Positions 1-64,000 of a DNA stretch of 64,000 bases are shown piece by piece. Positions within the stretch are counted from its first letter, which is position 1, and each line of letters begins with the position of its first letter. Under the pieces are notes generated by a model. It worked only from the letters and a program-made list of their open reading frames with translations. It was not told the origin of the DNA and did no database searches. Both the position numbers and the translations under genes were made by a program. This stretch comes from Candidatus Microthrix parvicella Bio17-1 (lineage in GTDB: Bacteria; Actinomycetota; Acidimicrobiia; Acidimicrobiales; Microtrichaceae): contig NZ_AMPG01000004.1 in the NCBI RefSeq assembly GCF_000299415.1, positions 62,001 to 126,000 of the forward strand, read 5' to 3'.

Positions 1-282
1 GTGGGCATCGGCGGAGCAGTCGTCGCTCAGTCGATGGGGGGTTCCAACCCTGAAGCCGCCAACACCGCGGCGCAGGCTGAATCGGCCCCGGTCTCCGACA
101 GCGCCGCGCAAAGCGGAGCGCAGGAGAAGGGCGCGCAGACCGAAGCACAACCAACCGGGCTTCCGGCCGCGCAGCCACCCGCTCCCCAGGGTGCCCAAGC
201 TGACACTGCGACGTTCCCGACCTGGCTGTGTCGGCTCGTGGCGCCATTCCGCGTGTCCGGCTGCGCCGAGAACCAGCCGTAA
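1..282 (+). CDS. C-terminal part of an unidentified protein (cut by window edge)
   Basis: An open frame runs from the first base to a TAA at 280-282, so the gene probably begins left of the window; the GTG at base 1 need not be its start. The visible 93 residues open with a short hydrophobic stretch (GIGGAVVAQSM) that may be the end of a membrane helix. An Ala/Gln/Pro-rich low-complexity stretch follows, then a short tail with two cysteines. In actinobacteria the slot before trxB often holds a sigma factor/anti-sigma pair, and a helix plus low-complexity extracytoplasmic tail would suit an anti-sigma factor. Nothing here proves that, so no function is assigned. Confidence 0.5.
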   Translation: MGIGGAVVAQSMGGSNPEAANTAAQAESAPVSDSAAQSGAQEKGAQTEAQPTGLPAAQPPAPQGAQADTATFPTWLCRLVAPFRVSGCAENQP

Positions 283-320
283 CTGGGCATCGAGGTCGCT
301 GCGCCTCATAGGCTGGCACG

Positions 321-674
321 ATGGCCACGTCACCTGCTGCCACACACGATCCACCGTCAGCGCCCGCTGGGCCCTCCGGCACCCAAAGCCACGGCGATGC
401 CCACTGGGCGGACCAGGTCGCAGACCTGATCGTCGACACCGTCGATCGCGTGCGCGACCGTACGGTGACCCCGGCGCACGCACTCGCCAAATATGTGGTG
501 TACGGCGCGGTGATCGCAGTGCTGATTCTTCCGCTCCTGGTGTTCACCCTGGTGGCGCTGGTTCGGATCATGGATGCCTTCATCCCCGGCAGCGTCTGGA
601 TCCCCTACCTCATCCTCGGCCTGGCCTTCGGTTTTGGTGGCGTTTTCCTTTGGTCCAAACGGCACCCTAAATGA
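321..674 (+). CDS. small two-helix membrane protein upstream of trxB
   Basis: This 117-residue protein has a polar N-terminal half (about residues 1-55) rich in Pro, Ser and charged residues. Two hydrophobic segments follow, at about 57-80 (VYGAVIAVLILPLLVFTLVA) and 90-110, and it ends in a basic tail (WSKRHPK). It looks like a small integral membrane protein with a cytosolic head. The stop overlaps the trxB start (ATGA at 671-674), so the two are probably translated together. Proteins with this layout sit in front of trxB in other actinobacteria, but I recognise no named family or function. The start is the ATG at 321; no strong ribosome binding site is visible. Confidence 0.7.
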   Translation: MATSPAATHDPPSAPAGPSGTQSHGDAHWADQVADLIVDTVDRVRDRTVTPAHALAKYVVYGAVIAVLILPLLVFTLVALVRIMDAFIPGSVWIPYLILGLAFGFGGVFLWSKRHPK

Positions 675-1636
675 GCACTATTCATCGCAAGGTTCTCATC
701 ATCGGCTCTGGTCCAGCGGGGCTGACTGCCGGCATCTACACGTCTCGGGCCCAACTCGAACCGCTTCTCGTCGAGGGCGAGCCGTCATCGACCTCGGACC
801 AACCCGGGGGGCAGTTGATGCTCACCACCGAAGTCGAGAACTTCCCTGGCTTTCCTGATCAGGTGCAAGGCCCTGATCTCATGAACAACATGCGGGTGCA
901 GGCGCAGCATTTCGGCACCGAGATCATCACCGCCAAGGTGTCCAAGGTGGACTTCTCCGCCGAACCCCACCGTTTGTGGGTCGGTGACCCCGACGCGGCC
1001 GAACCCACCTACACGGCCGATGCGGTCATCGTGGCAACCGGCGCTCAGGCCCTCATGCTGGGCCTTGATGCCGAATGGCGCCTGATGGGCCGAGGGGTCT
1101 CCACCTGCGCCACGTGCGACGGCTTCTTCTTCCGTGAACGCGATGTTGCTGTCGTGGGCGGCGGCGACTCGGCCATGGAGGAGGCGCTGTTCCTGGCCCG
1201 AATGGCCGGTTCGGTCACCGTCATTCACCGACGCGGCGAGCTGCGCGCATCCAAGATCATGGCCGAACGGGCGTTGGCCCACCCCAAGATCTCGTTCGTG
1301 TGGAACACCCTGGTTGAAGATCTCGTTGGCGACGAGGCCTTGGAAGGGCTGCTCCTTCGCGATGTGACCAGTGGTACCACGCGGACGCTGCCCATGGCCG
1401 GGCTGTTCGTCGCCATCGGCCACCGTCCCAACACCGACCTGTTCATCGGCCACCTCGATGCCGACGACGCCGGCTACCTGATCACCCAAGCCGATGGTTC
1501 CCAGACGTCGGTGGAGGGTGTCTTTGCCTGCGGCGACGTTCAGGACGAGACCTACCGTCAAGCCATCACGGCGGCCGGGAGTGGATGCATGGCGGCCATC
1601 GACGCCGAACGCTGGCTTGAGAGCCGCGGAGAATAG
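671..1636 (+). CDS. trxB: thioredoxin reductase
   Basis: A 321-residue FAD/NADPH flavoprotein that reduces thioredoxin in the cytosol. The N-terminal FAD-binding motif GSGPAG is at residues 12-17, the redox-active disulfide CATC at 146-149, and the NADPH-binding GGGDS at 163-167. A C-terminal FAD motif (ACGDVQD) lies near residue 287. Length and domain order (FAD, inserted NADPH domain, FAD) match low-molecular-weight bacterial TrxB. It overlaps the preceding membrane-protein gene by 4 bp and lies 86 bp upstream of trxA, its substrate, on the same strand, so the two likely form one operon. Confidence 0.97.
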   Translation: MSTIHRKVLIIGSGPAGLTAGIYTSRAQLEPLLVEGEPSSTSDQPGGQLMLTTEVENFPGFPDQVQGPDLMNNMRVQAQHFGTEIITAKVSKVDFSAEPHRLWVGDPDAAEPTYTADAVIVATGAQALMLGLDAEWRLMGRGVSTCATCDGFFFRERDVAVVGGGDSAMEEALFLARMAGSVTVIHRRGELRASKIMAERALAHPKISFVWNTLVEDLVGDEALEGLLLRDVTSGTTRTLPMAGLFVAIGHRPNTDLFIGHLDADDAGYLITQADGSQTSVEGVFACGDVQDETYRQAITAAGSGCMAAIDAERWLESRGE

Positions 1637-1722
1637 GCAAACCACTCGTCCCGCTTGACTGCGGGAATGCGGCGGCCATCCACATCGTTGTCACCAGTTC
1701 ACCCCTCAAAAACGGAGCCCCC

Positions 1723-2052
1723 ATGTCCGCAGCGATCACCCATCTCACCAACTCAAGCTTTTCCGAGGAGGTCACCGGCAGCGACCTTCCCGTCCTGGTG
1801 GACTTTTGGGCGGAATGGTGTGGACCGTGCAAGACGATTGCTCCGGTCCTCGAGGAACTTGCGCAAGAACACGGCGACAAACTGCGGATCGCCAAGGTGG
1901 ACGTCGATTCCGAGCAGGCGCTGGCCTTGCGTTTCGGCATCCAGGGCATCCCCACCATGATCGTGTTCTCCAACGGCGAACCCGAACTTCGCATCACCGG
2001 CGCCATGGGCAAGCCGCAGCTTGAAGCCAAGCTGGGCAGCTACCTGGAGTAA
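1723..2052 (+). CDS. trxA: thioredoxin
   Basis: A 109-residue classical thioredoxin, the dithiol donor kept reduced by the adjacent TrxB. The active site WCGPC is at residues 32-36 and the cis-proline (GIPT) is Pro77, both diagnostic. The start ATG at 1723 has a GGAG-containing leader a few bases upstream. The gene is convergent with parB, whose stop lies 84 bp downstream on the other strand; the gap carries DnaA-box-like sequences rather than an obvious hairpin with a T-run. Confidence 0.97.
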   Translation: MSAAITHLTNSSFSEEVTGSDLPVLVDFWAEWCGPCKTIAPVLEELAQEHGDKLRIAKVDVDSEQALALRFGIQGIPTMIVFSNGEPELRITGAMGKPQLEAKLGSYLE

Positions 2053-2112
2053 TCCACAGCGTCGTTGCCGTCGCCCCCAGCGAGATCCACAGCCATATCC
2101 ACATCTGTGGAT
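2051..2112. promoter_or_regulatory. cluster of DnaA-box-like sites between trxA and parB
   Basis: Within about 60 bp there are four copies of the core ATCCACA or its complement: AATCCACAG at 2051, GATCCACAG near 2084, ATATCCACA at 2095-2103, and the inverted TGTGGAT at 2106-2112. The last two form a near-perfect palindrome. The DnaA box consensus is TTATCCACA, so each is one or two mismatches off. A role in titrating DnaA or in origin function is inference. Confidence 0.4.
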
Positions 2113-2135
2113 GTCCCGGTCCGCATCGGATCAGG

Positions 2136-3125
2136 TCACCCGTTGACCCCGGGACCTTCGTTGCCGATCACGATGCGATACAGGCGTTCCAAATCGTCCA
2201 GATCGGCGAACTCCACGACGATGCGGCCACGCTTGGAGGAGAGTTCGACCGATACCGGCGTGTCCAGGCGGTCGGACAGAAGCTGCTCCAGCTCCAACAC
2301 ACCTGCTGGGCGCTGTTCCGAATGCGCTCCGGAACCGGTGCTCGGGTCATCCGACGGTTTTGGACGCCCACCTCCGATCGACTTACGCCGTCCACTGGGA
2401 ACCTGCCCGGCCAGTTGATGACGTGCCCGAACCAGTTCCTCCACCGCACGCACTGAGAGTTCGTCGTCAACCGCCCGCTGAGCCACAGCGGTGCGCGACG
2501 GCTCGTCGGGCAGCGAGAGCACCGCTCGGGCGGCGCCGGCGCTGAGCACGCCATCACGCACCAGACGCTGAAGCTCGGTTGGCAACTGCAGGAGGCGCAG
2601 CAGGTTTGTCACCGCCGGACGGCTTCGACCAAGCCTCGTGGCCGCATCGGACTGAGACAGGCCAAAGTCGTCCATCAACTGCTGGATGCCCACCGCCTCC
2701 TCCAGCGGATTGAGATCCTCACGGTGAAGGTTTTCAACCAGGGCCTCCTCAAGGGCCGCCTGGTCGTCCCCCTCCCGGATCAAAACCGGCACGGTCGCCA
2801 GACCTGCCTGCCGAGCGGCCCGCCAGCGACGTTCACCTGCGATCAGGTGGTAGGTGCCCTGTGCTGCAGGACGGACCAGCAGGGGCTGAAGAACCCCGAG
2901 CGCGGCGATCGAAGCCGCCAGCCCACCGAGCGACTCGGGGTCAAAGTCCACTCGGGGCTGAAACGGGTTGGCGCGGATGTCATCAACGGCAACTTCCAGC
3001 ACCCCCCTGGGCACGGCGCCCGTCGCATCTCCCGATGCCGACCCCTCGCTGGGGCGTTCCGGCTGGACTTCGGTTGGTGGGATCAGGGAGTCGAGACCCC
3101 GACCCAGTGCACTACGGCGCCCCAC
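2136..3125 (-). CDS. parB: chromosome partitioning protein ParB
   Basis: A 329-residue ParB/Spo0J CTPase that loads on parS and recruits ParA and SMC for segregation. The extreme N-terminus (GRRSALGRGLDSLIP) is the ParA-stimulating peptide. The CTP-binding motif GERRWRA is at 97-103 and ENLHRED begins at 131. A helix-turn-helix around 150-185 and a C-terminal dimerisation region follow. The GTG at 3125 is chosen as start because a good AAGGAGG lies 8 bases before it and it is followed at once by the conserved peptide; a longer upstream reading has no such match. It overlaps the end of parA by 14 bp, giving a parA-parB operon. Confidence 0.95.
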   Translation of the reverse strand: MGRRSALGRGLDSLIPPTEVQPERPSEGSASGDATGAVPRGVLEVAVDDIRANPFQPRVDFDPESLGGLAASIAALGVLQPLLVRPAAQGTYHLIAGERRWRAARQAGLATVPVLIREGDDQAALEEALVENLHREDLNPLEEAVGIQQLMDDFGLSQSDAATRLGRSRPAVTNLLRLLQLPTELQRLVRDGVLSAGAARAVLSLPDEPSRTAVAQRAVDDELSVRAVEELVRARHQLAGQVPSGRRKSIGGGRPKPSDDPSTGSGAHSEQRPAGVLELEQLLSDRLDTPVSVELSSKRGRIVVEFADLDDLERLYRIVIGNEGPGVNG

Positions 3126-4038
3126 GTTCGTGAACCTCCTTGGCCAGCTCCCGATACGCCACGGCGGCGCGGGAGGACGTGTCGAAGAGTGTGATCGGCA
3201 TCCCATAGGAGGGTGCCTCCGAAAGGCGAACGCTTCGAGGGATGACGTTGCGGCAAACCTTGTCCCCGAAATGCTCCCGGACCTGGGCGGCCACCTCCTC
3301 AGAGAGGCGGGTACGACCGTCGTACATGGTCAGGACCAGGTTGCCCAGCTTCAACTCCGGGTGCAGGTTTCGTTGCACCTGGTCGATGTTTCTGATCAGT
3401 TGTCCCAAACCCTCCAGGGCGTAGTACTCGCACTGGATCGGCACCAGCACCTCAGACGCTGCGGCAAAGGCGTTCACCGTCAGCAGACCGAGCGATGGGG
3501 GACAATCGATGAGCACGAAGTCGAACTGGTCAAGGACCGGTTCGATCGTCCGCTTGAGCCGCTGTTCACGACTGAATGCCGGAACCAACTCCACCTCAGC
3601 ACCCGCAAGGTCAAGGTTGGAGGGGGCAACGAAAAGCCCCTTGACGGAAGTGGGCTCGATGCAGTCCTCGAGCGGCTGGTCGTGGAGCAGCACGTCGTAC
3701 ATCGAGGTGTCCACGGCCCGAGTGTCGAGCCCCAGACCGGTCGAAGCGTTGCCCTGGGGGTCGAGGTCGATCACCAACACGCGCAGGTCACGTTCAGCCA
3801 GCGCCGCCCCCAGGTTGACGGTGGTGGTGGTCTTGCCCACCCCACCTTTCTGGTTGGCGATCGCCACCACCCGGGTGGTCATGGTTTGAGTCGGCTTGGC
3901 AACATCGCCCTTCACGTCAACATCAGACTTCGGCTTCTTGATCTTCTTGGTCTTGCTCGTCACGTCAGTGAGGCTACGGCACGGCGCGCGGAGGCTGGTG
4001 CATCCCCGTGTCGGTGGGACATGTTTCACGTGGAACAT
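3112..4038 (-). CDS. parA: chromosome partitioning ATPase ParA (Soj)
   Basis: A deviant Walker-A ATPase that partners ParB in origin segregation. From the start used here the P-loop KGGVGKTT is at about residues 64-71, followed by the DLDPQGN motif, a switch region with DCPPSLG, and a C-terminal RNVIPRSVRLSEAPS block, all typical of ParA/Soj. The start is uncertain. The ATG at 4038 gives the peptide MFHVKH, which is simply a parS site translated. A GTG at 3963 and an ATG at 3882 (just before the core, MTTRVVAI) are alternatives, and none has a clear ribosome binding site. The basic Lys-rich N-terminal extension before the core resembles those of actinobacterial ParA proteins. Confidence 0.93.
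   Translation of the reverse strand: MFHVKHVPPTRGCTSLRAPCRSLTDVTSKTKKIKKPKSDVDVKGDVAKPTQTMTTRVVAIANQKGGVGKTTTTVNLGAALAERDLRVLVIDLDPQGNASTGLGLDTRAVDTSMYDVLLHDQPLEDCIEPTSVKGLFVAPSNLDLAGAEVELVPAFSREQRLKRTIEPVLDQFDFVLIDCPPSLGLLTVNAFAAASEVLVPIQCEYYALEGLGQLIRNIDQVQRNLHPELKLGNLVLTMYDGRTRLSEEVAAQVREHFGDKVCRNVIPRSVRLSEAPSYGMPITLFDTSSRAAVAYRELAKEVHERGAP
4022..4037. promoter_or_regulatory. parS site 1 (one mismatch)
   Basis: The 16-mer TGTTTCACGTGGAACA differs by one base from the conserved parS palindrome TGTTTCACGTGAAACA. It sits at the very 5' end of parA and, in the parA frame, encodes MFHVK. It is the ParB loading site expected close to oriC. Confidence 0.9.
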
Positions 4039-4070
4039 CGGATCCGAAACCAGGAGAGAGTCGGCGCACA

Positions 4071-4086
4071 CGTTTCACGTGAAACA
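4071..4086. promoter_or_regulatory. parS site 2
   Basis: The 16-mer CGTTTCACGTGAAACA contains the perfect 14-bp parS core GTTTCACGTGAAAC and differs from the full consensus only in its first base. It lies 33 bp upstream of site 1, in the parA-jag gap, and may also let ParB influence the parAB promoter. Confidence 0.93.
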
Positions 4087-4119
4087 ACCCCGGCTCTCAC
4101 GACTCACCGCAAAACGGTT

Positions 4120-4147
4120 GATGCCCCGACCCTGAGGCCGGGGCATC
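4120..4147 (-). terminator. hairpin downstream of jag
   Basis: A perfect 9-bp inverted repeat, GATGCCCCG at 4120-4128 and CGGGGCATC at 4139-4147, with a 10-base loop. On the minus strand it lies 28 bp after the jag stop and is followed by a short T-run (GTTTTG). It fits a terminator for the rpmH-to-jag operon, separating it from parAB. Confidence 0.6.
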
Positions 4148-4175
4148 TCTGGATTGCTTGGACGTGCCGCTCTGT

Positions 4176-5075
4176 CTAGCTGGGCTTGATGACCACCCTG
4201 CGGTCGCGGCCCTGGCCCTCCGATTCGGTGCTGACCCCGTCCACCGCATTCGCGGCGTCGTGCACGATCTTCCGATCGATCGAACCCATCGACTCCAGCA
4301 CCATCGGTTCACCCGATTCGGCCACCTGTCGGGCCAGGTCTCCACCGAAGGACTCCAACGCTTCGCGTCGCAGCACCTTGTATCCGGCAATATCCACTCC
4401 AAGCCGCACCTCGGTGCCGCCCTTGGCCTCTTTCAACATGACCGCCTTGGACAGCTCCAGGATGGCGTCGGCGGTGGCGCCTCGATGGCCAACCATCACC
4501 CCAAGGCCGTCGCCCGTCACCGACACGTCCACCCGGTCGCCATCAATCTCGCTGGTCGTCGACACCGTATGACCTGCGGCTGTAAACAGCCCGCCCAGGA
4601 ATGCCTCGACCGTCGACGCAACCTCGGGGGCCGTCATCGGGGCTGCCGATGGATCGCTCGGGGTGCCCGACCGGTCTTGGCGTCGGCCGCCACCGCTTCG
4701 TTGGCCCCGTGAGGCCTGCGCACCCTCGCCGGACGGCGAGCCGTCTTGGCCCTTGTCCGATGCGGGGGCTGCCGATGGGGCGGCCGCCGTCTCCGATGCG
4801 GTGTTTCCACCACCCTTTCGGTCTTGGCCTCGACCACCGCTGCGCTTCGAGTCGCCACCGGACCCACCCCGGCGACGCCGCTCCTCTTTCGCCGGTGCAG
4901 CCACCGGGGCGACACGGGCTCGAATTCGGGCCATCGACTTCACGCGTCCAAACATGGAAACGCTGGGATGTTCCAGCACCTCCACCTCGGCCTCGGATTC
5001 GTGCACGCCCAACTTTTCGAGCGCCAGGTCACGCGCCTCGTCGATGGTCTTGCCGGTCAGTTCGATCCACTCCAT
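4176..5075 (-). CDS. jag: Jag/KhpB-family RNA-binding protein
   Basis: A 299-residue protein with the three-part Jag layout. The Jag-N domain is at 1-50 (EARDLALEKLGV...VEVLEHPS). A long Gly/Ser/Arg-rich linker of about 100 residues follows, then a KH domain with a VGHRG loop and a C-terminal R3H domain. KhpB/Jag proteins bind RNA with KhpA and affect cell elongation in Gram-positives. The gene lies 15 bp after yidC on the same strand, the conserved arrangement. The linker is unusually long and low in complexity. The usual next gene, rsmG, is absent; parA follows instead. Confidence 0.92.
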   Translation of the reverse strand: MEWIELTGKTIDEARDLALEKLGVHESEAEVEVLEHPSVSMFGRVKSMARIRARVAPVAAPAKEERRRRGGSGGDSKRSGGRGQDRKGGGNTASETAAAPSAAPASDKGQDGSPSGEGAQASRGQRSGGGRRQDRSGTPSDPSAAPMTAPEVASTVEAFLGGLFTAAGHTVSTTSEIDGDRVDVSVTGDGLGVMVGHRGATADAILELSKAVMLKEAKGGTEVRLGVDIAGYKVLRREALESFGGDLARQVAESGEPMVLESMGSIDRKIVHDAANAVDGVSTESEGQGRDRRVVIKPS

Positions 5076-5090
5076 AGCTGCTTCCCTTGG

Positions 5091-6227
5091 TCATCCCCCG
5101 GAACGGGGGTCTCCTGATCGACGGCCGCGGCCGCCCGATGATGATGTCGATGACCGACGAGCGCTTCCGCTCTTCGGCTTCGACGTTGTTCCAGTGCGCT
5201 TCGACGGTTGGCCTGGCTTCGGTTCCGTTGAAGCGGCCGATCCGTTCGATGCCGACGCCTTGTCGGACTGCGCCTTGGCGCTCTCGCTCTGCGGGTTGGG
5301 GCGCTTCTTCTTGGCTTTGGCATCCGCCTCAGCCTCGGTGAGATGGCCCTTTCCTTTGCCGGGCACTCGATGCACCCCGGGGCCGTCGTCGCCGTAGAGC
5401 TCCTTGGTGATGTAGCTCTGCGTGGCGATCCTCACCAGGCCCTGTACCCCCCAATACACCGCCAACGCCCCAGCAAAGTTGAAGGCGAACACCGGCAACA
5501 CAAACGGCATCACCTTGAGGATCATCGCTTGGGTGGGGTTGGCGTTGGCATTTGGGTTGCGGTTCTGGATCTGGCGGTTCTGGATGAACTGGATCACCAG
5601 AATCAACAGCAACAGAATGAGATAGGGAATGAACGGCACGATGCCCTGCGCCCAGGCCTCGGCCGGGGTCTTCGCCAGATCCAGACGGAAGCCCCTCCCA
5701 AAGAACGGCATCGTGTTTTGGGTGCTCATCGTCTTGTAGAAGCGGGTGGCGACGTTGACGTGCTCGGGGTTGAAGTACTGGTCGGTGAACACCCAGGACG
5801 TCAGCGGCTTGCCGTTGGCAGCCTGCGACACGATGTGACCGACACCTGCGGACGTGCCGCCGAGGCGGTTCGTCAGGCCGCGGATGAGGTGATACATCAC
5901 GATGAAGACCGGCGCTTGGGCAATCACCGGTAGGCAGCCGCCAACGGGCGAGATGTTGTTCTCCTTGTAGAACAACATCAACTCGGTGTTCAGCCGCTCG
6001 CGATCGCCTTTGTACTTCGCCTGAAGTTGTTTCAGCTCGGGTTGCAGCCGCTGCATCTGGAGCATCGACTTCGTGCTCTTCACCGTCAGGGGCGTGGTGA
6101 CCACCATCACCAGGAAGGTGAAGAGCACGATGGCGACCCCGAACGAGGGGATCACGGCGTAGATACCGGCGACGATGGCGCCGAAGAACTCAAACAGTGG
6201 GTCGAAGGGACCAAGCAGGTCAGGCAT
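5091..6227 (-). CDS. yidC: membrane protein insertase YidC
   Basis: A 378-residue YidC/Oxa1-family insertase that inserts proteins into the cytoplasmic membrane. A hydrophobic N-terminal segment leads into a helix near residues 25-50, then the charged cytoplasmic loop ([18 protein letters not shown]) and the conserved membrane block with [12 protein letters not shown]. Three more helices follow, and a very basic Lys/Ser/Gly-rich tail covers about 310-378, likely contacting the ribosome. It lacks the large periplasmic domain of proteobacterial YidC, as expected for an actinobacterium. The ATG at 6227 overlaps the end of yidD by 8 bp. Confidence 0.95.
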
Positions 6228-6483
6228 CGGTACTCAAGTCATCTCGTGAGGAAGAAACTGGCTCGGGGGCGCAATTTCCATGGATATCGGGAACCGGATC
6301 CCAACCGCTGGCTCCCCAGGGATGGCATCGGCTCAGTCGGCGCAGCGACATTGCTCCACCTTTGATGGCCCCGTGAACCTGCACCGCTTCGTCGGCATAG
6401 GACGAGCAGGACGGTACGTACCGACAGGGCGAGGGGCGGGCGTTGGTCATCACCTGGTAGCCGTGAATGACGCCCTGGATCAT
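6220..6483 (-). CDS. yidD: membrane protein insertion efficiency factor YidD
   Basis: An 87-residue YidD protein. The family core is clear: an amphipathic N-terminus ([10 protein letters not shown]), then [20 protein letters not shown], a basic patch ([10 protein letters not shown]) and GWDPVPD. The cysteines of the HCx/CRY-PSCS pattern are all present. The start ATG at 6483 overlaps the rnpA stop (ATGA) and the 3' end overlaps yidC by 8 bp, so rnpA-yidD-yidC appear translationally coupled. YidD aids YidC-dependent insertion at the inner membrane. Confidence 0.93.
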
Positions 6484-6839
6484 CCGGGCGAGTGGCGACG
6501 GGTGCCTTGGACGCTGCGTTCCGCTGACGTCAGGGCGTTGTTCAGATGGGTCGACAGTTCGTCGAAGCTCAGGTTGGAGATCGCCGGCCCACCCACGATC
6601 AGGTAGTCCTTCGTAACCAAGGTTCCGCGTCGTTCCGCGTCGGCCATCAGATGCCGCAGGCGCCGACGCACCCGGTTGCGTGTCACAGCCGGTCCCAGCC
6701 GCTTGCCGAGAGCGAACGCCACCCGAGGCCGATTGGCGCTCGTGGGTGCTGCTATCACCGTGACCGGCCCGCTGTGACCCTTGCTCCCCGCTTGACGCAG
6801 TGAGCGAAAGGCCTGGCGACCGGTGAGCCGCCACGTCAG
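6480..6839 (-). CDS. rnpA: ribonuclease P protein component
   Basis: The protein subunit of RNase P, which trims tRNA 5' leaders. The hallmark basic motif [10 protein letters not shown] is present, preceded by [17 protein letters not shown], and the N-terminal half ([17 protein letters not shown]) matches the family. No ATG, GTG or TTG lies in frame at the right place. The only sensible start is the CTG at 6839, whose last two bases are the first two of the rpmH stop (CTGA). That gives 119 residues, the normal family length. Coupling to rpmH would explain a weak start codon. The gene overlaps yidD at its 3' end. Confidence 0.88.
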
Positions 6840-6970
6840 GCCGACAAGCGGGCACGGCCCTTGCGGCGGCGCGCCTTCACCACTGCTCGACCTGAGCGCT
6901 CGGCCATGCGATGACGAAAGCCGTGTCGACGAGCACGACGGCGCGTCTTTGGCTGGTAGGTACGCTTCAC
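6836..6970 (-). CDS. rpmH: 50S ribosomal protein L34
   Basis: A 44-residue, very basic protein beginning [22 protein letters not shown], the unmistakable L34 signature. It starts with GTG at 6970, preceded 7 bases earlier by a strong AGGAGG. It is the first gene of the leftward rpmH-rnpA-yidD-yidC-jag operon and diverges from dnaA. Confidence 0.97.
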
Positions 6971-7327
6971 GAAGATTCCTCCTGGATGGGCCCGGACAAG
7001 CTTGCAAGGGGCTGTTGCCGTGCGGAGAGCCGGCCGCGCCGGCACACGGAACGAACACGTTACGGGCAGCGCCGTGTCGGGGGCAACCCGCGCAGGACAC
7101 GGACAGATTTGTCGGAGGGCTGGAGCGCCCTACCAATGAGTGCTACGGTCATCCTCCCTTGCCCGAAGCTTGGGGACGTGCCGGCAACGATGCCACCGGT
7201 CCCACACGACGAACGCCGTCAACGGGGCACCGGCGCACGGAAAGCTCCGACAGTTCGTCCATGGGAGACTGTCCACAGTTTGTGGACCGTGCTGTGGACA
7301 ATTAGGCCTGAGGTGAAGCACCACCCC
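6971..7327. promoter_or_regulatory. rpmH-dnaA divergent intergenic region with DnaA boxes
   Basis: This 357-bp non-coding gap must hold the promoters of rpmH (leftward) and dnaA (rightward). Near dnaA it carries DnaA-box-like sites: CTGTCCACA at 7269-7277, a weaker inverted TTGTGGACC near 7280, and TGTGGACAA at 7293-7301. The last is the complement of TTGTCCACA, a standard high-GC actinobacterial box. Their place 25-60 bp before the dnaA start suggests autoregulation by DnaA. No other structure was evident. Confidence 0.7.
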
Positions 7328-8758
7328 ATGGAGGATGAAGCAACATCGGTCTGGGAGGCAGTGGCCCGCGGCGTCACCCACCAGGTGTCGAGCGTCGTTT
7401 GGCGCACCACCTTCAGTGAGGTTCGGGCCGTCGACTACGACGGTGCAACGCTCACGATCGTCGCGCCCAGCCTGGTCCTGAGAGATCGCATCGACAATCG
7501 ATTCCGCCCACTTCTCATGGGTGTCATCAGCGACCTCGGCCTCGAGGGCGTTGATCTGGCAGTCGAGGTCGATCCCGACTCCAACCTCGCCGAGCCCCTC
7601 AACAGCGAGCTGAGTCCACTCACCACCACTTCCAGTTCAGGCGCGTCCACTGGCGGCGTCTCCGTTCCGACCACGTCGTCGGATCAGGCCCTGAGCGGCC
7701 TGCACGGGTCCGGCGCCCCCAACAGTGTTCGCTCTGGCGGGCTCAACAACCGCTACACGTTTGCCTCGTTCGTGACCGGCCCGTCCAACCGCTTCGCCCA
7801 GGCGGCGGCGCTTTCCGTCGCCGAGACCCCCGCCCGTTCCTACAACCCGCTGTTCGTGTACGGCTCGGCGGGATTGGGCAAAACCCACTTGTTACAGGCG
7901 ATCGCTCACTACGTCTCGGAGAACTACCCCACCTACCGGGTTCGCTACCTCTCCACCGAGGAGCTGTTGAACGAGTTCGTCGATGCCATCCGCAACAACG
8001 CTCAGCCGGACTTCAAGCGGCGTTACCGCGAGAACGACGTGTTGCTGGTCGACGATATTCAGTTCATGGAGGGCAAGGAGCAACTCCAGGAGGAGTTCTT
8101 CCACACGTTCAACACCCTCTACGAAGCCAACCGTCAGATCGTGCTGAGCTCGGACCGCCCGCCCGATTCCATCGCCACCCTGGAAGACCGCCTTCGCAGC
8201 CGGTTCAAGATGGGGCTGATCACCGACATTCAACCGCCCGACTTTGAAACTCGCCTGGCCATCGTCCGGAAGAAGTCGGAGCAGTCCGAGTTCCCGCTGC
8301 CCGGCGAAGTGCTCGAGTTCATCGTCACCAACATCACCAACAACATCCGTGAACTCGAGGGTGCGCTCAATCGGGTCACCGCCTATGCCAACCTCACCCG
8401 CACCCCGGTCACCATGGACAGCGCCCGGCAGGTGCTGGGCGATCTCTCCGCCGGCGGTGGTCGCATTGTCACCCCCGAGCGCATCCTCGAAGCCACGTCC
8501 GAGTTCTACGGGTTCAGCATCGACGAGTTGAAGTCCAAGAGCCGTCGACGTCCGCTGGTGACGGCTCGACAGGTGGGGATGTACCTGTTTCGGGAGCTCA
8601 CCGAGTTGAGCTACCCCCAGATCGCCAAGATCTATGGGGGCAGGGACCACACCACGGTCATTCACGCCTACGAGAAGATCAAGGCGCTCATGGCCGAGCG
8701 CCCGCAGATCTACCAGGACGTCCAAACGCTGATTCAGCAGATCAAGAACGGCCTGTGA
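7328..8758 (+). CDS. dnaA: chromosomal replication initiator DnaA
   Basis: A 476-residue initiator ATPase. Domain I spans about 1-80, followed by a Ser/Thr/Gly-rich linker (domain II). The AAA+ domain has Walker A GSAGLGKTH at 179-187 and Walker B LLVDDIQFM near 240. The C-terminal DNA-binding domain carries the signature GGRDHTTVIHA. It binds DnaA boxes and opens oriC. The ATG at 7328 is preferred since a GAGGTGAAG stretch lies upstream and the N-terminus then matches family length; an in-frame GTG 15 bp upstream is possible. dnaN follows after 236 bp of origin-like DNA. Confidence 0.97.
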   Translation: MEDEATSVWEAVARGVTHQVSSVVWRTTFSEVRAVDYDGATLTIVAPSLVLRDRIDNRFRPLLMGVISDLGLEGVDLAVEVDPDSNLAEPLNSELSPLTTTSSSGASTGGVSVPTTSSDQALSGLHGSGAPNSVRSGGLNNRYTFASFVTGPSNRFAQAAALSVAETPARSYNPLFVYGSAGLGKTHLLQAIAHYVSENYPTYRVRYLSTEELLNEFVDAIRNNAQPDFKRRYRENDVLLVDDIQFMEGKEQLQEEFFHTFNTLYEANRQIVLSSDRPPDSIATLEDRLRSRFKMGLITDIQPPDFETRLAIVRKKSEQSEFPLPGEVLEFIVTNITNNIRELEGALNRVTAYANLTRTPVTMDSARQVLGDLSAGGGRIVTPERILEATSEFYGFSIDELKSKSRRRPLVTARQVGMYLFRELTELSYPQIAKIYGGRDHTTVIHAYEKIKALMAERPQIYQDVQTLIQQIKNGL

Positions 8759-8994
8759 CACACCTGGGGACACGGCTGTGTGTGAGCCGCTCGATCCTGG
8801 GGACGACACCACCGTTATCCCCACGGGCCGGCTCCCTCGGACCTCGTACCTGGGGATCATCATGGACCACCGGTGGATTCAACTCGTCAGATCCCGCAAG
8901 GGTTTCGGCTAGGTTTTCCACAATCCACAGGCCCTACTACTTCACCACCCTGTAAGTAGTTACATCAAGACGACAGTAGGAGAGTGCACGAACC
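8759..8994. other. probable oriC (dnaA-dnaN intergenic)
   Basis: The 236-bp gap between dnaA and dnaN carries several DnaA-box-like 9-mers: TTATCCCCA at 8815-8823, TTTTCCACA at 8914-8922 and CAATCCACA at 8921-8929. A relatively AT-richer stretch precedes dnaN. In actinobacteria this interval is the usual oriC. No boxes match the consensus perfectly here, while a perfect TTATCCACA lies upstream of gyrB, so the functional origin could be wider. Confidence 0.65.
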
Positions 8995-10089
8995 GTGAAG
9001 TTCCGATGTGAACGTGATGTTCTGGCCGACGCGGTTGGAAGCGCCGGCCGAGCGACTTCAGGCCGCGGCGGTGCCCTGCCGGTATTGGCCGGCCTTCGGC
9101 TCCGCCTCGATGGCGACCACCTGGAGATCACCGGTTCCGACCTCGACCTCACGGTCACCGCCGAGATCGAGGTCGCCGGAGGGGACGACGGGGTGGCGGT
9201 CATTCCCGCTCGTCTGATGGCCGACATCGTTCGTGCGTTGGAACCGGGTGCGGTCAACGTGGAGGTGACCGAGGATCAGGCGACGATCACCGGTGGCCGA
9301 TCGGAGTTCTCGGTCAACGTGATTCCTCCCGAGGAGTACCCGCAGGTTTCCGAGCCCACGGCCGATTCGGTCACGCTGTCGGCCGAGGCGCTTGCAGACG
9401 GACTTCGCCAGGTGGTGCCGGCCGCCTCCAACGATGACAACCGCTTGATACTCACCGGCGTGCAGTTGGCCGCCGAGGGTGATGGGCTTCGTCTCGTGGC
9501 CACCGACAGCTACCGCCTGGCGGTGCGCGACCTGGGCGGTCAGTCCGTGCTGGAGGAGGGCCAGTCGGTGCTGGTGCCGTCGCGAGCGTTGACCGAGGTC
9601 ATCCGGTCGTTGGGTGATGCCGAGGAGGTCACGCTGGTGTTGGGCGCTCAGGACGCCACCTTCAGGATCGGTGGAGTGCGCGTCACCACCCGCTTGATCA
9701 GCGGCGATTTCCCCAACTATCGGGGGCTGATTCCCGAGACTCAGGCCAATACGCTCACCGTCGATCGTCATGCGCTGATCGAGGCGGTGCGCCGCGTGAA
9801 GTTGATGGCCCGCGAGTCCACCCCCATTCGGTTGGAGATGAGCCACAACTCCCTTGAACTGGTGGCGGTGACACAGGACGTTGGGCATGCTTCCGAGCGG
9901 ATGGACGTGACTTTTGAGGGTGAAGGCCTGACCATCGCGTTCAATCCCGACTACCTGCTCGATGGGCTTGATGCAGCACGGGGCGAGGAGGTGCGTGTGG
10001 AGACCATCGGCGACAACAAGCCGGCCGTACTGCGCGGCTCCGACGCTGACGACTTCCTGTACCTGCTGATGCCGGTACGAGTTTCGTAG
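8995..10089 (+). CDS. dnaN: DNA polymerase III sliding clamp (beta subunit)
   Basis: A 364-residue beta clamp that tethers polymerase III to DNA. It starts with GTG at 8995 (MKFRCERDVL) after GGAGAG and contains three similar clamp folds of about 120 residues. The C-terminal end YLLMPVRVS matches the family's conserved YLLMPVR tail. Length and position between dnaA and recF are typical. Confidence 0.97.
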   Translation: MKFRCERDVLADAVGSAGRATSGRGGALPVLAGLRLRLDGDHLEITGSDLDLTVTAEIEVAGGDDGVAVIPARLMADIVRALEPGAVNVEVTEDQATITGGRSEFSVNVIPPEEYPQVSEPTADSVTLSAEALADGLRQVVPAASNDDNRLILTGVQLAAEGDGLRLVATDSYRLAVRDLGGQSVLEEGQSVLVPSRALTEVIRSLGDAEEVTLVLGAQDATFRIGGVRVTTRLISGDFPNYRGLIPETQANTLTVDRHALIEAVRRVKLMARESTPIRLEMSHNSLELVAVTQDVGHASERMDVTFEGEGLTIAFNPDYLLDGLDAARGEEVRVETIGDNKPAVLRGSDADDFLYLLMPVRVS

Positions 10090-10105
10090 CGGGCCGCACC
10101 AAACC

Positions 10106-11217
10106 ATGTTTCTGCGACGGTTGGAGTTGCGGCAGTTCCGCTCCTACGAGAAGTTGTCGCTGGAACTGCCGGTGGGCTTGACGGCCCTGATCGGTCCCAA
10201 CGGCATCGGCAAGACCAACCTTGTTGAGGCGGTGGCCTGGCCACTGCTGTTGACGAGTGTTCGCGGCGTTCCCAATGAGGCGTTGGTGCGGCGAGGTGCC
10301 GAGGCGGCCGTGGTGAGGGCCGAGTTCGAGGAGCCGTCGCCCGACGGTGAGTGGCAGGGCGTGGGCGAGGCTCGGCGGGCGTTGATCGAATCAGAGATCT
10401 CCACCCGTGGACGAGGGCGGGTGCTGTTGAACCGCCAGGCTGGTGCCCGTCGTCGTGACGTGGCCGAGGTGGGGCGGGTCACGGTGTTCTCGCCCGACGA
10501 CCTGGTGCTGATCAAAGGATCGCCTTCGGATCGCCGACGCCTGCTCGATGATGCGCTGGTGGCTCGTGATCCTCGGCTGGATTCGGTTCGATCCGACTAC
10601 GAGAAGGTGCTTCGACAACGAAATGCGTTGCTGCGTCAAACCAGAGGTGGGCTCGATCAATCGGCCGAACTCACCCTGGAGGTGTGGAATCGTCAGCTCT
10701 CCGAGCGAGGTGACCGGTTGGGCACCGAACGTGCGGCGCTGGTCGAGGAGTTGTCGCCACTGGTGAGTGCTGCCTACGAGGAATTGGCAGGAGCGAAGTG
10801 CGAGGTGGTGCTGACCTACGATGCCCCGTGGCGAGACACCGGGTTGGCGGCTGCCTTGAACGACGCACGACGCGAGGAGTTGCGACGCGGCGTCACCATG
10901 GTGGGGCCGCATCGTGACGAGTTGGTTGTCAGCCTCGACGGGATGGCGGCCCGCACCCATGCGTCTCAGGGCGAGCAACGCAGCCTGGCGTTGTCGCTGC
11001 GGCTGGCAGTACACCGTCTCCTGACGGACCGCTTTGGTGCGCCGCCGCTCCTGGTGCTTGACGATGTCTTGTCGGAACTCGATGCGCAGCGGCGCTCGGC
11101 CTTGTTGCGCGCCGTTCCAAGCGGGCAGACGCTGTTGACCACTGCCGCCGAGCTTCCAACGGAGATTGACCCCTCCGCCGTGCTCGAGGTGACCGAACCC
11201 GGATCGGTGAGGTGGCG

Positions 11218-11221
<4 letters not shown>
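10106..11221 (+). CDS. recF: DNA replication and repair protein RecF
   Basis: A 371-residue SMC-like ATPase for recombinational gap repair and RecA loading with RecOR. Walker A GPNGIGKT is at 30-37, the ABC-type signature ASQGEQRS lies near residue 290, and Walker B LLVLDDVLSELD near 315. The N-terminus LRRLELRQFRSY is characteristic. It begins 16 bp after dnaN and overlaps the DUF721 gene by ATGA, so dnaN-recF-DUF721 are probably co-transcribed. Confidence 0.96.
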
Positions 11222-13724
<2,503 letters not shown>

Positions 13725-13738
13725 TCGGAGCCTGAGCC

Positions 13739-16318
<2,580 letters not shown>

Positions 16319-16370
16319 CCCCCGGGGCGCGGTGTCCATGGCCGGCGCTGTTTGGTGCCTTCACCCTGGG

Positions 16371-16751
16371 ATGATGCGTCGGAACGAGCGTGGCTCGGTG
16401 GTGTGGTGGGTGGTTGGGATGATGGGCTGTGTGCTGTTGCTCTTGACCGCCCTTGGGGTCTTGGCACAACGGTCACTCCGAATCGCGCAGGCCCAGGCGG
16501 TCGCCGACCTGTCCGCCTTGGCGGCCGTCGGGTCGGCCGAGGCCGGCCGCCAGGCGGGCACTGTCGGGTCGGCACCAGGCGCGGCACAAGAGGTGAGTGC
16601 CCGCAACGGATGGGTGCTGACATCGGTGACCAGCTCGGAACTTGCGCTGGGTGGTCGATTGTGGCGGGTGCGTATCAGCGGCGATGGGGTCTCGGCCGTC
16701 GCCGCGGCCCGGCCCGACCCCGTTCACCGCGACTTGGCTGCGGGGCCCTAG
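16371..16751 (+). CDS. TadE/G-like small membrane protein
   Basis: A 126-residue protein beginning [19 protein letters not shown]. One N-terminal transmembrane helix is preceded by a short basic, RGS-containing leader, then an Ala-rich region ([20 protein letters not shown]) typical of TadE/TadG-like pilus-assembly and Rv3655c-type helicase/secretion-neighbourhood proteins. The usual tad gene neighbours are absent here; an orphan prepilin peptidase lies 11 kb away. The start is the first of two tandem ATGs. A role in pilus or secretion is inference. Confidence 0.6.
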
Positions 16752-16761
16752 ACTCACCGGA

Positions 16762-17664
16762 ATGGCACAACCGGATGCGGGCAAACGGATTCCAGGTCCT
16801 CGCACGGCGGTGGTGCCGGCGCCCGTGCCCGGTACCGACTCGACACCCAAAGAAGCTCGGTGGCAGCGCGAGGACGTTGCCGGGTCCTCGAAACCGGCGG
16901 CCAAGCAACCGGCGGCCAAGAAGCCGAAAGCCGAGCAACCGGCAGCCAAGAAGCCACCAGTGACGGTGGCCAAGAGGCCGGCGGCCACACAAGGTGACTC
17001 GACCACGCCCGCAGTCGAAACGACCAAGCCCAAGAATGACCCCGCGCCGCCGGCGAAACCCGTCGAAGAACCGCCGTCGACAACCCCGGTCACAGGTTCC
17101 AAGTCTTCGGCTCCTGTCGTACCTGCAACCCAAGCCGCTCCGGTGGTCGAGTCACCGGAAACTCAGCGCGTGGTGGCGGGTCCCCCCGCAACGAGTGTCC
17201 AACCTGCTGTTGAGACGAGCAACTCCACCGGTGACGGCTCCGACGGCGACTCGGCGATGGTCGAGTCCCGCAGCGGTTTTGGTCGTCGGGAACGGTTCCG
17301 GGCGCGGCGGGTTCGTCGACTGGTCCGTCACGTCGACCCGTGGTCGGTTTTCAAGCTCACGCTGGTGCTCAACGTGTGCATGTGGTTCATATTTTTGGTT
17401 GCCGGTGTCACGATGTGGTCGGTGGCACGATCATCGGGCACGATCGAAAACCTAGAGAAGTTCGTGGCGCAATCGTTCAGCCTCACCGCCGTCACCATCG
17501 ACGCCGATCTGCTTTTTCGTGTGTTCTCGCTGATCGGTCTGATCATCACGTTGGCACTGACCGGTGCGGCGGTCATCGGATCGATCTTGTTCAACCTCAT
17601 CTCCGACCTCATTGGCGGCGTCTGGGTGTCGGTTATCGAGGAGGAGTCGGCGGAGCCGGTCTAA
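16762..17664 (+). CDS. DUF3566 transmembrane protein
   Basis: A 300-residue protein. Residues 1-185 form a low-complexity Lys/Pro/Ala/Thr-rich tail with repeated PAAKKP-like units. The C-terminal DUF3566 domain follows: an Arg-rich block ([18 protein letters not shown]), a helix near 200-225 and a second near 258-285. This family sits just after gyrA in most actinobacteria (the Rv0007 position), so synteny supports the call. Its function is not established to my knowledge. The start ATG at 16762 is 10 bp after the preceding gene. Confidence 0.85.
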
Positions 17665-17711
17665 CCCGTTCGCTCGACAGCACACCCGGCGGCTAACTTG
17701 ATGCACAACCC

Positions 17712-17785
<74 letters not shown>

Positions 17786-17803
17786 CAGAAAGCGGAGGAG
17801 TCC

Positions 17804-17941
17804 ATGAGAGCGCTGCGCCGAGGTGCCTTTGCCATGGCTGTCGCCGGTTTCGTCACCGCTGTGCTCCGACTGCGTGGCAATGGAGGCCTACCACCTCAAG
17901 AAGGGGGCTGGCACGAGCTGACGGGGCCCGAGTACCGGTGA
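17804..17941 (+). CDS. very small protein downstream of tRNA-Ile (DLW-39-like?)
   Basis: A 45-residue protein starting MRALRRGAFAMAVAGFV, with a good ribosome site (GGAGGAG) 3 bp before the ATG. It has a basic N-terminus, one short hydrophobic helix and a C-terminal acidic/aromatic end (GGWHELTGPEYR). Actinobacteria often carry a 35-45-residue protein of the DLW-39 type right after the tRNA-Ile/Ala genes, and size, position and the W-x-x-LT ending resemble that. Its stop overlaps the next gene's GTG start (GTGA). Confidence 0.55.
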   Translation: MRALRRGAFAMAVAGFVTAVLRLRGNGGLPPQEGGWHELTGPEYR

Positions 17942-18912
17942 TCGTCGAGCTCGTCGGGTTGGGTGCTGTCGGACGGCGGTTGCTGAGCGAATTGTTGTCG
18001 ACCCGCTCCGTCGAGTTGGTGCGGGTTCGAAGTCGACGAGTTGATGTGGCGGCAGCTCAGGTGGGTGGCCTGGCCCGAGTGGAGGTGGTCGGTGAGGGCC
18101 GACGCGTCGACGCCGACTGGATGGCGGTCACCACCGAGGCGGGTGCACAGCGTTCAGCACTTCGCTTGGCCGCGGATGCCGGTATCCCGGCAGTTTCGGT
18201 GTGCGACGACCCCGACTTGGTGACCGAACTCTTGGAGGGTTGGGCGGCGCCGGTGGTGGTCGGAGCCACGTTTTCGCCCGGTTTGACCGATGTGATGGCT
18301 GTGCACGCCGCAGGCCTGCTCGACGAGGTCACAGAGTTGCACGTGGCTCGCCACCTCTCAGGAAGTCGCTCCTGTGCGGAGGCGAGGGCGCGGGCGCTGA
18401 AGCGAGAAGGTCGGGACTGGCGTGATGGCGCCTGGCTGGAGCGTGCTGCCGGTTCGGGGCGTGAACTGTGGTTCTTTCCCTCCCCCGTGGACGGTCAGGA
18501 TACGTATCGGGCCGATTTGGCCGAGGTGCACACACTTCGGGCCGCCCACCCGGAGGTCGCTCGTCTGAGTGCCCGCATCTCGATGAATCGGCGGGAGCGC
18601 CTGCCGGTGATGGTGGGCCTGCCGCCCTTTCCAAGCCCGCAGAAGCCGGCTGGTGTTGGAGCGGCGGTGGTCGAGGCCAGGGGACGACAGGGCACCTCGA
18701 CCGCAAGCGTGGTTTTGGGCGTGGTGGATCGAATTGAGGCGGCGACGGCGGCGTTGGCAGCAACCTGCGGAGAGCTGTTGGTGTCCGGCGGTGCTGAACG
18801 ACGGTCGTGTGCAATCACAGCCGGTCAGGTGGCGCCCTCGGTCAGCATGTTGAAGGTGCTTGCCCGACGGGGCGTGACCATCGCCCGGTTCGGTCAATTG
18901 GACGTCGATTGA
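17938..18912 (+). CDS. saccharopine-dehydrogenase-like NAD(P)-binding oxidoreductase
   Basis: A 324-residue protein with an N-terminal Rossmann fold (VELVGLGAVGRRLLSEL, a GxGxxG dinucleotide motif at 7-12). It is followed by the typical beta-alpha pattern (DADWMAVTTEAG, GIPAVSVCDDPD) and a saccharopine-dehydrogenase-type catalytic half with FSPGLTDVMAVHAA. The substrate cannot be deduced. The GTG start overlaps the upstream small gene by 4 bp, suggesting co-translation. Confidence 0.7.
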   Translation: MIVELVGLGAVGRRLLSELLSTRSVELVRVRSRRVDVAAAQVGGLARVEVVGEGRRVDADWMAVTTEAGAQRSALRLAADAGIPAVSVCDDPDLVTELLEGWAAPVVVGATFSPGLTDVMAVHAAGLLDEVTELHVARHLSGSRSCAEARARALKREGRDWRDGAWLERAAGSGRELWFFPSPVDGQDTYRADLAEVHTLRAAHPEVARLSARISMNRRERLPVMVGLPPFPSPQKPAGVGAAVVEARGRQGTSTASVVLGVVDRIEAATAALAATCGELLVSGGAERRSCAITAGQVAPSVSMLKVLARRGVTIARFGQLDVD

Positions 18913-19142
18913 GTTCGCTCATGCGGATTGGTTCACCCCGATCGACGAATCCGTCGGCCGGCAATGCCGCTGGGGTGGACGCATGATCTCAACCACTGAC
19001 GCCCACCCCACCGACGAGATCGCCAGCCTCGTCAACGCAGCCCAACCCCACGCCACCAGCTGCTCGAACTGAACCTGCAGCCTCGACGGCAGCGGAGCGC
19101 GCGGCTCTTGCCAACGACACCGACCCTTCCGTCGATCTTTCC
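18913..19142. other. junction region with a 29-codon orphan ORF
   Basis: No complete gene is seen. An ATG at 18983 opens a 29-codon frame (MISTTDAHPTDEIASLVNAA...) that reads like the N-terminus of a protein but stops at 19072. In a different frame, protein-like sequence continuous with the gene starting at 19143 extends upstream to about 19070 (EPAASTAAERAALANDTDPS) but has no start codon. The layout suggests a recombination or deletion junction. Confidence 0.45.
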
Positions 19143-19652
19143 TTGGAGGTGACTCCCGATGGAATCGTCGCTGACGATGAATCCCAGACCATTGAAATCT
19201 CCGCCGACCCCGCTGAGGGCATTTCCATCGCGTCCGACGAGGCCGCAGAGGTCACCCTTGGTATTCCCGGCAGATCCACTGCCGACGGCGTGAAAATCGG
19301 CGACAGCCTCGTTTACCAAGACGCTGTTACCGATTCAACGGTCGTTGCGCGACCGACTGAAGACGGGGCACAAGCTCTCATTGTGCTTGACAGCCCCGCT
19401 GCTCCCTCTCGATTCGTATTTCCGATCGAGGTGGCCGGCAGTCCTGTCGAACTACGTGCCGGCAGCGATGGTTCGGTGGAGATTTTTGCGCAGGGGAGTA
19501 CGTTCGGAACCCGAGGCGCAGCCTGCGCTGTCTACGCTGCCGCCATCGTCTATCAAGCCAACCGGGCCAGTAATCGGGGCATGTGTCTCAAGTTGAAGTA
19601 CCCGAGATTCGGTCCGAAGGGCTACGTGCCGGACATCTACAAGAGCGGGTAG
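19143..19652 (+). CDS. putative secreted actinobacterial protein lacking its N-terminus
   Basis: A 169-residue frame from a TTG at 19143. The first 115 residues are beta-rich and acidic (EVTPDGIVADDESQTIEIS, then DGVKIGDSLVY and DGAQALIVLDSPAAPSRFVF). This resembles the body of a family of exported actinobacterial proteins that normally start with a signal peptide. The last 45 residues differ: a hydrophobic Ala/Cys stretch (GAACAVYAAAIVYQANRA) and a basic, aromatic tail (CLKLKYPRFGPKGYVPD). The coding-like sequence continues upstream with no start or signal peptide, so the gene is probably 5'-truncated. A two-helix membrane protein follows 10 bp later; a toxin-immunity relation is conceivable but unproven. 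Confidence 0.5.
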   Translation: MEVTPDGIVADDESQTIEISADPAEGISIASDEAAEVTLGIPGRSTADGVKIGDSLVYQDAVTDSTVVARPTEDGAQALIVLDSPAAPSRFVFPIEVAGSPVELRAGSDGSVEIFAQGSTFGTRGAACAVYAAAIVYQANRASNRGMCLKLKYPRFGPKGYVPDIYKSG

Positions 19653-19662
19653 TGTCGCTGAC

Positions 19663-19878
19663 ATGCGTTTGCTCACGCTCCGAGAGATTAAGGAGTTCAC
19701 ATACTCGAATCTCCGAGGGTTGGCTGCGGGATTGATCGTTCTACTCGTAGCAGGGTTGATCTTGGGGTCATGGCTTCACTATCAGTTCGGCGAGGGTTGG
19801 GCAGCTGCAGCGGTTGTCTCGCTGATCCCTATCCACTATTTTTGGGTTTGCCATCAGGCTGGCCAATTCGAGCGATAA
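19663..19878 (+). CDS. small two-helix membrane protein
   Basis: A 71-residue protein with two hydrophobic segments, about 18-36 (LRGLAAGLIVLLVAGLILG) and 46-62 (WAAAAVVSLIPIHYFWV), and short charged ends. It starts with ATG 10 bp after the upstream gene and has no recognisable family. Size, topology and tight coupling would fit an immunity or accessory protein for the upstream secreted protein, which is speculation. Confidence 0.5.
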   Translation: MRLLTLREIKEFTYSNLRGLAAGLIVLLVAGLILGSWLHYQFGEGWAAAAVVSLIPIHYFWVCHQAGQFER

Positions 19879-19996
19879 CCGAACGAGACACCCAGGGCTG
19901 TAGGGGCCAAGCAGCGGTCTGGATTTGGGCTGGTTGACGGTGTGCCCAGGCGGTGTGTTCGTTGTGGGGGGTGCCGGTTCGGTGGCCGCGGTGGAG

Positions 19997-20587
19997 TTAG
20001 CCGACGAGCCAGTTGCCGAGCGCTCTGAGTGCTTGGTGGTGGAGGTCACCAGCGGCTCTGTGCTGGCGTGCAGCGAGCAGAATACCCATTGGTCGATGGC
20101 GTCGTAGAGGCGCCGGTTGCGGACATGGCGGGCGAGCACGGCGTGCTTCTTGCCAGAGGCGATGGTGGCGTTGAGTCCGGCGATGACCTCGACCAATGCT
20201 TTCGTTGTTGCAGCGAACGCTGCGGCGACCGCTGGCGGGGCGGCGAGCTGAGGGGACCGCAACGCGGTTTGGCTTTCGGCAGCACGCCCGTCGAGGTTCC
20301 GTTGGCGTCCGCCGCACTTCAACGCGGAGCGGGTCTGGGAGATCGACAATTGTCGGGCCTGGTCGGGGTGTTGCGCTTTGGTGAGCACTGCGACTGCGTC
20401 GCGGCCAGCGCGTTTGTCGTACGTGACCAGTGCGGCGGGGAAAGACTCGCGGAGATCGTTGGCGAGCCGGTTGGCGTGCTTTGAGACCCTCAGGAAACCG
20501 TTTCGCAGCGGGTCTGTCGCCGGCGTCGTTCATCAGATGGACTTCGTGATGGGTTTCGGCCCAGTCACCGCCCACGAAAATGGTCAT
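19997..20587 (-). pseudogene. IS110-family transposase remnant
   Basis: The minus strand carries recognisable IS110 transposase pieces in two frames. The N-terminus MTIFVGGDWAETHHEVHL contains the first catalytic Asp of the DEDD/RuvC-like domain. After a frameshift comes HANRLANDLRESFPAALV and on through AVAVLTKAQHPDQARQL, then a helical part (AFAATTKALVEVIAGLN) and RNRRLYDAIDQW. Back in the first frame are the family's C-terminal RAAGDLHHQALRALG residues. The middle catalytic half (the usual LPGxG region) is missing, so the gene has at least two frameshifts and an internal deletion and is inactive. Element ends could not be defined. Confidence 0.85.
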
Positions 20588-20910
20588 CGTGTGCCTCCTC
20601 GGATCGGTTCCACATGTGAGCCGGCGGGCTTCCCGAGCGGCGACCTAATGGACCAGTGCTCTACGGACGACAGCCCATCAGCGCTTGCTGGGCAACCCGA
20701 ACCTGCCGACCGGGGCACGAGCTAGCCGTAGGAATCCCGGAGGGCTCCAGGCCAAACAAGTGTCATGGACCAGCGGCTCGAATCCAGACTCTCAAGAACC
20801 CAGCAACCCCATTGGGTAATTCAACTCATTACGCAGGTTGTGGTTCAGGTTCTACGTGGAGTGTCCGACACATCGGGTGCGAGTTCGGTTCGACATCCCA
20901 GGAGCGCAGT
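20588..20910. other. intergenic region before the sigma factor gene
   Basis: I see no gene in these 323 bases. The composition is less GC-biased than the neighbours and may include the rest of the decayed insertion element and the promoter of the downstream sigma gene. No clear promoter or hairpin could be picked out. Confidence 0.5.
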
Positions 20911-21747
20911 GTGACCACGAAAGAAGAAACTCGAGTTCTGATCGAGGCCAACCTCAACCTGGTCAATCATGTGGTTTTTCAGGTAGCCGTCCATTTCCCT
21001 CGCCATGTCGATCGTCAGGATCTGGCACGAGCGGGTGCGCTCGGTTTGGTGGAGGCAGCGCAGCGTTACGACGACGCTCGTGGCGTCCCGTTCGAGCGAT
21101 TTGCAGCGCAGCGCATCCGCGGCGCCATTCTGGACTCGGTCAGGTCGGCCGACTGGGCCCCGCGCTCGGTTCGGAGCATGGCCCGACGATTTGATCAGAT
21201 GGAGCAGCGCCTGGCATCGGAGTTGGGACGAGTGCCCGAACGTGACGAGGTGGCCAAGGCCCTCGGAATGACCCGGGAAGAGATTCATCGGTTGCGGGAC
21301 CAAACGTTCAGGTCGGTGGTGTTGGCCTTGGAGAGCCTGGTCACCGACTCGTCCGAGGAGCATGTGACGCTGATGGACGTGCTGGAGGACCCCAAGGCGG
21401 TGGAGCCGGCACGAGAGCTTGAGGGCCGAGAGATGCTCGCCTTCCTCCGGGATGCTGTGAGGCTGCTGCCTGCACGCCAGCGTCTGGTGATCGTCGGCTA
21501 CTTCCTGGAGGACAAGACGTCGCAGGAGTTGGCCGTACTTCTGGGCGTCACCGAGAGCCGCATTTCACAGATGCGGACCGAGGCCTTGGAGTCGATGCGT
21601 AGGGGAATCGAGGCTCAGTACGAGCCGGTCGAACCTCAAGCGCAGGGCCGATTGGCCAAGCGTCGGGCGCAGTACGCGTCCGCCATTGGTGGCGCCTGTG
21701 ATTGGAAGGTCCGCCTTGATCACGCACCGCAACTCCTGCCGGTGTGA
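20911..21747 (+). CDS. RNA polymerase sigma factor, FliA/WhiG type
   Basis: A 278-residue sigma-70-family factor of the group that includes FliA (flagellar) and WhiG (Streptomyces sporulation). Region 2 is near residues 10-85 (NLVNHVVFQVAVHFPRHVDR, DLARAGALGLVEAAQRYD, FERFAAQRIRGAILD). Region 3 follows (WAPRSVRSMARRFDQMEQRL, ELGRVPERDEVAKALGM). Region 4 carries the helix-turn-helix (LPARQRLVIVGYFLEDKTSQ, AVLLGVTESRISQMRTEAL). GTG at 20911 is the start: it is preceded by AGGAGCG and begins directly with the family N-terminus. No flagellar or anti-sigma gene is adjacent; an IS110 remnant lies upstream and a DUF222-HNH gene downstream. Confidence 0.88.
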   Translation: MTTKEETRVLIEANLNLVNHVVFQVAVHFPRHVDRQDLARAGALGLVEAAQRYDDARGVPFERFAAQRIRGAILDSVRSADWAPRSVRSMARRFDQMEQRLASELGRVPERDEVAKALGMTREEIHRLRDQTFRSVVLALESLVTDSSEEHVTLMDVLEDPKAVEPARELEGREMLAFLRDAVRLLPARQRLVIVGYFLEDKTSQELAVLLGVTESRISQMRTEALESMRRGIEAQYEPVEPQAQGRLAKRRAQYASAIGGACDWKVRLDHAPQLLPV

Positions 21748-21762
21748 ACACTCTCCACAACC

Positions 21763-23076
21763 TTACGCAGCGGGATGTCGCCGGCGCTGCTGATGTCGTT
21801 GTGAGCTGATGAGCTGACCGGATGACGTTCGCCATCTGAATCTGACTTCGTCGGTGAAATAGGGGTCTCGGCTCATCACCCAACCGGGCCGGTGGGTCAC
21901 TCGGTGGTGGTGGCGACACAATTCGGCCATGTTGTCGATATCGGTGGGGCCATCATGGTCCCATTCGTCGACGTGGTGGGCGTCGCACCACGAGGCCGGC
22001 CGGTCGCAGCCGGGGAAGACGCATCCGCCGTCGCGGATCATGAGTGCCCGCCGTTGGTGGCGGTTGGCGTACCGAAGGGTACGTCCCATGCGGAGTGGGT
22101 CGCCCGAGGTGGAAACCTGCATCGGGCGGATCACGCCGGCGGCAATGATGAAGCGAAGGATCTCGGGTGACAGGTGATTGCCCTCGCCGTCGGTGAGCTC
22201 GGGGGGCGCATCGTTTCCTTCGTCGAGCTTCATCACGACGATGATCTCGGGTTCGGGAAGCCTGCCCTGACCATCGCGCACGCCGCATGAGCGTTCCAAC
22301 ATTTCGCAGAGTGCCTCGGCGCCGGCCTGGGCGCGGCTGGGGACCTGGGTCGCGCCATTGGTTGCTTCGGCGTCGGCGCGGAAGCGGCTGAGGACCCGGT
22401 TGGTCTCGTCGTCGATGATTGCCTTGATCGAGAGTGCCAGCTCGCCGACCAACTGTCCGGAGAGATGGGTTACACCGTCGGTGGTCGATACCACGCGGAG
22501 TTGGTTGTTGGCCGGGTCGGTGGCGGGGTCGTAGCCGCCATCCTGGTCGAGTCTTTGCCCGATGCCTCGAACTTCTCGGGCCCAGCGTTCGAAGGTGGCG
22601 ACTTGGGCGAGATCGATCAGCTGGGGCAGCAGGTCGGCCATGTCCTGCCAATTGCGGTCGTTGGCGGCCGAGTCGAACACCTTGACGTGTTGCCAGCCGA
22701 TCCGTTGGGCTCCAAGCGCTGCTTCGAGGGCAGGGTAGCGGCGGGCCATGCGGGTGGCGGTCATCACCTGGCTTCGACACAGCTGCGGCGGTTGTTGGAG
22801 CCGGTGGGCCAGCCACATGGGGGAGGTGTGCCCGTGGAGGATGTCGCAGACTCCGTTGGCGGCGACCTCGGCGATGAGCACGGCCTGGCGGTGATCGATG
22901 CGCCGTCGTTGGGTTTCGAGGTCGATCAGCTCGGCCAACTGCGGGGAACCCTCGGTGGACAGGTCGTGTTCTCGCAGAAAGTGAGACGCCTCGTTGCTAC
23001 TGATGCGTCCGTTCTCGGTCGGCTCGACGCAAACCTTGCCGCTGAATTTGTTGAGATCTCTCCCGCCGGAGGACAT
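21763..23076 (-). CDS. DUF222/13E12-family HNH endonuclease-like protein
   Basis: A 437-residue protein with the DUF222 (13E12 repeat) N-terminal helical domain and a C-terminal HNH nuclease motif. Around residues 360-410 it reads CVFPGCDRPASWCDAHHVDEW, broken by a short loop, then NMAELCRHHHRVTH. The CxxC pair, the DAHH and the HHHRVTH are intact, so it may be catalytically competent. Such genes are multicopy in actinobacterial genomes and of unknown role, often in mobile or rearranged segments. ATG at 23076 is chosen because the preceding upstream reading lacks conserved sequence. Confidence 0.85.
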   Translation of the reverse strand: MSSGGRDLNKFSGKVCVEPTENGRISSNEASHFLREHDLSTEGSPQLAELIDLETQRRRIDHRQAVLIAEVAANGVCDILHGHTSPMWLAHRLQQPPQLCRSQVMTATRMARRYPALEAALGAQRIGWQHVKVFDSAANDRNWQDMADLLPQLIDLAQVATFERWAREVRGIGQRLDQDGGYDPATDPANNQLRVVSTTDGVTHLSGQLVGELALSIKAIIDDETNRVLSRFRADAEATNGATQVPSRAQAGAEALCEMLERSCGVRDGQGRLPEPEIIVVMKLDEGNDAPPELTDGEGNHLSPEILRFIIAAGVIRPMQVSTSGDPLRMGRTLRYANRHQRRALMIRDGGCVFPGCDRPASWCDAHHVDEWDHDGPTDIDNMAELCRHHHRVTHRPGWVMSRDPYFTDEVRFRWRTSSGQLISSQRHQQRRRHPAA

Positions 23077-23150
23077 ATGACTATCGTACACCTGTTCGAT
23101 GGTCTCGGCAAACAATTTGCTCGGAAGGCCGCTTCGATGCGCTCGAACTG

Positions 23151-23939
23151 TTAGGAACCTTCGAGGCAGTCGGGCTGCTCGGCCTCCATCCAGTCGAACA
23201 GTGGCTGCGCGGAGAACCAGCCGGCCAGCGATGAGCCGACCTGATCGCGTACGCCGCGGGCGATGTCGTCGGGAATCGGTTGGGGTTCGCCGGCCGCCAT
23301 GGCCAGCAACTCGGCCTGGCAGGTGCGCTCCATGGTGACGAACCAGAACGTGGCCTCCTCCACGGTCGCGCCCACGGTGAGCGGCCCGTGGTTGGCCAGG
23401 ATGGCGGCCTTGTTGCCGCCGAGCGCGGTGGCGATGCGCTTGCCCTCTTCGACATCGTTGGCGACGCCGCCATAGTCGGGGTCCAACACGTGATCCTCGA
23501 AGAAGATGCAGGCGTCCTGGGTGAGGGGGCGAAGTGGGCGGTGAAGGCTGGAGAACGCTTTGCCGTGCAGTGAGTGCGAGTGGGCGGCGGCCACCACGTC
23601 GGGACGTGCGGCATGAACCTGGCTGTGGATGGCGAATGCCGCCTGGTTGACCGGCCAGCTGCCCTCCACCACCTCGCCGTGGTGGTCCACCAGCAGCAGG
23701 TCGGCCACCCGGATCTGTTTGAACGACATGCCGAAGGGGTTCACCCAGAAGCAGTCGTCTCGCAGGGGATCGCGGGCGGTGATGTGCCCGGCGACGCCCT
23801 CGTCGAAGCCGAGGCGGCCAAAGATGCGGAAGGCGACCGCCAGACGCTGCTTGCGGTGCAGGCGTTCGTCCTCGGGGGATCGCTCGGCGAAGGGGTTGTG
23901 GGGAGTGCGCTCGACGGCGGTCGGCATGTTCGTGGCCAT
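23151..23939 (-). CDS. class II aldolase/adducin family protein
   Basis: A 262-residue class II aldolase fold. The zinc-ligand region HSHSLHGKA is present and a third His lies in ANHGPLTVG; the N-terminal VAGHITAR motif is typical. Members include fuculose-phosphate aldolase and sugar-acid decarboxylases, but this subgroup (around 260 residues) is mostly uncharacterised, so the substrate is open. The gene lies 28 bp downstream of an FAD-dependent oxidoreductase gene on the same strand, so the two may act in one catabolic route. The start ATG is at 23939. Confidence 0.85.
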   Translation of the reverse strand: MATNMPTAVERTPHNPFAERSPEDERLHRKQRLAVAFRIFGRLGFDEGVAGHITARDPLRDDCFWVNPFGMSFKQIRVADLLLVDHHGEVVEGSWPVNQAAFAIHSQVHAARPDVVAAAHSHSLHGKAFSSLHRPLRPLTQDACIFFEDHVLDPDYGGVANDVEEGKRIATALGGNKAAILANHGPLTVGATVEEATFWFVTMERTCQAELLAMAAGEPQPIPDDIARGVRDQVGSSLAGWFSAQPLFDWMEAEQPDCLEGS

Positions 23940-23967
23940 GGCCCCAGTCTGGCACCCGACCGGCGCG

Positions 23968-25131
23968 CTATCGGCCGACCAGGCGATGTGGGGTGAGCGC
24001 CGCAAGGTCGAGCGTGACCCCATCGAAGAACGCCGAAGGTGCCCCGTCCAACGTGAGGTCGGCCAGCAGACGTCCGGCGGCGGGTGCGGTCTGTATGCCG
24101 GTGCCACCCTGGCCCACGCACCACACGAAGCCGGGCATCCCAGGATCGGGGCCGATCACCATCGACTCGTCCGGGGCAAAGGTCCGCAGCCCGGCCCAGG
24201 CCGAGGCAACCGTGCGGATTCCCAGCGTGGTGGCCTCGTTGATTCGCTCGATTGCCAGGGCCACATCGAGTTCCTCCGGCTTGGCATCGCATGGCGCTGA
24301 CGGTGTCTGGTCGGCAGGCGAACACAACAGCTGTGGCCCGTCGGGCTTCACGTACCAGCGATGGGCCACGTCCACCACCATGGGCCACTCTGCCGATCCA
24401 GCGACACCACTGGGTGTCATGAACGCCGTGCGACGTCGGGGTTCCAGATCGACGCCGGGCAGGCCGCAGATGCCGGCCACGACGTCGCCCCATGCCCCGG
24501 CGGTGTTCACCACTGTCGCTGCTGACAGTGTCCGGCCGTCCTCGGCGATGAGGTTCCAGCGAGGGTGATCGCCGCTGCCTGAACTGCCGCTGCCTGAACT
24601 GAGCTCGGCTGCGGCGAGGCGCCACGCCCGTTCGACCGTGGCCCCGGCGCGTCGGGCGCCCACGGTGAAGGCCTGATGCAGCGCGGCAACATCGATGTCG
24701 TCGCCTGACGGTTCCAGCATGCCCCGCCCAAACGCCTCTCGTCGCAGCGCGGGAAACAACCCGACCGCCTCGGAGTATTCGACCTCGGTGGCACCGGGAT
24801 CGACGCGTCGGGCGGCTCGCAACTGTTCGTCGAGCGATGCCTCCTCGCCTGGTGGGGCCACGGTGATGACGGCCCGCGAACTCACCAGCGGGTGCTCGGC
24901 GAACCCGTCAGGTGGTTGTCGAAAAAACGGCACCGACGCCACTGTCAAGGGTCGAAGCGGTTCGGCGCCCAGGTTGGGGATGAGCTGAGCGGCCGACCGT
25001 CCGGTGGTGTGGTGCGCCAGGGTGGCCTCGGCTTCGAGCACCGTGACCGACGGCGCGCTGGGGTGGAGGGCCAACCAGTAGGCGGCCGATACCCCGGCGA
25101 TCCCCCCGCCGATGATCGCTATGTCCGTCAT
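23968..25131 (-). CDS. FAD-dependent amino-acid/amine oxidoreductase (DAO family)
   Basis: A 387-residue flavoprotein of the D-amino-acid-oxidase superfamily. The N-terminus has the FAD fingerprint AIIGGGIAGVSAAYWLA with an acidic end of the second strand (VLEAE). The C-terminus shows the family's GLRTFAPDESMVIGPDP and GQGGTGIQTAPAAGRLLADL segments. It probably oxidises a secondary amine or amino acid. The start is the ATG at 25131 (MTDIAIIGGG); an upstream in-frame start would add only 6 residues. A 15-bp direct repeat (24571-24600) encodes a Ser/Gly stretch in the middle. Confidence 0.85.
   Translation of the reverse strand: MTDIAIIGGGIAGVSAAYWLALHPSAPSVTVLEAEATLAHHTTGRSAAQLIPNLGAEPLRPLTVASVPFFRQPPDGFAEHPLVSSRAVITVAPPGEEASLDEQLRAARRVDPGATEVEYSEAVGLFPALRREAFGRGMLEPSGDDIDVAALHQAFTVGARRAGATVERAWRLAAAELSSGSGSSGSGDHPRWNLIAEDGRTLSAATVVNTAGAWGDVVAGICGLPGVDLEPRRRTAFMTPSGVAGSAEWPMVVDVAHRWYVKPDGPQLLCSPADQTPSAPCDAKPEELDVALAIERINEATTLGIRTVASAWAGLRTFAPDESMVIGPDPGMPGFVWCVGQGGTGIQTAPAAGRLLADLTLDGAPSAFFDGVTLDLAALTPHRLVGR
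24571..24600 (-). repeat. two-copy 15-bp tandem repeat inside the oxidoreductase gene
   Basis: GCCGCTGCCTGAACT occurs twice in a row (24571-24585 and 24586-24600), in frame, giving a repeated Ser-Ser-Gly-Ser-Gly unit in the protein. It is one of several short in-frame repeats in the window. Confidence 0.8.
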
Positions 25132-25174
25132 GGAGCCATCTTGCCTCACGGCGTGATGGAACGCGACGGAAGTG

Positions 25175-27418
<2,244 letters not shown>

Positions 27419-27496
27419 GGAGGTCCTGTTCTGTCTCGTCGTTCTGTCGAGGGTAGTGCCGATGGATAGTGTCCACCCACCGAGGTTGGGGGTGCG

Positions 27497-28456
27497 ATGG
27501 AGACGGTGATGTTGGTGGTGATGCTCGCCGTCTTCGGTCTGGCGGTGGGGTCGTTCAGCTGTGTGGTGATCGACCGCCTGCCGATGCCCCTCGATGAGCC
27601 CAACGAGTTCGGTGAGACGTTTGGGATGAGGCCGTGGGGCGAGGTGGCCGGTGGCCGCAGCCGCTGCTCGGGTTGTGGCACCGAGGTGCCGGCGCACCTG
27701 AATATTCCGGTGTTCGCCTGGCTGGCGCTGCGAGGCAAATGCCGTAACTGCGGCGCGACGATCGGCGCCTTTCATCCGATGGTGGAGGCGTTGGTGCCGG
27801 TGCTCTGGATCGGCCTGGCGCTGTCGTTGGGCTGGGGCTGGACGCTCGTTCCCATGCTGTGGTTCGTGCCCGTCGCCGTCATCGTCGGGGTGATCGACCT
27901 GCGCACCCTGATGGTGCCGACCAAGCTGGTGTGGCCGGCCGCAGCCGTGTCGGCGCTGCTGATCGGCGCGTCGGCGGTCGCCGAGGGCGAGGCGAGCATC
28001 GCCGTCGGCGCTGCGCTGGGCGCCGCCGTGCTCAGCGGCGCACTGTTCGCCATCTGGTTTGTGCGCCCGGACGGCCTGGGGTTTGGCGACGTGCGCCTGG
28101 CCGTGCTGATCGGCCTGCACATCGGCGCACTGGTCGGCAGCGGAGGGAAGATCCTGGCGGTCTTCGCGGTGGTGCTGACCATGGGGGTCGCCGCCATCTT
28201 CGGACTGATCCTCGGCGGCGTGCTGTGGGCGCTCGGCAACCGCCGCACCGCCCCCGTCGGAGCCGTCCCCGCCGCGGAAACCGACGGTGCGTCGCAAGCG
28301 ACCGACCCGTCAGATATCGAGACCGATCAGGAACGCGAAGCCGACGTCGCTACCGGCATCGCCAACCTGGCGGTGCCGTTCGGCCCGGCGCTCTTGGCTG
28401 CGGCCTATGTCGTGGCTGTCGTCTCACCTCAACTCATCGACAACCTGGGTCTCTAG
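27497..28456 (+). CDS. prepilin peptidase (A24 family)
   Basis: A 319-residue polytopic membrane aspartyl peptidase and methylase, which processes type IV-like prepilins. The N-terminal cysteine-rich domain has two CxxC pairs (CSGCG and CRNCG). Multiple hydrophobic helices follow. The catalytic motifs are [13 protein letters not shown] (first Asp) and FGDVRLA (the GxGD-like second Asp, here GFGD). A variable Thr/Asp-rich stretch precedes a last C-terminal helix. The gene diverges from icd and has no pilin genes beside it; a TadE-like gene at 16.4 kb could be a partner. Confidence 0.9.
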
Positions 28457-28521
28457 CGTCGGCTGAAGGAAGGGTGGCGAACCTGGCAAAAGTGGTCGGT
28501 ATTACTGGTTATACTCATTCC

Positions 28522-28776
28522 ATGAAGACAGCGGTATCTATCCCGAACGACCTTTTCGAAGCGGCTGAGCAGGTGCGTCGCCAGTCTGGAGAGTCCCGCA
28601 GCGCGTTGTATGCAGCCGCGATCCGTTCGTACCTCCTCCGGCGTAGTGGTGGGGTCCGCCAACCCGGGTCGTGGGCGGGGCGCTTCGAAACCCATGAGAC
28701 CGAGGAGGAGGCCATCGAGTCCGACCCCGATGTCGTTGCCATGTTTGCAGCGTCTGCCGAGATTGAGGATCTGTAG
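28522..28776 (+). CDS. ribbon-helix-helix antitoxin
   Basis: An 84-residue protein with an N-terminal ribbon-helix-helix DNA-binding fold (MKTAVSIPNDLFEAAEQVRR, SGESRSALYAAAIRSYLLRR). An acidic C-terminal tail (ETEEEAIESDPD) is the kind that wraps a toxin. It lies 2 bp before a PIN-domain gene, so the two form a VapBC-type toxin-antitoxin operon. Autoregulation is expected from the family but no operator was identified. Confidence 0.85.
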   Translation: MKTAVSIPNDLFEAAEQVRRQSGESRSALYAAAIRSYLLRRSGGVRQPGSWAGRFETHETEEEAIESDPDVVAMFAASAEIEDL

Positions 28777-28778
28777 CG

Positions 28779-29162
28779 GTGGCGAGGCTTCTTCTCGACA
28801 GCCATGTCGTGAAGTGGTGGCTGGACGACCATCCCATGTTGGGTCCGGCAACGCGTGAGCTGATCACGGAATCGCCAGACGTTGTGATCTCGGTTGTGAC
28901 CCCCTGGGAACTCGGAATCAAGCGCGCGTTAGGCAAGTTGAGCTTTCCCGATGGATTGGTCGAGGAGATCGAGGCGAACGGCTTCTCCATGCTGAGCATT
29001 TCCCCGGCGCACGCCGAAACTGCTCCCAACCTGGCGATGCACCATCGCGACCCGTTTGACCGCATGCTTGTGGCGCAGGCTCAGTGCGAGGCGTTGACCC
29101 TGGTCAGTGCCGATCGGCAGTTGCTGCACTATGCCGTGGAGCTCTCAAACGCTCGCCTGTGA
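28779..29162 (+). CDS. PIN-domain toxin (VapC-like ribonuclease)
   Basis: A 127-residue PIN-domain protein with a GTG start at 28779. The first catalytic acidic residue is Asp7 (LLLDSHVVKWWL), followed by the Glu in TPWELGIKRALGKL. The second Asp block (HHRDPFDRMLVAQAQ) and the final Asp near VSADRQL are also present. All PIN catalytic positions seem intact, so a ribonuclease toxin neutralised by the upstream RHH protein is the likely function. Confidence 0.87.
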   Translation: MARLLLDSHVVKWWLDDHPMLGPATRELITESPDVVISVVTPWELGIKRALGKLSFPDGLVEEIEANGFSMLSISPAHAETAPNLAMHHRDPFDRMLVAQAQCEALTLVSADRQLLHYAVELSNARL

Positions 29163-29431
29163 GGTTGAATCGAGTTGCCGGCGCCGTCATCGTGACAAAA
29201 CCACTGCTACGACCCTGCCAAAACCGCGACTACGGCGCCGCGAAAACCGCTACTCCGACCGGATGCCCAACACTTGACCGGGTTTTGTGATCGGCTGCTC
29301 AAGAATGTGGAGTCGGAAACGTCCTCAAGATGGTCCTCCTCGAAGCTCGACGTACCCTGCGGTCAAGCGCATCTGTTCGGCGGGTGCGGCGTGGTCGCTT
29401 TCTCGCCTCAGCCCGTCGATAGCCTGGGATC

Positions 29432-30117
29432 ATGAGTGGTTTCGCCAACCTGATCGGTGGGTCCGAACAGGACAACATCGAGTGGAAGCGCGACCCAAAG
29501 AACCGTGACCAGCTTCGGCGGGCGAAGTCGCTCGGCTGACGTGTTGTTCGATCAGCACCCCGTTTCGGGAACCAACATTGCCGATCTCGACCTTGAGCTC
29601 TTCCGGTCGACTTATTTGCATGCGGCCGTCGACCCGGATGTGCTGGCCGAGAACGAGCGGACGCTTGCCCAGCAACTGGCATCGCTGGGCATGATCGATC
29701 CGAAATCGGAAGAGGCCCGCGTCTTGGGCCTGCTCGTGGTTGGTGCCGACCCGTCGAGTGTCGTTCCAGGTTTTTATGTACAGTTCGTTCGCTATGAGGG
29801 CTCGGACGAGTCGTCGCACGTGGTTGACCAAGAAGAGCTCCGGGGCAACCTGATCGGCCAGCTCGACGTGCTGGGTCGGCTGCTCACCTCAAACATTCGG
29901 ACGTCGGTCGAGGAAGTCGGGGGGCTCCGCCAGGAAAGCCGACCCGACTATCCGCTCGCAGCGCTGCGAGAGTTGGTGCTGAACGCGCTGACTCACCGCG
30001 ATTACGAACACTTCAACGCCCCAGTTCGGTTGGTGTGGTTTGACGACCGAATTGAGGTGTCCAGTCCGGGTGGGCCCTTCGGCGTCGTCACCAAGCAGAT
30101 GTTGAGCGCCAGGTGGC
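29432..30117 (+). pseudogene. AlbA_2/Schlafen-type ATP-binding regulator, broken
   Basis: The start of an AlbA_2 (Schlafen AAA_4) DNA-binding protein is visible from the ATG at 29432 (SEQDNIEWKRDPKNRDQL) but the frame stops after 35 codons. In another frame the sequence resumes far downstream in the family (FDQHPVSGTNIADLDLELF, then VLGLLVVGADPSSVVPGFYV, RPDYPLAALRELVLNALTHR, and the ATPase-like RLVWFDDRIEVSSPGGPFG). The AlbA_2 domain remainder (about 120 residues) is missing. The 3' end, expected to run on into DYRNP and winged-helix parts, is cut near the left edge of the transposon. The gene therefore has an internal deletion, a frameshift and a truncation. Confidence 0.75.
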
Positions 30118-30227
30118 CTGAGGATGGGGGCCTGGGTTTGGGACAGTTTGGGTGAGGATGGGGTGGTCCTCAGTGGAGTTGTCGTTGGTGTGGGGGGTGG
30201 TTGAGGCTGGCCGGGTCCTGGACGCGC

Positions 30228-30275
30228 AAGGGCCCCCTCGTCAATCTCTTGGCCGAGCAAAACGAGAGGGCCCTT
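30228..30275 (+). repeat. long inverted repeat upstream of the first transposon gene
   Basis: AAGGGCCCCCTCGT (30228-30241) and ACGAGAGGGCCCTT (30262-30275) pair over 14 bp with one mismatch, around a 20-base loop. It lies in the transposon leader before the zinc-finger gene and could limit read-in transcription or bind the transposase. A related AAGGGCCCTC lies just before the transposase gene at about 30910. Confidence 0.6.
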
Positions 30276-30299
30276 CACAATCGGTGCGGAGCACCAACG

Positions 30300-30884
30300 T
30301 TGTTGACTGTAGGGAACGATCGTGTTGCCGTCGAGGCGGCTCTGTGTTCGGGCGGGTTGGTGTGTCCCGGGTGCAGGGGGGTGTTGGGCCCGTGGGGGTC
30401 GGCGCGGCCCCGCCCGATCCGTGTCAATGGCGGGCAGGTGACCGTTGAACCGCGCCGGGCTCAATGCCGAGGATGCCTGGTGACACACGTGTTGTTGCCG
30501 GCGATGTGTTTGTTGCGTCGCCGTGATGGGGTCGAGCAAATCGGCTCGGCGTTGTTGGCGTTCGGTGATGGTGGGGGTCACCGGTCGATCGCTGACCGGT
30601 TGGGGGTTCCTGCGTCGACGGTGCGGGGCTGGTTGCGCCGCTTCAATGCGAAAGCCGCGTTTCTGGCTGGGCAGTTTGTGGCGGTGGCCCGCCGGTTGGA
30701 CCCGTCGTTGGGCCATATCCGGGGGAGGGGTTCCCCGGCCCGCAAAGTGTTGGAAGCCGTTGGTGTGGCCGCTGCTGCGGCGGTCCGTCGGTTCGGTCCC
30801 GGCAACCGTTGGTTCTTCGTCTCGGCTGTTTCCGGCGGGAGGCTGTTGAGCAACACGAACTCCCCCTTTCAGGCGAACAGCTGA
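30300..30884 (+). CDS. zinc-finger/helix-turn-helix protein of the transposon (DUF6431-like)
   Basis: Up to 194 residues, with a TTG at 30300 or 30303 as likely start; an upstream in-frame ATG at 30201 would translate through a hairpin. The N-terminal part has two paired cysteines (CPGC near the start, and QCRGC about 35 residues later) that look like a zinc ribbon. An HTH follows (HRSIADRLGVPASTVRGWLRRF). DNA binding is therefore likely. The position before a DDE transposase gene resembles elements annotated with DUF6431-type proteins. It may help recognise element ends or regulate transposition; the role is unknown. Confidence 0.6.
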   Translation: MLTVGNDRVAVEAALCSGGLVCPGCRGVLGPWGSARPRPIRVNGGQVTVEPRRAQCRGCLVTHVLLPAMCLLRRRDGVEQIGSALLAFGDGGGHRSIADRLGVPASTVRGWLRRFNAKAAFLAGQFVAVARRLDPSLGHIRGRGSPARKVLEAVGVAAAAAVRRFGPGNRWFFVSAVSGGRLLSNTNSPFQANS

Positions 30885-30926
30885 CCGGCAAACCTGGGCC
30901 CACACCAACGAAAGGGCCCTCCCCAC

Positions 30927-32360
30927 ATGGAAGACAACCACCGCCGCGACATTGCGTTGTTTCGTTACTCGCTGATCAGAGAGGCTGCTGACCCCGAGCT
31001 GTCCCCAACCGAACGCGGGGCGCTGGTCCGCCGTCTGGCGGCCCGTGAACACGTCGGCCCGACAGGCCAGCGGGTGACCGTTGGGCGTTCGACGTTGGAT
31101 CGTTGGATCCGCCTGTGGCTCGCGGGCGGCTATGACGCTCTGGTGCCCACAGAACGGGCCCGGGCACCTCAGATCCCACCGGTCGTGATCGAAACAGCTG
31201 AACGGCTACGCCGTGAGCAACCAGCGCGGACCGCCGCCCACATCGTCGAGCTGCTTGCCGTCGAGGAGATGGTGGTGTCAGCACGCACGTTGCAACGCCA
31301 TTTCGTTCGGGTCGGGCTGCACCGCAAAGCCCCGACACGTCGGGCGTTCGGCCGGTTCGAAGCTTCAACGATCAACGAGATCTGGACCGGTGACGCGATG
31401 CACGGCCGGTTCCTTGTCGCCGGGGCTCACAAGCCGGTCCTGTTCGCGTTTATCGATGACCACTCGAGGCTGATCGTCGGCTGGAAATGGACGTTGGCCG
31501 AGGACACCCTTCGGGCCGGGAACGCGCTCCGCGAGGGGCTCACCCGAAGGGGTGTCCCGACGGGCTGTTATCTCGATAACGGGTCGCCGTTTGTGTCTGC
31601 CCAGTTCGGTCGGGCTCTCGCCAAGATGGGGATCCGATTGTGGCACTCCAAACCCGGTGAACCCGCCGGGAGAGGGAAGATCGAACGGTTCTTTCGCACG
31701 GTCCGCGACCAGTTCGAAGTCGAGCTCCTCACCGGTGTTGAGACGATGGCCGAGCTCGAACGGCTCTTCGCTGGCTGGGTTGAACAGCACTACCACCGGC
31801 AGATCCATTCCGAAACCGGTCAGACCCCGATCGAACGCTTCGACGCGGCGGCCGCCAACACGCCGCCGGTGTTGCCCTCCGCTGACGCGGTCCGCGAGGC
31901 GTTCTTGTGGTCAGAGACCCGCCTCGTCACCAAAACCGCGACGGTGAGCCTTCACTCCAACCGTTACGAAGTCGAGGCCGCGCTGGTTGGCCGGCACGTC
32001 GAGTTGGTCTTCAACCCGTTCGACCTCACCCGCATCGACGTGTTCTACGAGGACCGTCCCGTCGGCAAAGCCATCCCACACGTCATCACGCGCCACACCC
32101 ACCCCGCAGCACGCCCCGAGCCCGAACCGGACCGGCACCACCACGCAGCCTCAGGGATCGACTACCTCGGCATGATCGCCAACAAGACCGACGACCAACT
32201 CCACCAACAGATCGGAGGCGAACCCGACATCGACTACCAGGCCCTCATCGAGACCACCGACCCCGACCAAATGCCGGGCCAATACCAAATCCCCACCAAC
32301 CCCACCACCAACAGCACCGACCCCGACAGCACCACCATCGAAGAGGACAACCGCCCATGA
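30927..32360 (+). CDS. DDE transposase/integrase (rve core, Mu-type C-terminus)
   Basis: A 477-residue transposase. Residues about 30-150 hold helix-turn-helix DNA-binding segments (STLDRWIRLWLAGGYDAL, SARTLQRHFVRVGLH). The catalytic rve core begins with the first Asp in IWTGDAMHGRF, the second in CYLDNGSPFVS and the Glu in GRGKIERFFRTV, so the DDE triad is intact. A Mu-type beta-barrel follows (VSLHSNRYEVEAALVGRHVE), then a long acidic, low-complexity tail. Its stop overlaps the start of the ATPase gene (ATGA). Confidence 0.9.
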   Translation: MEDNHRRDIALFRYSLIREAADPELSPTERGALVRRLAAREHVGPTGQRVTVGRSTLDRWIRLWLAGGYDALVPTERARAPQIPPVVIETAERLRREQPARTAAHIVELLAVEEMVVSARTLQRHFVRVGLHRKAPTRRAFGRFEASTINEIWTGDAMHGRFLVAGAHKPVLFAFIDDHSRLIVGWKWTLAEDTLRAGNALREGLTRRGVPTGCYLDNGSPFVSAQFGRALAKMGIRLWHSKPGEPAGRGKIERFFRTVRDQFEVELLTGVETMAELERLFAGWVEQHYHRQIHSETGQTPIERFDAAAANTPPVLPSADAVREAFLWSETRLVTKTATVSLHSNRYEVEAALVGRHVELVFNPFDLTRIDVFYEDRPVGKAIPHVITRHTHPAARPEPEPDRHHHAASGIDYLGMIANKTDDQLHQQIGGEPDIDYQALIETTDPDQMPGQYQIPTNPTTNSTDPDSTTIEEDNRP

Positions 32361-33169
32361 GTATCGACGCGCTCCGCACCCACTACGGGTTCACCCGCAT
32401 GCCATTCGGGAAGAACATCGCCCCCGGGATGGTCCATCACCACCAAGCCCACGACCAAGCAGTCGCCCGGATCAGCTGGGCCATCAACGAAACAGCGATC
32501 GGGGTTGTCACCGGTGAGGTCGGCGCCGGCAAAACCCTCGCGATCCGCACCGCGACCGGCGCCCTTGACCCGTCCCGGCATCGGGTCATCTACCTCCCCA
32601 ACCCCGCTGTCGGAACCCGAGGGCTCTACTCCGCGATCGTGACAGCGCTCGGGGGGACACCCCGGTTCCACAAATCGGCGCTCATCCCCCAAGCCACCGA
32701 CGCGCTCGCCGTCGAAACCAACGAACGCAACAAGACCGTTACCGTCATATTTGATGAAGCACATATGTTGCAGAGCGAACAACTCGACGAGATCCGGCTT
32801 CTCACCTCAGCGGACATGGACGCCACCTCACCATTCGCGTGCCTCCTCGTTGGCCAGCCCACCCTCCGCCAACGCATGAAACTCGGGGTGTTCGCCGCGC
32901 TCGACCAACGCATCTCGCTGCGCTGCGAACTCACCGGCATGACCCCCGACGAAACCGCCAGCTACGTGGCGCACCACACCGCCCTCGCCGGGCGGACCGA
33001 CACCCTCTTCAGCGCGGACGCCGTCGGGCTGATCCACCAAACCTCCCGGGGGCTGCCCCGCGCGGTCAACAACCTTGCTGTCCAAGCACTCCTCGCCGCC
33101 TACGCCGCCAACACCGGCATCGTCGACGAATCCTCCGCACGGCAAGCCGTCAAAGAAACCACCGCCTGA
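32357..33169 (+). CDS. ExeA/TniB-like AAA ATPase of the transposon
   Basis: A 270-residue AAA ATPase. The N-terminal HYGFTRMPFGKNIAP is the ExeA-type entry, then Walker A TGEVGAGKT and Walker B VIFDEAHML. Sensor-type positions and RGLPRAVNNLAVQALLAA near the end match the ExeA/TniB class. In such transposons the ATPase binds DNA, picks the target and activates the transposase. It is translationally coupled to the transposase gene by a 4-bp overlap. Confidence 0.88.
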   Translation: MSIDALRTHYGFTRMPFGKNIAPGMVHHHQAHDQAVARISWAINETAIGVVTGEVGAGKTLAIRTATGALDPSRHRVIYLPNPAVGTRGLYSAIVTALGGTPRFHKSALIPQATDALAVETNERNKTVTVIFDEAHMLQSEQLDEIRLLTSADMDATSPFACLLVGQPTLRQRMKLGVFAALDQRISLRCELTGMTPDETASYVAHHTALAGRTDTLFSADAVGLIHQTSRGLPRAVNNLAVQALLAAYAANTGIVDESSARQAVKETTA

Positions 33170-33373
33170 CCCTCCAACCGCCCGCCCCAGCCAAACCCCT
33201 GGACACCCAACATGAGCACCCACACCCCAAAACCATCCTCACCCAAGACGACCGCTCCATCCTCAACCTGGCCGGCGATCAACAGCACGTCAAACGCGTC
33301 CGCCACGCACTCTGGCCCCAACCCGACGGCCCACCCCTCATCACCATCCTCCCTTAACTGGACGGTATTGGGG

Positions 33374-34642
33374 TTAGAGCCGCTCGACGTTGGCGGCATT
33401 TGGGGCAGCCGAGGTGCAGTCGAGCACCCAGGGTGCGGCCGCCACGACGTCGCCCAACCGGAAGTCGCTGTGGGGCACCAGCACGACGACGGCGTCGGCC
33501 GCCGACGCAGCGTCGGTGAGCGCAGCGGCGTCGCCGTCGATGGTCGCCACCCCGTCGGGGAACTGCTCGAACGGCACGTGCGGGTCGGCCAGGGTGACCT
33601 GGGCGCCCAGCGACAGCAGCCCGGCCACGATCGCCCGGGTGGGGGTCTCCCGGGCGTCGGAGGTGTCGGCCTTGTAGGCCAGCCCGCACAGCAGCACGTT
33701 GCGGCCCCGCACCGGCAGCTCCCGATCGTTGAGGCCGGACTGGATGCGACGCACCACGTAGTCGGGCATGTGGTCGTTGACGTCGTTGGCCAGCTCGACG
33801 AACCGGAACGACGTGCCCAGCCGGCGCCGCACCCGCCACGACAGGTAGGTGGGGTCGATCGGCAGGCAGTGCCCACCAACGCCCGGGCCGGGACGGAACG
33901 ACATGAAGCCGAACGGCTTGGTGGCTGCGGCGGTGACCGCATCGCCGATGTCGATGTCGAGGTCGTGGGCAAACATGGCCAGCTCGTTGACCAGCGCGAT
34001 GTTGACGTGGCGAAACGTGTTCTCGAGCAGCTTGGTGAGCTCGGCCACCTCGGTGGAGCCCACCGGCACCACCGTCTCGACGAAGGCGCCGTAGAACGCA
34101 GCCACCGCATCGGTGGAGCGCTGATCGATACCGCCCACCACCTTGGGGGTGTTCTCCAGGCGCCACGTGCGGTTGCCCGGGTCGATGCGCTCCGGGCTGT
34201 AACCCAGGTGGAAGTCGATGCCGGCCCGCAGGCCGCTCCTGGCCTCGAGGATGGGCCCGACCACCTCGGTGGTCGTACCCGGCCAGGTGGTGGACTCCAG
34301 CACGACCAGACCGCCGGTTTTTAACATGCCGCCCACCATGGCGGCGGCGGCCTCGACCGCCCCCAGGTCGGGGGCACCGTCGGTGAGCGGCGTGGGCACG
34401 GTGATGACCGCCACGTCGAAGCCATCCACCTCGGCCGGGTTGGACACCGCCCGGTAGCGGCCGCTGTCGAGGGCGGCCCGCACGGTGGCCGACGGAATGT
34501 CCTCCACGTGGGATCCGCCACCGGTGAGCAGGTCGGTCTTGGCCGGGTCGGTGTCGAACCCGGTGACGTGAAAGCCGGCTGAGACGGCCGCCATGGAGAC
34601 GGGCAGACCGACGTAACCCTGGCCGACGAGCAACACGTTCAT
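33374..34642 (-). CDS. nucleotide-sugar dehydrogenase (UDP-glucose/ManNAc type)
   Basis: A 422-residue enzyme that oxidises a UDP-sugar to its uronate with two NAD. The N-terminal Rossmann motif GQGYVG is at 7-12. The catalytic Cys lies in GPGVGGHCLPIDP, and the C-terminal UDP-binding domain includes GLAYKADTSDARETP. It resembles WecC/TuaD-type dehydrogenases; which sugar is used is not certain. The transposon's right end lies just past its stop. Together with the CapD-like gene 2.5 kb upstream it suggests surface polysaccharide synthesis. Confidence 0.9.
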   Translation of the reverse strand: MNVLLVGQGYVGLPVSMAAVSAGFHVTGFDTDPAKTDLLTGGGSHVEDIPSATVRAALDSGRYRAVSNPAEVDGFDVAVITVPTPLTDGAPDLGAVEAAAAMVGGMLKTGGLVVLESTTWPGTTTEVVGPILEARSGLRAGIDFHLGYSPERIDPGNRTWRLENTPKVVGGIDQRSTDAVAAFYGAFVETVVPVGSTEVAELTKLLENTFRHVNIALVNELAMFAHDLDIDIGDAVTAAATKPFGFMSFRPGPGVGGHCLPIDPTYLSWRVRRRLGTSFRFVELANDVNDHMPDYVVRRIQSGLNDRELPVRGRNVLLCGLAYKADTSDARETPTRAIVAGLLSLGAQVTLADPHVPFEQFPDGVATIDGDAAALTDAASAADAVVVLVPHSDFRLGDVVAAAPWVLDCTSAAPNAANVERL

Positions 34643-34661
34643 GATGGGGGTTCCCTGTTTG

Positions 34662-35846
34662 TTAAACGCCGAAGATGCCGACGAAGCTGACCATCTCGCC
34701 CGGGTAGCCACCCAGGTTGTGGGTGAGGCCGAGGCCCCGGTCGGCGGTGGCGATGCGGCGGTCCTCGGGGGCCTCGCCCCGCAGCTGCAACCACAGCTCG
34801 TAGATCATGCGCAGGCCGGAGGCGCCGACCGGGTGGCCAAAGCTCTTCAGGCCGCCGTCGGAGTTGATGGGCAGGTCGCCCTTGAGGTCGAAGACGCCGT
34901 CGGTGACGTCGGTGTAGGCCTCGCCGCGCTTGGAGAAGCCCAGGTCCTCCATCAGCACCAGCTCGGTGGGCGTGAAGCAGTCGTGCACCTCGGCCATGGC
35001 AAGCTCGGTGCGGGGGTCGGTGATACCGGCCTGCGCGTAGGCGTCCTCGCCGGCGGCGACGCACTCGGGGAACGTGGTGTAGTCGTAGTCGGGGTCCAAC
35101 AGGCCCGAGCCGTTGCCGGCCACCAGGCTGAGCGCCTTGATGTACAGCGGGTTGTCGCAGTACTTGTGCGCATCCTCGGCCCGCACGATCATCGCCGCGG
35201 ACGACCCGTCGGCCACACCGGCGCAGTCGAACACGCCGAGGCGCCCGGCCACCGCCGGCATGGCGCAGATGGCGTCGACGTCCATCTCCTTGCGGAACTG
35301 GGCCAGCGGGTTGCGGGCGCCGTTGTAGTGGTTCTTCGAGGCGATCGTGGCCAGCACGCGGCGCAGGTCGTCCTCGTCGATGCCGTAGCGGCGGGCGTAC
35401 GCGGGTGCGACCAGCGAGAACATGGCGGCGGCGGTGAGGGTGCGCTGGGTGCCATCGGTGGGGTACGGGAAGGCGTTGAGGCCCTGATAACCGCCGTCCT
35501 TCACCTTCTCGACGCCGACCGCCAGGGCGGTGTCGTAGGCGCCGGACGCGACGGCGTAGGCGGCGTTGCGCAGCGCCTCGGAGCCGGTGGCGCAGTAGTT
35601 CTCCACCCGGCTGACCGGCTTGCCCTCCAGCTTGAGTGGACCTGCGGCCATCATGCCCGAGGCGCCCGACTGGGAGGTGCCAAGCCAGTAGGCGTCGATG
35701 TCGTTGGGGGTGAGGCCGACGGCGCCGGTGGTCTGGGTGACCGCATCGACCAGCAGGTCGTCGGCACCCTTGTCCCAGTGCTCCTTGAAGGGTGTGCACC
35801 CCATCGAGACGATGGCGACCTGATCGGAGATGCCGTGCGAACTCAT
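34662..35846 (-). CDS. SCP-x-type thiolase / acetyl-CoA acetyltransferase
   Basis: A 394-residue thiolase-fold enzyme of the lipid-transfer/SCP-x branch. The nucleophile Cys85 is in ENYCATGSEALRN, the His/Cys pair in AEVHDCFTPTE, and the C-terminal His in FGHPVGASG. It probably cleaves or forms acyl-CoA thioesters. It is encoded directly after a KAS-like/DUF35 gene with a 4-bp overlap (ATGA); thiolase plus DUF35 partners act together in steroid side-chain retro-aldol enzymes. That analogy is from family knowledge. Confidence 0.9.
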   Translation of the reverse strand: MSSHGISDQVAIVSMGCTPFKEHWDKGADDLLVDAVTQTTGAVGLTPNDIDAYWLGTSQSGASGMMAAGPLKLEGKPVSRVENYCATGSEALRNAAYAVASGAYDTALAVGVEKVKDGGYQGLNAFPYPTDGTQRTLTAAAMFSLVAPAYARRYGIDEDDLRRVLATIASKNHYNGARNPLAQFRKEMDVDAICAMPAVAGRLGVFDCAGVADGSSAAMIVRAEDAHKYCDNPLYIKALSLVAGNGSGLLDPDYDYTTFPECVAAGEDAYAQAGITDPRTELAMAEVHDCFTPTELVLMEDLGFSKRGEAYTDVTDGVFDLKGDLPINSDGGLKSFGHPVGASGLRMIYELWLQLRGEAPEDRRIATADRGLGLTHNLGGYPGEMVSFVGIFGV

Positions 35847-37255
35847 GATTGCGCTCCCGCTTGCTCACCCGTTCTGACCAGGCGGCCCTTCCAGAAGTAG
35901 TTGGCGATGCCCTCGGCCATGTTGAGCCGACGGAAGGTCATCTCCACCTTGGAGCCCACCTCCACCTCGTCGGGGCGGCAGTCGGTGAGCTCCACCGGCA
36001 GGCGGCCGCCGCCGTCGAAGTCGACCACCGCAAACACCACCGGGGGGGACTGCGAGTACACCAGCTTGTCGACCGTGAAGGTGACGATCGTGGCCTGCAC
36101 GTCGGCCATCGGTGCGGGCTCCATGTCGTCGAGGGCCTGGCCCTTGAACGACACCCGGGCCGGGGGCAGGTGCAGTGCGCCGCTGGTGCGGTCGCGGCTG
36201 CCGACGAAGCCGTACTTCCAGTCGGCGTGCCGCGCCGCGGCGGAGGCCGACGGGCGGTTGGGCGGGGGGCGGTTGGGCGGCTGCTGGGTGAGCACGCCTC
36301 GCCACGCCATGAAGCGGGAGTAGGCGAGGTTGTCATCACCGGTGGCCACCTGCTGGGCAATGGTGCGGTGGCCGGCGTTCTCTGCCTTGGTGCCGGTCGC
36401 CCGGAACGCAACTGCGTCGGCGCCGTCGGCCAGGTGCAGGATGACAACGGTGGCGCCGGCGTCGTGGCGCTCGAGGGCGTCGATGAGGCGCAGCAGCGGG
36501 TCGGTGCCGCCGGTGTTGCCGACGGTGGCGGCCAGCGGGTTGGCGTCGGCCCCCACCTTGCGGCCGACCGCCTTCACCGCCCGGCCGGAGCAGCCGGTGA
36601 CGATCAGCTCGGCGACGTCGCCACGGGGCAGGCTGAGCTGTTCGAGCAGGCGGTCGAGTGCGCCCAGTGCGGCTGCGGTGAGCTGACCCTCGCCGAAGCG
36701 CTCCTCCCACGCCCGGGCGTTGGGCTCGTCGGGCAGGCGCCAGCGGTCAAGGAACTCGCGCGAGGCGCTGGCCGAGCCGAGAAACTCTGCCAGTAACGGA
36801 CCGTCGGCCTCGTCGCCGAGCAGCAGGGCGGCGCCGGCGTCGCCGCCGTCGACCTCGTCCGGGGAGCCGGGCAGGCCGGTGCGGATGTCGGCGGCGGTCA
36901 CCAGCACCCGCTGGGTGCCGCAGGCGGCGGCGATGAGCGCGCCGAGGCCGGAGCGGGCGGCCCCACCGAAGTCGAGCGCGGGCACCGACTCGTCGAGGCG
37001 CAGCGCGGCGTGGATCACGCCGGCGTTGGACTTCTCCAGGTAGGTGGGTTCGGCCGTTGCGAACCACAGCGCTTCAGGTTGCAGCGCTTCGATCGCCTGA
37101 CGGCTTGCTGCTACCGCCAGGGTGGACGTGTCCTCGTCGAAGGACGCCACCGCCCGGGAACCCTTGGCGCCGCCGGAGCCGAGAAACGACCCGATGGCCG
37201 AGCGTTGGAGTCGGTTGTGGGGGATCGAGGCCCCGGAGGAGAGAATGCCGCGCAC
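35843..37255 (-). CDS. KAS III/HMG-CoA-synthase-like protein fused to a DUF35 OB domain
   Basis: A 470-residue fusion. Residues 1-330 are a thiolase-fold synthase-like half (TLAVAASRQAIEALQ, FATAEPTYLEKSNAGVIHAA, LIVTGCSGRAVKAVGRKVGA, GNTGGTDPLLRLIDALE). Residues 340-460 are a DUF35-type domain with a short Tyr/Trp-rich entry and an OB fold (VVFAVVDFDGGGRLPVELT). At the active-site position of related synthases the motif here is GGAARSGLGAL (97-107), with Arg or Ala where Cys is expected. The first half may thus be non-catalytic and structural, supporting the thiolase. Confidence 0.8.
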   Translation of the reverse strand: MRGILSSGASIPHNRLQRSAIGSFLGSGGAKGSRAVASFDEDTSTLAVAASRQAIEALQPEALWFATAEPTYLEKSNAGVIHAALRLDESVPALDFGGAARSGLGALIAAACGTQRVLVTAADIRTGLPGSPDEVDGGDAGAALLLGDEADGPLLAEFLGSASASREFLDRWRLPDEPNARAWEERFGEGQLTAAALGALDRLLEQLSLPRGDVAELIVTGCSGRAVKAVGRKVGADANPLAATVGNTGGTDPLLRLIDALERHDAGATVVILHLADGADAVAFRATGTKAENAGHRTIAQQVATGDDNLAYSRFMAWRGVLTQQPPNRPPPNRPSASAAARHADWKYGFVGSRDRTSGALHLPPARVSFKGQALDDMEPAPMADVQATIVTFTVDKLVYSQSPPVVFAVVDFDGGGRLPVELTDCRPDEVEVGSKVEMTFRRLNMAEGIANYFWKGRLVRTGEQAGAQS

Positions 37256-37264
37256 GGCGGGAGG

Positions 37265-39133
37265 CTAACCCGTCACCTGACGGAGTGTCAGAACCGAACC
37301 GTCGTCAGGTTTGCGTGATTCCCTCGCCGAGATCCACCCGGGGGCCACCTCGCGGATCTGGTCGCACAGCACCTGCCGCTCGTCGTCGCTGTAGGGCGCG
37401 ACCGGCACGTGGGAGATCAGCGGGTGGTGCGGGCGGGCGGCGTCCTCGTCGAGCGACGTCAGCACCTCGTGCAGTTTTTCGCCGGGGCGCAGGCCGGTGA
37501 ACACCACGTCGACCGGCGGGTCGGCCTCGTTGGCCAGGCGGTGGGCGACGTCGGCGATCTTCACCGGCTCGCCCATGTCGAGCACCAGCACCTCGCCCGA
37601 GCTGCCCACCGCACCGGCGTCGATCACCAGGCCGACCGCCTCTTCGACGGTCATGAAGTAGCGGGTGGCGTCCGGGTCGGTCACCGTCACCGGCCCACCG
37701 GCGGCGATTTGTCGGCGGAAGGTGGGCAGCATCGAGCCGCGGCTGCCCAGCACGTTGCCGAAGCGCACCGACAGGTAGGTGCCGGGACGGCCCGAAGCGG
37801 CGAAGCTGGCGGTGAGACGCTCGGCCTGGCGCTTGGTGAGGCCCAACACCGAGGTGGGGTCGGCCGCCTTGTCGGTCGACACGTTGACCACCCGTTCGAC
37901 GCCGGCGGCCGCGGCGGCCTCCAGCACGTTGAGCGAGCCCAGCGTGTTGGTTTTGAAGCCCTCGTCCGGGTTCTGTTCCAACAGCGGCAGGTGCTTGAGC
38001 GCAGCGGCGTGAAACACCACCTGGGGGCGGTGGGTCTCGAATACCTCGACCATGCGCTGGGCGTCGCGCACCGAGGCGATGACCAACGCCCGGTTGTCCA
38101 ACAGCCCGTGGCCGTCCAGGCTGATCTGGAGCTCCTGAAGCGACGTGTCGTCGATGTCGAGCATCACCAGGCTGGCCGGATCGAACTGGCGGATCTGGCG
38201 ACACAGCTCCGAGCCGATCGAACCGCCCGCACCGGTGACGAGCACCCGCTTGTCGCTGAGGTAGTTGGAGATGTCCATCAGCCCGGTGCGCACCTGGTCG
38301 CGGCCGAGCAGGTCCTGGGTGGACACCGGCTTGAAGTCCTTCACCGTGACCGAGCCGAACAGCTGGGTGACCGGCGGCAGGTTGAGCACCTCGAGGCCGC
38401 AGTCGCGGGCGTCCCGCCCGATCGACGCCCACTCGTCGGGCGACGTGGTTGGCATGGCCATCACCAGCACCTCGGCGCCGGTGGCCGTGGCCACCCGGGC
38501 CAGATCGGCCCGCGTGCCCAGCACCGACACCGACCGCACGCGCAGGTTGGCCAGCCGCTTGTCGTCGTCGAGCAGGCCCACCGGGTAGAGGTCGGAGTCC
38601 TCGTTCAACATGGCATCGATCACGCGGCTGCCCGCCGTGCCGGCGCCGAACACCAGCGCCGGACGCCGGCCCTCGCGGGAGTTGCCGGCCGCACGCAGCT
38701 TCTCGCCGGCCGAGCGCAGCGCGAGGCGCACGCCCAGCTGCATAAAGCCGGCCAGCGGCCCGGCCAACAGCACGGCGGCCACCTGGCGGCGGGCGTCGGT
38801 GATGAGCAGGGTGCACAGCACCAGACCGAGCGTGGTGATCGTGGCGGCCCGCGCCACCCGGTGGACCTCCTCGACCGAACCGGCGCGCCAGGCCTTGCGG
38901 TACAGGCCGACCGCCCAACCGGCGGCCATCTGAAGCCCGGCCGCCAGCAGGGCCAGGCCCAGCGCGACGCCGATGTCGAACGCCTTGCGGGATTCGATGA
39001 AGGCCAGCGACGAGGTGGCGAGCACGGCGAAGAACCACGAGAGCGAGTCGAGCGAGCCCATGACCGCGCGCCGATGCACGCCGCCGAGCCGCTCGATGAG
39101 TGCCGTCGACCTTGGGCCGAGGGGAGTAGCCAT
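37265..39133 (-). CDS. CapD/PglF-type nucleotide-sugar 4,6-dehydratase, membrane-anchored
   Basis: A 622-residue polysaccharide biosynthesis protein. N-terminal membrane helices (about residues 24-140) precede a CoA-binding-like Rossmann region (ALVFGAGTAGSRVIDAML). The catalytic SDR domain has the NAD motif GAGGSIGSE, the substrate motif FHAAALKHLPLLE, and VSTDKAADPTSVLGLTKRQAE. The active-site residue that is Met in many members (MxxxK) is Leu here. These enzymes make 4-keto sugars from UDP-GlcNAc for glycans. ATG at 39133 is chosen since GGAAGG lies 7-10 bases upstream. Confidence 0.9.
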   Translation of the reverse strand: MATPLGPRSTALIERLGGVHRRAVMGSLDSLSWFFAVLATSSLAFIESRKAFDIGVALGLALLAAGLQMAAGWAVGLYRKAWRAGSVEEVHRVARAATITTLGLVLCTLLITDARRQVAAVLLAGPLAGFMQLGVRLALRSAGEKLRAAGNSREGRRPALVFGAGTAGSRVIDAMLNEDSDLYPVGLLDDDKRLANLRVRSVSVLGTRADLARVATATGAEVLVMAMPTTSPDEWASIGRDARDCGLEVLNLPPVTQLFGSVTVKDFKPVSTQDLLGRDQVRTGLMDISNYLSDKRVLVTGAGGSIGSELCRQIRQFDPASLVMLDIDDTSLQELQISLDGHGLLDNRALVIASVRDAQRMVEVFETHRPQVVFHAAALKHLPLLEQNPDEGFKTNTLGSLNVLEAAAAAGVERVVNVSTDKAADPTSVLGLTKRQAERLTASFAASGRPGTYLSVRFGNVLGSRGSMLPTFRRQIAAGGPVTVTDPDATRYFMTVEEAVGLVIDAGAVGSSGEVLVLDMGEPVKIADVAHRLANEADPPVDVVFTGLRPGEKLHEVLTSLDEDAARPHHPLISHVPVAPYSDDERQVLCDQIREVAPGWISARESRKPDDGSVLTLRQVTG

Positions 39134-39281
39134 GGGGGAGACCTTCCGGAAGGGGACGCCGCACCCACCCTTACGGCGTTTACTAACAACGTATCGGGGG
39201 CACTCACCCAGAGCGAGAGCCTGAGCACATCCCTGCGAACTCAACCTAGTACCGTATGAGGTTCAATTTCCACTCGGGTGC

Positions 39282-40319
39282 CTACAGCCAGCCGGACCGT
39301 CGAAATCCCCGGTACAGGGCAAAACAAATGGCCGCCATGAGGCTGAGGATCAGCGGATAGCCGATTTGAGACTCGAGCTCGGGCATGTGGCTGAAGTTCA
39401 TGCCGTAAATGCCGGCGATCATCGTGGGCACCGCCAGGATCGACACCCAGGCCGACATTTTGCGCATGTCCTCGTTCTGGCGCAGCGACACCTGGGTGAG
39501 GTTGGCCTCCAGCGCCGAGCTGAGCAGCGCGCGGGCATTGGCTGAGCGGTCGACGACGTCGGCCAGGTGGTCGGCCACATCGCGCAGGTAGGGCTTGGCG
39601 CCCTCGGGCACCTCGTCGCCGTCCATCAGTGCGGCCACCTGCTCGCGCACCGGGCTGGTGGCCCGCTGGGTCTGCAACACCTCACGCAGCAGGTAGTAGA
39701 GCCGCTCGGTGGGCTGGCCGGGGCGGACGCCCTGGGCGAACACCTGGGTCTCCACCTCGTCGATGTCGTTCTCGATGCCGTCCAACACCGGGCCGTAGGC
39801 GTCGACGACCTCATCGAGGATGCTCACCAGCACTGCGGCAGGGCCGTAGTGCAGCCGTTCGGGGTGGGTCTCCATGCGCCGACGAACCCCCTCGAGACGC
39901 ACCGCGTCGCCAATGCGCACCACGACGACGAAGTCATCACCGAGCAGCACGGTGATCTGCCCGAAGTCCACCTCCTCGGTGGCATCCAGGTAGCGGGCCG
40001 TGCGCAACACCATCGACAACGTGCCCTCGATGCGCTCCACCTTGGGACGCTCCCGTGGCGAGAGCGCGTCCTCGATGGTCAGGGGATGAATATCGAACGC
40101 TTCACGCACCTGGGCCAGCTCGGAGGCCAGCGGGTTTGCCAGCCCCACCCACGCGAACTCGCGGGGTACGGGACGCTCGCCATCGACGCTGTCGTGGTCG
40201 ACGCCGCCCGGCTCGTGCTCCGTCGGGGGCGGCGTGGCCAACTCGGCCGCCACCGACGCGGGCGTGCGGTCGCCCGCCAAGCGGACGCCGTCGCGGTACA
40301 CCGCGCAATCAACAATCAT
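39282..40319 (-). CDS. corA: CorA-family magnesium/cobalt transporter
   Basis: A 345-residue CorA channel. The long cytosolic N-terminal domain is typical, and two C-terminal helices carry the selectivity motif YGMNF (GIYGMNFSHMPELE), ending in a basic tail. It is a homopentameric Mg2+ channel in the cytoplasmic membrane. The gene starts at an ATG at 40319 and is 46 bp downstream of a glutamine-synthetase-like gene on the same strand. Confidence 0.94.
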   Translation of the reverse strand: MIVDCAVYRDGVRLAGDRTPASVAAELATPPPTEHEPGGVDHDSVDGERPVPREFAWVGLANPLASELAQVREAFDIHPLTIEDALSPRERPKVERIEGTLSMVLRTARYLDATEEVDFGQITVLLGDDFVVVVRIGDAVRLEGVRRRMETHPERLHYGPAAVLVSILDEVVDAYGPVLDGIENDIDEVETQVFAQGVRPGQPTERLYYLLREVLQTQRATSPVREQVAALMDGDEVPEGAKPYLRDVADHLADVVDRSANARALLSSALEANLTQVSLRQNEDMRKMSAWVSILAVPTMIAGIYGMNFSHMPELESQIGYPLILSLMAAICFALYRGFRRSGWL

Positions 40320-40365
40320 GCGGACGGTCGATCATGCTGCACACCCCTCACTGTCCGCCCCCGGC

Positions 40366-41769
40366 TCACAGGCGTTCGTAGCCCCGGCGGTACTCCCAGT
40401 CGCTGACCGACCGGTGGAACGCCTTCCATTCCTCCTCGGCACCGTGCACCAGGTGGAACATCACGTCCTCCCCGAACGCCGCGTTGGCCACGTCGGAATG
40501 CCGGAATGCCGTGGTGGCGTCCGGCAGGTTCCATGGCACGTGGGTGAGGGCCGTGCCGTCCTCGCTGGTGGCGGCGTAAGCGTTGCCGAGGTAGGGGTCG
40601 CCGCAGTCCAGGCCCGCCTCGATGCCGGCCAGCCCGGCGGCGATCACCCCGGCGAACGCCAGGTAGGGGTTGGCGTCCGCGCCGGGAATGCGGCTTTCGA
40701 TGCGCAACCCGGCGCCGTGACCCACCAGGCGCAACCCGGCCGTGCGGTTGTCGAGCGCCCACACCGTGGCGGTCGGCGCCCACGACTCGGGCTGATAGCG
40801 CTTGTAGCTGTTGAGGTTGGGGGCGCCCAGCAGCGTGAGGTCGGCCAGGTGGGTCTGCAGGCCCGCGACGAAGGCCCGCATGTCGGCGCTCATGCCATCG
40901 CCGGCGTCGCCGCCGCTGAGCGGCGTGTCGCCGTCGGGTGACCACAGCGAGGTGTGGATGTGACACGACGAACCCGGCTGTTCTGCGAACGGCTTGGCCA
41001 TGAAGGTGGCCGACTCGCCCTCGAGGTGGGCGATCTCCTTGACGCCGTTCTTAAAGACGGTGTGGTTGTCGGCCATCTCGAGCGCGTCGGAGTAGCGCAG
41101 GTTGATCTCATGCTGGCCGGGCGCCGCCTCACCCTTCGAGAACTCGATCGGAATGTTGGCGCCCAGCATCTCGTTGCGGATTCGCCGGATGATCGGCTCG
41201 TCCTTGCTGGTTTGCAGAATGTGGTAATCCAGGTTGTACCAGCCCCTGGTGCGGGGTGGGCGGAACCCGGCCTCGGCCAACTGCTCGTAGGTGTCCGGCG
41301 ACAGAAAGAACTCGAGCTCGGAGCCCATCTTCACCGAAAAACCGGCCGCCTCTGCCCGCTTCAATTGGTCCCGCAGGATCTGGCGTGGCGACACCGAGAC
41401 CGGATTGCCGTCGTGATCGGCCAGGTCGCACAGCACCAGCGCCGTCGCCTCCAGCCAGGGGATGCGCCGAAGCGTCCTGAGATCGGGAACAGCCCGGAAG
41501 TCGCCGTAACCCGCCTCCCACGTGGCGTAGCGGTATCCGGGAATGACGTTCATTTCGACGTCGGTGGTCAGCAGGTAGTTGCACGCCTCGATGCCCTCCC
41601 CCTGGTGACCGCCGCGGTCGACGACGTGGTCGAGGAAGAAGCGGGCGGTCACCCGCTTGCCCAGCAAACGGCCGGTCATGTCGGAGAACGCCACGACGAC
41701 CGTGTCGAGGGTCCCTTCGGCGGCTTCGAGGGCCAGGGTTTCCAGATCGAGCGGACCGTCGGTGGTCAT
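40366..41769 (-). CDS. glutamine synthetase family protein (GlnA3/4-, PuuA-like)
   Basis: A 467-residue glutamine-synthetase fold. Metal and ATP motifs are present: GSELEFFL, GQHEINLRYSDAL, SSCHIHTSLW and an ATP-site-like block (NSYKRYQPES). ESRIPGADANPYLA completes the active site. The start (MTTDGPLDLETLALEAA) and sequence fit actinobacterial GlnA3/GlnA4 or gamma-glutamylpolyamine synthetases rather than the housekeeping GlnA. No Tyr adenylylation motif was found. The amine substrate cannot be told. ATG at 41769 is the start. Confidence 0.88.
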   Translation of the reverse strand: MTTDGPLDLETLALEAAEGTLDTVVVAFSDMTGRLLGKRVTARFFLDHVVDRGGHQGEGIEACNYLLTTDVEMNVIPGYRYATWEAGYGDFRAVPDLRTLRRIPWLEATALVLCDLADHDGNPVSVSPRQILRDQLKRAEAAGFSVKMGSELEFFLSPDTYEQLAEAGFRPPRTRGWYNLDYHILQTSKDEPIIRRIRNEMLGANIPIEFSKGEAAPGQHEINLRYSDALEMADNHTVFKNGVKEIAHLEGESATFMAKPFAEQPGSSCHIHTSLWSPDGDTPLSGGDAGDGMSADMRAFVAGLQTHLADLTLLGAPNLNSYKRYQPESWAPTATVWALDNRTAGLRLVGHGAGLRIESRIPGADANPYLAFAGVIAAGLAGIEAGLDCGDPYLGNAYAATSEDGTALTHVPWNLPDATTAFRHSDVANAAFGEDVMFHLVHGAEEEWKAFHRSVSDWEYRRGYERL

Positions 41770-41905
41770 GGTGGGTTCCTTCCGTCGCCGAGCCGGTGCG
41801 GCAAGGGTGCCCGGGGACACGCCGACGATAGCGGCTGAGGCATCCTGGACACCGAGCCCCGGCTCTCACGGGGCACTCGGAAGTGACAGCGCCCAAGGAG
41901 CGAGC

Positions 41906-42973
41906 ATGGCAACCGACACGACTGCGCCGACGCAATCCGACGGCGAGGTGATCGCCCACATGCTGGCGGGCTTCGGGGGTGGGGGAGCGCGTGGCCGCGG
42001 CGTTGTTCGTGTCGGCCACTGGACCGACGTCCGCGCCCGTACCGGCGTCACCGTGGTGCTGCTGCCGGAGGGATCGATCGGCTCGGCCGAGGTGCGGGGT
42101 GGAGCGCCCGCCACCCGGGAGTTTGACGTGCTGGCGCCAACGGCCACCGTGACGCGCCTGGACGCCGTGGTGCTTTCCGGCGGATCGGCCTTTGGGCTCG
42201 GTGCCGTCGACGGCGTGGTGACCGGGCTCGCCGCCGCAGGCCGGGGCTTTGTCACCGCCGGGGGAGTCGTGCCCATCGTGGCGGGGATGTCGCTGTTCGA
42301 CCTGGCCGTTGGCTCGCCCCACATCCGTCCAGGCGCCACCGAAGGCGCCCTCGCCACTGCGGCCGTGCTCGGTGCGGCGGCCACCCCGGACATCCGTGAC
42401 GGAGCGCCTGCTACCGGGGCGGTTGGTGCCGGGGCGGTTGGTGCCGGGGCGGTTGGTGCCGGAGCGGGCGCCACCGTCTCGAAGTGGCGAGGTCGCGACG
42501 TTGCGGTGCCGGGAGGGCTGGTGACCGCCACCATCTGCGAGGGCGGGTTCACCGTGACCGCCCTGGTGGCGGCGAACGCATTTGGCGACGTGATCGGCCA
42601 GGGCCCGGCCAACCTGCCCTGGCCCAACATGGTGCCGTCAGACCTCGTCGGGTCGTCCTTCGGTCAGAACACCACCCTCGGTGTGATCGTGACCGACGCC
42701 GCGCTCACCAAGAGCGAGTGCCTCGTGCTGGCCCAAGGCGCCCACGACGGGTATGCCCGGGCGATCACCCCGCCACACTGCCGGGTGGACGGCGACGCGG
42801 TGGTGGCCGCCGCCACCGGCACCGTCCCCGCGGCTTCTGCCGAGGACCCCCGCCGACTCGGCCAGGTGGAGCTCCTGCGCTGGATGGCGGTGCGGGCCAC
42901 CGCCGACGCCCTTGCCACGCTCGCCGAGGTCGCGCCTGCGGGCCCCATCCCGTGGATCGACCCGCCCGTCTGA
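41906..42973 (+). CDS. P1-family N-terminal nucleophile peptidase (DmpA-like)
   Basis: A 355-residue protein of the P1/S58 family (L-aminopeptidase/D-esterase DmpA). These are made as a precursor and cut before a Ser or Thr that becomes the nucleophile. The N-terminal half shows VRVGHWTD, FDVLAPTATVTRLDAVVLSGG and SAFGLGAVDGVV. The likely cleavage region is in SSFGQNTTLGVIVTD, where a Thr follows Asn. AAGGAG lies 6 bases before the ATG at 41906. A three-copy 15-bp repeat (42416-42460) codes a Gly/Ala/Val-rich linker. Confidence 0.85.
   Translation: MATDTTAPTQSDGEVIAHMLAGFGGGGARGRGVVRVGHWTDVRARTGVTVVLLPEGSIGSAEVRGGAPATREFDVLAPTATVTRLDAVVLSGGSAFGLGAVDGVVTGLAAAGRGFVTAGGVVPIVAGMSLFDLAVGSPHIRPGATEGALATAAVLGAAATPDIRDGAPATGAVGAGAVGAGAVGAGAGATVSKWRGRDVAVPGGLVTATICEGGFTVTALVAANAFGDVIGQGPANLPWPNMVPSDLVGSSFGQNTTLGVIVTDAALTKSECLVLAQGAHDGYARAITPPHCRVDGDAVVAAATGTVPAASAEDPRRLGQVELLRWMAVRATADALATLAEVAPAGPIPWIDPPV
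42416..42460 (+). repeat. three-copy 15-bp in-frame repeat
   Basis: GGGGCGGTTGGTGCC occurs three times without gaps (42416, 42431, 42446), with a diverged fourth unit after. It encodes repeated GAVGA in the P1-family peptidase. A unit length divisible by three means copy changes keep the frame. Confidence 0.9.
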
Positions 42974-43383
42974 ACCCAACTGCCACTGAACCCTGGGGTC
43001 GGATCGAGGCCAACCTCCGGCATGCGCTCTCCGAAATTTTGTTCGAGTTTCGAATCACCGCTTCGTTTTTCGAACAGGTTTTTGAAAACGGACCACCATC
43101 CTCAGCCCACCCGACGAGGGGACACGAGCCGGCGCCTCATCGTCGGCCGGGTTGGGGGTCACCAGGGGCACGCCCTCGGTCATGGCCGTCGCAGCGATCG
43201 CCAGGTCGATCTGACGACGTCGTGGTTGGCCGCCCCGCCGTGAGACCTCAGCCCGCCAACCCTCCGGAGTCGGCCCGTCCCACACCCTGGACAACTCCGG
43301 CCCACTCACCCACCTGATTGCGGAGTTCCCTCTGCGGACTCGTGTCCACGTGCCGACGGCGGCACTTCTGTTACTGCCACGTG
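42974..43383. other. gap with a decayed PIN-toxin gene
   Basis: Between the P1 peptidase and the SDR genes there are 410 bases without an intact gene. The only recognisable coding trace is the PIN-domain remnant on the minus strand listed separately. No RNA gene or clear hairpin was found. Confidence 0.55.
43055..43309 (-). pseudogene. truncated VapC/PIN-domain toxin
   Basis: The minus-strand frame contains RRRQIDLAIAATAMTEGVPL followed by VTPNPADDE, matching the C-terminal catalytic part of VapC toxins (usually Q-x-DLAIAATA and a later N-x-x-DF). The N-terminal PIN half with the first Asp is absent and the last motif is altered (PNPADDE), so it is a degraded copy. No antitoxin gene remains beside it. 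Confidence 0.65.
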
Positions 43384-44259
43384 TTACTCGGGTGTGGTGT
43401 AGGCCGCCGTGATGCCTCCATCGATGAGGAGGGACTGGCCGGTCATGAAGCTGGACTCGTCGGAAGCGAGGAACAGGGCGCCGGACACGATCTCCTCGGG
43501 CTGGCCGAAGCGGCCCATGGGGATCTGCACCAGGCGGCGCTGGCGGGCTGCGTCATCGGCCATGTACTTGGCGAGCAACGGGGTGAGCACCGGCCCGGGA
43601 CACAGGGCGTTGGCCCGGATGTTCTCGCGGGCGTGCACGGTGGCGATCTCGCGGGTCATCGAGAGCACGGCGCCCTTCGAAGCGGTGTAGGCGATCTGTG
43701 GGGTGGCGGCGCCCAGGTGGGCGACGAAGCTGGCCACGTTGATGATCGAGCCGCCACCGGCGCGCTTCAAGGCCGGAATACCGGCCGAGCAGCACTCCGC
43801 AACGCCGATGACGTTGACCTCGAGGGTGCGCACCCACACCTCACGTGGAGTGGATGTGGGGCCGTCATCGTCGGCCATCGAGATGCCGGCGTTGTTGTAC
43901 ATCACGTCGAGCTTGCCAAAGTGTTCCTCGGCGGCGTCGACGGCGGCCTGGACGGCCTTGGCGTCGGTCACGTCGCAGAACACCCCGATCGCTTTGCCGC
44001 CCGCCGCCTCGATGGCGGCCACCGTGGAGGTGGGGTCGGCCACGTCGGCCACAACCACCGCCGCACCCTCGGCTGCAAAGCGTTCCGCCCCAACCCGGCC
44101 CAGGCCGGTGGCGGCGCCGGTGATCAACGCCACCTTGCCGTCCAGACGTCCGGCCGCCCGATCGCGCCCGGGGGCCGGTTGGATGTCGGCGTCGGCCACA
44201 TGGCCGCCCGGGGTGCCGGTGCTGTCTGACGTGGTCGGGTTCTCTGGATCTGGGCTCAT
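43384..44259 (-). CDS. short-chain dehydrogenase/reductase
   Basis: A 291-residue classical SDR. The NAD(P) motif TGAATGLG follows a roughly 40-residue polar N-terminal extension; NNAG is present, then a Ser block (IINVASFVAHLG) and the catalytic YTASKG. The C-terminal GQSLLIDGG closes the fold. The substrate is unknown. It diverges from an aldehyde dehydrogenase gene 44 bp away, so a shared promoter region and pathway are plausible. The start is the ATG at 44259. Confidence 0.9.
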   Translation of the reverse strand: MSPDPENPTTSDSTGTPGGHVADADIQPAPGRDRAAGRLDGKVALITGAATGLGRVGAERFAAEGAAVVVADVADPTSTVAAIEAAGGKAIGVFCDVTDAKAVQAAVDAAEEHFGKLDVMYNNAGISMADDDGPTSTPREVWVRTLEVNVIGVAECCSAGIPALKRAGGGSIINVASFVAHLGAATPQIAYTASKGAVLSMTREIATVHARENIRANALCPGPVLTPLLAKYMADDAARQRRLVQIPMGRFGQPEEIVSGALFLASDESSFMTGQSLLIDGGITAAYTTPE

Positions 44260-44303
44260 TGGGCGGGCATCGTAGATGACCCAGGCAACTAACCTCCCGA
44301 TCC

Positions 44304-45746
44304 ATGTCATCTGAGCTGTTTGAACTGATCGTCGCCGGACAACGGCGCCCCGCCGCCGATGGCGCCACCTTCACGACCTACAACCCCGCCACCGGCGAGC
44401 CACTCGGCGAGGTGGCCCAGGCGGGTGCATCCGATTTGGACGCCGCGCTGGATGCCGCCCGAGCGTCGTTCGCTGACGGAACGGGGGAGTGGGCCACCAC
44501 CTCGGCCACCGAACGGGGCAGGGTGCTGGCCAACGCCGCCCGGCTGATCCGGGAGCGGGCTGACGAGTTTGCCGACACCGAGGTGGCCGACGCCGGACAC
44601 ACGATCACCGACGCCCGCTGGGAGGCGGGCGCCATGGCAGACGTGTTCGACTACTACGCAGGGGCCGCCAACAAGCACTTCGGCGACGTCATCCCGGTAC
44701 GCGACCCGGGCATGATGACCGTGTCTCGCGTGCCGGTGGGTGTGTGCGCCCTGGTGGTGCCGTGGAACTTCCCCAGCTACATCGCCACCTGGAAGTTGGG
44801 CCCTGCGCTGGCTGCCGGCAACTCGGTGATCGTCAAACCGGCGTCCCTCACCCCACTTGGTGCGTTGCTGTTGGGCCAGGTGCTCGTGGACGCAGGGGTT
44901 CCGTCCGGGTGCGTTTCGGTGCTGCCCGGACCCGGCTCCACGCTGGGCTCGGCGCTGGTGTCCGACCCCCGGGTGGACAAGGTGTCGTTCACCGGCGACA
45001 CCTCCACCGGCACCTCCATCCTGATGTCGGCTGCACCCAACATCACCAGGGTGTCGCTGGAACTGGGTGGCAAGTCGGCGGCAGTCGTCTTCGACGACGG
45101 CGACGTTGCGCTTGCCGCCGCCGAGATTCCCATCTCGGTGTTCGCCAATGCCGGGCAGGACTGCTGCGCACGGTCGAGAGTGCTGGTGCAACGCTCGGTG
45201 CTGGGCGAGTTCACCGACGCGCTCGTCGAGCGAACCAAGGCGCTGCGGGTGGGCGACCCAACCGACCCGGAGACCGAGATCGGCCCGATGATCTCGGCCG
45301 GTCAGCGGGATCAAGCGGTGGACTACCTGTCGATCGGCGCCGCCGAGGGCGCCCGGTTGGTCACCGGCGGCGAGACGGCCGATCCGGGGTTCTTCATGAA
45401 CCCTGCGGTGTTGACGAACGTGGCCAACGATTCCCGGGTGGGCCAGGAGGAGATCTTCGGGCCGGTGGCGGCGGTCATCGCCTTCGACGACGAGGCCGAG
45501 GCGATTCGGCTGGCCAACGACAGCCCCTACGGCCTCTCCGGCTCGGTGTGGACCGGAGACGTTGGCCGGGCGCTGCGCGTCTCCCGATCGATCCGAACCG
45601 GAGTGCTCTCGGTGAACTCCAACAGCTCGGTGCGCTACGAGGCCCCGTTTGGCGGGTTCAAGCAGTCGGGGATGGGCCGGGAACTCGGTATGGCGGCCCT
45701 GGACCACTACACAGAATCGAAGATGGTCTTCTTCGCCGAGCGCTGA
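44304..45746 (+). CDS. aldehyde dehydrogenase
   Basis: A 480-residue NAD(P)-dependent aldehyde dehydrogenase. The Rossmann-type domain has PWNFPSYIATWKLGPALAAG and FTGDTSTG. The catalytic Glu is in LELGGKSA and the nucleophile Cys in FANAGQDCCARSR (two adjacent Cys; the second aligns with the usual QxC position). The C-terminal FGGFKQSGMGRELG is a family signature. The substrate is unknown; the divergent SDR suggests alcohol/aldehyde oxidation in the same route. Confidence 0.93.
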   Translation: MSSELFELIVAGQRRPAADGATFTTYNPATGEPLGEVAQAGASDLDAALDAARASFADGTGEWATTSATERGRVLANAARLIRERADEFADTEVADAGHTITDARWEAGAMADVFDYYAGAANKHFGDVIPVRDPGMMTVSRVPVGVCALVVPWNFPSYIATWKLGPALAAGNSVIVKPASLTPLGALLLGQVLVDAGVPSGCVSVLPGPGSTLGSALVSDPRVDKVSFTGDTSTGTSILMSAAPNITRVSLELGGKSAAVVFDDGDVALAAAEIPISVFANAGQDCCARSRVLVQRSVLGEFTDALVERTKALRVGDPTDPETEIGPMISAGQRDQAVDYLSIGAAEGARLVTGGETADPGFFMNPAVLTNVANDSRVGQEEIFGPVAAVIAFDDEAEAIRLANDSPYGLSGSVWTGDVGRALRVSRSIRTGVLSVNSNSSVRYEAPFGGFKQSGMGRELGMAALDHYTESKMVFFAER

Positions 45747-45835
45747 GACCAGGTGGTGCGGTGGCCCAGCTTGCGGGCGGGGCCCCCGCCAGACCACAGT
45801 GATGTGGTTCTGACCCGTCCGAAGGAGCACGCCAG

Positions 45836-46156
45836 ATGAGCACGGAATCAACGCCTCGCCGCCGCCCAACGCTTCGCCGCTGCGCCGGCTGGGGTGCGCT
45901 GGCACTGCTGGCCGGTGGCACGCTGGTGGCGTGTGGCGACGACAGCCCCACCTTGGAGGACCCCGCTGCTGAGGTGGTGTTCACCGGAAACAAGGACAAC
46001 TCGATCGGTACGCCGAGCTCCTTCGCCACGACCACGGTCGTCGTCAGCACCACCTACTACTTCCCAGACAACGAGCTGTCGCCAGACGAGGGCGCCACAG
46101 TATCCGGGGACGCGCTGAACACACCCGACCCCGGGGTGGAGCAGACCACGCCCTGA
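45836..46156 (+). CDS. small predicted lipoprotein
   Basis: A 106-residue protein with a basic start (RRRPTLRRC), a hydrophobic core and a lipobox LVAC, so the mature protein would be lipid-anchored at Cys33. After it comes a low-complexity Asp/Thr/Ser-rich region (VVVSTTYYFPDNELSPDEG) with no recognised domain. AAGGAG lies 10 bases before the ATG. The gene is 8 bp before the 2OG-Fe(II) oxygenase gene. Function unknown. Confidence 0.8.
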   Translation: MSTESTPRRRPTLRRCAGWGALALLAGGTLVACGDDSPTLEDPAAEVVFTGNKDNSIGTPSSFATTTVVVSTTYYFPDNELSPDEGATVSGDALNTPDPGVEQTTP

Positions 46157-46164
46157 GCGACGAA

Positions 46165-46785
46165 GTGGCTGATGCGGAGCCGCCGATCAACTGGTTGCCG
46201 TTGATCTCGCCGACGCCACGGCACCAGGCATCCCACCATGTGGTCGATGCCGCCTTCACCCCTGAGGAGTGTCGGCGCATCGTGGCGCTGGCCGAACCCG
46301 AGTGCGCGGAGGTCGGCTCGATCGAGGGCGACGACGAGGTGGACCGTGTTCGGTCGTCCTCGGTGAGTTGGCTGGCCGCCGACGACGACACCTGGTGGAT
46401 CTTCGAGCGGCTCGCTCGGCTGGTGCGCGAGGCGAATGAAGGTTGGGGCTTCGACCTGGTTGGCTTCGAGGAGGAACTGCAATACACCCGCTACGACGGT
46501 CCGGGCGACCACTACACCTGGCATCGGGACGGGCTGGACGGCGACGTCTCAACCAGGAAGATCACCGTGGTGGTGCAACTCACCGACCCGGGCGGCTACG
46601 ACGGGGCTCAACTGGAGTTGCCCGATCGCCTGGCGGATCCGGAAGACCCGGACCGGTTGCGGCACGTCAACGGGCAGGGCTCGGCGGTGGTGTTCCCCGC
46701 GTATGAGTATCACCGGGTGACCCCGCTTCGGCACGGGCGTCGTCGTTCGTTGGTGGCATGGGTTGCCGGTCCGCCGTTTCGCTGA
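46165..46785 (+). CDS. 2-oxoglutarate/Fe(II)-dependent dioxygenase (PKHD-type)
   Basis: A 206-residue dioxygenase of the prolyl-4-hydroxylase-like type. The metal triad is visible as WHRDGLD (His and Asp) and EYHRVTP (distal His), and GRRRSLVAW supplies the Arg for 2-oxoglutarate. LQYTRYDGPGDHYTWHRD is close to PiuC/PKHD hydroxylases. The target is unknown. The start is the GTG at 46165; a later start is possible. A convergent lipoprotein-like gene lies 35 bp away. Confidence 0.85.
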   Translation: MADAEPPINWLPLISPTPRHQASHHVVDAAFTPEECRRIVALAEPECAEVGSIEGDDEVDRVRSSSVSWLAADDDTWWIFERLARLVREANEGWGFDLVGFEEELQYTRYDGPGDHYTWHRDGLDGDVSTRKITVVVQLTDPGGYDGAQLELPDRLADPEDPDRLRHVNGQGSAVVFPAYEYHRVTPLRHGRRRSLVAWVAGPPFR

Positions 46786-46788
46786 TGG

Positions 46789-46824
46789 CTGAGCTTCACC
46801 AACACCTGGTGAGCCTGGGCTCAG
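46789..46824. terminator. bidirectional terminator-like hairpin
   Basis: CTGAGC at 46789-46794 pairs with GCTCAG at 46819-46824, and inside it TCACCA pairs with TGGTGA across a 5-base loop. It spans the gap between the convergent dioxygenase and FKBP genes and covers the stop codon of the latter. There is no T-run on either side. Confidence 0.5.
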
Positions 46825-47717
46825 TTGCGCACGCCAACCAGGGTGACCAGCCAGGCGTCGGCCTGCTCCGCCGGTACGTCGCTGGGTTTCAACACGATTC
46901 GGGTGCCACCGCTGCGTAGGCCCTTCAACTCGTTCCGGAACCAAACCGAGACGTCGCTGGACCCCAGGTCGATCGCCTGCGCAGAACACGATGGCCAACC
47001 TGTTTTCAGCACGGCGTCATGTTTGAGGTCCATGGAGGAGATCAACGCGGTGGCCTGACCCCCGGCTTCGAGCGCGGGTCCGCTGCCTTCGTCAAGGCTC
47101 AGGTGATGTTGGCCGGAGCTGACAGCATGGTGCAGCGACTCCCACGACCACTTCGGTGGATCAGCGGCCCAGAGCACCGTCACGTCGGCGTGCAACCTTG
47201 CACCCGGCGGAACCCCGCCGAGCTTCCAGCCATGATCGCCGTAGGCCAATGCCGGTGGAATCCCGAGTGCGCGTCGCCCGCCCACCCTCATGCCGCGGGC
47301 ACCCGATCGAATTCCCGGAATCACCCGGGTGTCGTTCAGGGACACCACCATTGAGTGGTCGCCCGTCGGGGTGGTGACATGGGTGTCCCCGTCGGCGACC
47401 TTCAACCTGACGTCCAACTGCACACACGCCGCCGTGTCGGCCCGCGGTCCGTCGCCGGTGAGCTCGGAGATGATGGTGACACCTGCCTCGGACGTGTGGG
47501 CCGGTTCAACCTCTTCCCCGGCGGAGCTGGACGGGGCCCCGGCGGCGTCGGCTGTTGGGGTGCCATCGAGTGACGTTCCACAGGCAACGAGCGTGGCCAG
47601 GAAGGACGTGAGAAACCCCACCACGACCACTCGTCCAACGATGCGATGCCCCACCCTGGTCGACCCCGGAAGACCGCTGGTTCGGCTGTCCCCGGAGGGC
47701 TGGGATCGCGGTGTCAC
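46821..47717 (-). CDS. FKBP-type peptidyl-prolyl isomerase lipoprotein
   Basis: A 298-residue exported protein. The N-terminus has a hydrophobic core and a lipobox (LVAC), so it is probably a lipoprotein. An FKBP domain is centred near residue 150 (VIPGIRSGARGMRVGGRRAL, PPALAYGD, VPPGARLHADVTVL). A second, more diverged region (HHLSLDEGSG onward) ends in a LVTLVGV strand that again looks FKBP-like. Several active-site aromatics of typical FKBPs appear missing in the second part, so only the first may be an active isomerase. Acts outside the cytoplasm. Confidence 0.75.
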   Translation of the reverse strand: MTPRSQPSGDSRTSGLPGSTRVGHRIVGRVVVVGFLTSFLATLVACGTSLDGTPTADAAGAPSSSAGEEVEPAHTSEAGVTIISELTGDGPRADTAACVQLDVRLKVADGDTHVTTPTGDHSMVVSLNDTRVIPGIRSGARGMRVGGRRALGIPPALAYGDHGWKLGGVPPGARLHADVTVLWAADPPKWSWESLHHAVSSGQHHLSLDEGSGPALEAGGQATALISSMDLKHDAVLKTGWPSCSAQAIDLGSSDVSVWFRNELKGLRSGGTRIVLKPSDVPAEQADAWLVTLVGVRN

Positions 47718-47876
47718 GGCTGGAAATCGTACCGGTGTCGGCCTGCGGTCGTGCTCGGGCTGTCGGCGCTCTCAGGTCCACACCGCCCCGTCTGTTGAGC
47801 GGCGGAACAGCATTGCACCGCAGTGACCCGATCCGCCGGCACACTGTCACCCGGTGCCCGGATGAAGAGGTGACAC

Positions 47877-49106
47877 GTGAACGCCGACGAAAGCCACAAG
47901 TTCTACGTGCCTGCCCCCGGCGACGATGGTGGATCCCCGGCGCCGCCCGAAGGGGAGCCGCCGCCGGCACCTGCGACGCCGCCGGCACCTGCGACGCCGC
48001 CGGCACCTGCGACGCCGGCGCGGCCCCCTGCTGCCGGTCCGCGTCAGGTCTATGTGCCGGAGCAGACCGAACCAGCCGGTGCCGGTTCGCCGGGGCCACC
48101 GGCACCTTCGATGCAACGACCGGCGTCGGCCGGTCCTCCCACCTCGGTGGCCCCGCTCCCGGTCGCACCCGCCAGGTCGAGACGTCCGCCGGGACGTCGC
48201 CGGCGGTTGCGCCTGCCCAGGAAGCGGTGGTTGTGGCTGGCGATCCCGCTGGTGCCACTGCTGCTGGTGGCTGGGTTCGGCCTCTACCTCTACAGCCTGT
48301 TCGCCGGGGTGAACCGGGTGGACCTCTCCGGCGTGCTCACCCCCCAGAACGGTCCTGGGGTGAACTACCTGATCGCCGGGTCGGACCAGCGTGCCGACGG
48401 GTCGGTGGCGGGGGAGCGGGCCGACACGCTGATCGTGATGCGGGTGGGGGACGGAACGCCAAAGATGATGTCGATCCCACGGGACCTGTGGGTGCCGATT
48501 TCCGGCACGGACGGATCGGCGAAGATCAACGCCGCCTACAACGGCGGGCCGGCTCGACTGGTCGCCACGGTGCAGAGCTCACTCGAGATCCCCATCCATC
48601 ACTACGTGGAAGTGGATTTCGTCACGTTCGGATCGCTGGTGGACGCGGTCGGTGGGGTCACGATCAACTTCCCCCACCCTGCCTTCGATACCAACAGCGG
48701 ACTCTCGGTTGACCAGACCGGTCCGGTGGAGCTCGACGGGGAACAGGCCCTGGCCTATGTACGTTCGCGTCACTACACCGAGGTGATCGATGGGGTGCCA
48801 CGTGAAGATCCCACCGCCGACCTGGGCCGCCAACTGCGACAACAGGAGTTTATGAAGGCGGTCATGGGCAAGGTGGGGGCCACCCGCAATCCGGTCGGTC
48901 TCACCAAGGTGGCCAGGGCCCTGGGCAAGGATCTCACCATCGACGACGACCTGTCCGCGTTTGGGGCGCTCGGGTTGGCACGCGGCCTGGCCGGTACCAG
49001 CCCGGATACCCTCATCCTGCCGACAGCCCCTGGACGCGAGGGCGCCCAGTCGGTGCTGTTTCTCCAAGAGCAGGCGGCGATTCCGATCTTGGACCAACTG
49101 CGGTAG
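47877..49106 (+). CDS. LytR-CpsA-Psr family glycopolymer ligase
   Basis: A 409-residue LCP protein. A Pro/Ala-rich cytosolic tail (1-110) contains a PPAPAT repeat. A basic stretch and one transmembrane helix (about 118-140) follow, then the extracellular LCP domain. Key motifs are RADTLIVMRVGDG, SIPRDLWVPI and the conserved AYVRSRHYTE. LCP proteins attach teichoic-acid-like or arabinogalactan polymers to peptidoglycan. The start GTG at 47877 follows GAAGAGGTG. It lies just upstream of a cyclophilin gene. Confidence 0.93.
   Translation: MNADESHKFYVPAPGDDGGSPAPPEGEPPPAPATPPAPATPPAPATPARPPAAGPRQVYVPEQTEPAGAGSPGPPAPSMQRPASAGPPTSVAPLPVAPARSRRPPGRRRRLRLPRKRWLWLAIPLVPLLLVAGFGLYLYSLFAGVNRVDLSGVLTPQNGPGVNYLIAGSDQRADGSVAGERADTLIVMRVGDGTPKMMSIPRDLWVPISGTDGSAKINAAYNGGPARLVATVQSSLEIPIHHYVEVDFVTFGSLVDAVGGVTINFPHPAFDTNSGLSVDQTGPVELDGEQALAYVRSRHYTEVIDGVPREDPTADLGRQLRQQEFMKAVMGKVGATRNPVGLTKVARALGKDLTIDDDLSAFGALGLARGLAGTSPDTLILPTAPGREGAQSVLFLQEQAAIPILDQLR
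47960..48013 (+). repeat. three-copy 18-bp in-frame repeat
   Basis: GCCGCCGGCACCTGCGAC occurs three times in tandem (47960, 47978, 47996), coding the PPAPAT repeat of the LCP protein's cytosolic tail. Unit length keeps the frame. Confidence 0.9.
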
Positions 49107-49210
49107 CGGCGGGGACGCGGCAGGGACGATGGGCGGGCCGGCGGCTGTGGGCGCCTACGCTGTGCGGTGTGGCGGACCGACGGCGTCCGTCCAGGAAGGC
49201 GACCCCCACC

Positions 49211-49762
49211 ATGGCCGAATGCCCCAACACCGACGGCTCCAGCCCACGCACCACCAAGTTCGACGCCCCGCCCCCGATGTGTATCGATCCGGAGACCACC
49301 TACCACGCTGAGATCGTCACCTCGATGGGCACGATGTTTGTGCAGTTGCTGCCCAAGCGGGCGCCCAAGACGGTGAACAACTTTGTGTTCCTGGCCCGCT
49401 ATCACTACTTCGACGGCGTCATCTTCCACCGGATCATCAAGGACTTTGTGATTCAAGGTGGTGACCCTGAAGGCACCGGCCGCGGCGGTCCCGGCTACCG
49501 GTTTGCCGACGAGCTGCCCCAGCCGGGCGAATATCAGCTGGGCTCGTTGGTGATGGCCAACGCAGGCCCCGACACCAACGGCAGCCAGTTCTTCGTGGTG
49601 TCCGGTCCCAGCGGCATTGGGCTGCCGCCCAACTATTCGCTGTTTGGCAAGGTGCTGGACGGCCTCGACGTGTTGGACAAGATCCAGTCGGTGCAGACCG
49701 GCCGCGGTGATCGGCCAACGACCGACGTGGTGATCGAGTCGGTCACCATCACCGAGGGCTGA
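49211..49762 (+). CDS. cyclophilin-type peptidyl-prolyl isomerase
   Basis: A 183-residue cyclophilin. The catalytic core has VIFHRIIKDFVIQGGDPEGTGRGGPGY with the catalytic Arg, and SQFFVV and LFGKVLDGLDVLDKI complete the fold. It catalyses cis-trans isomerisation of proline peptides; no signal peptide is seen, so it is probably cytosolic. ATG at 49211 is preferred over an in-frame start 42 bp upstream because it has a GGAAGG leader and no conserved sequence precedes it. Confidence 0.93.
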   Translation: MAECPNTDGSSPRTTKFDAPPPMCIDPETTYHAEIVTSMGTMFVQLLPKRAPKTVNNFVFLARYHYFDGVIFHRIIKDFVIQGGDPEGTGRGGPGYRFADELPQPGEYQLGSLVMANAGPDTNGSQFFVVSGPSGIGLPPNYSLFGKVLDGLDVLDKIQSVQTGRGDRPTTDVVIESVTITEG

Positions 49763-49816
49763 CAAGCGGGCGAGCACGCTTCGATCATCGGGCGCCGTGG
49801 CGATTACCGTGCGGCG

Positions 49817-51343
49817 ATGGACTCCCCCTCCCCCCGGCGAAGATGCTCCTTACCGCGCTCGCAGCGACGTCTCCTGGCGGTGGGGGCCGTGGGCCTGGCA
49901 GCCGCGTCTGCCGTGGCGATCGCCGCCCGGCGCAGGGGGCGTCAGGCACCCACCATGGTCACCGCCCGGATGGCCCGCCGTGCACAGCTGGCCCGCGTGG
50001 GGGCCAAGGCCGGCGCCACCGTCGCCCTGAGCCGGGCGCGGTCGGTTGGTGCGGCGCCGGAGCGAAAGGCCGAACTGCGCGCCGAGGCCGAGTTGGCCTC
50101 GGCGGAGGCGGTGGCCGAGGCCCTCGGCAACATGAAGGGCGCGCTGATGAAGCTGGGACAGATGGCCAGCTACCTGGAGACCGGGCTGCCCGAGCCGGTG
50201 CGCCAGGCATTGGTGCAGTTGCAGTCCGATGCTCCCCCGATGGCCCCGGAACTGGCGGCCAAGATGGTGACCGATGAGCTCGGCGCGCCCCCGGATGAGC
50301 TGTTTGCCGAGTGGGGCGAACGTCCGATTGCTGCTGCGAGCATTGGGCAGGTGCATCGGGCGGTGACCCACGACGGACGCGAGGTGGCCGTCAAGGTGCA
50401 GTACCCGGGGGTCGACGACGCGATCCGTCACGACCTGGAGACCTCCGACGTGGTGTTCAATGCGCTGGGCATGATGTTCCCAGGGATGGACCCCAAGCCG
50501 ATCGTGGCCGAGTTGCGGGAGCGGCTGACCGAGGAGCTCGACTACCGGGCCGAGGCCGATCATCAACGCCGATTCGCAGCGTATTACGAGGGCCATCCCA
50601 CCATCTCCGTTCCGGCCGTGATCGACGAGTACTCCACCGGGCGGGTGCTGTGCAGCGAGTTCGTGCAGGGCAGACGCTGGGCCGACATCGTCGAGGCGCC
50701 CCAGGCCGAACGGGACCTGTTCGGAGAGACCATCTTTCGCTACGTGTTCGGGTCGATCTACGGCATGCACGCATTCAACGGCGACCCGCATCCGGGCAAC
50801 TACCTGTTTGGTGAGGACGGCCGGGTGAGCTTTCTCGACTACGGCCTGGTGAAAACGTTTGATGTCGCCACCGTCGCCGACTTCGAGTCGCTGATCGTCG
50901 CCATGGTGATCGACCACGACCTGGAGCGGTTCCGCAGCGAGGTGGAACGCATCGGGTTGTTGCCTGCTGATGCGCCGTTCACCATTGAGCAGGTGGCCTC
51001 GTACTTCGGTCACTTCTACGACCACATCGCCGAGGAGGGTGTGCACAGCATCGGGTCCGACTGGTCGGCCGAAGCGGTACGTCGCTACTTCGACCTCACC
51101 GGCCCGTACGCCGACATCATGAAGTCGGCCAACCTGCCGGGCGACTGGGTGATCGTGCAGCGCATCAACCTCGGTTTGTTTGCGCTGTTGGGGGAACTGG
51201 GTGCCACCGCGAACTGGCGCCTGATCTCGGAGGAGTTATGGCCCAGCGTGGGGGGCCCTCCCTCAACCCCGATGGGCGAGGCCATCGCCGCCTGGGAGGC
51301 AGCGCGTGCCGGGACCGCACAGGACACCACCGTGGTCTGCTGA
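49817..51343 (+). CDS. UbiB/ABC1-family atypical kinase
   Basis: A 508-residue member of the ABC1/AarF/UbiB family. It shows an N-terminal basic region with a hydrophobic helix (VGAVGLAAASAVAIAA). The family KxGQ motif is present (LMKLGQMASYLE), as is the Ala-rich P-loop AAASIGQVH. VAVKVQYPG supplies the nucleotide-binding Lys, and FNGDPHPGNYLF and FLDYGLVK supply the catalytic Asp/Asn and metal Asp. These proteins act as ATPases in isoprenoid lipid/quinone metabolism; the target here is unknown. Confidence 0.92.
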   Translation: MDSPSPRRRCSLPRSQRRLLAVGAVGLAAASAVAIAARRRGRQAPTMVTARMARRAQLARVGAKAGATVALSRARSVGAAPERKAELRAEAELASAEAVAEALGNMKGALMKLGQMASYLETGLPEPVRQALVQLQSDAPPMAPELAAKMVTDELGAPPDELFAEWGERPIAAASIGQVHRAVTHDGREVAVKVQYPGVDDAIRHDLETSDVVFNALGMMFPGMDPKPIVAELRERLTEELDYRAEADHQRRFAAYYEGHPTISVPAVIDEYSTGRVLCSEFVQGRRWADIVEAPQAERDLFGETIFRYVFGSIYGMHAFNGDPHPGNYLFGEDGRVSFLDYGLVKTFDVATVADFESLIVAMVIDHDLERFRSEVERIGLLPADAPFTIEQVASYFGHFYDHIAEEGVHSIGSDWSAEAVRRYFDLTGPYADIMKSANLPGDWVIVQRINLGLFALLGELGATANWRLISEELWPSVGGPPSTPMGEAIAAWEAARAGTAQDTTVVC

Positions 51344-51357
51344 TCGCTTCAGCGACC

Positions 51358-51405
51358 AGGTGGTTGTGCGCTCAGGTGGTTGTGCGCTCAGGTGGTTGTG
51401 CGCTC
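51358..51405. repeat. three-copy 16-bp tandem repeat at a gene end
   Basis: AGGTGGTTGTGCGCTC occurs three times (51358, 51374, 51390) between the UbiB gene and the convergent J-domain gene. The last copy runs into the stop of the J-domain gene. A 16-bp unit is not a multiple of three, so it is not a coding repeat. Role unknown. Confidence 0.85.
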
Positions 51406-52000
51406 AGTCGGTGAGGGGCGGGCCGAGTTCGGCGGCCGCCTCGCAGAGATGGTGTGCCAGCAGGCGGGCGACCGCGTCGGGATCGGGTAGGTCGGGACGC
51501 GGCGGTCGGCTCCACGGCTCCATCGAAATGAACACCTCGGTGCCCGCGGCAACCCGTCCCTGGAGCGACAGGGTGAGGGTGACCACCGGGCCGTCGACGA
51601 ACTCGACCAGTGCCTCGACCAGTCCTGCCGCCATGTCGAGGAAGGTGACGTCGCCAACCCGGTGGGCGGCATCGATCAGCCACAGCATGACCTCGTCCGC
51701 AGGGGCGGCGGCCATGACCGACGACCCGGTCGCCCACGCCGCCAGGGGACCTGTGATCGGGGGGTCTGTGATCGGGGGGTCTGTGATCGGGGGGTCTGTA
51801 ACCGGGGGGTCTGTAACGGCCGGTTCGACGCTGAGCACTTCCCAGGCCTCGATCAGTGCCATGGCGCGGGCGGAGGTGCCCGGAGCAGGGTTGACGTCGG
51901 GGTGATGACGACCGATCTGTGCCCGGAAGGCCGCACGCACCTCGTCGTGGGTGGCCTGCGGGCTGACGCCGAGCAGGGCGCGGGCGTCGGACGGTGTCAT
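51404..52000 (-). CDS. J-domain (DnaJ-like) protein
   Basis: A 198-residue protein. Residues 1-55 are a J-domain with the diagnostic HPD motif (GRHHPDVNP), starting MTPSDARALLGVSPQATHDE. It would stimulate an Hsp70 partner. A repeated ITDPP linker (coded by a 15-bp repeat) follows, then a domain of about 110 residues with no recognised family (VGDVTFLDMAAGLVEALVEF, EVFISMEPW). No Gly/Phe or zinc-finger region is present, so it is not a full DnaJ. ATG at 52000 is the start of the conserved domain. Confidence 0.8.
   Translation of the reverse strand: MTPSDARALLGVSPQATHDEVRAAFRAQIGRHHPDVNPAPGTSARAMALIEAWEVLSVEPAVTDPPVTDPPITDPPITDPPITGPLAAWATGSSVMAAAPADEVMLWLIDAAHRVGDVTFLDMAAGLVEALVEFVDGPVVTLTLSLQGRVAAGTEVFISMEPWSRPPRPDLPDPDAVARLLAHHLCEAAAELGPPLTD
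51751..51823 (-). repeat. 15-bp in-frame repeat, about five copies
   Basis: CTGTGATCGGGGGGT repeats at 51751, 51766 and 51781, then with one or two changes at 51796 and partly at 51811. On the minus strand it codes (I/V)TDPP units in the J-domain protein's linker. Confidence 0.9.
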
Positions 52001-52177
52001 CGGAAGCGGCGCCGATGCCGAAGGAGTGTCACGGCGGCACCGTAGCGACTTGGAGGCCGTCGTCGAAGAATGGTCTTCCAACGATCGAGCGGCGCGGCGC
52101 CGGCAAGGTGGCGGGCTGGGGGTTGTGGCGAACCTCCGGTAGGTTCCTGCGTCCATTCGACGATCACCGGGACGGCG

Positions 52178-52441
52178 ATGAAGCGATTCGAAGAGCTCTT
52201 TGGTGAGCTCCAGACCAAGGTGGCTGCGGGCGACCCTGACTCCGGCACGGTGGCGGCGGTGGCCGCCGGGCCTCACGAGGTGGGCAAGAAGTTGGTGGAG
52301 GAGGCGGCCGAGGTGTGGATGGCGGCCGAGCACGAGGGCCCCGCACGGACCGCTGAGGAGATCAGCCAGTTGCTCTATCACCTGCAGGTGATGATGCTGG
52401 CCACCGGCTTGAGCCTGGAGGACGTGTATGCCCACCTCTGA
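52178..52441 (+). CDS. hisE: phosphoribosyl-ATP pyrophosphatase
   Basis: An 87-residue HisE, the second step of histidine biosynthesis, hydrolysing phosphoribosyl-ATP to phosphoribosyl-AMP. It shows the all-alpha MazG-like pattern with [17 protein letters not shown] and [14 protein letters not shown], the metal-binding Glu pair. The start ATG at 52178 is preceded by a purine-rich GGGACGG. The 3' end overlaps hisG by 14 bp, so the two genes are coupled. Confidence 0.95.
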
Positions 52442-53336
52442 GCCGTCCACCGCTGAGCCGTCCACCGCGAACCTGACGGGGGCCGACCCGAAGGCACCAA
52501 TGCGGGTGGCGCTGCCCAACAAGGGGGCCCTCTCCGAGGAGGCCGCCGAGCTGATGAGTGAGGCCGGCTACCGCCTGGGCCGCTCGGGCAAGGCGTTGCG
52601 GGTGTACGACCGGGATGAGTCGGTGGAGTTTCTCTTTCTGCGTCCCCGGGACATCGCCATCTACGTGGGCAGCGGCGTGATCGACCTGGGGATCACCGGG
52701 CGCGACCTGTCCAGCGACAGCCAGGCGCCGGTGGACGAGGTGTTGTCGCTGGGCTTCGGAAAGGCCGAGTTTCGTCTGGCCGCTCCTGCCGGTTCCGGAT
52801 TCGCGCTGGTTGACGGGGCCCGAATTGCCACCTCCTACGACGGGCTCCTGGGCGCCTACCTGACGAAACAGCGCGTGGAGGCGTCGATCATCCACCTGGA
52901 CGGCGCCGTCGAACTGGCGCCCAGCCTGGGCGTGGCCGACGCGGTGGCCGACGTGGTGCAGTCGGGCCGCACCATGGCCGACGCGGGCCTGGAACTGATC
53001 GGCGAGCCGCTGCTCGCCTCGGAGGCCGTGCTGATCACCCAGCGCGGGCGGAAGCCCGACGAGGCCGCCCGGGTCATGGTCGAACGCCTCCGCGGCGTGG
53101 TGGTGGCCGCCGAGTACCTGATGGTGGAGTACGACCTGCCTGCGGAACTGATGGCGGAGGCCACGGCGGTGGCCCCGGGCATGGAGGGCGTCACCGTGAC
53201 GCCCCTGGCGCGCGAGGGCTGGGTGGCGATCCGGGTGATGGTGGCCAAGGCCGAGGCCAACGTCGTCATGGACTCGTTGTCCCGCATCGGAGCGAAGGCG
53301 ATCCTTGCCAGCGATCTGCGGACCTGCCGGCTGTAG
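52428..53336 (+). CDS. hisG: ATP phosphoribosyltransferase (long form)
   Basis: A 302-residue HisG, the first and feedback-regulated enzyme of histidine biosynthesis. The catalytic half has [14 protein letters not shown] and DLGITGRDL and the pyrophosphate-like loop [14 protein letters not shown]. The C-terminal part ([35 protein letters not shown]) is the regulatory ACT-like domain that binds histidine in the long form. The N-terminal 25 residues are a low-complexity extension coded by a 15-bp repeat, so the true start may be the internal Met at 52500. It overlaps hisE. Confidence 0.95.
52440..52469 (+). repeat. two-copy 15-bp repeat at the hisG start
   Basis: GAGCCGTCCACCGCT occurs twice (52440, and 52455 with one change), coding [10 protein letters not shown] just after the hisG start. 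Confidence 0.85.
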
Positions 53337-53342
53337 CCGTCG

Positions 53343-54524
53343 CTAACCGTCGCGCCGGTCGGCCGTGAGATCGGTGCAGGTTCGGAGGGCGTTCCAGTCG
53401 TTCATCAGGCCCCGATAGGGCCGTACGTCCGGCGGGACGGGTATCGGCTGTGCGTCATCGTTGATCACCGCCGGGATCCAGCGGTAGCCGTCGATGCGGC
53501 GGCCGGTGGCCGTGACCTCCAGCAGTCCGCTGTGGCTCGCAGCCGGGGAACTGGCCGAGAACAAGAAGTTGCCCAGGCCGTAGCCGACCAGCGCCGAGCC
53601 GTAAAAACCGGCGCCACCCACGCGGTGTTGGTGGCCCCCGACGACGATGTCGGCGCCGGCCTCGGAGAGCGCGTCGGCCAGCGCCAACTGGACATCGGTG
53701 GGACACGGCACGTACTGGGTACCCCTGTGGATGAGCACCACCACCGTGTCGGCATCGGTGCGGGCGGCCCGAACGGCCTCGACGAGACGGTCGACCCGTT
53801 TGGCCGACGACAAACCGGGCTGAGAATCGGTGGCGGTCCAGGTTTTGACCAGCTGTGAATCGATGACCTCGGTGGTGCCGAGCACGGCGATGCGTTGCCC
53901 GTTCACCTCGAAGACGTGCGGGGCGTAGGCGGCCGCCTCATCCCGCCCGATGCCCACCACGGGGAAACCGTCGGCGTCGATCGCATCGAGGCTCTGGGCC
54001 AGGCCGTCGACGCCAAAATCGACGGCGTGGTTGTTGGCCATCGACACGCCGTCCACCCCCGCAGCGCGAAGCGCATCGAACACCTCGGGTCCGGTGGAGA
54101 ACGTGAACTCCTTGTCTTCGGGAGTGGCCGGGCCGGTGGTGATGGCGGTCTCCAGGTTCAGCAATGCCAGGTCGGCACCCGTGAGTTGCTCGGTGATCGG
54201 CCCGAAGACCGAAGCCGGGTCGGCCTCCAGCAACTTGACGCTGGGGCCCCGGATGGCCGTGTCGCCGCCAAAGACCATGGTGACCGCCTGTCCGGAACCC
54301 GTGCTGGGGGCGACGGGCGAGGTGGGCGAGGCGGTGGCCGACCCCGGGTTCGCCGTCGTCGGTGCCGAGGAGGCCGTCGAACCGGGCGATCGGTTCGCTC
54401 CGGAGCAGGCGGCGAGCAGGACGGCGAGCACGACGCTCGCCGCCGCCCGAGCCGTCGCGCCCGTGAGCGGCGCTGGAGCGAAACGTCGGTGGCGCACGCG
54501 TCGAACGACCCGCTCAGCAGCCAA
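53343..54524 (-). CDS. CapA-family protein 1 (predicted lipoprotein)
   Basis: A 393-residue member of the CapA/PgsA metallophosphatase-like family. The N-terminus has a hydrophobic stretch ending in a lipobox (LLAAC), then a Ser/Thr/Pro-rich linker. The domain begins MVFGGDTAIRG (metal Asp) and has LALLNLETAI, SMANNHAVDFG, HRGTQYVPCP and IVVGGHQHRV with GYGLGNFLF. These match the dinuclear-metal-binding motifs of the family, first named for poly-gamma-glutamate synthesis, though many members have other roles. It ends the CapA-M18-CapA operon. Confidence 0.88.
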   Translation of the reverse strand: MAAERVVRRVRHRRFAPAPLTGATARAAASVVLAVLLAACSGANRSPGSTASSAPTTANPGSATASPTSPVAPSTGSGQAVTMVFGGDTAIRGPSVKLLEADPASVFGPITEQLTGADLALLNLETAITTGPATPEDKEFTFSTGPEVFDALRAAGVDGVSMANNHAVDFGVDGLAQSLDAIDADGFPVVGIGRDEAAAYAPHVFEVNGQRIAVLGTTEVIDSQLVKTWTATDSQPGLSSAKRVDRLVEAVRAARTDADTVVVLIHRGTQYVPCPTDVQLALADALSEAGADIVVGGHQHRVGGAGFYGSALVGYGLGNFLFSASSPAASHSGLLEVTATGRRIDGYRWIPAVINDDAQPIPVPPDVRPYRGLMNDWNALRTCTDLTADRRDG

Positions 54525-55902
54525 GCCAGGAGGCCAGCAGCCGGGCCAACGGTTGAATGTCGTCGACCGCCATCAGCTCGCGTGCCGAGTGCATCGACAA
54601 CTGAGGTGCGCCCACGTCGACCACACCAACGCCCAGCGAGGCGGCCAGGGTGGGGCCGATGGTGGAGCCACATGGCAGGTCGCCCCGGTGGGAGTACGTC
54701 TGGAGGTTCACACCCGCCCCTGCGGCGGCGCGCTGCAACAAGGCGGCCGTTCGGGCGTCGGAGGCGTAGCGCTGGTTGGAGTTGACCTTGAGGGCCGGGC
54801 CGGCGCCGGGAGCGATGTGGTGACCCGGCTCGTGGCGGTCGACGTAGTTGGGGTGGGTGGCGTGTGCCATGTCGGCCGAGGCGATCACCGTGCCGCCCAT
54901 GGCAGCGCCCACTGCCGGGCCGCCGGGTGTGGCAGCGGCGCCCTCGTCCGCCGAGAGGATCACGGCCTCGACGAGTCGAACGATCGCTGCGGAGGCCGCA
55001 CCCACGCCACTGGTGGACCCCACCTCCTCGTGGTCGGCCAGGATCAACATCGGCACCGTGGCGGCGTCGCTCGCAGCGGGCGAGGATGCGGCCTGAACCA
55101 TGGCGTTGACGCCGGCCCAGGCCGAGCAGAGGTTGTCCAGCCGCGGAGCCGCGAGGAGCTCGCGGCGCCTGCCGAGGAGTGCCGGCGGGGTGAGGTCGTG
55201 GGTCATCAGATCCCAAGCGAGGATCAGGCTGGGATCGACCTCGAGCTCCTCGGCCAGCCAGCCCTTGAAACCGGCGCCATCAGCGGCAGCTCCGACGGAG
55301 GTGGGGGCGGGGGCGCCCCCGCCGTGGGCGATGCCCCACACCGGGGTGAGGTGCTGTTGGGCGTTCAGCTTGAGGCCGTCGGTGTGGATCTCCCGGTCGA
55401 GGTGGATCGCCAGTTGGGGCACCCGCAGCAACGGTTCGTCCCAGCGCACCTCCCGCATCGTGATCCCCTCGCGGGAGGTTGGATGGTCAGACGCCGGATC
55501 ATCGGTGGCAACTGGCTGGGCGATGGCGACCCGGCCCGACAATCCGAGGTCACGGTCGAGCCAACTGTTGAGCAACGCGCCGCCGTAGACCTCGACGCCC
55601 AACTGCTGCCATCCGGCCACCGAACGATCGGGCTGCGGCCGGACGCGCAGGTTGGGGCTGTCGGTGTGTGCTCCGACGATGCGCAGCGGGGCGTCTGCCG
55701 CCTGGCCACGGCGACACCAGGCCGCAACGAAACCCTCGTGGCGCACCACCACCGGACCTTCCGCCGGGAACGGAGCGCCCCATCGGCTTGACGTGAACCC
55801 GGCGGCCACCAGGCGTCGGGTGGCCTCGCCGGCCGCATGGTAGGGAGAAGGTGAAGCCTCGATGAACCGAATCAGGTCATCGGTGGTGGTGGGGTTGCCC
55901 AT
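54514..55902 (-). CDS. M18 family aminopeptidase (aspartyl aminopeptidase)
   Basis: A 462-residue zinc aminopeptidase of the M18 family. Metal and catalytic motifs: GAHTDSPNLRVRP (His-x-Asp), LADHEEVGS (Glu-Glu) and a C-terminal MHSARELMAVDD His ligand region. It removes N-terminal acidic residues in known family members. It overlaps both neighbours: its start (55902) shares bases with the stop of CapA2, and its end runs 11 bp into CapA1, so all three are likely one operon. Confidence 0.92.
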   Translation of the reverse strand: MGNPTTTDDLIRFIEASPSPYHAAGEATRRLVAAGFTSSRWGAPFPAEGPVVVRHEGFVAAWCRRGQAADAPLRIVGAHTDSPNLRVRPQPDRSVAGWQQLGVEVYGGALLNSWLDRDLGLSGRVAIAQPVATDDPASDHPTSREGITMREVRWDEPLLRVPQLAIHLDREIHTDGLKLNAQQHLTPVWGIAHGGGAPAPTSVGAAADGAGFKGWLAEELEVDPSLILAWDLMTHDLTPPALLGRRRELLAAPRLDNLCSAWAGVNAMVQAASSPAASDAATVPMLILADHEEVGSTSGVGAASAAIVRLVEAVILSADEGAAATPGGPAVGAAMGGTVIASADMAHATHPNYVDRHEPGHHIAPGAGPALKVNSNQRYASDARTAALLQRAAAGAGVNLQTYSHRGDLPCGSTIGPTLAASLGVGVVDVGAPQLSMHSARELMAVDDIQPLARLLASWLGC

Positions 55903-57140
55903 CAGGACACCGGCTGGGGTTCGGCGGTTGCCGCATCGGTGAGGCCGGTGCAGCCGCGCAGCTCATTCCACGATGCGGTCAGGTTCTGTGCCGCTGCGGC
56001 GTCGGCCGGGATGGGCTGATTGGCGCCGTTGATGAGCGCCGGCACCCATTCGTAGTTGTCGATGTGCCGACCGGTGGCCGTGACCTTCAGCACGCCGGAC
56101 CGGCGGCCCAGGTCGGAGTTGGCCTGAAAAAGAAAGTTGCCCAGGCCGTACCCCACGAACGCGGCGCCGGAGAAGCCACCTGACATCACCCGGTGGGCGT
56201 GCCCGCCAACCACGATGTCGGCCCCGGCGGCGGTCAGCTTGGGGGTCAACGACTGTTGGGCCTCGTTCGGACAGGTTTGGGTTTCGGTGCCCCAGTGCAG
56301 GAACACGATGACGGTGTCCGCATTCTTGCGAGCCTCGCTCACGGCCTGAACGAGCCGATCCTCGCGCTTGGCCGAGGCCAGACCGGCATGGTCGGCGGTG
56401 GCGGTCCAACTTTGGATGAACGAGCCGTCGAGCACCTGGGTGGCGGCGATGACCGCAAGGCGCTGACCGTTCACCTCGGCGATGTGGGGGGCGAAGGCCT
56501 CGGCGTCGTTTGCACCCATACCGATGATCGGGAAGCCGACCTCGTCGCGGACCTGGAGCGACTCTGCGAAGCCGGATTCCCCGTAGTCCATACCGTGGTT
56601 GTTGGCCATGGACACCACGTCGATACCGGCGGCCTTGATGGCGTCAAACGCCCGAGGCCCGGTACTGAACGTGAACTGCTTGCCCACCGGCGATCCGCCA
56701 CCCTTGGTGACCGCCGTCTCGAGGTTGGCGACCGTGAGGTCGGCGCTGGAGAGGATGTCGGTGACCGGCCCGAAGACCGACGCCGGATCGGCATCCAACC
56801 GGGATCCGGTGGGCCCCTCGAAGTTCATGTCGCCTGCAAAGGCGATGGTCACCGGCTTGCCCGATCCAAGGATCGGGTCGCGCCCGTCGTCGGGCTTGGT
56901 GGTGGTGGTGATCGCGGCCTCTCCGCCGGTTGAACCCGGCGCCTTGGCCGTTTTGGCGTCGGAGGGCGTGGCACCGGCGGACTCCGCCGGCGTCGAAGCG
57001 CCGGTCGCCTCGGAGGCCGTCACGTCCGCTGACGTCGTGCCACCACAGGCGACCAGGGACAGGCCGCCAAACAGCATCAGGGCGAGCGCCCCGCGGGGGA
57101 GGGGCGGGTTGTGAGCAGGCCGGGGGTGCTTGAACGCCAT
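55902..57140 (-). CDS. CapA-family protein 2 (predicted lipoprotein)
   Basis: A 412-residue paralogue of the CapA protein two genes downstream. The N-terminus has a hydrophobic core and a lipobox (LVAC); a Ser/Thr/Ala-rich linker follows. The catalytic fold has IAFAGDMNFEG, LTVANLETAV, SMANNHGMDYG, HWGTETQTCP and IVVGGHAHRV with GYGLGNFLF. The two copies are clearly similar over their whole domains, pointing to local duplication around the M18 gene. It is the first gene of the operon. Confidence 0.88.
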   Translation of the reverse strand: MAFKHPRPAHNPPLPRGALALMLFGGLSLVACGGTTSADVTASEATGASTPAESAGATPSDAKTAKAPGSTGGEAAITTTTKPDDGRDPILGSGKPVTIAFAGDMNFEGPTGSRLDADPASVFGPVTDILSSADLTVANLETAVTKGGGSPVGKQFTFSTGPRAFDAIKAAGIDVVSMANNHGMDYGESGFAESLQVRDEVGFPIIGMGANDAEAFAPHIAEVNGQRLAVIAATQVLDGSFIQSWTATADHAGLASAKREDRLVQAVSEARKNADTVIVFLHWGTETQTCPNEAQQSLTPKLTAAGADIVVGGHAHRVMSGGFSGAAFVGYGLGNFLFQANSDLGRRSGVLKVTATGRHIDNYEWVPALINGANQPIPADAAAAQNLTASWNELRGCTGLTDAATAEPQPVS

Positions 57141-57304
57141 CCTCCGACTCTACTGAATGGGGCGCTTGGGGGGCCTTCGGCAGCGGGCCCCGGCGGTGAG
57201 GGGCCAAGTGGTCGGCTGGAGGCTGGGCGCGTCGATCGATAGTATGGGTGAGCCGGGCCAACGTCGTCCCGAGCCGTCCCTCGCTCTCGCTTGGAAGGCT
57301 CCAG

Positions 57305-60300
57305 ATGGACCGTCACGTTGCCGCCGCCCACGGGCTGTACGCCCCCGACTACGAACACGACGCATGTGGAGTCAGCTTTGTGGTCGACCTCCAGGGTCGT
57401 CGATCACATCGTCTCGTCCAGCAGGCCCTGACGTCGCTCGAGAACCTGGAGCACCGCGGTGCAACCGGGGCCGAGGAGAACACCGGCGACGGCGCAGGGA
57501 TCCTCATCGGCGTTCCCGACCGCCTGATCCGCGCCGTCGTCGACGCCGAGTTGCCTGAGGCCGGCCACTACGCCGTTGGAATCGGGTTCCTCCCGACCGA
57601 TCCGACAGCGGCGCGAGCAGCGATCGATCACATCGAGGCGCTGGTGGCCGATGAGGGCCTAAGGACGGTTGCCTGGCGGGACGTGCCGATCGATGCGTCG
57701 ATGATCGGCGGTTGGGCCCGGGAGGTCATGCCGCAGTTCAGAATGCTGATCGTTGCCGATCGCAGCGATCGTGCGGGCGGACCCCGTGGTGGCATCGACC
57801 TGGACCGGGCGGTCTATCCGCTGCGTAAGCGAATTGAGCACGAACCGGCTGACGGACCCGAGTCGGAGGTGTACTTCGCCAGCCTGTCGTCGCGCACCCT
57901 GGTGTACAAGGGCATGTTGACCACCCCCCAGCTGCGAGGCTTCTTTGGGGACCTCACCGACGAACGCACCGAGTCGGCGCTGGGCCTGGTGCACAGCCGG
58001 TTTTCCACCAACACCTTTCCGTCGTGGCCACTGGCCCACCCCTACCGGTACGTGGCCCACAACGGCGAGATCAACACCGTGCAGGGCAACCAAAACTGGA
58101 TGCGTGCCCGCGAGGCCATGTTGCGAACCGACCTGATCGAGGGGGACCTCAACCGGCTCTTCCCCATCTGCACGCCCGGGGCCAGCGACACCGCCCGGTT
58201 TGACGAGGCGCTGGAGCTGCTGCACCTGGGCGGCTACAGCCTGCCCCACGCCGTGCTGATGATGATCCCCGAGGCGTGGGAGAACCACGAGTCGATGGAC
58301 CCCAGCCTGAGGGCCTTTTACAAGTACCACTCCTGCCTGATGGAGCCGTGGGACGGACCGGCGTCGATCACCTTCACCGACGGCACCCTGGTGGGCGCCG
58401 TACTGGACCGCAACGGGCTGCGGCCCAGCCGCTACTGGGTAACCGAGGACGGCCTGGTGGTGATGGCCTCTGAGGTGGGCACGCTGGATCTCGACCCCAC
58501 CACGATCGTTCGCAAGGGACGCCTTCAGCCGGGGCGCATGTTTCTGATCGACACCGAGGCAGGGCGGATCGTCGAGGATGCCGAGATCAAGGCCGAACTG
58601 GCCAACGCACACCCGTACCAGCAGTGGCTGGACGCCGGGCTCATCGACCTGGAGGCATTGCCGACCAAGCCCCACGTCACCGAACGCCCGTTGGACACGC
58701 TGCGGGCCCAGCAGGTCTTCGGCTACACGTTGGAGGAGATCCGGCTGCTGCTCACCCCGATGGCGCGCAACGGCAAGGAGGCGCTGGGCTCGATGGGCAC
58801 CGATACCCCCATTGCGGTGCTGTCGGACCGGTCCCGGTTGTTGTACGACTACTTCAGCCAGTTGTTCGCCCAGGTGACCAACCCGCCGCTGGATGCCATT
58901 CGGGAGCAGTTGGTGACCAGCCTCGGCAAGGTGTTTGGGCCCGAAGGCAACGTGTTGGACCTGTCACCCTCCGACGCCGAGCTGATCGAGTTGCCCTACC
59001 CGGTGCTGCACAACGATCAGCTGCGAAAGCTGCGCGAGCTGGACGACACCGAACCCCACGGGTTTCGTAGCCGGGTGCTGTACACGCACTTCAGCGTGGC
59101 GGACGGTGGCACTGGGCTTGCCGCCGCCCTGGAGCGACTTCGCGCCGAGGTGTCGACGGCGGTGGACGACGGCGTCAACGTGGTGATCCTGTCCGACCGG
59201 TTCTCCACCGCGGACCGGGCTCCCATCCCGATGCTGCTGGCCACCTCGGCGGTGCATCATCACCTGGTTCGTACCAAGCAGCGCACGCGGGTGGGCCTGA
59301 TCGTCGAGAGCGGCGAATGCCGTGAGGTGCATCATTTCGCCACCTTGATCGGCTACGGCGCCGCCGCCGTCAACCCGTACACGGCCTTCGACACGATCGA
59401 GAACCTGGTGGCCGAGGGTCGGCTGGGTGCCCTGGGTTTCGACGAGGCGGTTGACAACTACATCAAGGCCGCCGGTGGGGGCATCCTCAAGGTGATGTCG
59501 AAGATGGGCATTTCGACGGTTGCCTCCTACACGGGCGCGCAGATCTTCGAAGCGATCGGCCTCGGCCACGACGTGGTGGACGAGTACTTCACCGACACGG
59601 TGAGCCGCCTGGGTGGCGTCGGCCTGAACGAGATCGCCGAGTCGGTGAGGCGTCGCCACGCCCGGGCCTGGCCGAATCGGCCCGAAGAATTGGCGCACCG
59701 GCCGCTGGAAGCGGGTGGCGACTACCAGTGGCGCCGGGAGGGCGAGTACCACCTGTTCAACCCGAAGACGGTGTTCAAGCTGCAACACGCCACCCGGTCG
59801 AAGAGCTACGCCATCTTCAAGGAGTACACGTCGCTGGTGAACGACCAGTCGGAGCGCCTGGCCACCCTGCGAGGTCTGTTCACGCTCGACACCGAGGCCC
59901 GGCCGTCGATCCCACTCGATGAGGTCGAGCCGGTGGCGTCGATCGTCAAGCGGTTCTCCACCGGGGCGATGAGCTACGGCTCGATCTCGGCAGAGGCACA
60001 CCAAACCCTGGCCATCGCCATGAACCGGCTTGGGGCCAAGTCCAACACGGGCGAGGGCGGCGAGGACGCAGATCGCTATCTGCCCGACGCCAACGGTGAT
60101 GACCGGCGCTCGGCGATCAAGCAGGTCGCCTCGGGACGTTTCGGTGTGACGTCCCACTACCTGACCAATGCGGACGACATCCAGATCAAAATGGCGCAGG
60201 GTGCCAAACCTGGCGAGGGTGGACAGCTTCCCGGCCACAAGGTGTATCCGTGGATTGCCAACACCCGCCATTCAACGCCGGGCGTCGGTCTGATCAGCCC

Positions 60301-61915
60301 GCCCCCGCATCACGACATCTACTCGATCGAAGACCTGGCCCAACTGATTCACGACTTGAAGAACGCCAACCCGGTGGCCAGGGTGCACGTGAAGCTGGTG
60401 GCCGAGGTGGGCGTGGGCACCGTGGCGGCCGGCGTGGCCAAGGCCAAGGCGGATGTCGTGCTGATCTCCGGCCACGACGGTGGCACCGGCGCCAGCCCGC
60501 TGACCTCGCTGAAGCACGCCGGTGCACCCTGGGAGCTCGGCCTGGCCGAGACCCAGCAGACGTTGCTGATCAACGGGCTGCGCGACCGCATCGTCGTGCA
60601 GGCCGATGGCCAGCTGAAGACCGGCCGTGACGTGATGATCGCAGCGCTACTGGGCGCCGAGGAGTTTGGGTTTGCCACCGCACCGCTGGTGGTCTCCGGC
60701 TGCGTCATGATGCGGGTGTGTCACCTGGACACGTGCCCGGTGGGGATCGCCACCCAGAACCCGGAGTTGCGGGCGCGCTACAGCGGCCAGGCCGATCACG
60801 TGGTGAACTTCATGGAGTTCATTGCCGAAGAGGTGCGCGAACTGCTCGCCGAGCTTGGCTTTGCCACCCTCGAGGATGCTGTTGGCCACGCGGAGCTGAT
60901 CGACGCACGGCCTGCAGTCACTCATTGGAAGGCGAGAGGTTTGGACCTGTCGCCCATCCTGTTTCGGCCCGAACCGGCCATGGGCACCGAGATCCATCAC
61001 ACCACCGATCAGGATCACGGCCTGGACCGGGCGCTCGACAACACGCTGATCGAGTTGGCCCGGGGCGCGATCGCCGACGCCGTGCCGGTGCACCTGACGT
61101 TGCCGATCCGCAACGTCAACCGCACGGTGGGCACCATGCTTGGACACGAGGTCACCAAGGCCTGGGGCGCCGACGGCCTGCCCGATGACACCGTGCACGT
61201 CGACTTCACCGGGTCGGCCGGCAACAGCTTCGGAGCGTTTCTGCCCCGCGGCATCACCCTGGCCCTGTGCGGGGACGCCAACGACTATGTCGGCAAGGGC
61301 CTGTCCGGGGGCCACCTGGTGGTGCGCCCACCGCTGGAGGTCCACCCGGGTTTCGTCGCCGAAGCCAACATCATCGCCGGCAACGTCATGGCCTACGGGG
61401 CCACGGGCGGCGAGATCTTCGCCCGGGGCGTGGTGGGGGAGCGCTGCTGCGTTCGCAACTCGGGTGCCCTCGTGGTGACCGAGGGCGTGGGTGATCACGG
61501 CTGCGAGTACATGACCGGTGGACGGGCCGTCATCCTCGGGCCGACGGGCCGCAACTTTGGCGCCGGCATGTCGGGCGGCATCGCCTATGTGTGGGACCCC
61601 GATGCCCAACTTGGGCTCAACCACAACCCCGAAATGGTGGAGCTGACACGTCTCGATGACAGAACGGTCGGCGATGATGCCGGGCAGGCCGGGGACGGAG
61701 CGTTTCTGCGCGAGGTCCTCGAACGCCACCGTGCATTGACCGACTCGGCGGTGGCAGCCCGGCTGCTCGACCGCTGGGCGGAGGCCGTCGGCGAGTTCGT
61801 CAAGGTGATGCCCACCGATTACCGGCGGGTGTTGGACGTGACGGCCAAGGCAGCGGCGGACGGGCTGGACACCGACGCAACCCTCGAGGCCGTCATGGCC
61901 GCAGCACGAAGTTAA
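57305..61915 (+). CDS. gltB: glutamate synthase, large subunit
   Basis: A 1536-residue NADPH-type GOGAT alpha subunit. The N-terminal glutaminase domain has its nucleophile Cys21 (HDACGVSFV), exposed after removal of a short propeptide, and [15 protein letters not shown]. The central and FMN-binding synthase domains follow, with the 3Fe-4S cluster motif [19 protein letters not shown]. The C-terminal beta-helix has several GxGxG-like repeats ([11 protein letters not shown]). With GltD it makes glutamate from glutamine and 2-oxoglutarate. ATG at 57305 is chosen because it gives the family propeptide. Confidence 0.97.
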
Positions 61916-61922
61916 GGAGTTA

Positions 61923-63386
61923 ATGATGGGTGACCCACGCGGGTTTTTGGAAGTGAACAGGGAGTTGCCGCCGCCTCGCGCCGTGCCGGTGCGCCTCAAG
62001 GATTGGCGCGAGGTCTACGAGGACTTTCCCGCCGGTTCGCTGGAGGCGCAGGCCAGTCGCTGCATGGACTGTGGGGTTCCTTTCTGCAATCAGGGCTGTC
62101 CGCTGGGCAACCTGATCCCCGACTGGAACGACCTGATCTACCGCAGCCGGTGGAGCGAGGCCATCGAGGCGCTGCACGCCACCAACAACTTTCCCGACTT
62201 CACCGGGCGACTCTGCCCCGCCCCATGCGAATCGGCATGCGTGCTGGGCATCAATGCCGACCCGGTCACGATCAAGCAGGTGGAGTTTGAGATCATCGAT
62301 CGGGCCTGGGAGGAGGGCTGGGTTCGCCCGGTGCCGCCCGGCCACCTGACCGGAAAATCGGTCGCCGTGGTGGGCTCCGGCCCGGCGGGGCTGGCGGCGG
62401 CCCAACAGCTCACCCGGGCGGGCCACCTGGTGACCGTCTACGAGCGCGCCGACCGCGTCGGTGGTCTGCTCCGCTACGGCATTCCCGAGTTCAAGCTGGA
62501 GAAGCGGGTGATCGACCGGCGCCTGGCTCAGATGCGGGCCGAGGGCACCAGGTTTGTCACCAACACCGACGTGGGCGTCGACGTCTCGGCGGCCGAACTT
62601 CGCAGCGGCTGTGACGCCGTGGTGTTGGCCGGCGGGGCCACCAACTGGCGTGACCTGCCCATCCCGGGTCGCGAGGCCACGGGCGTGTATCAGGCGATGG
62701 AGTACCTGCCGCTCTCCAACCGTGTGCAGGAGGGCGACTTTGACGAGCCGTCGATCTCGGCCAGGGGCAAGGCGGTGGTGATCATCGGCGGCGGTGACAC
62801 GGGGGCCGACTGCCTTGGCACGGCCCTCCGCCAAGGGGCCACGTCGGTGCACCAGTTCGAGATCATGGAGCGGCCCCCCGACCTACGCTCCGATGCCCAC
62901 CCCTGGCCCGGCTGGCCGTTTACCTACAAGGTGTCCTCAGCTCATCAGGAAGGGGGCGAACGCATCTATGCGGTGTCGACCAAGGCATTCCTCCTCGACG
63001 ACGCCGGCCGCCTGCGGGGGCTGCGCTACGTCGAAGTGGAACAGCACCTGGTCGATGGGCGCCCCAGCTTCGATGAGGTGCCGGGCACCGAGACCGAACT
63101 GCCGGTGGAACTGGCGTTCCTGGCCATGGGCTTCACCGGACCCGATGAGTCACCGCTGCTGGCTCAACTTGGGGTGGAACGCGACGCCCGGTCCAACGTG
63201 GCACGCGACGACACCTACTCCAGCAGCGTCGACGGGGTGTACGTGTGCGGCGACATGGGTCGGGGACAGAGCCTGATCGTGTGGGCCATCGCCGAAGGGC
63301 GAGCCTGCGCTGCGTCGGTGGACAGGGCGCTGATGGGCCACACCGACCTTCCTTCGCCGGTCCTGCCGGGCGACCGCCCCCTGTAG
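61923..63386 (+). CDS. gltD: glutamate synthase, small subunit
   Basis: A 487-residue NADPH-linked GOGAT beta subunit. The N-terminal iron-sulfur domain has CMDCGVPFCNQGCPLGN and CPAPCESACVLG. The FAD site is GSGPAGLAAAQ, and the NADPH site IIGGGDTGADCLG. It passes electrons from NADPH to GltB. Two adjacent ATGs (61923, 61926) are present; AAGGAG lies 3 bases before the first and 6 before the second, so the second is spaced better. It is 7 bp from gltB, an operon. Confidence 0.97.
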   Translation: MMGDPRGFLEVNRELPPPRAVPVRLKDWREVYEDFPAGSLEAQASRCMDCGVPFCNQGCPLGNLIPDWNDLIYRSRWSEAIEALHATNNFPDFTGRLCPAPCESACVLGINADPVTIKQVEFEIIDRAWEEGWVRPVPPGHLTGKSVAVVGSGPAGLAAAQQLTRAGHLVTVYERADRVGGLLRYGIPEFKLEKRVIDRRLAQMRAEGTRFVTNTDVGVDVSAAELRSGCDAVVLAGGATNWRDLPIPGREATGVYQAMEYLPLSNRVQEGDFDEPSISARGKAVVIIGGGDTGADCLGTALRQGATSVHQFEIMERPPDLRSDAHPWPGWPFTYKVSSAHQEGGERIYAVSTKAFLLDDAGRLRGLRYVEVEQHLVDGRPSFDEVPGTETELPVELAFLAMGFTGPDESPLLAQLGVERDARSNVARDDTYSSSVDGVYVCGDMGRGQSLIVWAIAEGRACAASVDRALMGHTDLPSPVLPGDRPL

Positions 63387-63498
63387 GTACCCAGCCACCG
63401 CCCTCCTGAGGACGGAAGCCTCACAACCCCTGGCCTTTGTCCGATGGAACGAGGACGGTCCACCACGGCTCGTCGGCTCGGAATCGGGAGAAGCGTCG

Positions 63499-64000
63499 AT
63501 GAAGACTCGCTTGAGGGTTGGGAGACGACTCCTTGTCGTCGTTGCCGTGCCCCTCATTGCACTGGGTGTGCTCACCGCCGTCTTCGTGAGCGGGCAGCGT
63601 GAGCAGCGCTCCTTGGCGCTCAACGACCGTGCGCTGGTTCGTGCGTTCGCCGACGCTGGGCGGGCTCAGGCGGCCCTGCGGGCCGAGCAGGTGCTGTCGG
63701 CGTCCTTCATGGCCTCCGGTGATCCCGCAACGGCCGACCAACTCGCCGGCGCTCGATCGACCACCGACGAGGCCTTCGCCAGGTCGACGGCCGGCCTGGC
63801 TGCGGTTCACGTCGAGGACCCGGACGGCAGCGTTGCCCGGCTGAGTGCCCGGTACCGCGCCATGGTGTCGGAACTGCCCAACGTTCGATCCCTGGTGGAG
63901 AACACAGGTCAGGACGACGCCGTCGATCGCCTTGAGGACCTCGCCACCCGAGCCGATATCGCAACCGAAATGAGCACGTCCCTGGCCGGCGCCACCAGCC
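63499..64000 (+). CDS. membrane sensor protein, N-terminal part (cut by window edge)
   Basis: An open frame from the ATG at 63499 runs off the window (167 residues visible). It starts with a basic cluster and one transmembrane helix (LLVVVAVPLIALGVLTAVFV), then an Ala/Arg-rich helical region (RALVRAFADAGRAQAALRAE) that looks extracellular. The pattern resembles NIT-type nitrate/nitrite-sensing domains or other four-helix sensor modules of histidine kinases and cyclases, but the output domain is out of view. GGGAG lies about 7 bases before the start. Its place right after gltBD is suggestive of nitrogen sensing only. Confidence 0.55.
   Translation, partial: MKTRLRVGRRLLVVVAVPLIALGVLTAVFVSGQREQRSLALNDRALVRAFADAGRAQAALRAEQVLSASFMASGDPATADQLAGARSTTDEAFARSTAGLAAVHVEDPDGSVARLSARYRAMVSELPNVRSLVENTGQDDAVDRLEDLATRADIATEMSTSLAGATS

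What the first reader, a model, noticed from the sequence alone, without database searches (positions are those of the whole stretch)
53343..57140. CapA-aminopeptidase-CapA operon
Two paralogous CapA-type lipoproteins enclose an M18 aspartyl aminopeptidase, with overlapping reading frames. M18 enzymes remove acidic residues and CapA proteins were first linked to poly-gamma-glutamate, so a surface acidic-peptide pathway is conceivable. The peptidase has no signal sequence, which argues for a more indirect link.
Basis: inference. Interest (0 to 1): 0.5.

Follow-up and report, generated by a model that had tools for sequence, protein, structure and literature searches.

The report
CapA–aminopeptidase operon with duplicated CapA
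A bacterium carries a common surface-protein gene joined in one probable operon with an ordinary protein-recycling enzyme, plus a second copy of the surface gene made by a local duplication; the pair is shared by part of its bacterial family, and nothing found points to a polyglutamate coat.

Summary
The three genes are real and in the stated order: CapA-1 (55902-57140, minus), M18 aspartyl aminopeptidase (54514-55902), CapA-2 (53343-54524). Both CapAs carry lipobox signals and are 53% identical over 351 aa; the peptidase has no signal.

The trio is not seen elsewhere; the CapA-1–M18 pair is. CapA lies directly upstream of M18 in 20 of 29 M18-bearing genomes of the family; 7 have M18 beside gltB without CapA; 2 end at contig edges. 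Stop and start codons can overlap in 14 of 20 pairs checked. Outside the family one further pair was seen (G037). CapA-2 is CapA-1's sister (99/96): a duplication in this lineage.

PgsC and PgsB profiles find nothing in this genome while B. subtilis rings, so a polyglutamate pathway is not supported.

Most likely: an exported, metal-dependent protein of the CapA/PgsA/MslH kind, co-translated with a housekeeping acidic aminopeptidase next to gltB, the functional link being loose. CapA-2 keeps the metal-ligand residues but has W283R and E286Q. Ordinary, mildly interesting.

The parts
55902..57140 (-). CapA-1: PGA_cap (PF09587) lipoprotein, 412 aa, first gene of the probable operon
   Evidence: model mean pLDDT 82.7; nearest solved fold MslH, Z 39
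57045..57056 (-). lipobox LVAC of CapA-1
55902..55902 (-). base shared by CapA-1 stop and M18 start (TGATG); translational coupling likely
54514..55902 (-). M18 aspartyl aminopeptidase, 462 aa, no signal peptide; conserved His/Asp/Glu residues present
53343..54524 (-). CapA-2: paralogue of CapA-1, 393 aa from TTG (alternative start GTG 54497)
   Evidence: sister of CapA-1 in the tree
54405..54416 (-). lipobox LAAC of CapA-2
   Evidence: read by eye from the translation
57248..61915 (+). gltB (glutamate synthase large chain), divergent neighbour; name recalled from the sequence, not profiled here
   Evidence: ORF; next to CapA or M18 in relatives
52428..53336 (+). hisG-like gene, convergent neighbour of CapA-2; name recalled from the sequence, not profiled here
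   Evidence: no match in 40 relatives' stretches

Best explanation
CapA-1 and the M18 aminopeptidase form a two-gene, probably translationally coupled operon, divergent from gltB, that is inherited within one actinobacterial family (probably Acidimicrobiia, inferred from titles of named relatives) and is missing from part of it. CapA-1 is exported and lipid-anchored and is most likely a metal-dependent enzyme acting on peptides, of the PgsA/MslH kind. M18 stays in the cytosol and clips N-terminal Asp/Glu from peptides. The two are co-expressed; any functional link is loose (peptide and glutamate housekeeping). CapA-2 is a local duplicate of CapA-1 gained in this lineage; it keeps the metal-ligand residues but has changed two residues of a conserved active-site motif, so it probably acts on a different substrate or as an accessory. 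Shown: gene content, overlap, distribution in the genomes sampled, sisterhood of the CapAs, ligand conservation, predicted fold. Inferred: enzymatic activity, co-transcription, the nature of the link, the direction of gain and loss.
For: CapA directly upstream of M18 in 20 of 29 M18-bearing family genomes. A 4-nt stop/start overlap is possible in 13 of 20 pair loci checked and a 1-nt overlap is present in the window. G037, outside the family, has the pair with a possible 4-nt overlap and no gltB match in its 19-kb stretch. M18 kept without adjacent CapA in 7 of 29, and 5 changes of the pair label on the M18 tree (at least 4 forced by well-supported branches), argue against an obligate partnership. 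CapA-1/CapA-2 sisterhood 99/96. Fold: MslH Z 39 over 299 residues at 2.1 A, next YmdB Z 19. D104, E141, N181, H182, D185, H282, H314, H316 are present in both CapAs.
Against: No transcript or activity data. The neighbourhood is partly syntenic in the family anyway: a UbiB-like gene lies in 13 of 28 relatives' M18 stretches and a DnaJ gene in the two stretches profiled for it, so the linkage may be passive. M18-gltB adjacency without CapA is found in 11 of 20 non-family loci of the M18 set. Co-occurrence of the two families over genomes is not significant (Fisher p 0.051 in 28 order-level and 0.19 in 33 family genomes, uncorrected for relatedness). Five of the 20 pairs checked have a gap of 3 to 77 nt rather than an overlap.
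Confidence: 0.58

Rival explanations
1. Neighbourhood by descent only: CapA sits in a slowly rearranging gltB-M18 block and has no functional relation to the peptidase.
For: A UbiB-like gene also lies near M18 in 13 of 28 relatives' stretches; gltB-M18 adjacency without CapA occurs outside the family; CapA is missing repeatedly; CapAs of the same subfamily elsewhere lie by unrelated genes: TetR, catalase, dehydrogenase/hydrolase, transglutaminase, patatin, glucoamylase-type, glyoxalase (ORFs chosen by composition).
Against: Overlapping stop and start codons occur across pairs whose proteins are only about 43-56% identical to the window's, and the pair exists away from gltB in G037.
Confidence: 0.28
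2. A poly-gamma-glutamate-like surface polymer is made and trimmed by these genes.
For: CapA is the Pfam family of PgsA; M18 enzymes prefer acidic residues (recalled).
Against: No PgsC (TIGR04011, PF14102) and no PgsB (TIGR04012) match in the own genome, B. subtilis control positive. PMC6029982 (passages) reports that PgsB and PgsC are needed and PgsA is not; it also cites earlier work that found all three essential. M18 has no signal, and its alpha-peptide specificity (recalled) does not fit gamma bonds.
Confidence: 0.03
3. CapA-1/2 are surface metallophosphoesterases or nucleotidases rather than peptide epimerases (a rival on the chemistry; compatible with the operon reading).
For: Ligand residues fit a two-metal site (D104, E141, N181, H282, H314, H316), whereas MslH has Gly at the H314 position and an extra His at the G284 position; weak NCBIfam matches to SoxB and nucleotidases for CapA-2 and fold similarity to YmdB and 5'-nucleotidases.
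Against: The closest fold by far is the peptide epimerase MslH, and PgsA is reported to epimerise Glu (passage in PMC7168211).
Confidence: 0.25

Closest known systems
PgsA/CapA of poly-gamma-glutamate synthesis (PF09587)
   Same: same Pfam family; exported and anchored
   Different: no PgsB or PgsC found in this genome; the operon partner is a peptidase
MslH lasso-peptide epimerase (8gq9 and others; PMC10406935, passages read)
   Same: closest solved fold (Z 39, 2.1 A, 26% identity over 299 residues); equivalents of D11, E44, N87, H88, D91, H259, H295 are kept
   Different: MslH binds one Ca with H261; here that position is Gly, and His stands at the MslH Gly293 position, giving a two-metal ligand set; MslH's equivalog score is far from reached
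M18 aspartyl aminopeptidases (NF002759; solved relatives 7u5h, 3var, 3wt4)
   Same: nearly full-length match, conserved active-site residues
   Different: a CapA gene is the operon partner in part of one family

Membership tests
M18 aspartyl aminopeptidase | nearly full-length PF02127 and NF002759 match over the curated cut-offs | tested here: met
M18 aspartyl aminopeptidase | conserved metal and active-site His/Asp/Glu (roles recalled) | tested here: met
   H79, D256, E292, E293, D344 invariant in 17 sequences; H438 in 90% or more
M18 aspartyl aminopeptidase | cleavage of N-terminal Asp/Glu | not testable with these tools
   needs an assay
CapA / PGA_cap (PF09587) | profile match over the cut-off, nearly full length | tested here: met
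   219 and 209 bits against a cut-off of 27
PgsBCA poly-gamma-glutamate synthetase | PgsB and PgsC encoded in the genome | tested here: not met
   genome 95% complete
MslH peptide epimerase (equivalog NF038314) | curated score of 700 bits | tested here: not met
   74 and 73 bits
MslH peptide epimerase | Ca ligand His261 | tested here: not met
   Gly in CapA-1, CapA-2 and 118 of 119 aligned relative rows
MslH peptide epimerase | His88/Asp91 and His295/Asp11 catalytic pairs | tested here: met
Two-metal metallophosphoesterase | ligand set D, E, N, H, HxH | tested here: met
   against the YmdB ligands listed in PMC10406935
Two-metal metallophosphoesterase | phosphoester hydrolysis | not testable with these tools
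   needs an assay
Lipoprotein | N-terminal signal with lipobox Cys | tested here: met
   (pattern) for CapA-1; by eye for CapA-2; no dedicated predictor was run

The most novel reading that the evidence does not exclude
The CapA lipoproteins are extracellular peptide epimerases that invert acidic residues in wall-derived or environmental peptides so that, after uptake, the coupled cytosolic M18 enzyme can remove them. The operon would then be a D-/L-acidic-peptide salvage system beside glutamate synthase, with CapA-2 as a second specificity.
Probability: 0.08. Interest if true: 0.55.

Novelty: new member of a known kind. Interest (0 to 1): 0.25.

Why it matters
CapA-family proteins occur in many Actinobacteria, and what they do where PgsB and PgsC are missing is unclear to me. 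A recurrent coupling to one defined peptidase suggests a substrate class (acidic peptides) that can be tested, and the natural presence or absence of CapA beside M18 in relatives is a ready comparison. As found, it is mostly a tidy case of operon inheritance plus gene duplication.

Tried and rejected
Polyglutamate pathway: dropped after PgsB and PgsC profiles found nothing with a positive control. One relative, G032, has two weak CapC-profile matches in one 594-codon frame, not followed up.

Fast evolution of the window's M18: its row has a long branch (1.06; median 0.38), but the window's gltB is also the most divergent of 14, so I dropped it.

Shared partners of CapAs without M18: none common to the sets looked at; TetR, catalase and dehydrogenase/hydrolase neighbours recur in up to 24 of 80 loci, mainly among related genera. 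One search's output was cut and its clusters include antisense ORFs; I used it only for leads.

CapA–M18 co-occurrence: not significant.

Promoters and terminators: no sigma-70-like site found, terminators near chance; uninformative.

Foldseek alone gives the MslH match at TM 0.60-0.62 (by query length) with rmsd 5.9-8.7 A; the tighter 2.1 A is VIA-align's.

Literature on a CapA–M18 gene pair: none seen in the listed part (20 of 158 papers listed; 20 of 228; 2 of 2; 10 of 61; 0; 0). The library is open-licence PubMed Central only. Searches served other questions.

Rows left out: the CapA tree holds the two window CapAs and 35 relatives; left out were fragments in G002, G027 and G029 and further copies in G017, G038, G050, G054 and G058 that had no locus then.

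Full report
Observation. The window holds, on the minus strand, CapA-1 (57140 to 55902), an M18 aminopeptidase (55902 to 54514) and CapA-2 (54524 to 53343). Pfam assigns PGA_cap to both outer proteins and Peptidase_M18 to the middle one. The CapAs are 53% identical over 351 aa. The own genome shows no other match to either family at E <= 0.001. CapA-1 and M18 share one base (TGATG). The M18/CapA-2 overlap depends on a TTG start and is not certain. Lipoboxes are present in both CapAs (by eye for CapA-2); M18 lacks a signal.

Conservation in the family. Of 33 genomes of the family (own included), 29 have M18. CapA lies immediately upstream on the same strand in 20: G000, 002, 003, 004, 007, 008, 009, 010, 012, 014, 015, 019, 020, 021, 023, 026, 027, 029, 030, 031. 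In G002 and G029 only the C-terminal part of CapA is on the contig with M18; in G012 M18 is split over three frames. Seven have M18 directly beside gltB without CapA (G001, 005, 006, 011, 016, 018, 024), and in two the contig ends just upstream of M18 (G022, G032). Of the seven, G018 and G024 carry a CapA of the same subfamily elsewhere, and G006 two CapAs of another subfamily. No family genome other than the own one shows a CapA downstream of M18, but in G005, G019 and G021 the contig ends within 0.5 kb downstream, so these are open.

Conservation outside. Of 28 order-level genomes, 13 have M18 and one (G037) has the pair. In a class-level draw of 119 genomes, which overlaps the earlier set, 20 have an M18 of this type; CapA lies within about 1.5 kb in 2 of these 20 (own and G009). 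Flanks were up to 7 kb and some were cut by contig ends. So the CapA subfamily is broad and its partnership with M18 is local.

Operon. Of 20 pair loci examined for start and stop codons (19 of the 20 family pairs, G012 not examined, plus G037), 13 allow a 4-nt overlap (four of them with a GTG start), the window has 1 nt, five have gaps of 3 to 77 nt, and one (G029) could not be read. This favours translational coupling; transcription was not tested.

History. On the M18 tree the pair label needs 5 changes, at least 4 of them forced by well-supported branches. M18 with gltB within 2.5 kb and no CapA occurs in 11 of 20 non-family loci of that set, and gltB is that close in 20 of 28 relatives' family loci. 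So the gltB–M18 neighbourhood looks the older one, with CapA placed between them in or near the family ancestor and lost several times (inference; the root is a midpoint and direction is not shown). L167 shows gltB–CapA without M18. CapA-1 and CapA-2 are sisters (99/96), with the longer branch on CapA-2 (0.72 against 0.48). The hisG- and hisE-like genes beyond CapA-2 had no match in 40 relatives' stretches, several of them short, which suggests but does not show that this side was rearranged in the own lineage. Second CapA copies of the same subfamily lie close by in L146, L147, L148 and L152, 4 of 80, so local duplication recurs.

Function of CapA. The AlphaFold model (mean pLDDT 82.7; 299 of 412 residues at 90 or more) matches MslH at Z 39 over 299 residues, then YmdB at 19 and nucleotidases at 16 to 17. 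MslH residues come from passages of PMC10406935, mapped by the sequence alignment. The equivalents of D11, E44, N87, H88, D91, H259 and H295 are kept in both CapAs. The MslH Ca ligand His261 is Gly here, and His (H314) stands where MslH has Gly293, as in two-metal phosphoesterases. In 119 aligned relative rows (35 from the order, some of the other CapA subfamily; 84 from the 80 named loci; at least two rows occur in both sets) H314 is His in 119 and G284 is Gly in 118. CapA-2 has R at W283 and Q at E286; among those rows W283 is W in 99 and E286 is E in 113. PMC7168211 (passages) cites a report that PgsA epimerises Glu in the growing polymer; PMC6029982 (passages) found D/L 75/25 with pgsA and 5/95 without, and itself suggests interaction with a racemase or a conformational effect. 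These favour a peptide-modifying role for the family but do not prove it for this subfamily; the ligand set leaves a phosphoesterase open.

Polyglutamate. PgsC and PgsB profiles find nothing in the own genome with B. subtilis ringing; PF14102 finds nothing in 32 of 33 family genomes.

Verdict. A real, probably translationally coupled CapA–M18 operon found in part of one family and once outside it, plus a CapA duplicate seen only here. The trio as such is not a conserved system. Interest is low to moderate.

Noticed in passing
54514-61915 and loci: M18 and gltB lie within 2.5 kb in 11 of 20 non-family and 20 of 28 relatives' family loci: a wider neighbourhood than CapA-M18, possibly tying acidic-peptide breakdown to glutamate synthesis.
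   Followed up: partly
52070-53336: hisE/hisG-like genes (names recalled) beyond CapA-2 had no match in 40 relatives' stretches, several short.
   Followed up: no
L146, L147, L148, L152: Second CapA copies of the same subfamily close by in four of 80 named loci.
   Followed up: no
G012:C195:11454-12964 and G024:C15:2650-3896: M18 read in three and two pieces, either assembly error or gene decay.
   Followed up: no
G032:C305:1121-1984: Two weak CapC-profile matches in one 594-codon frame.
   Followed up: no
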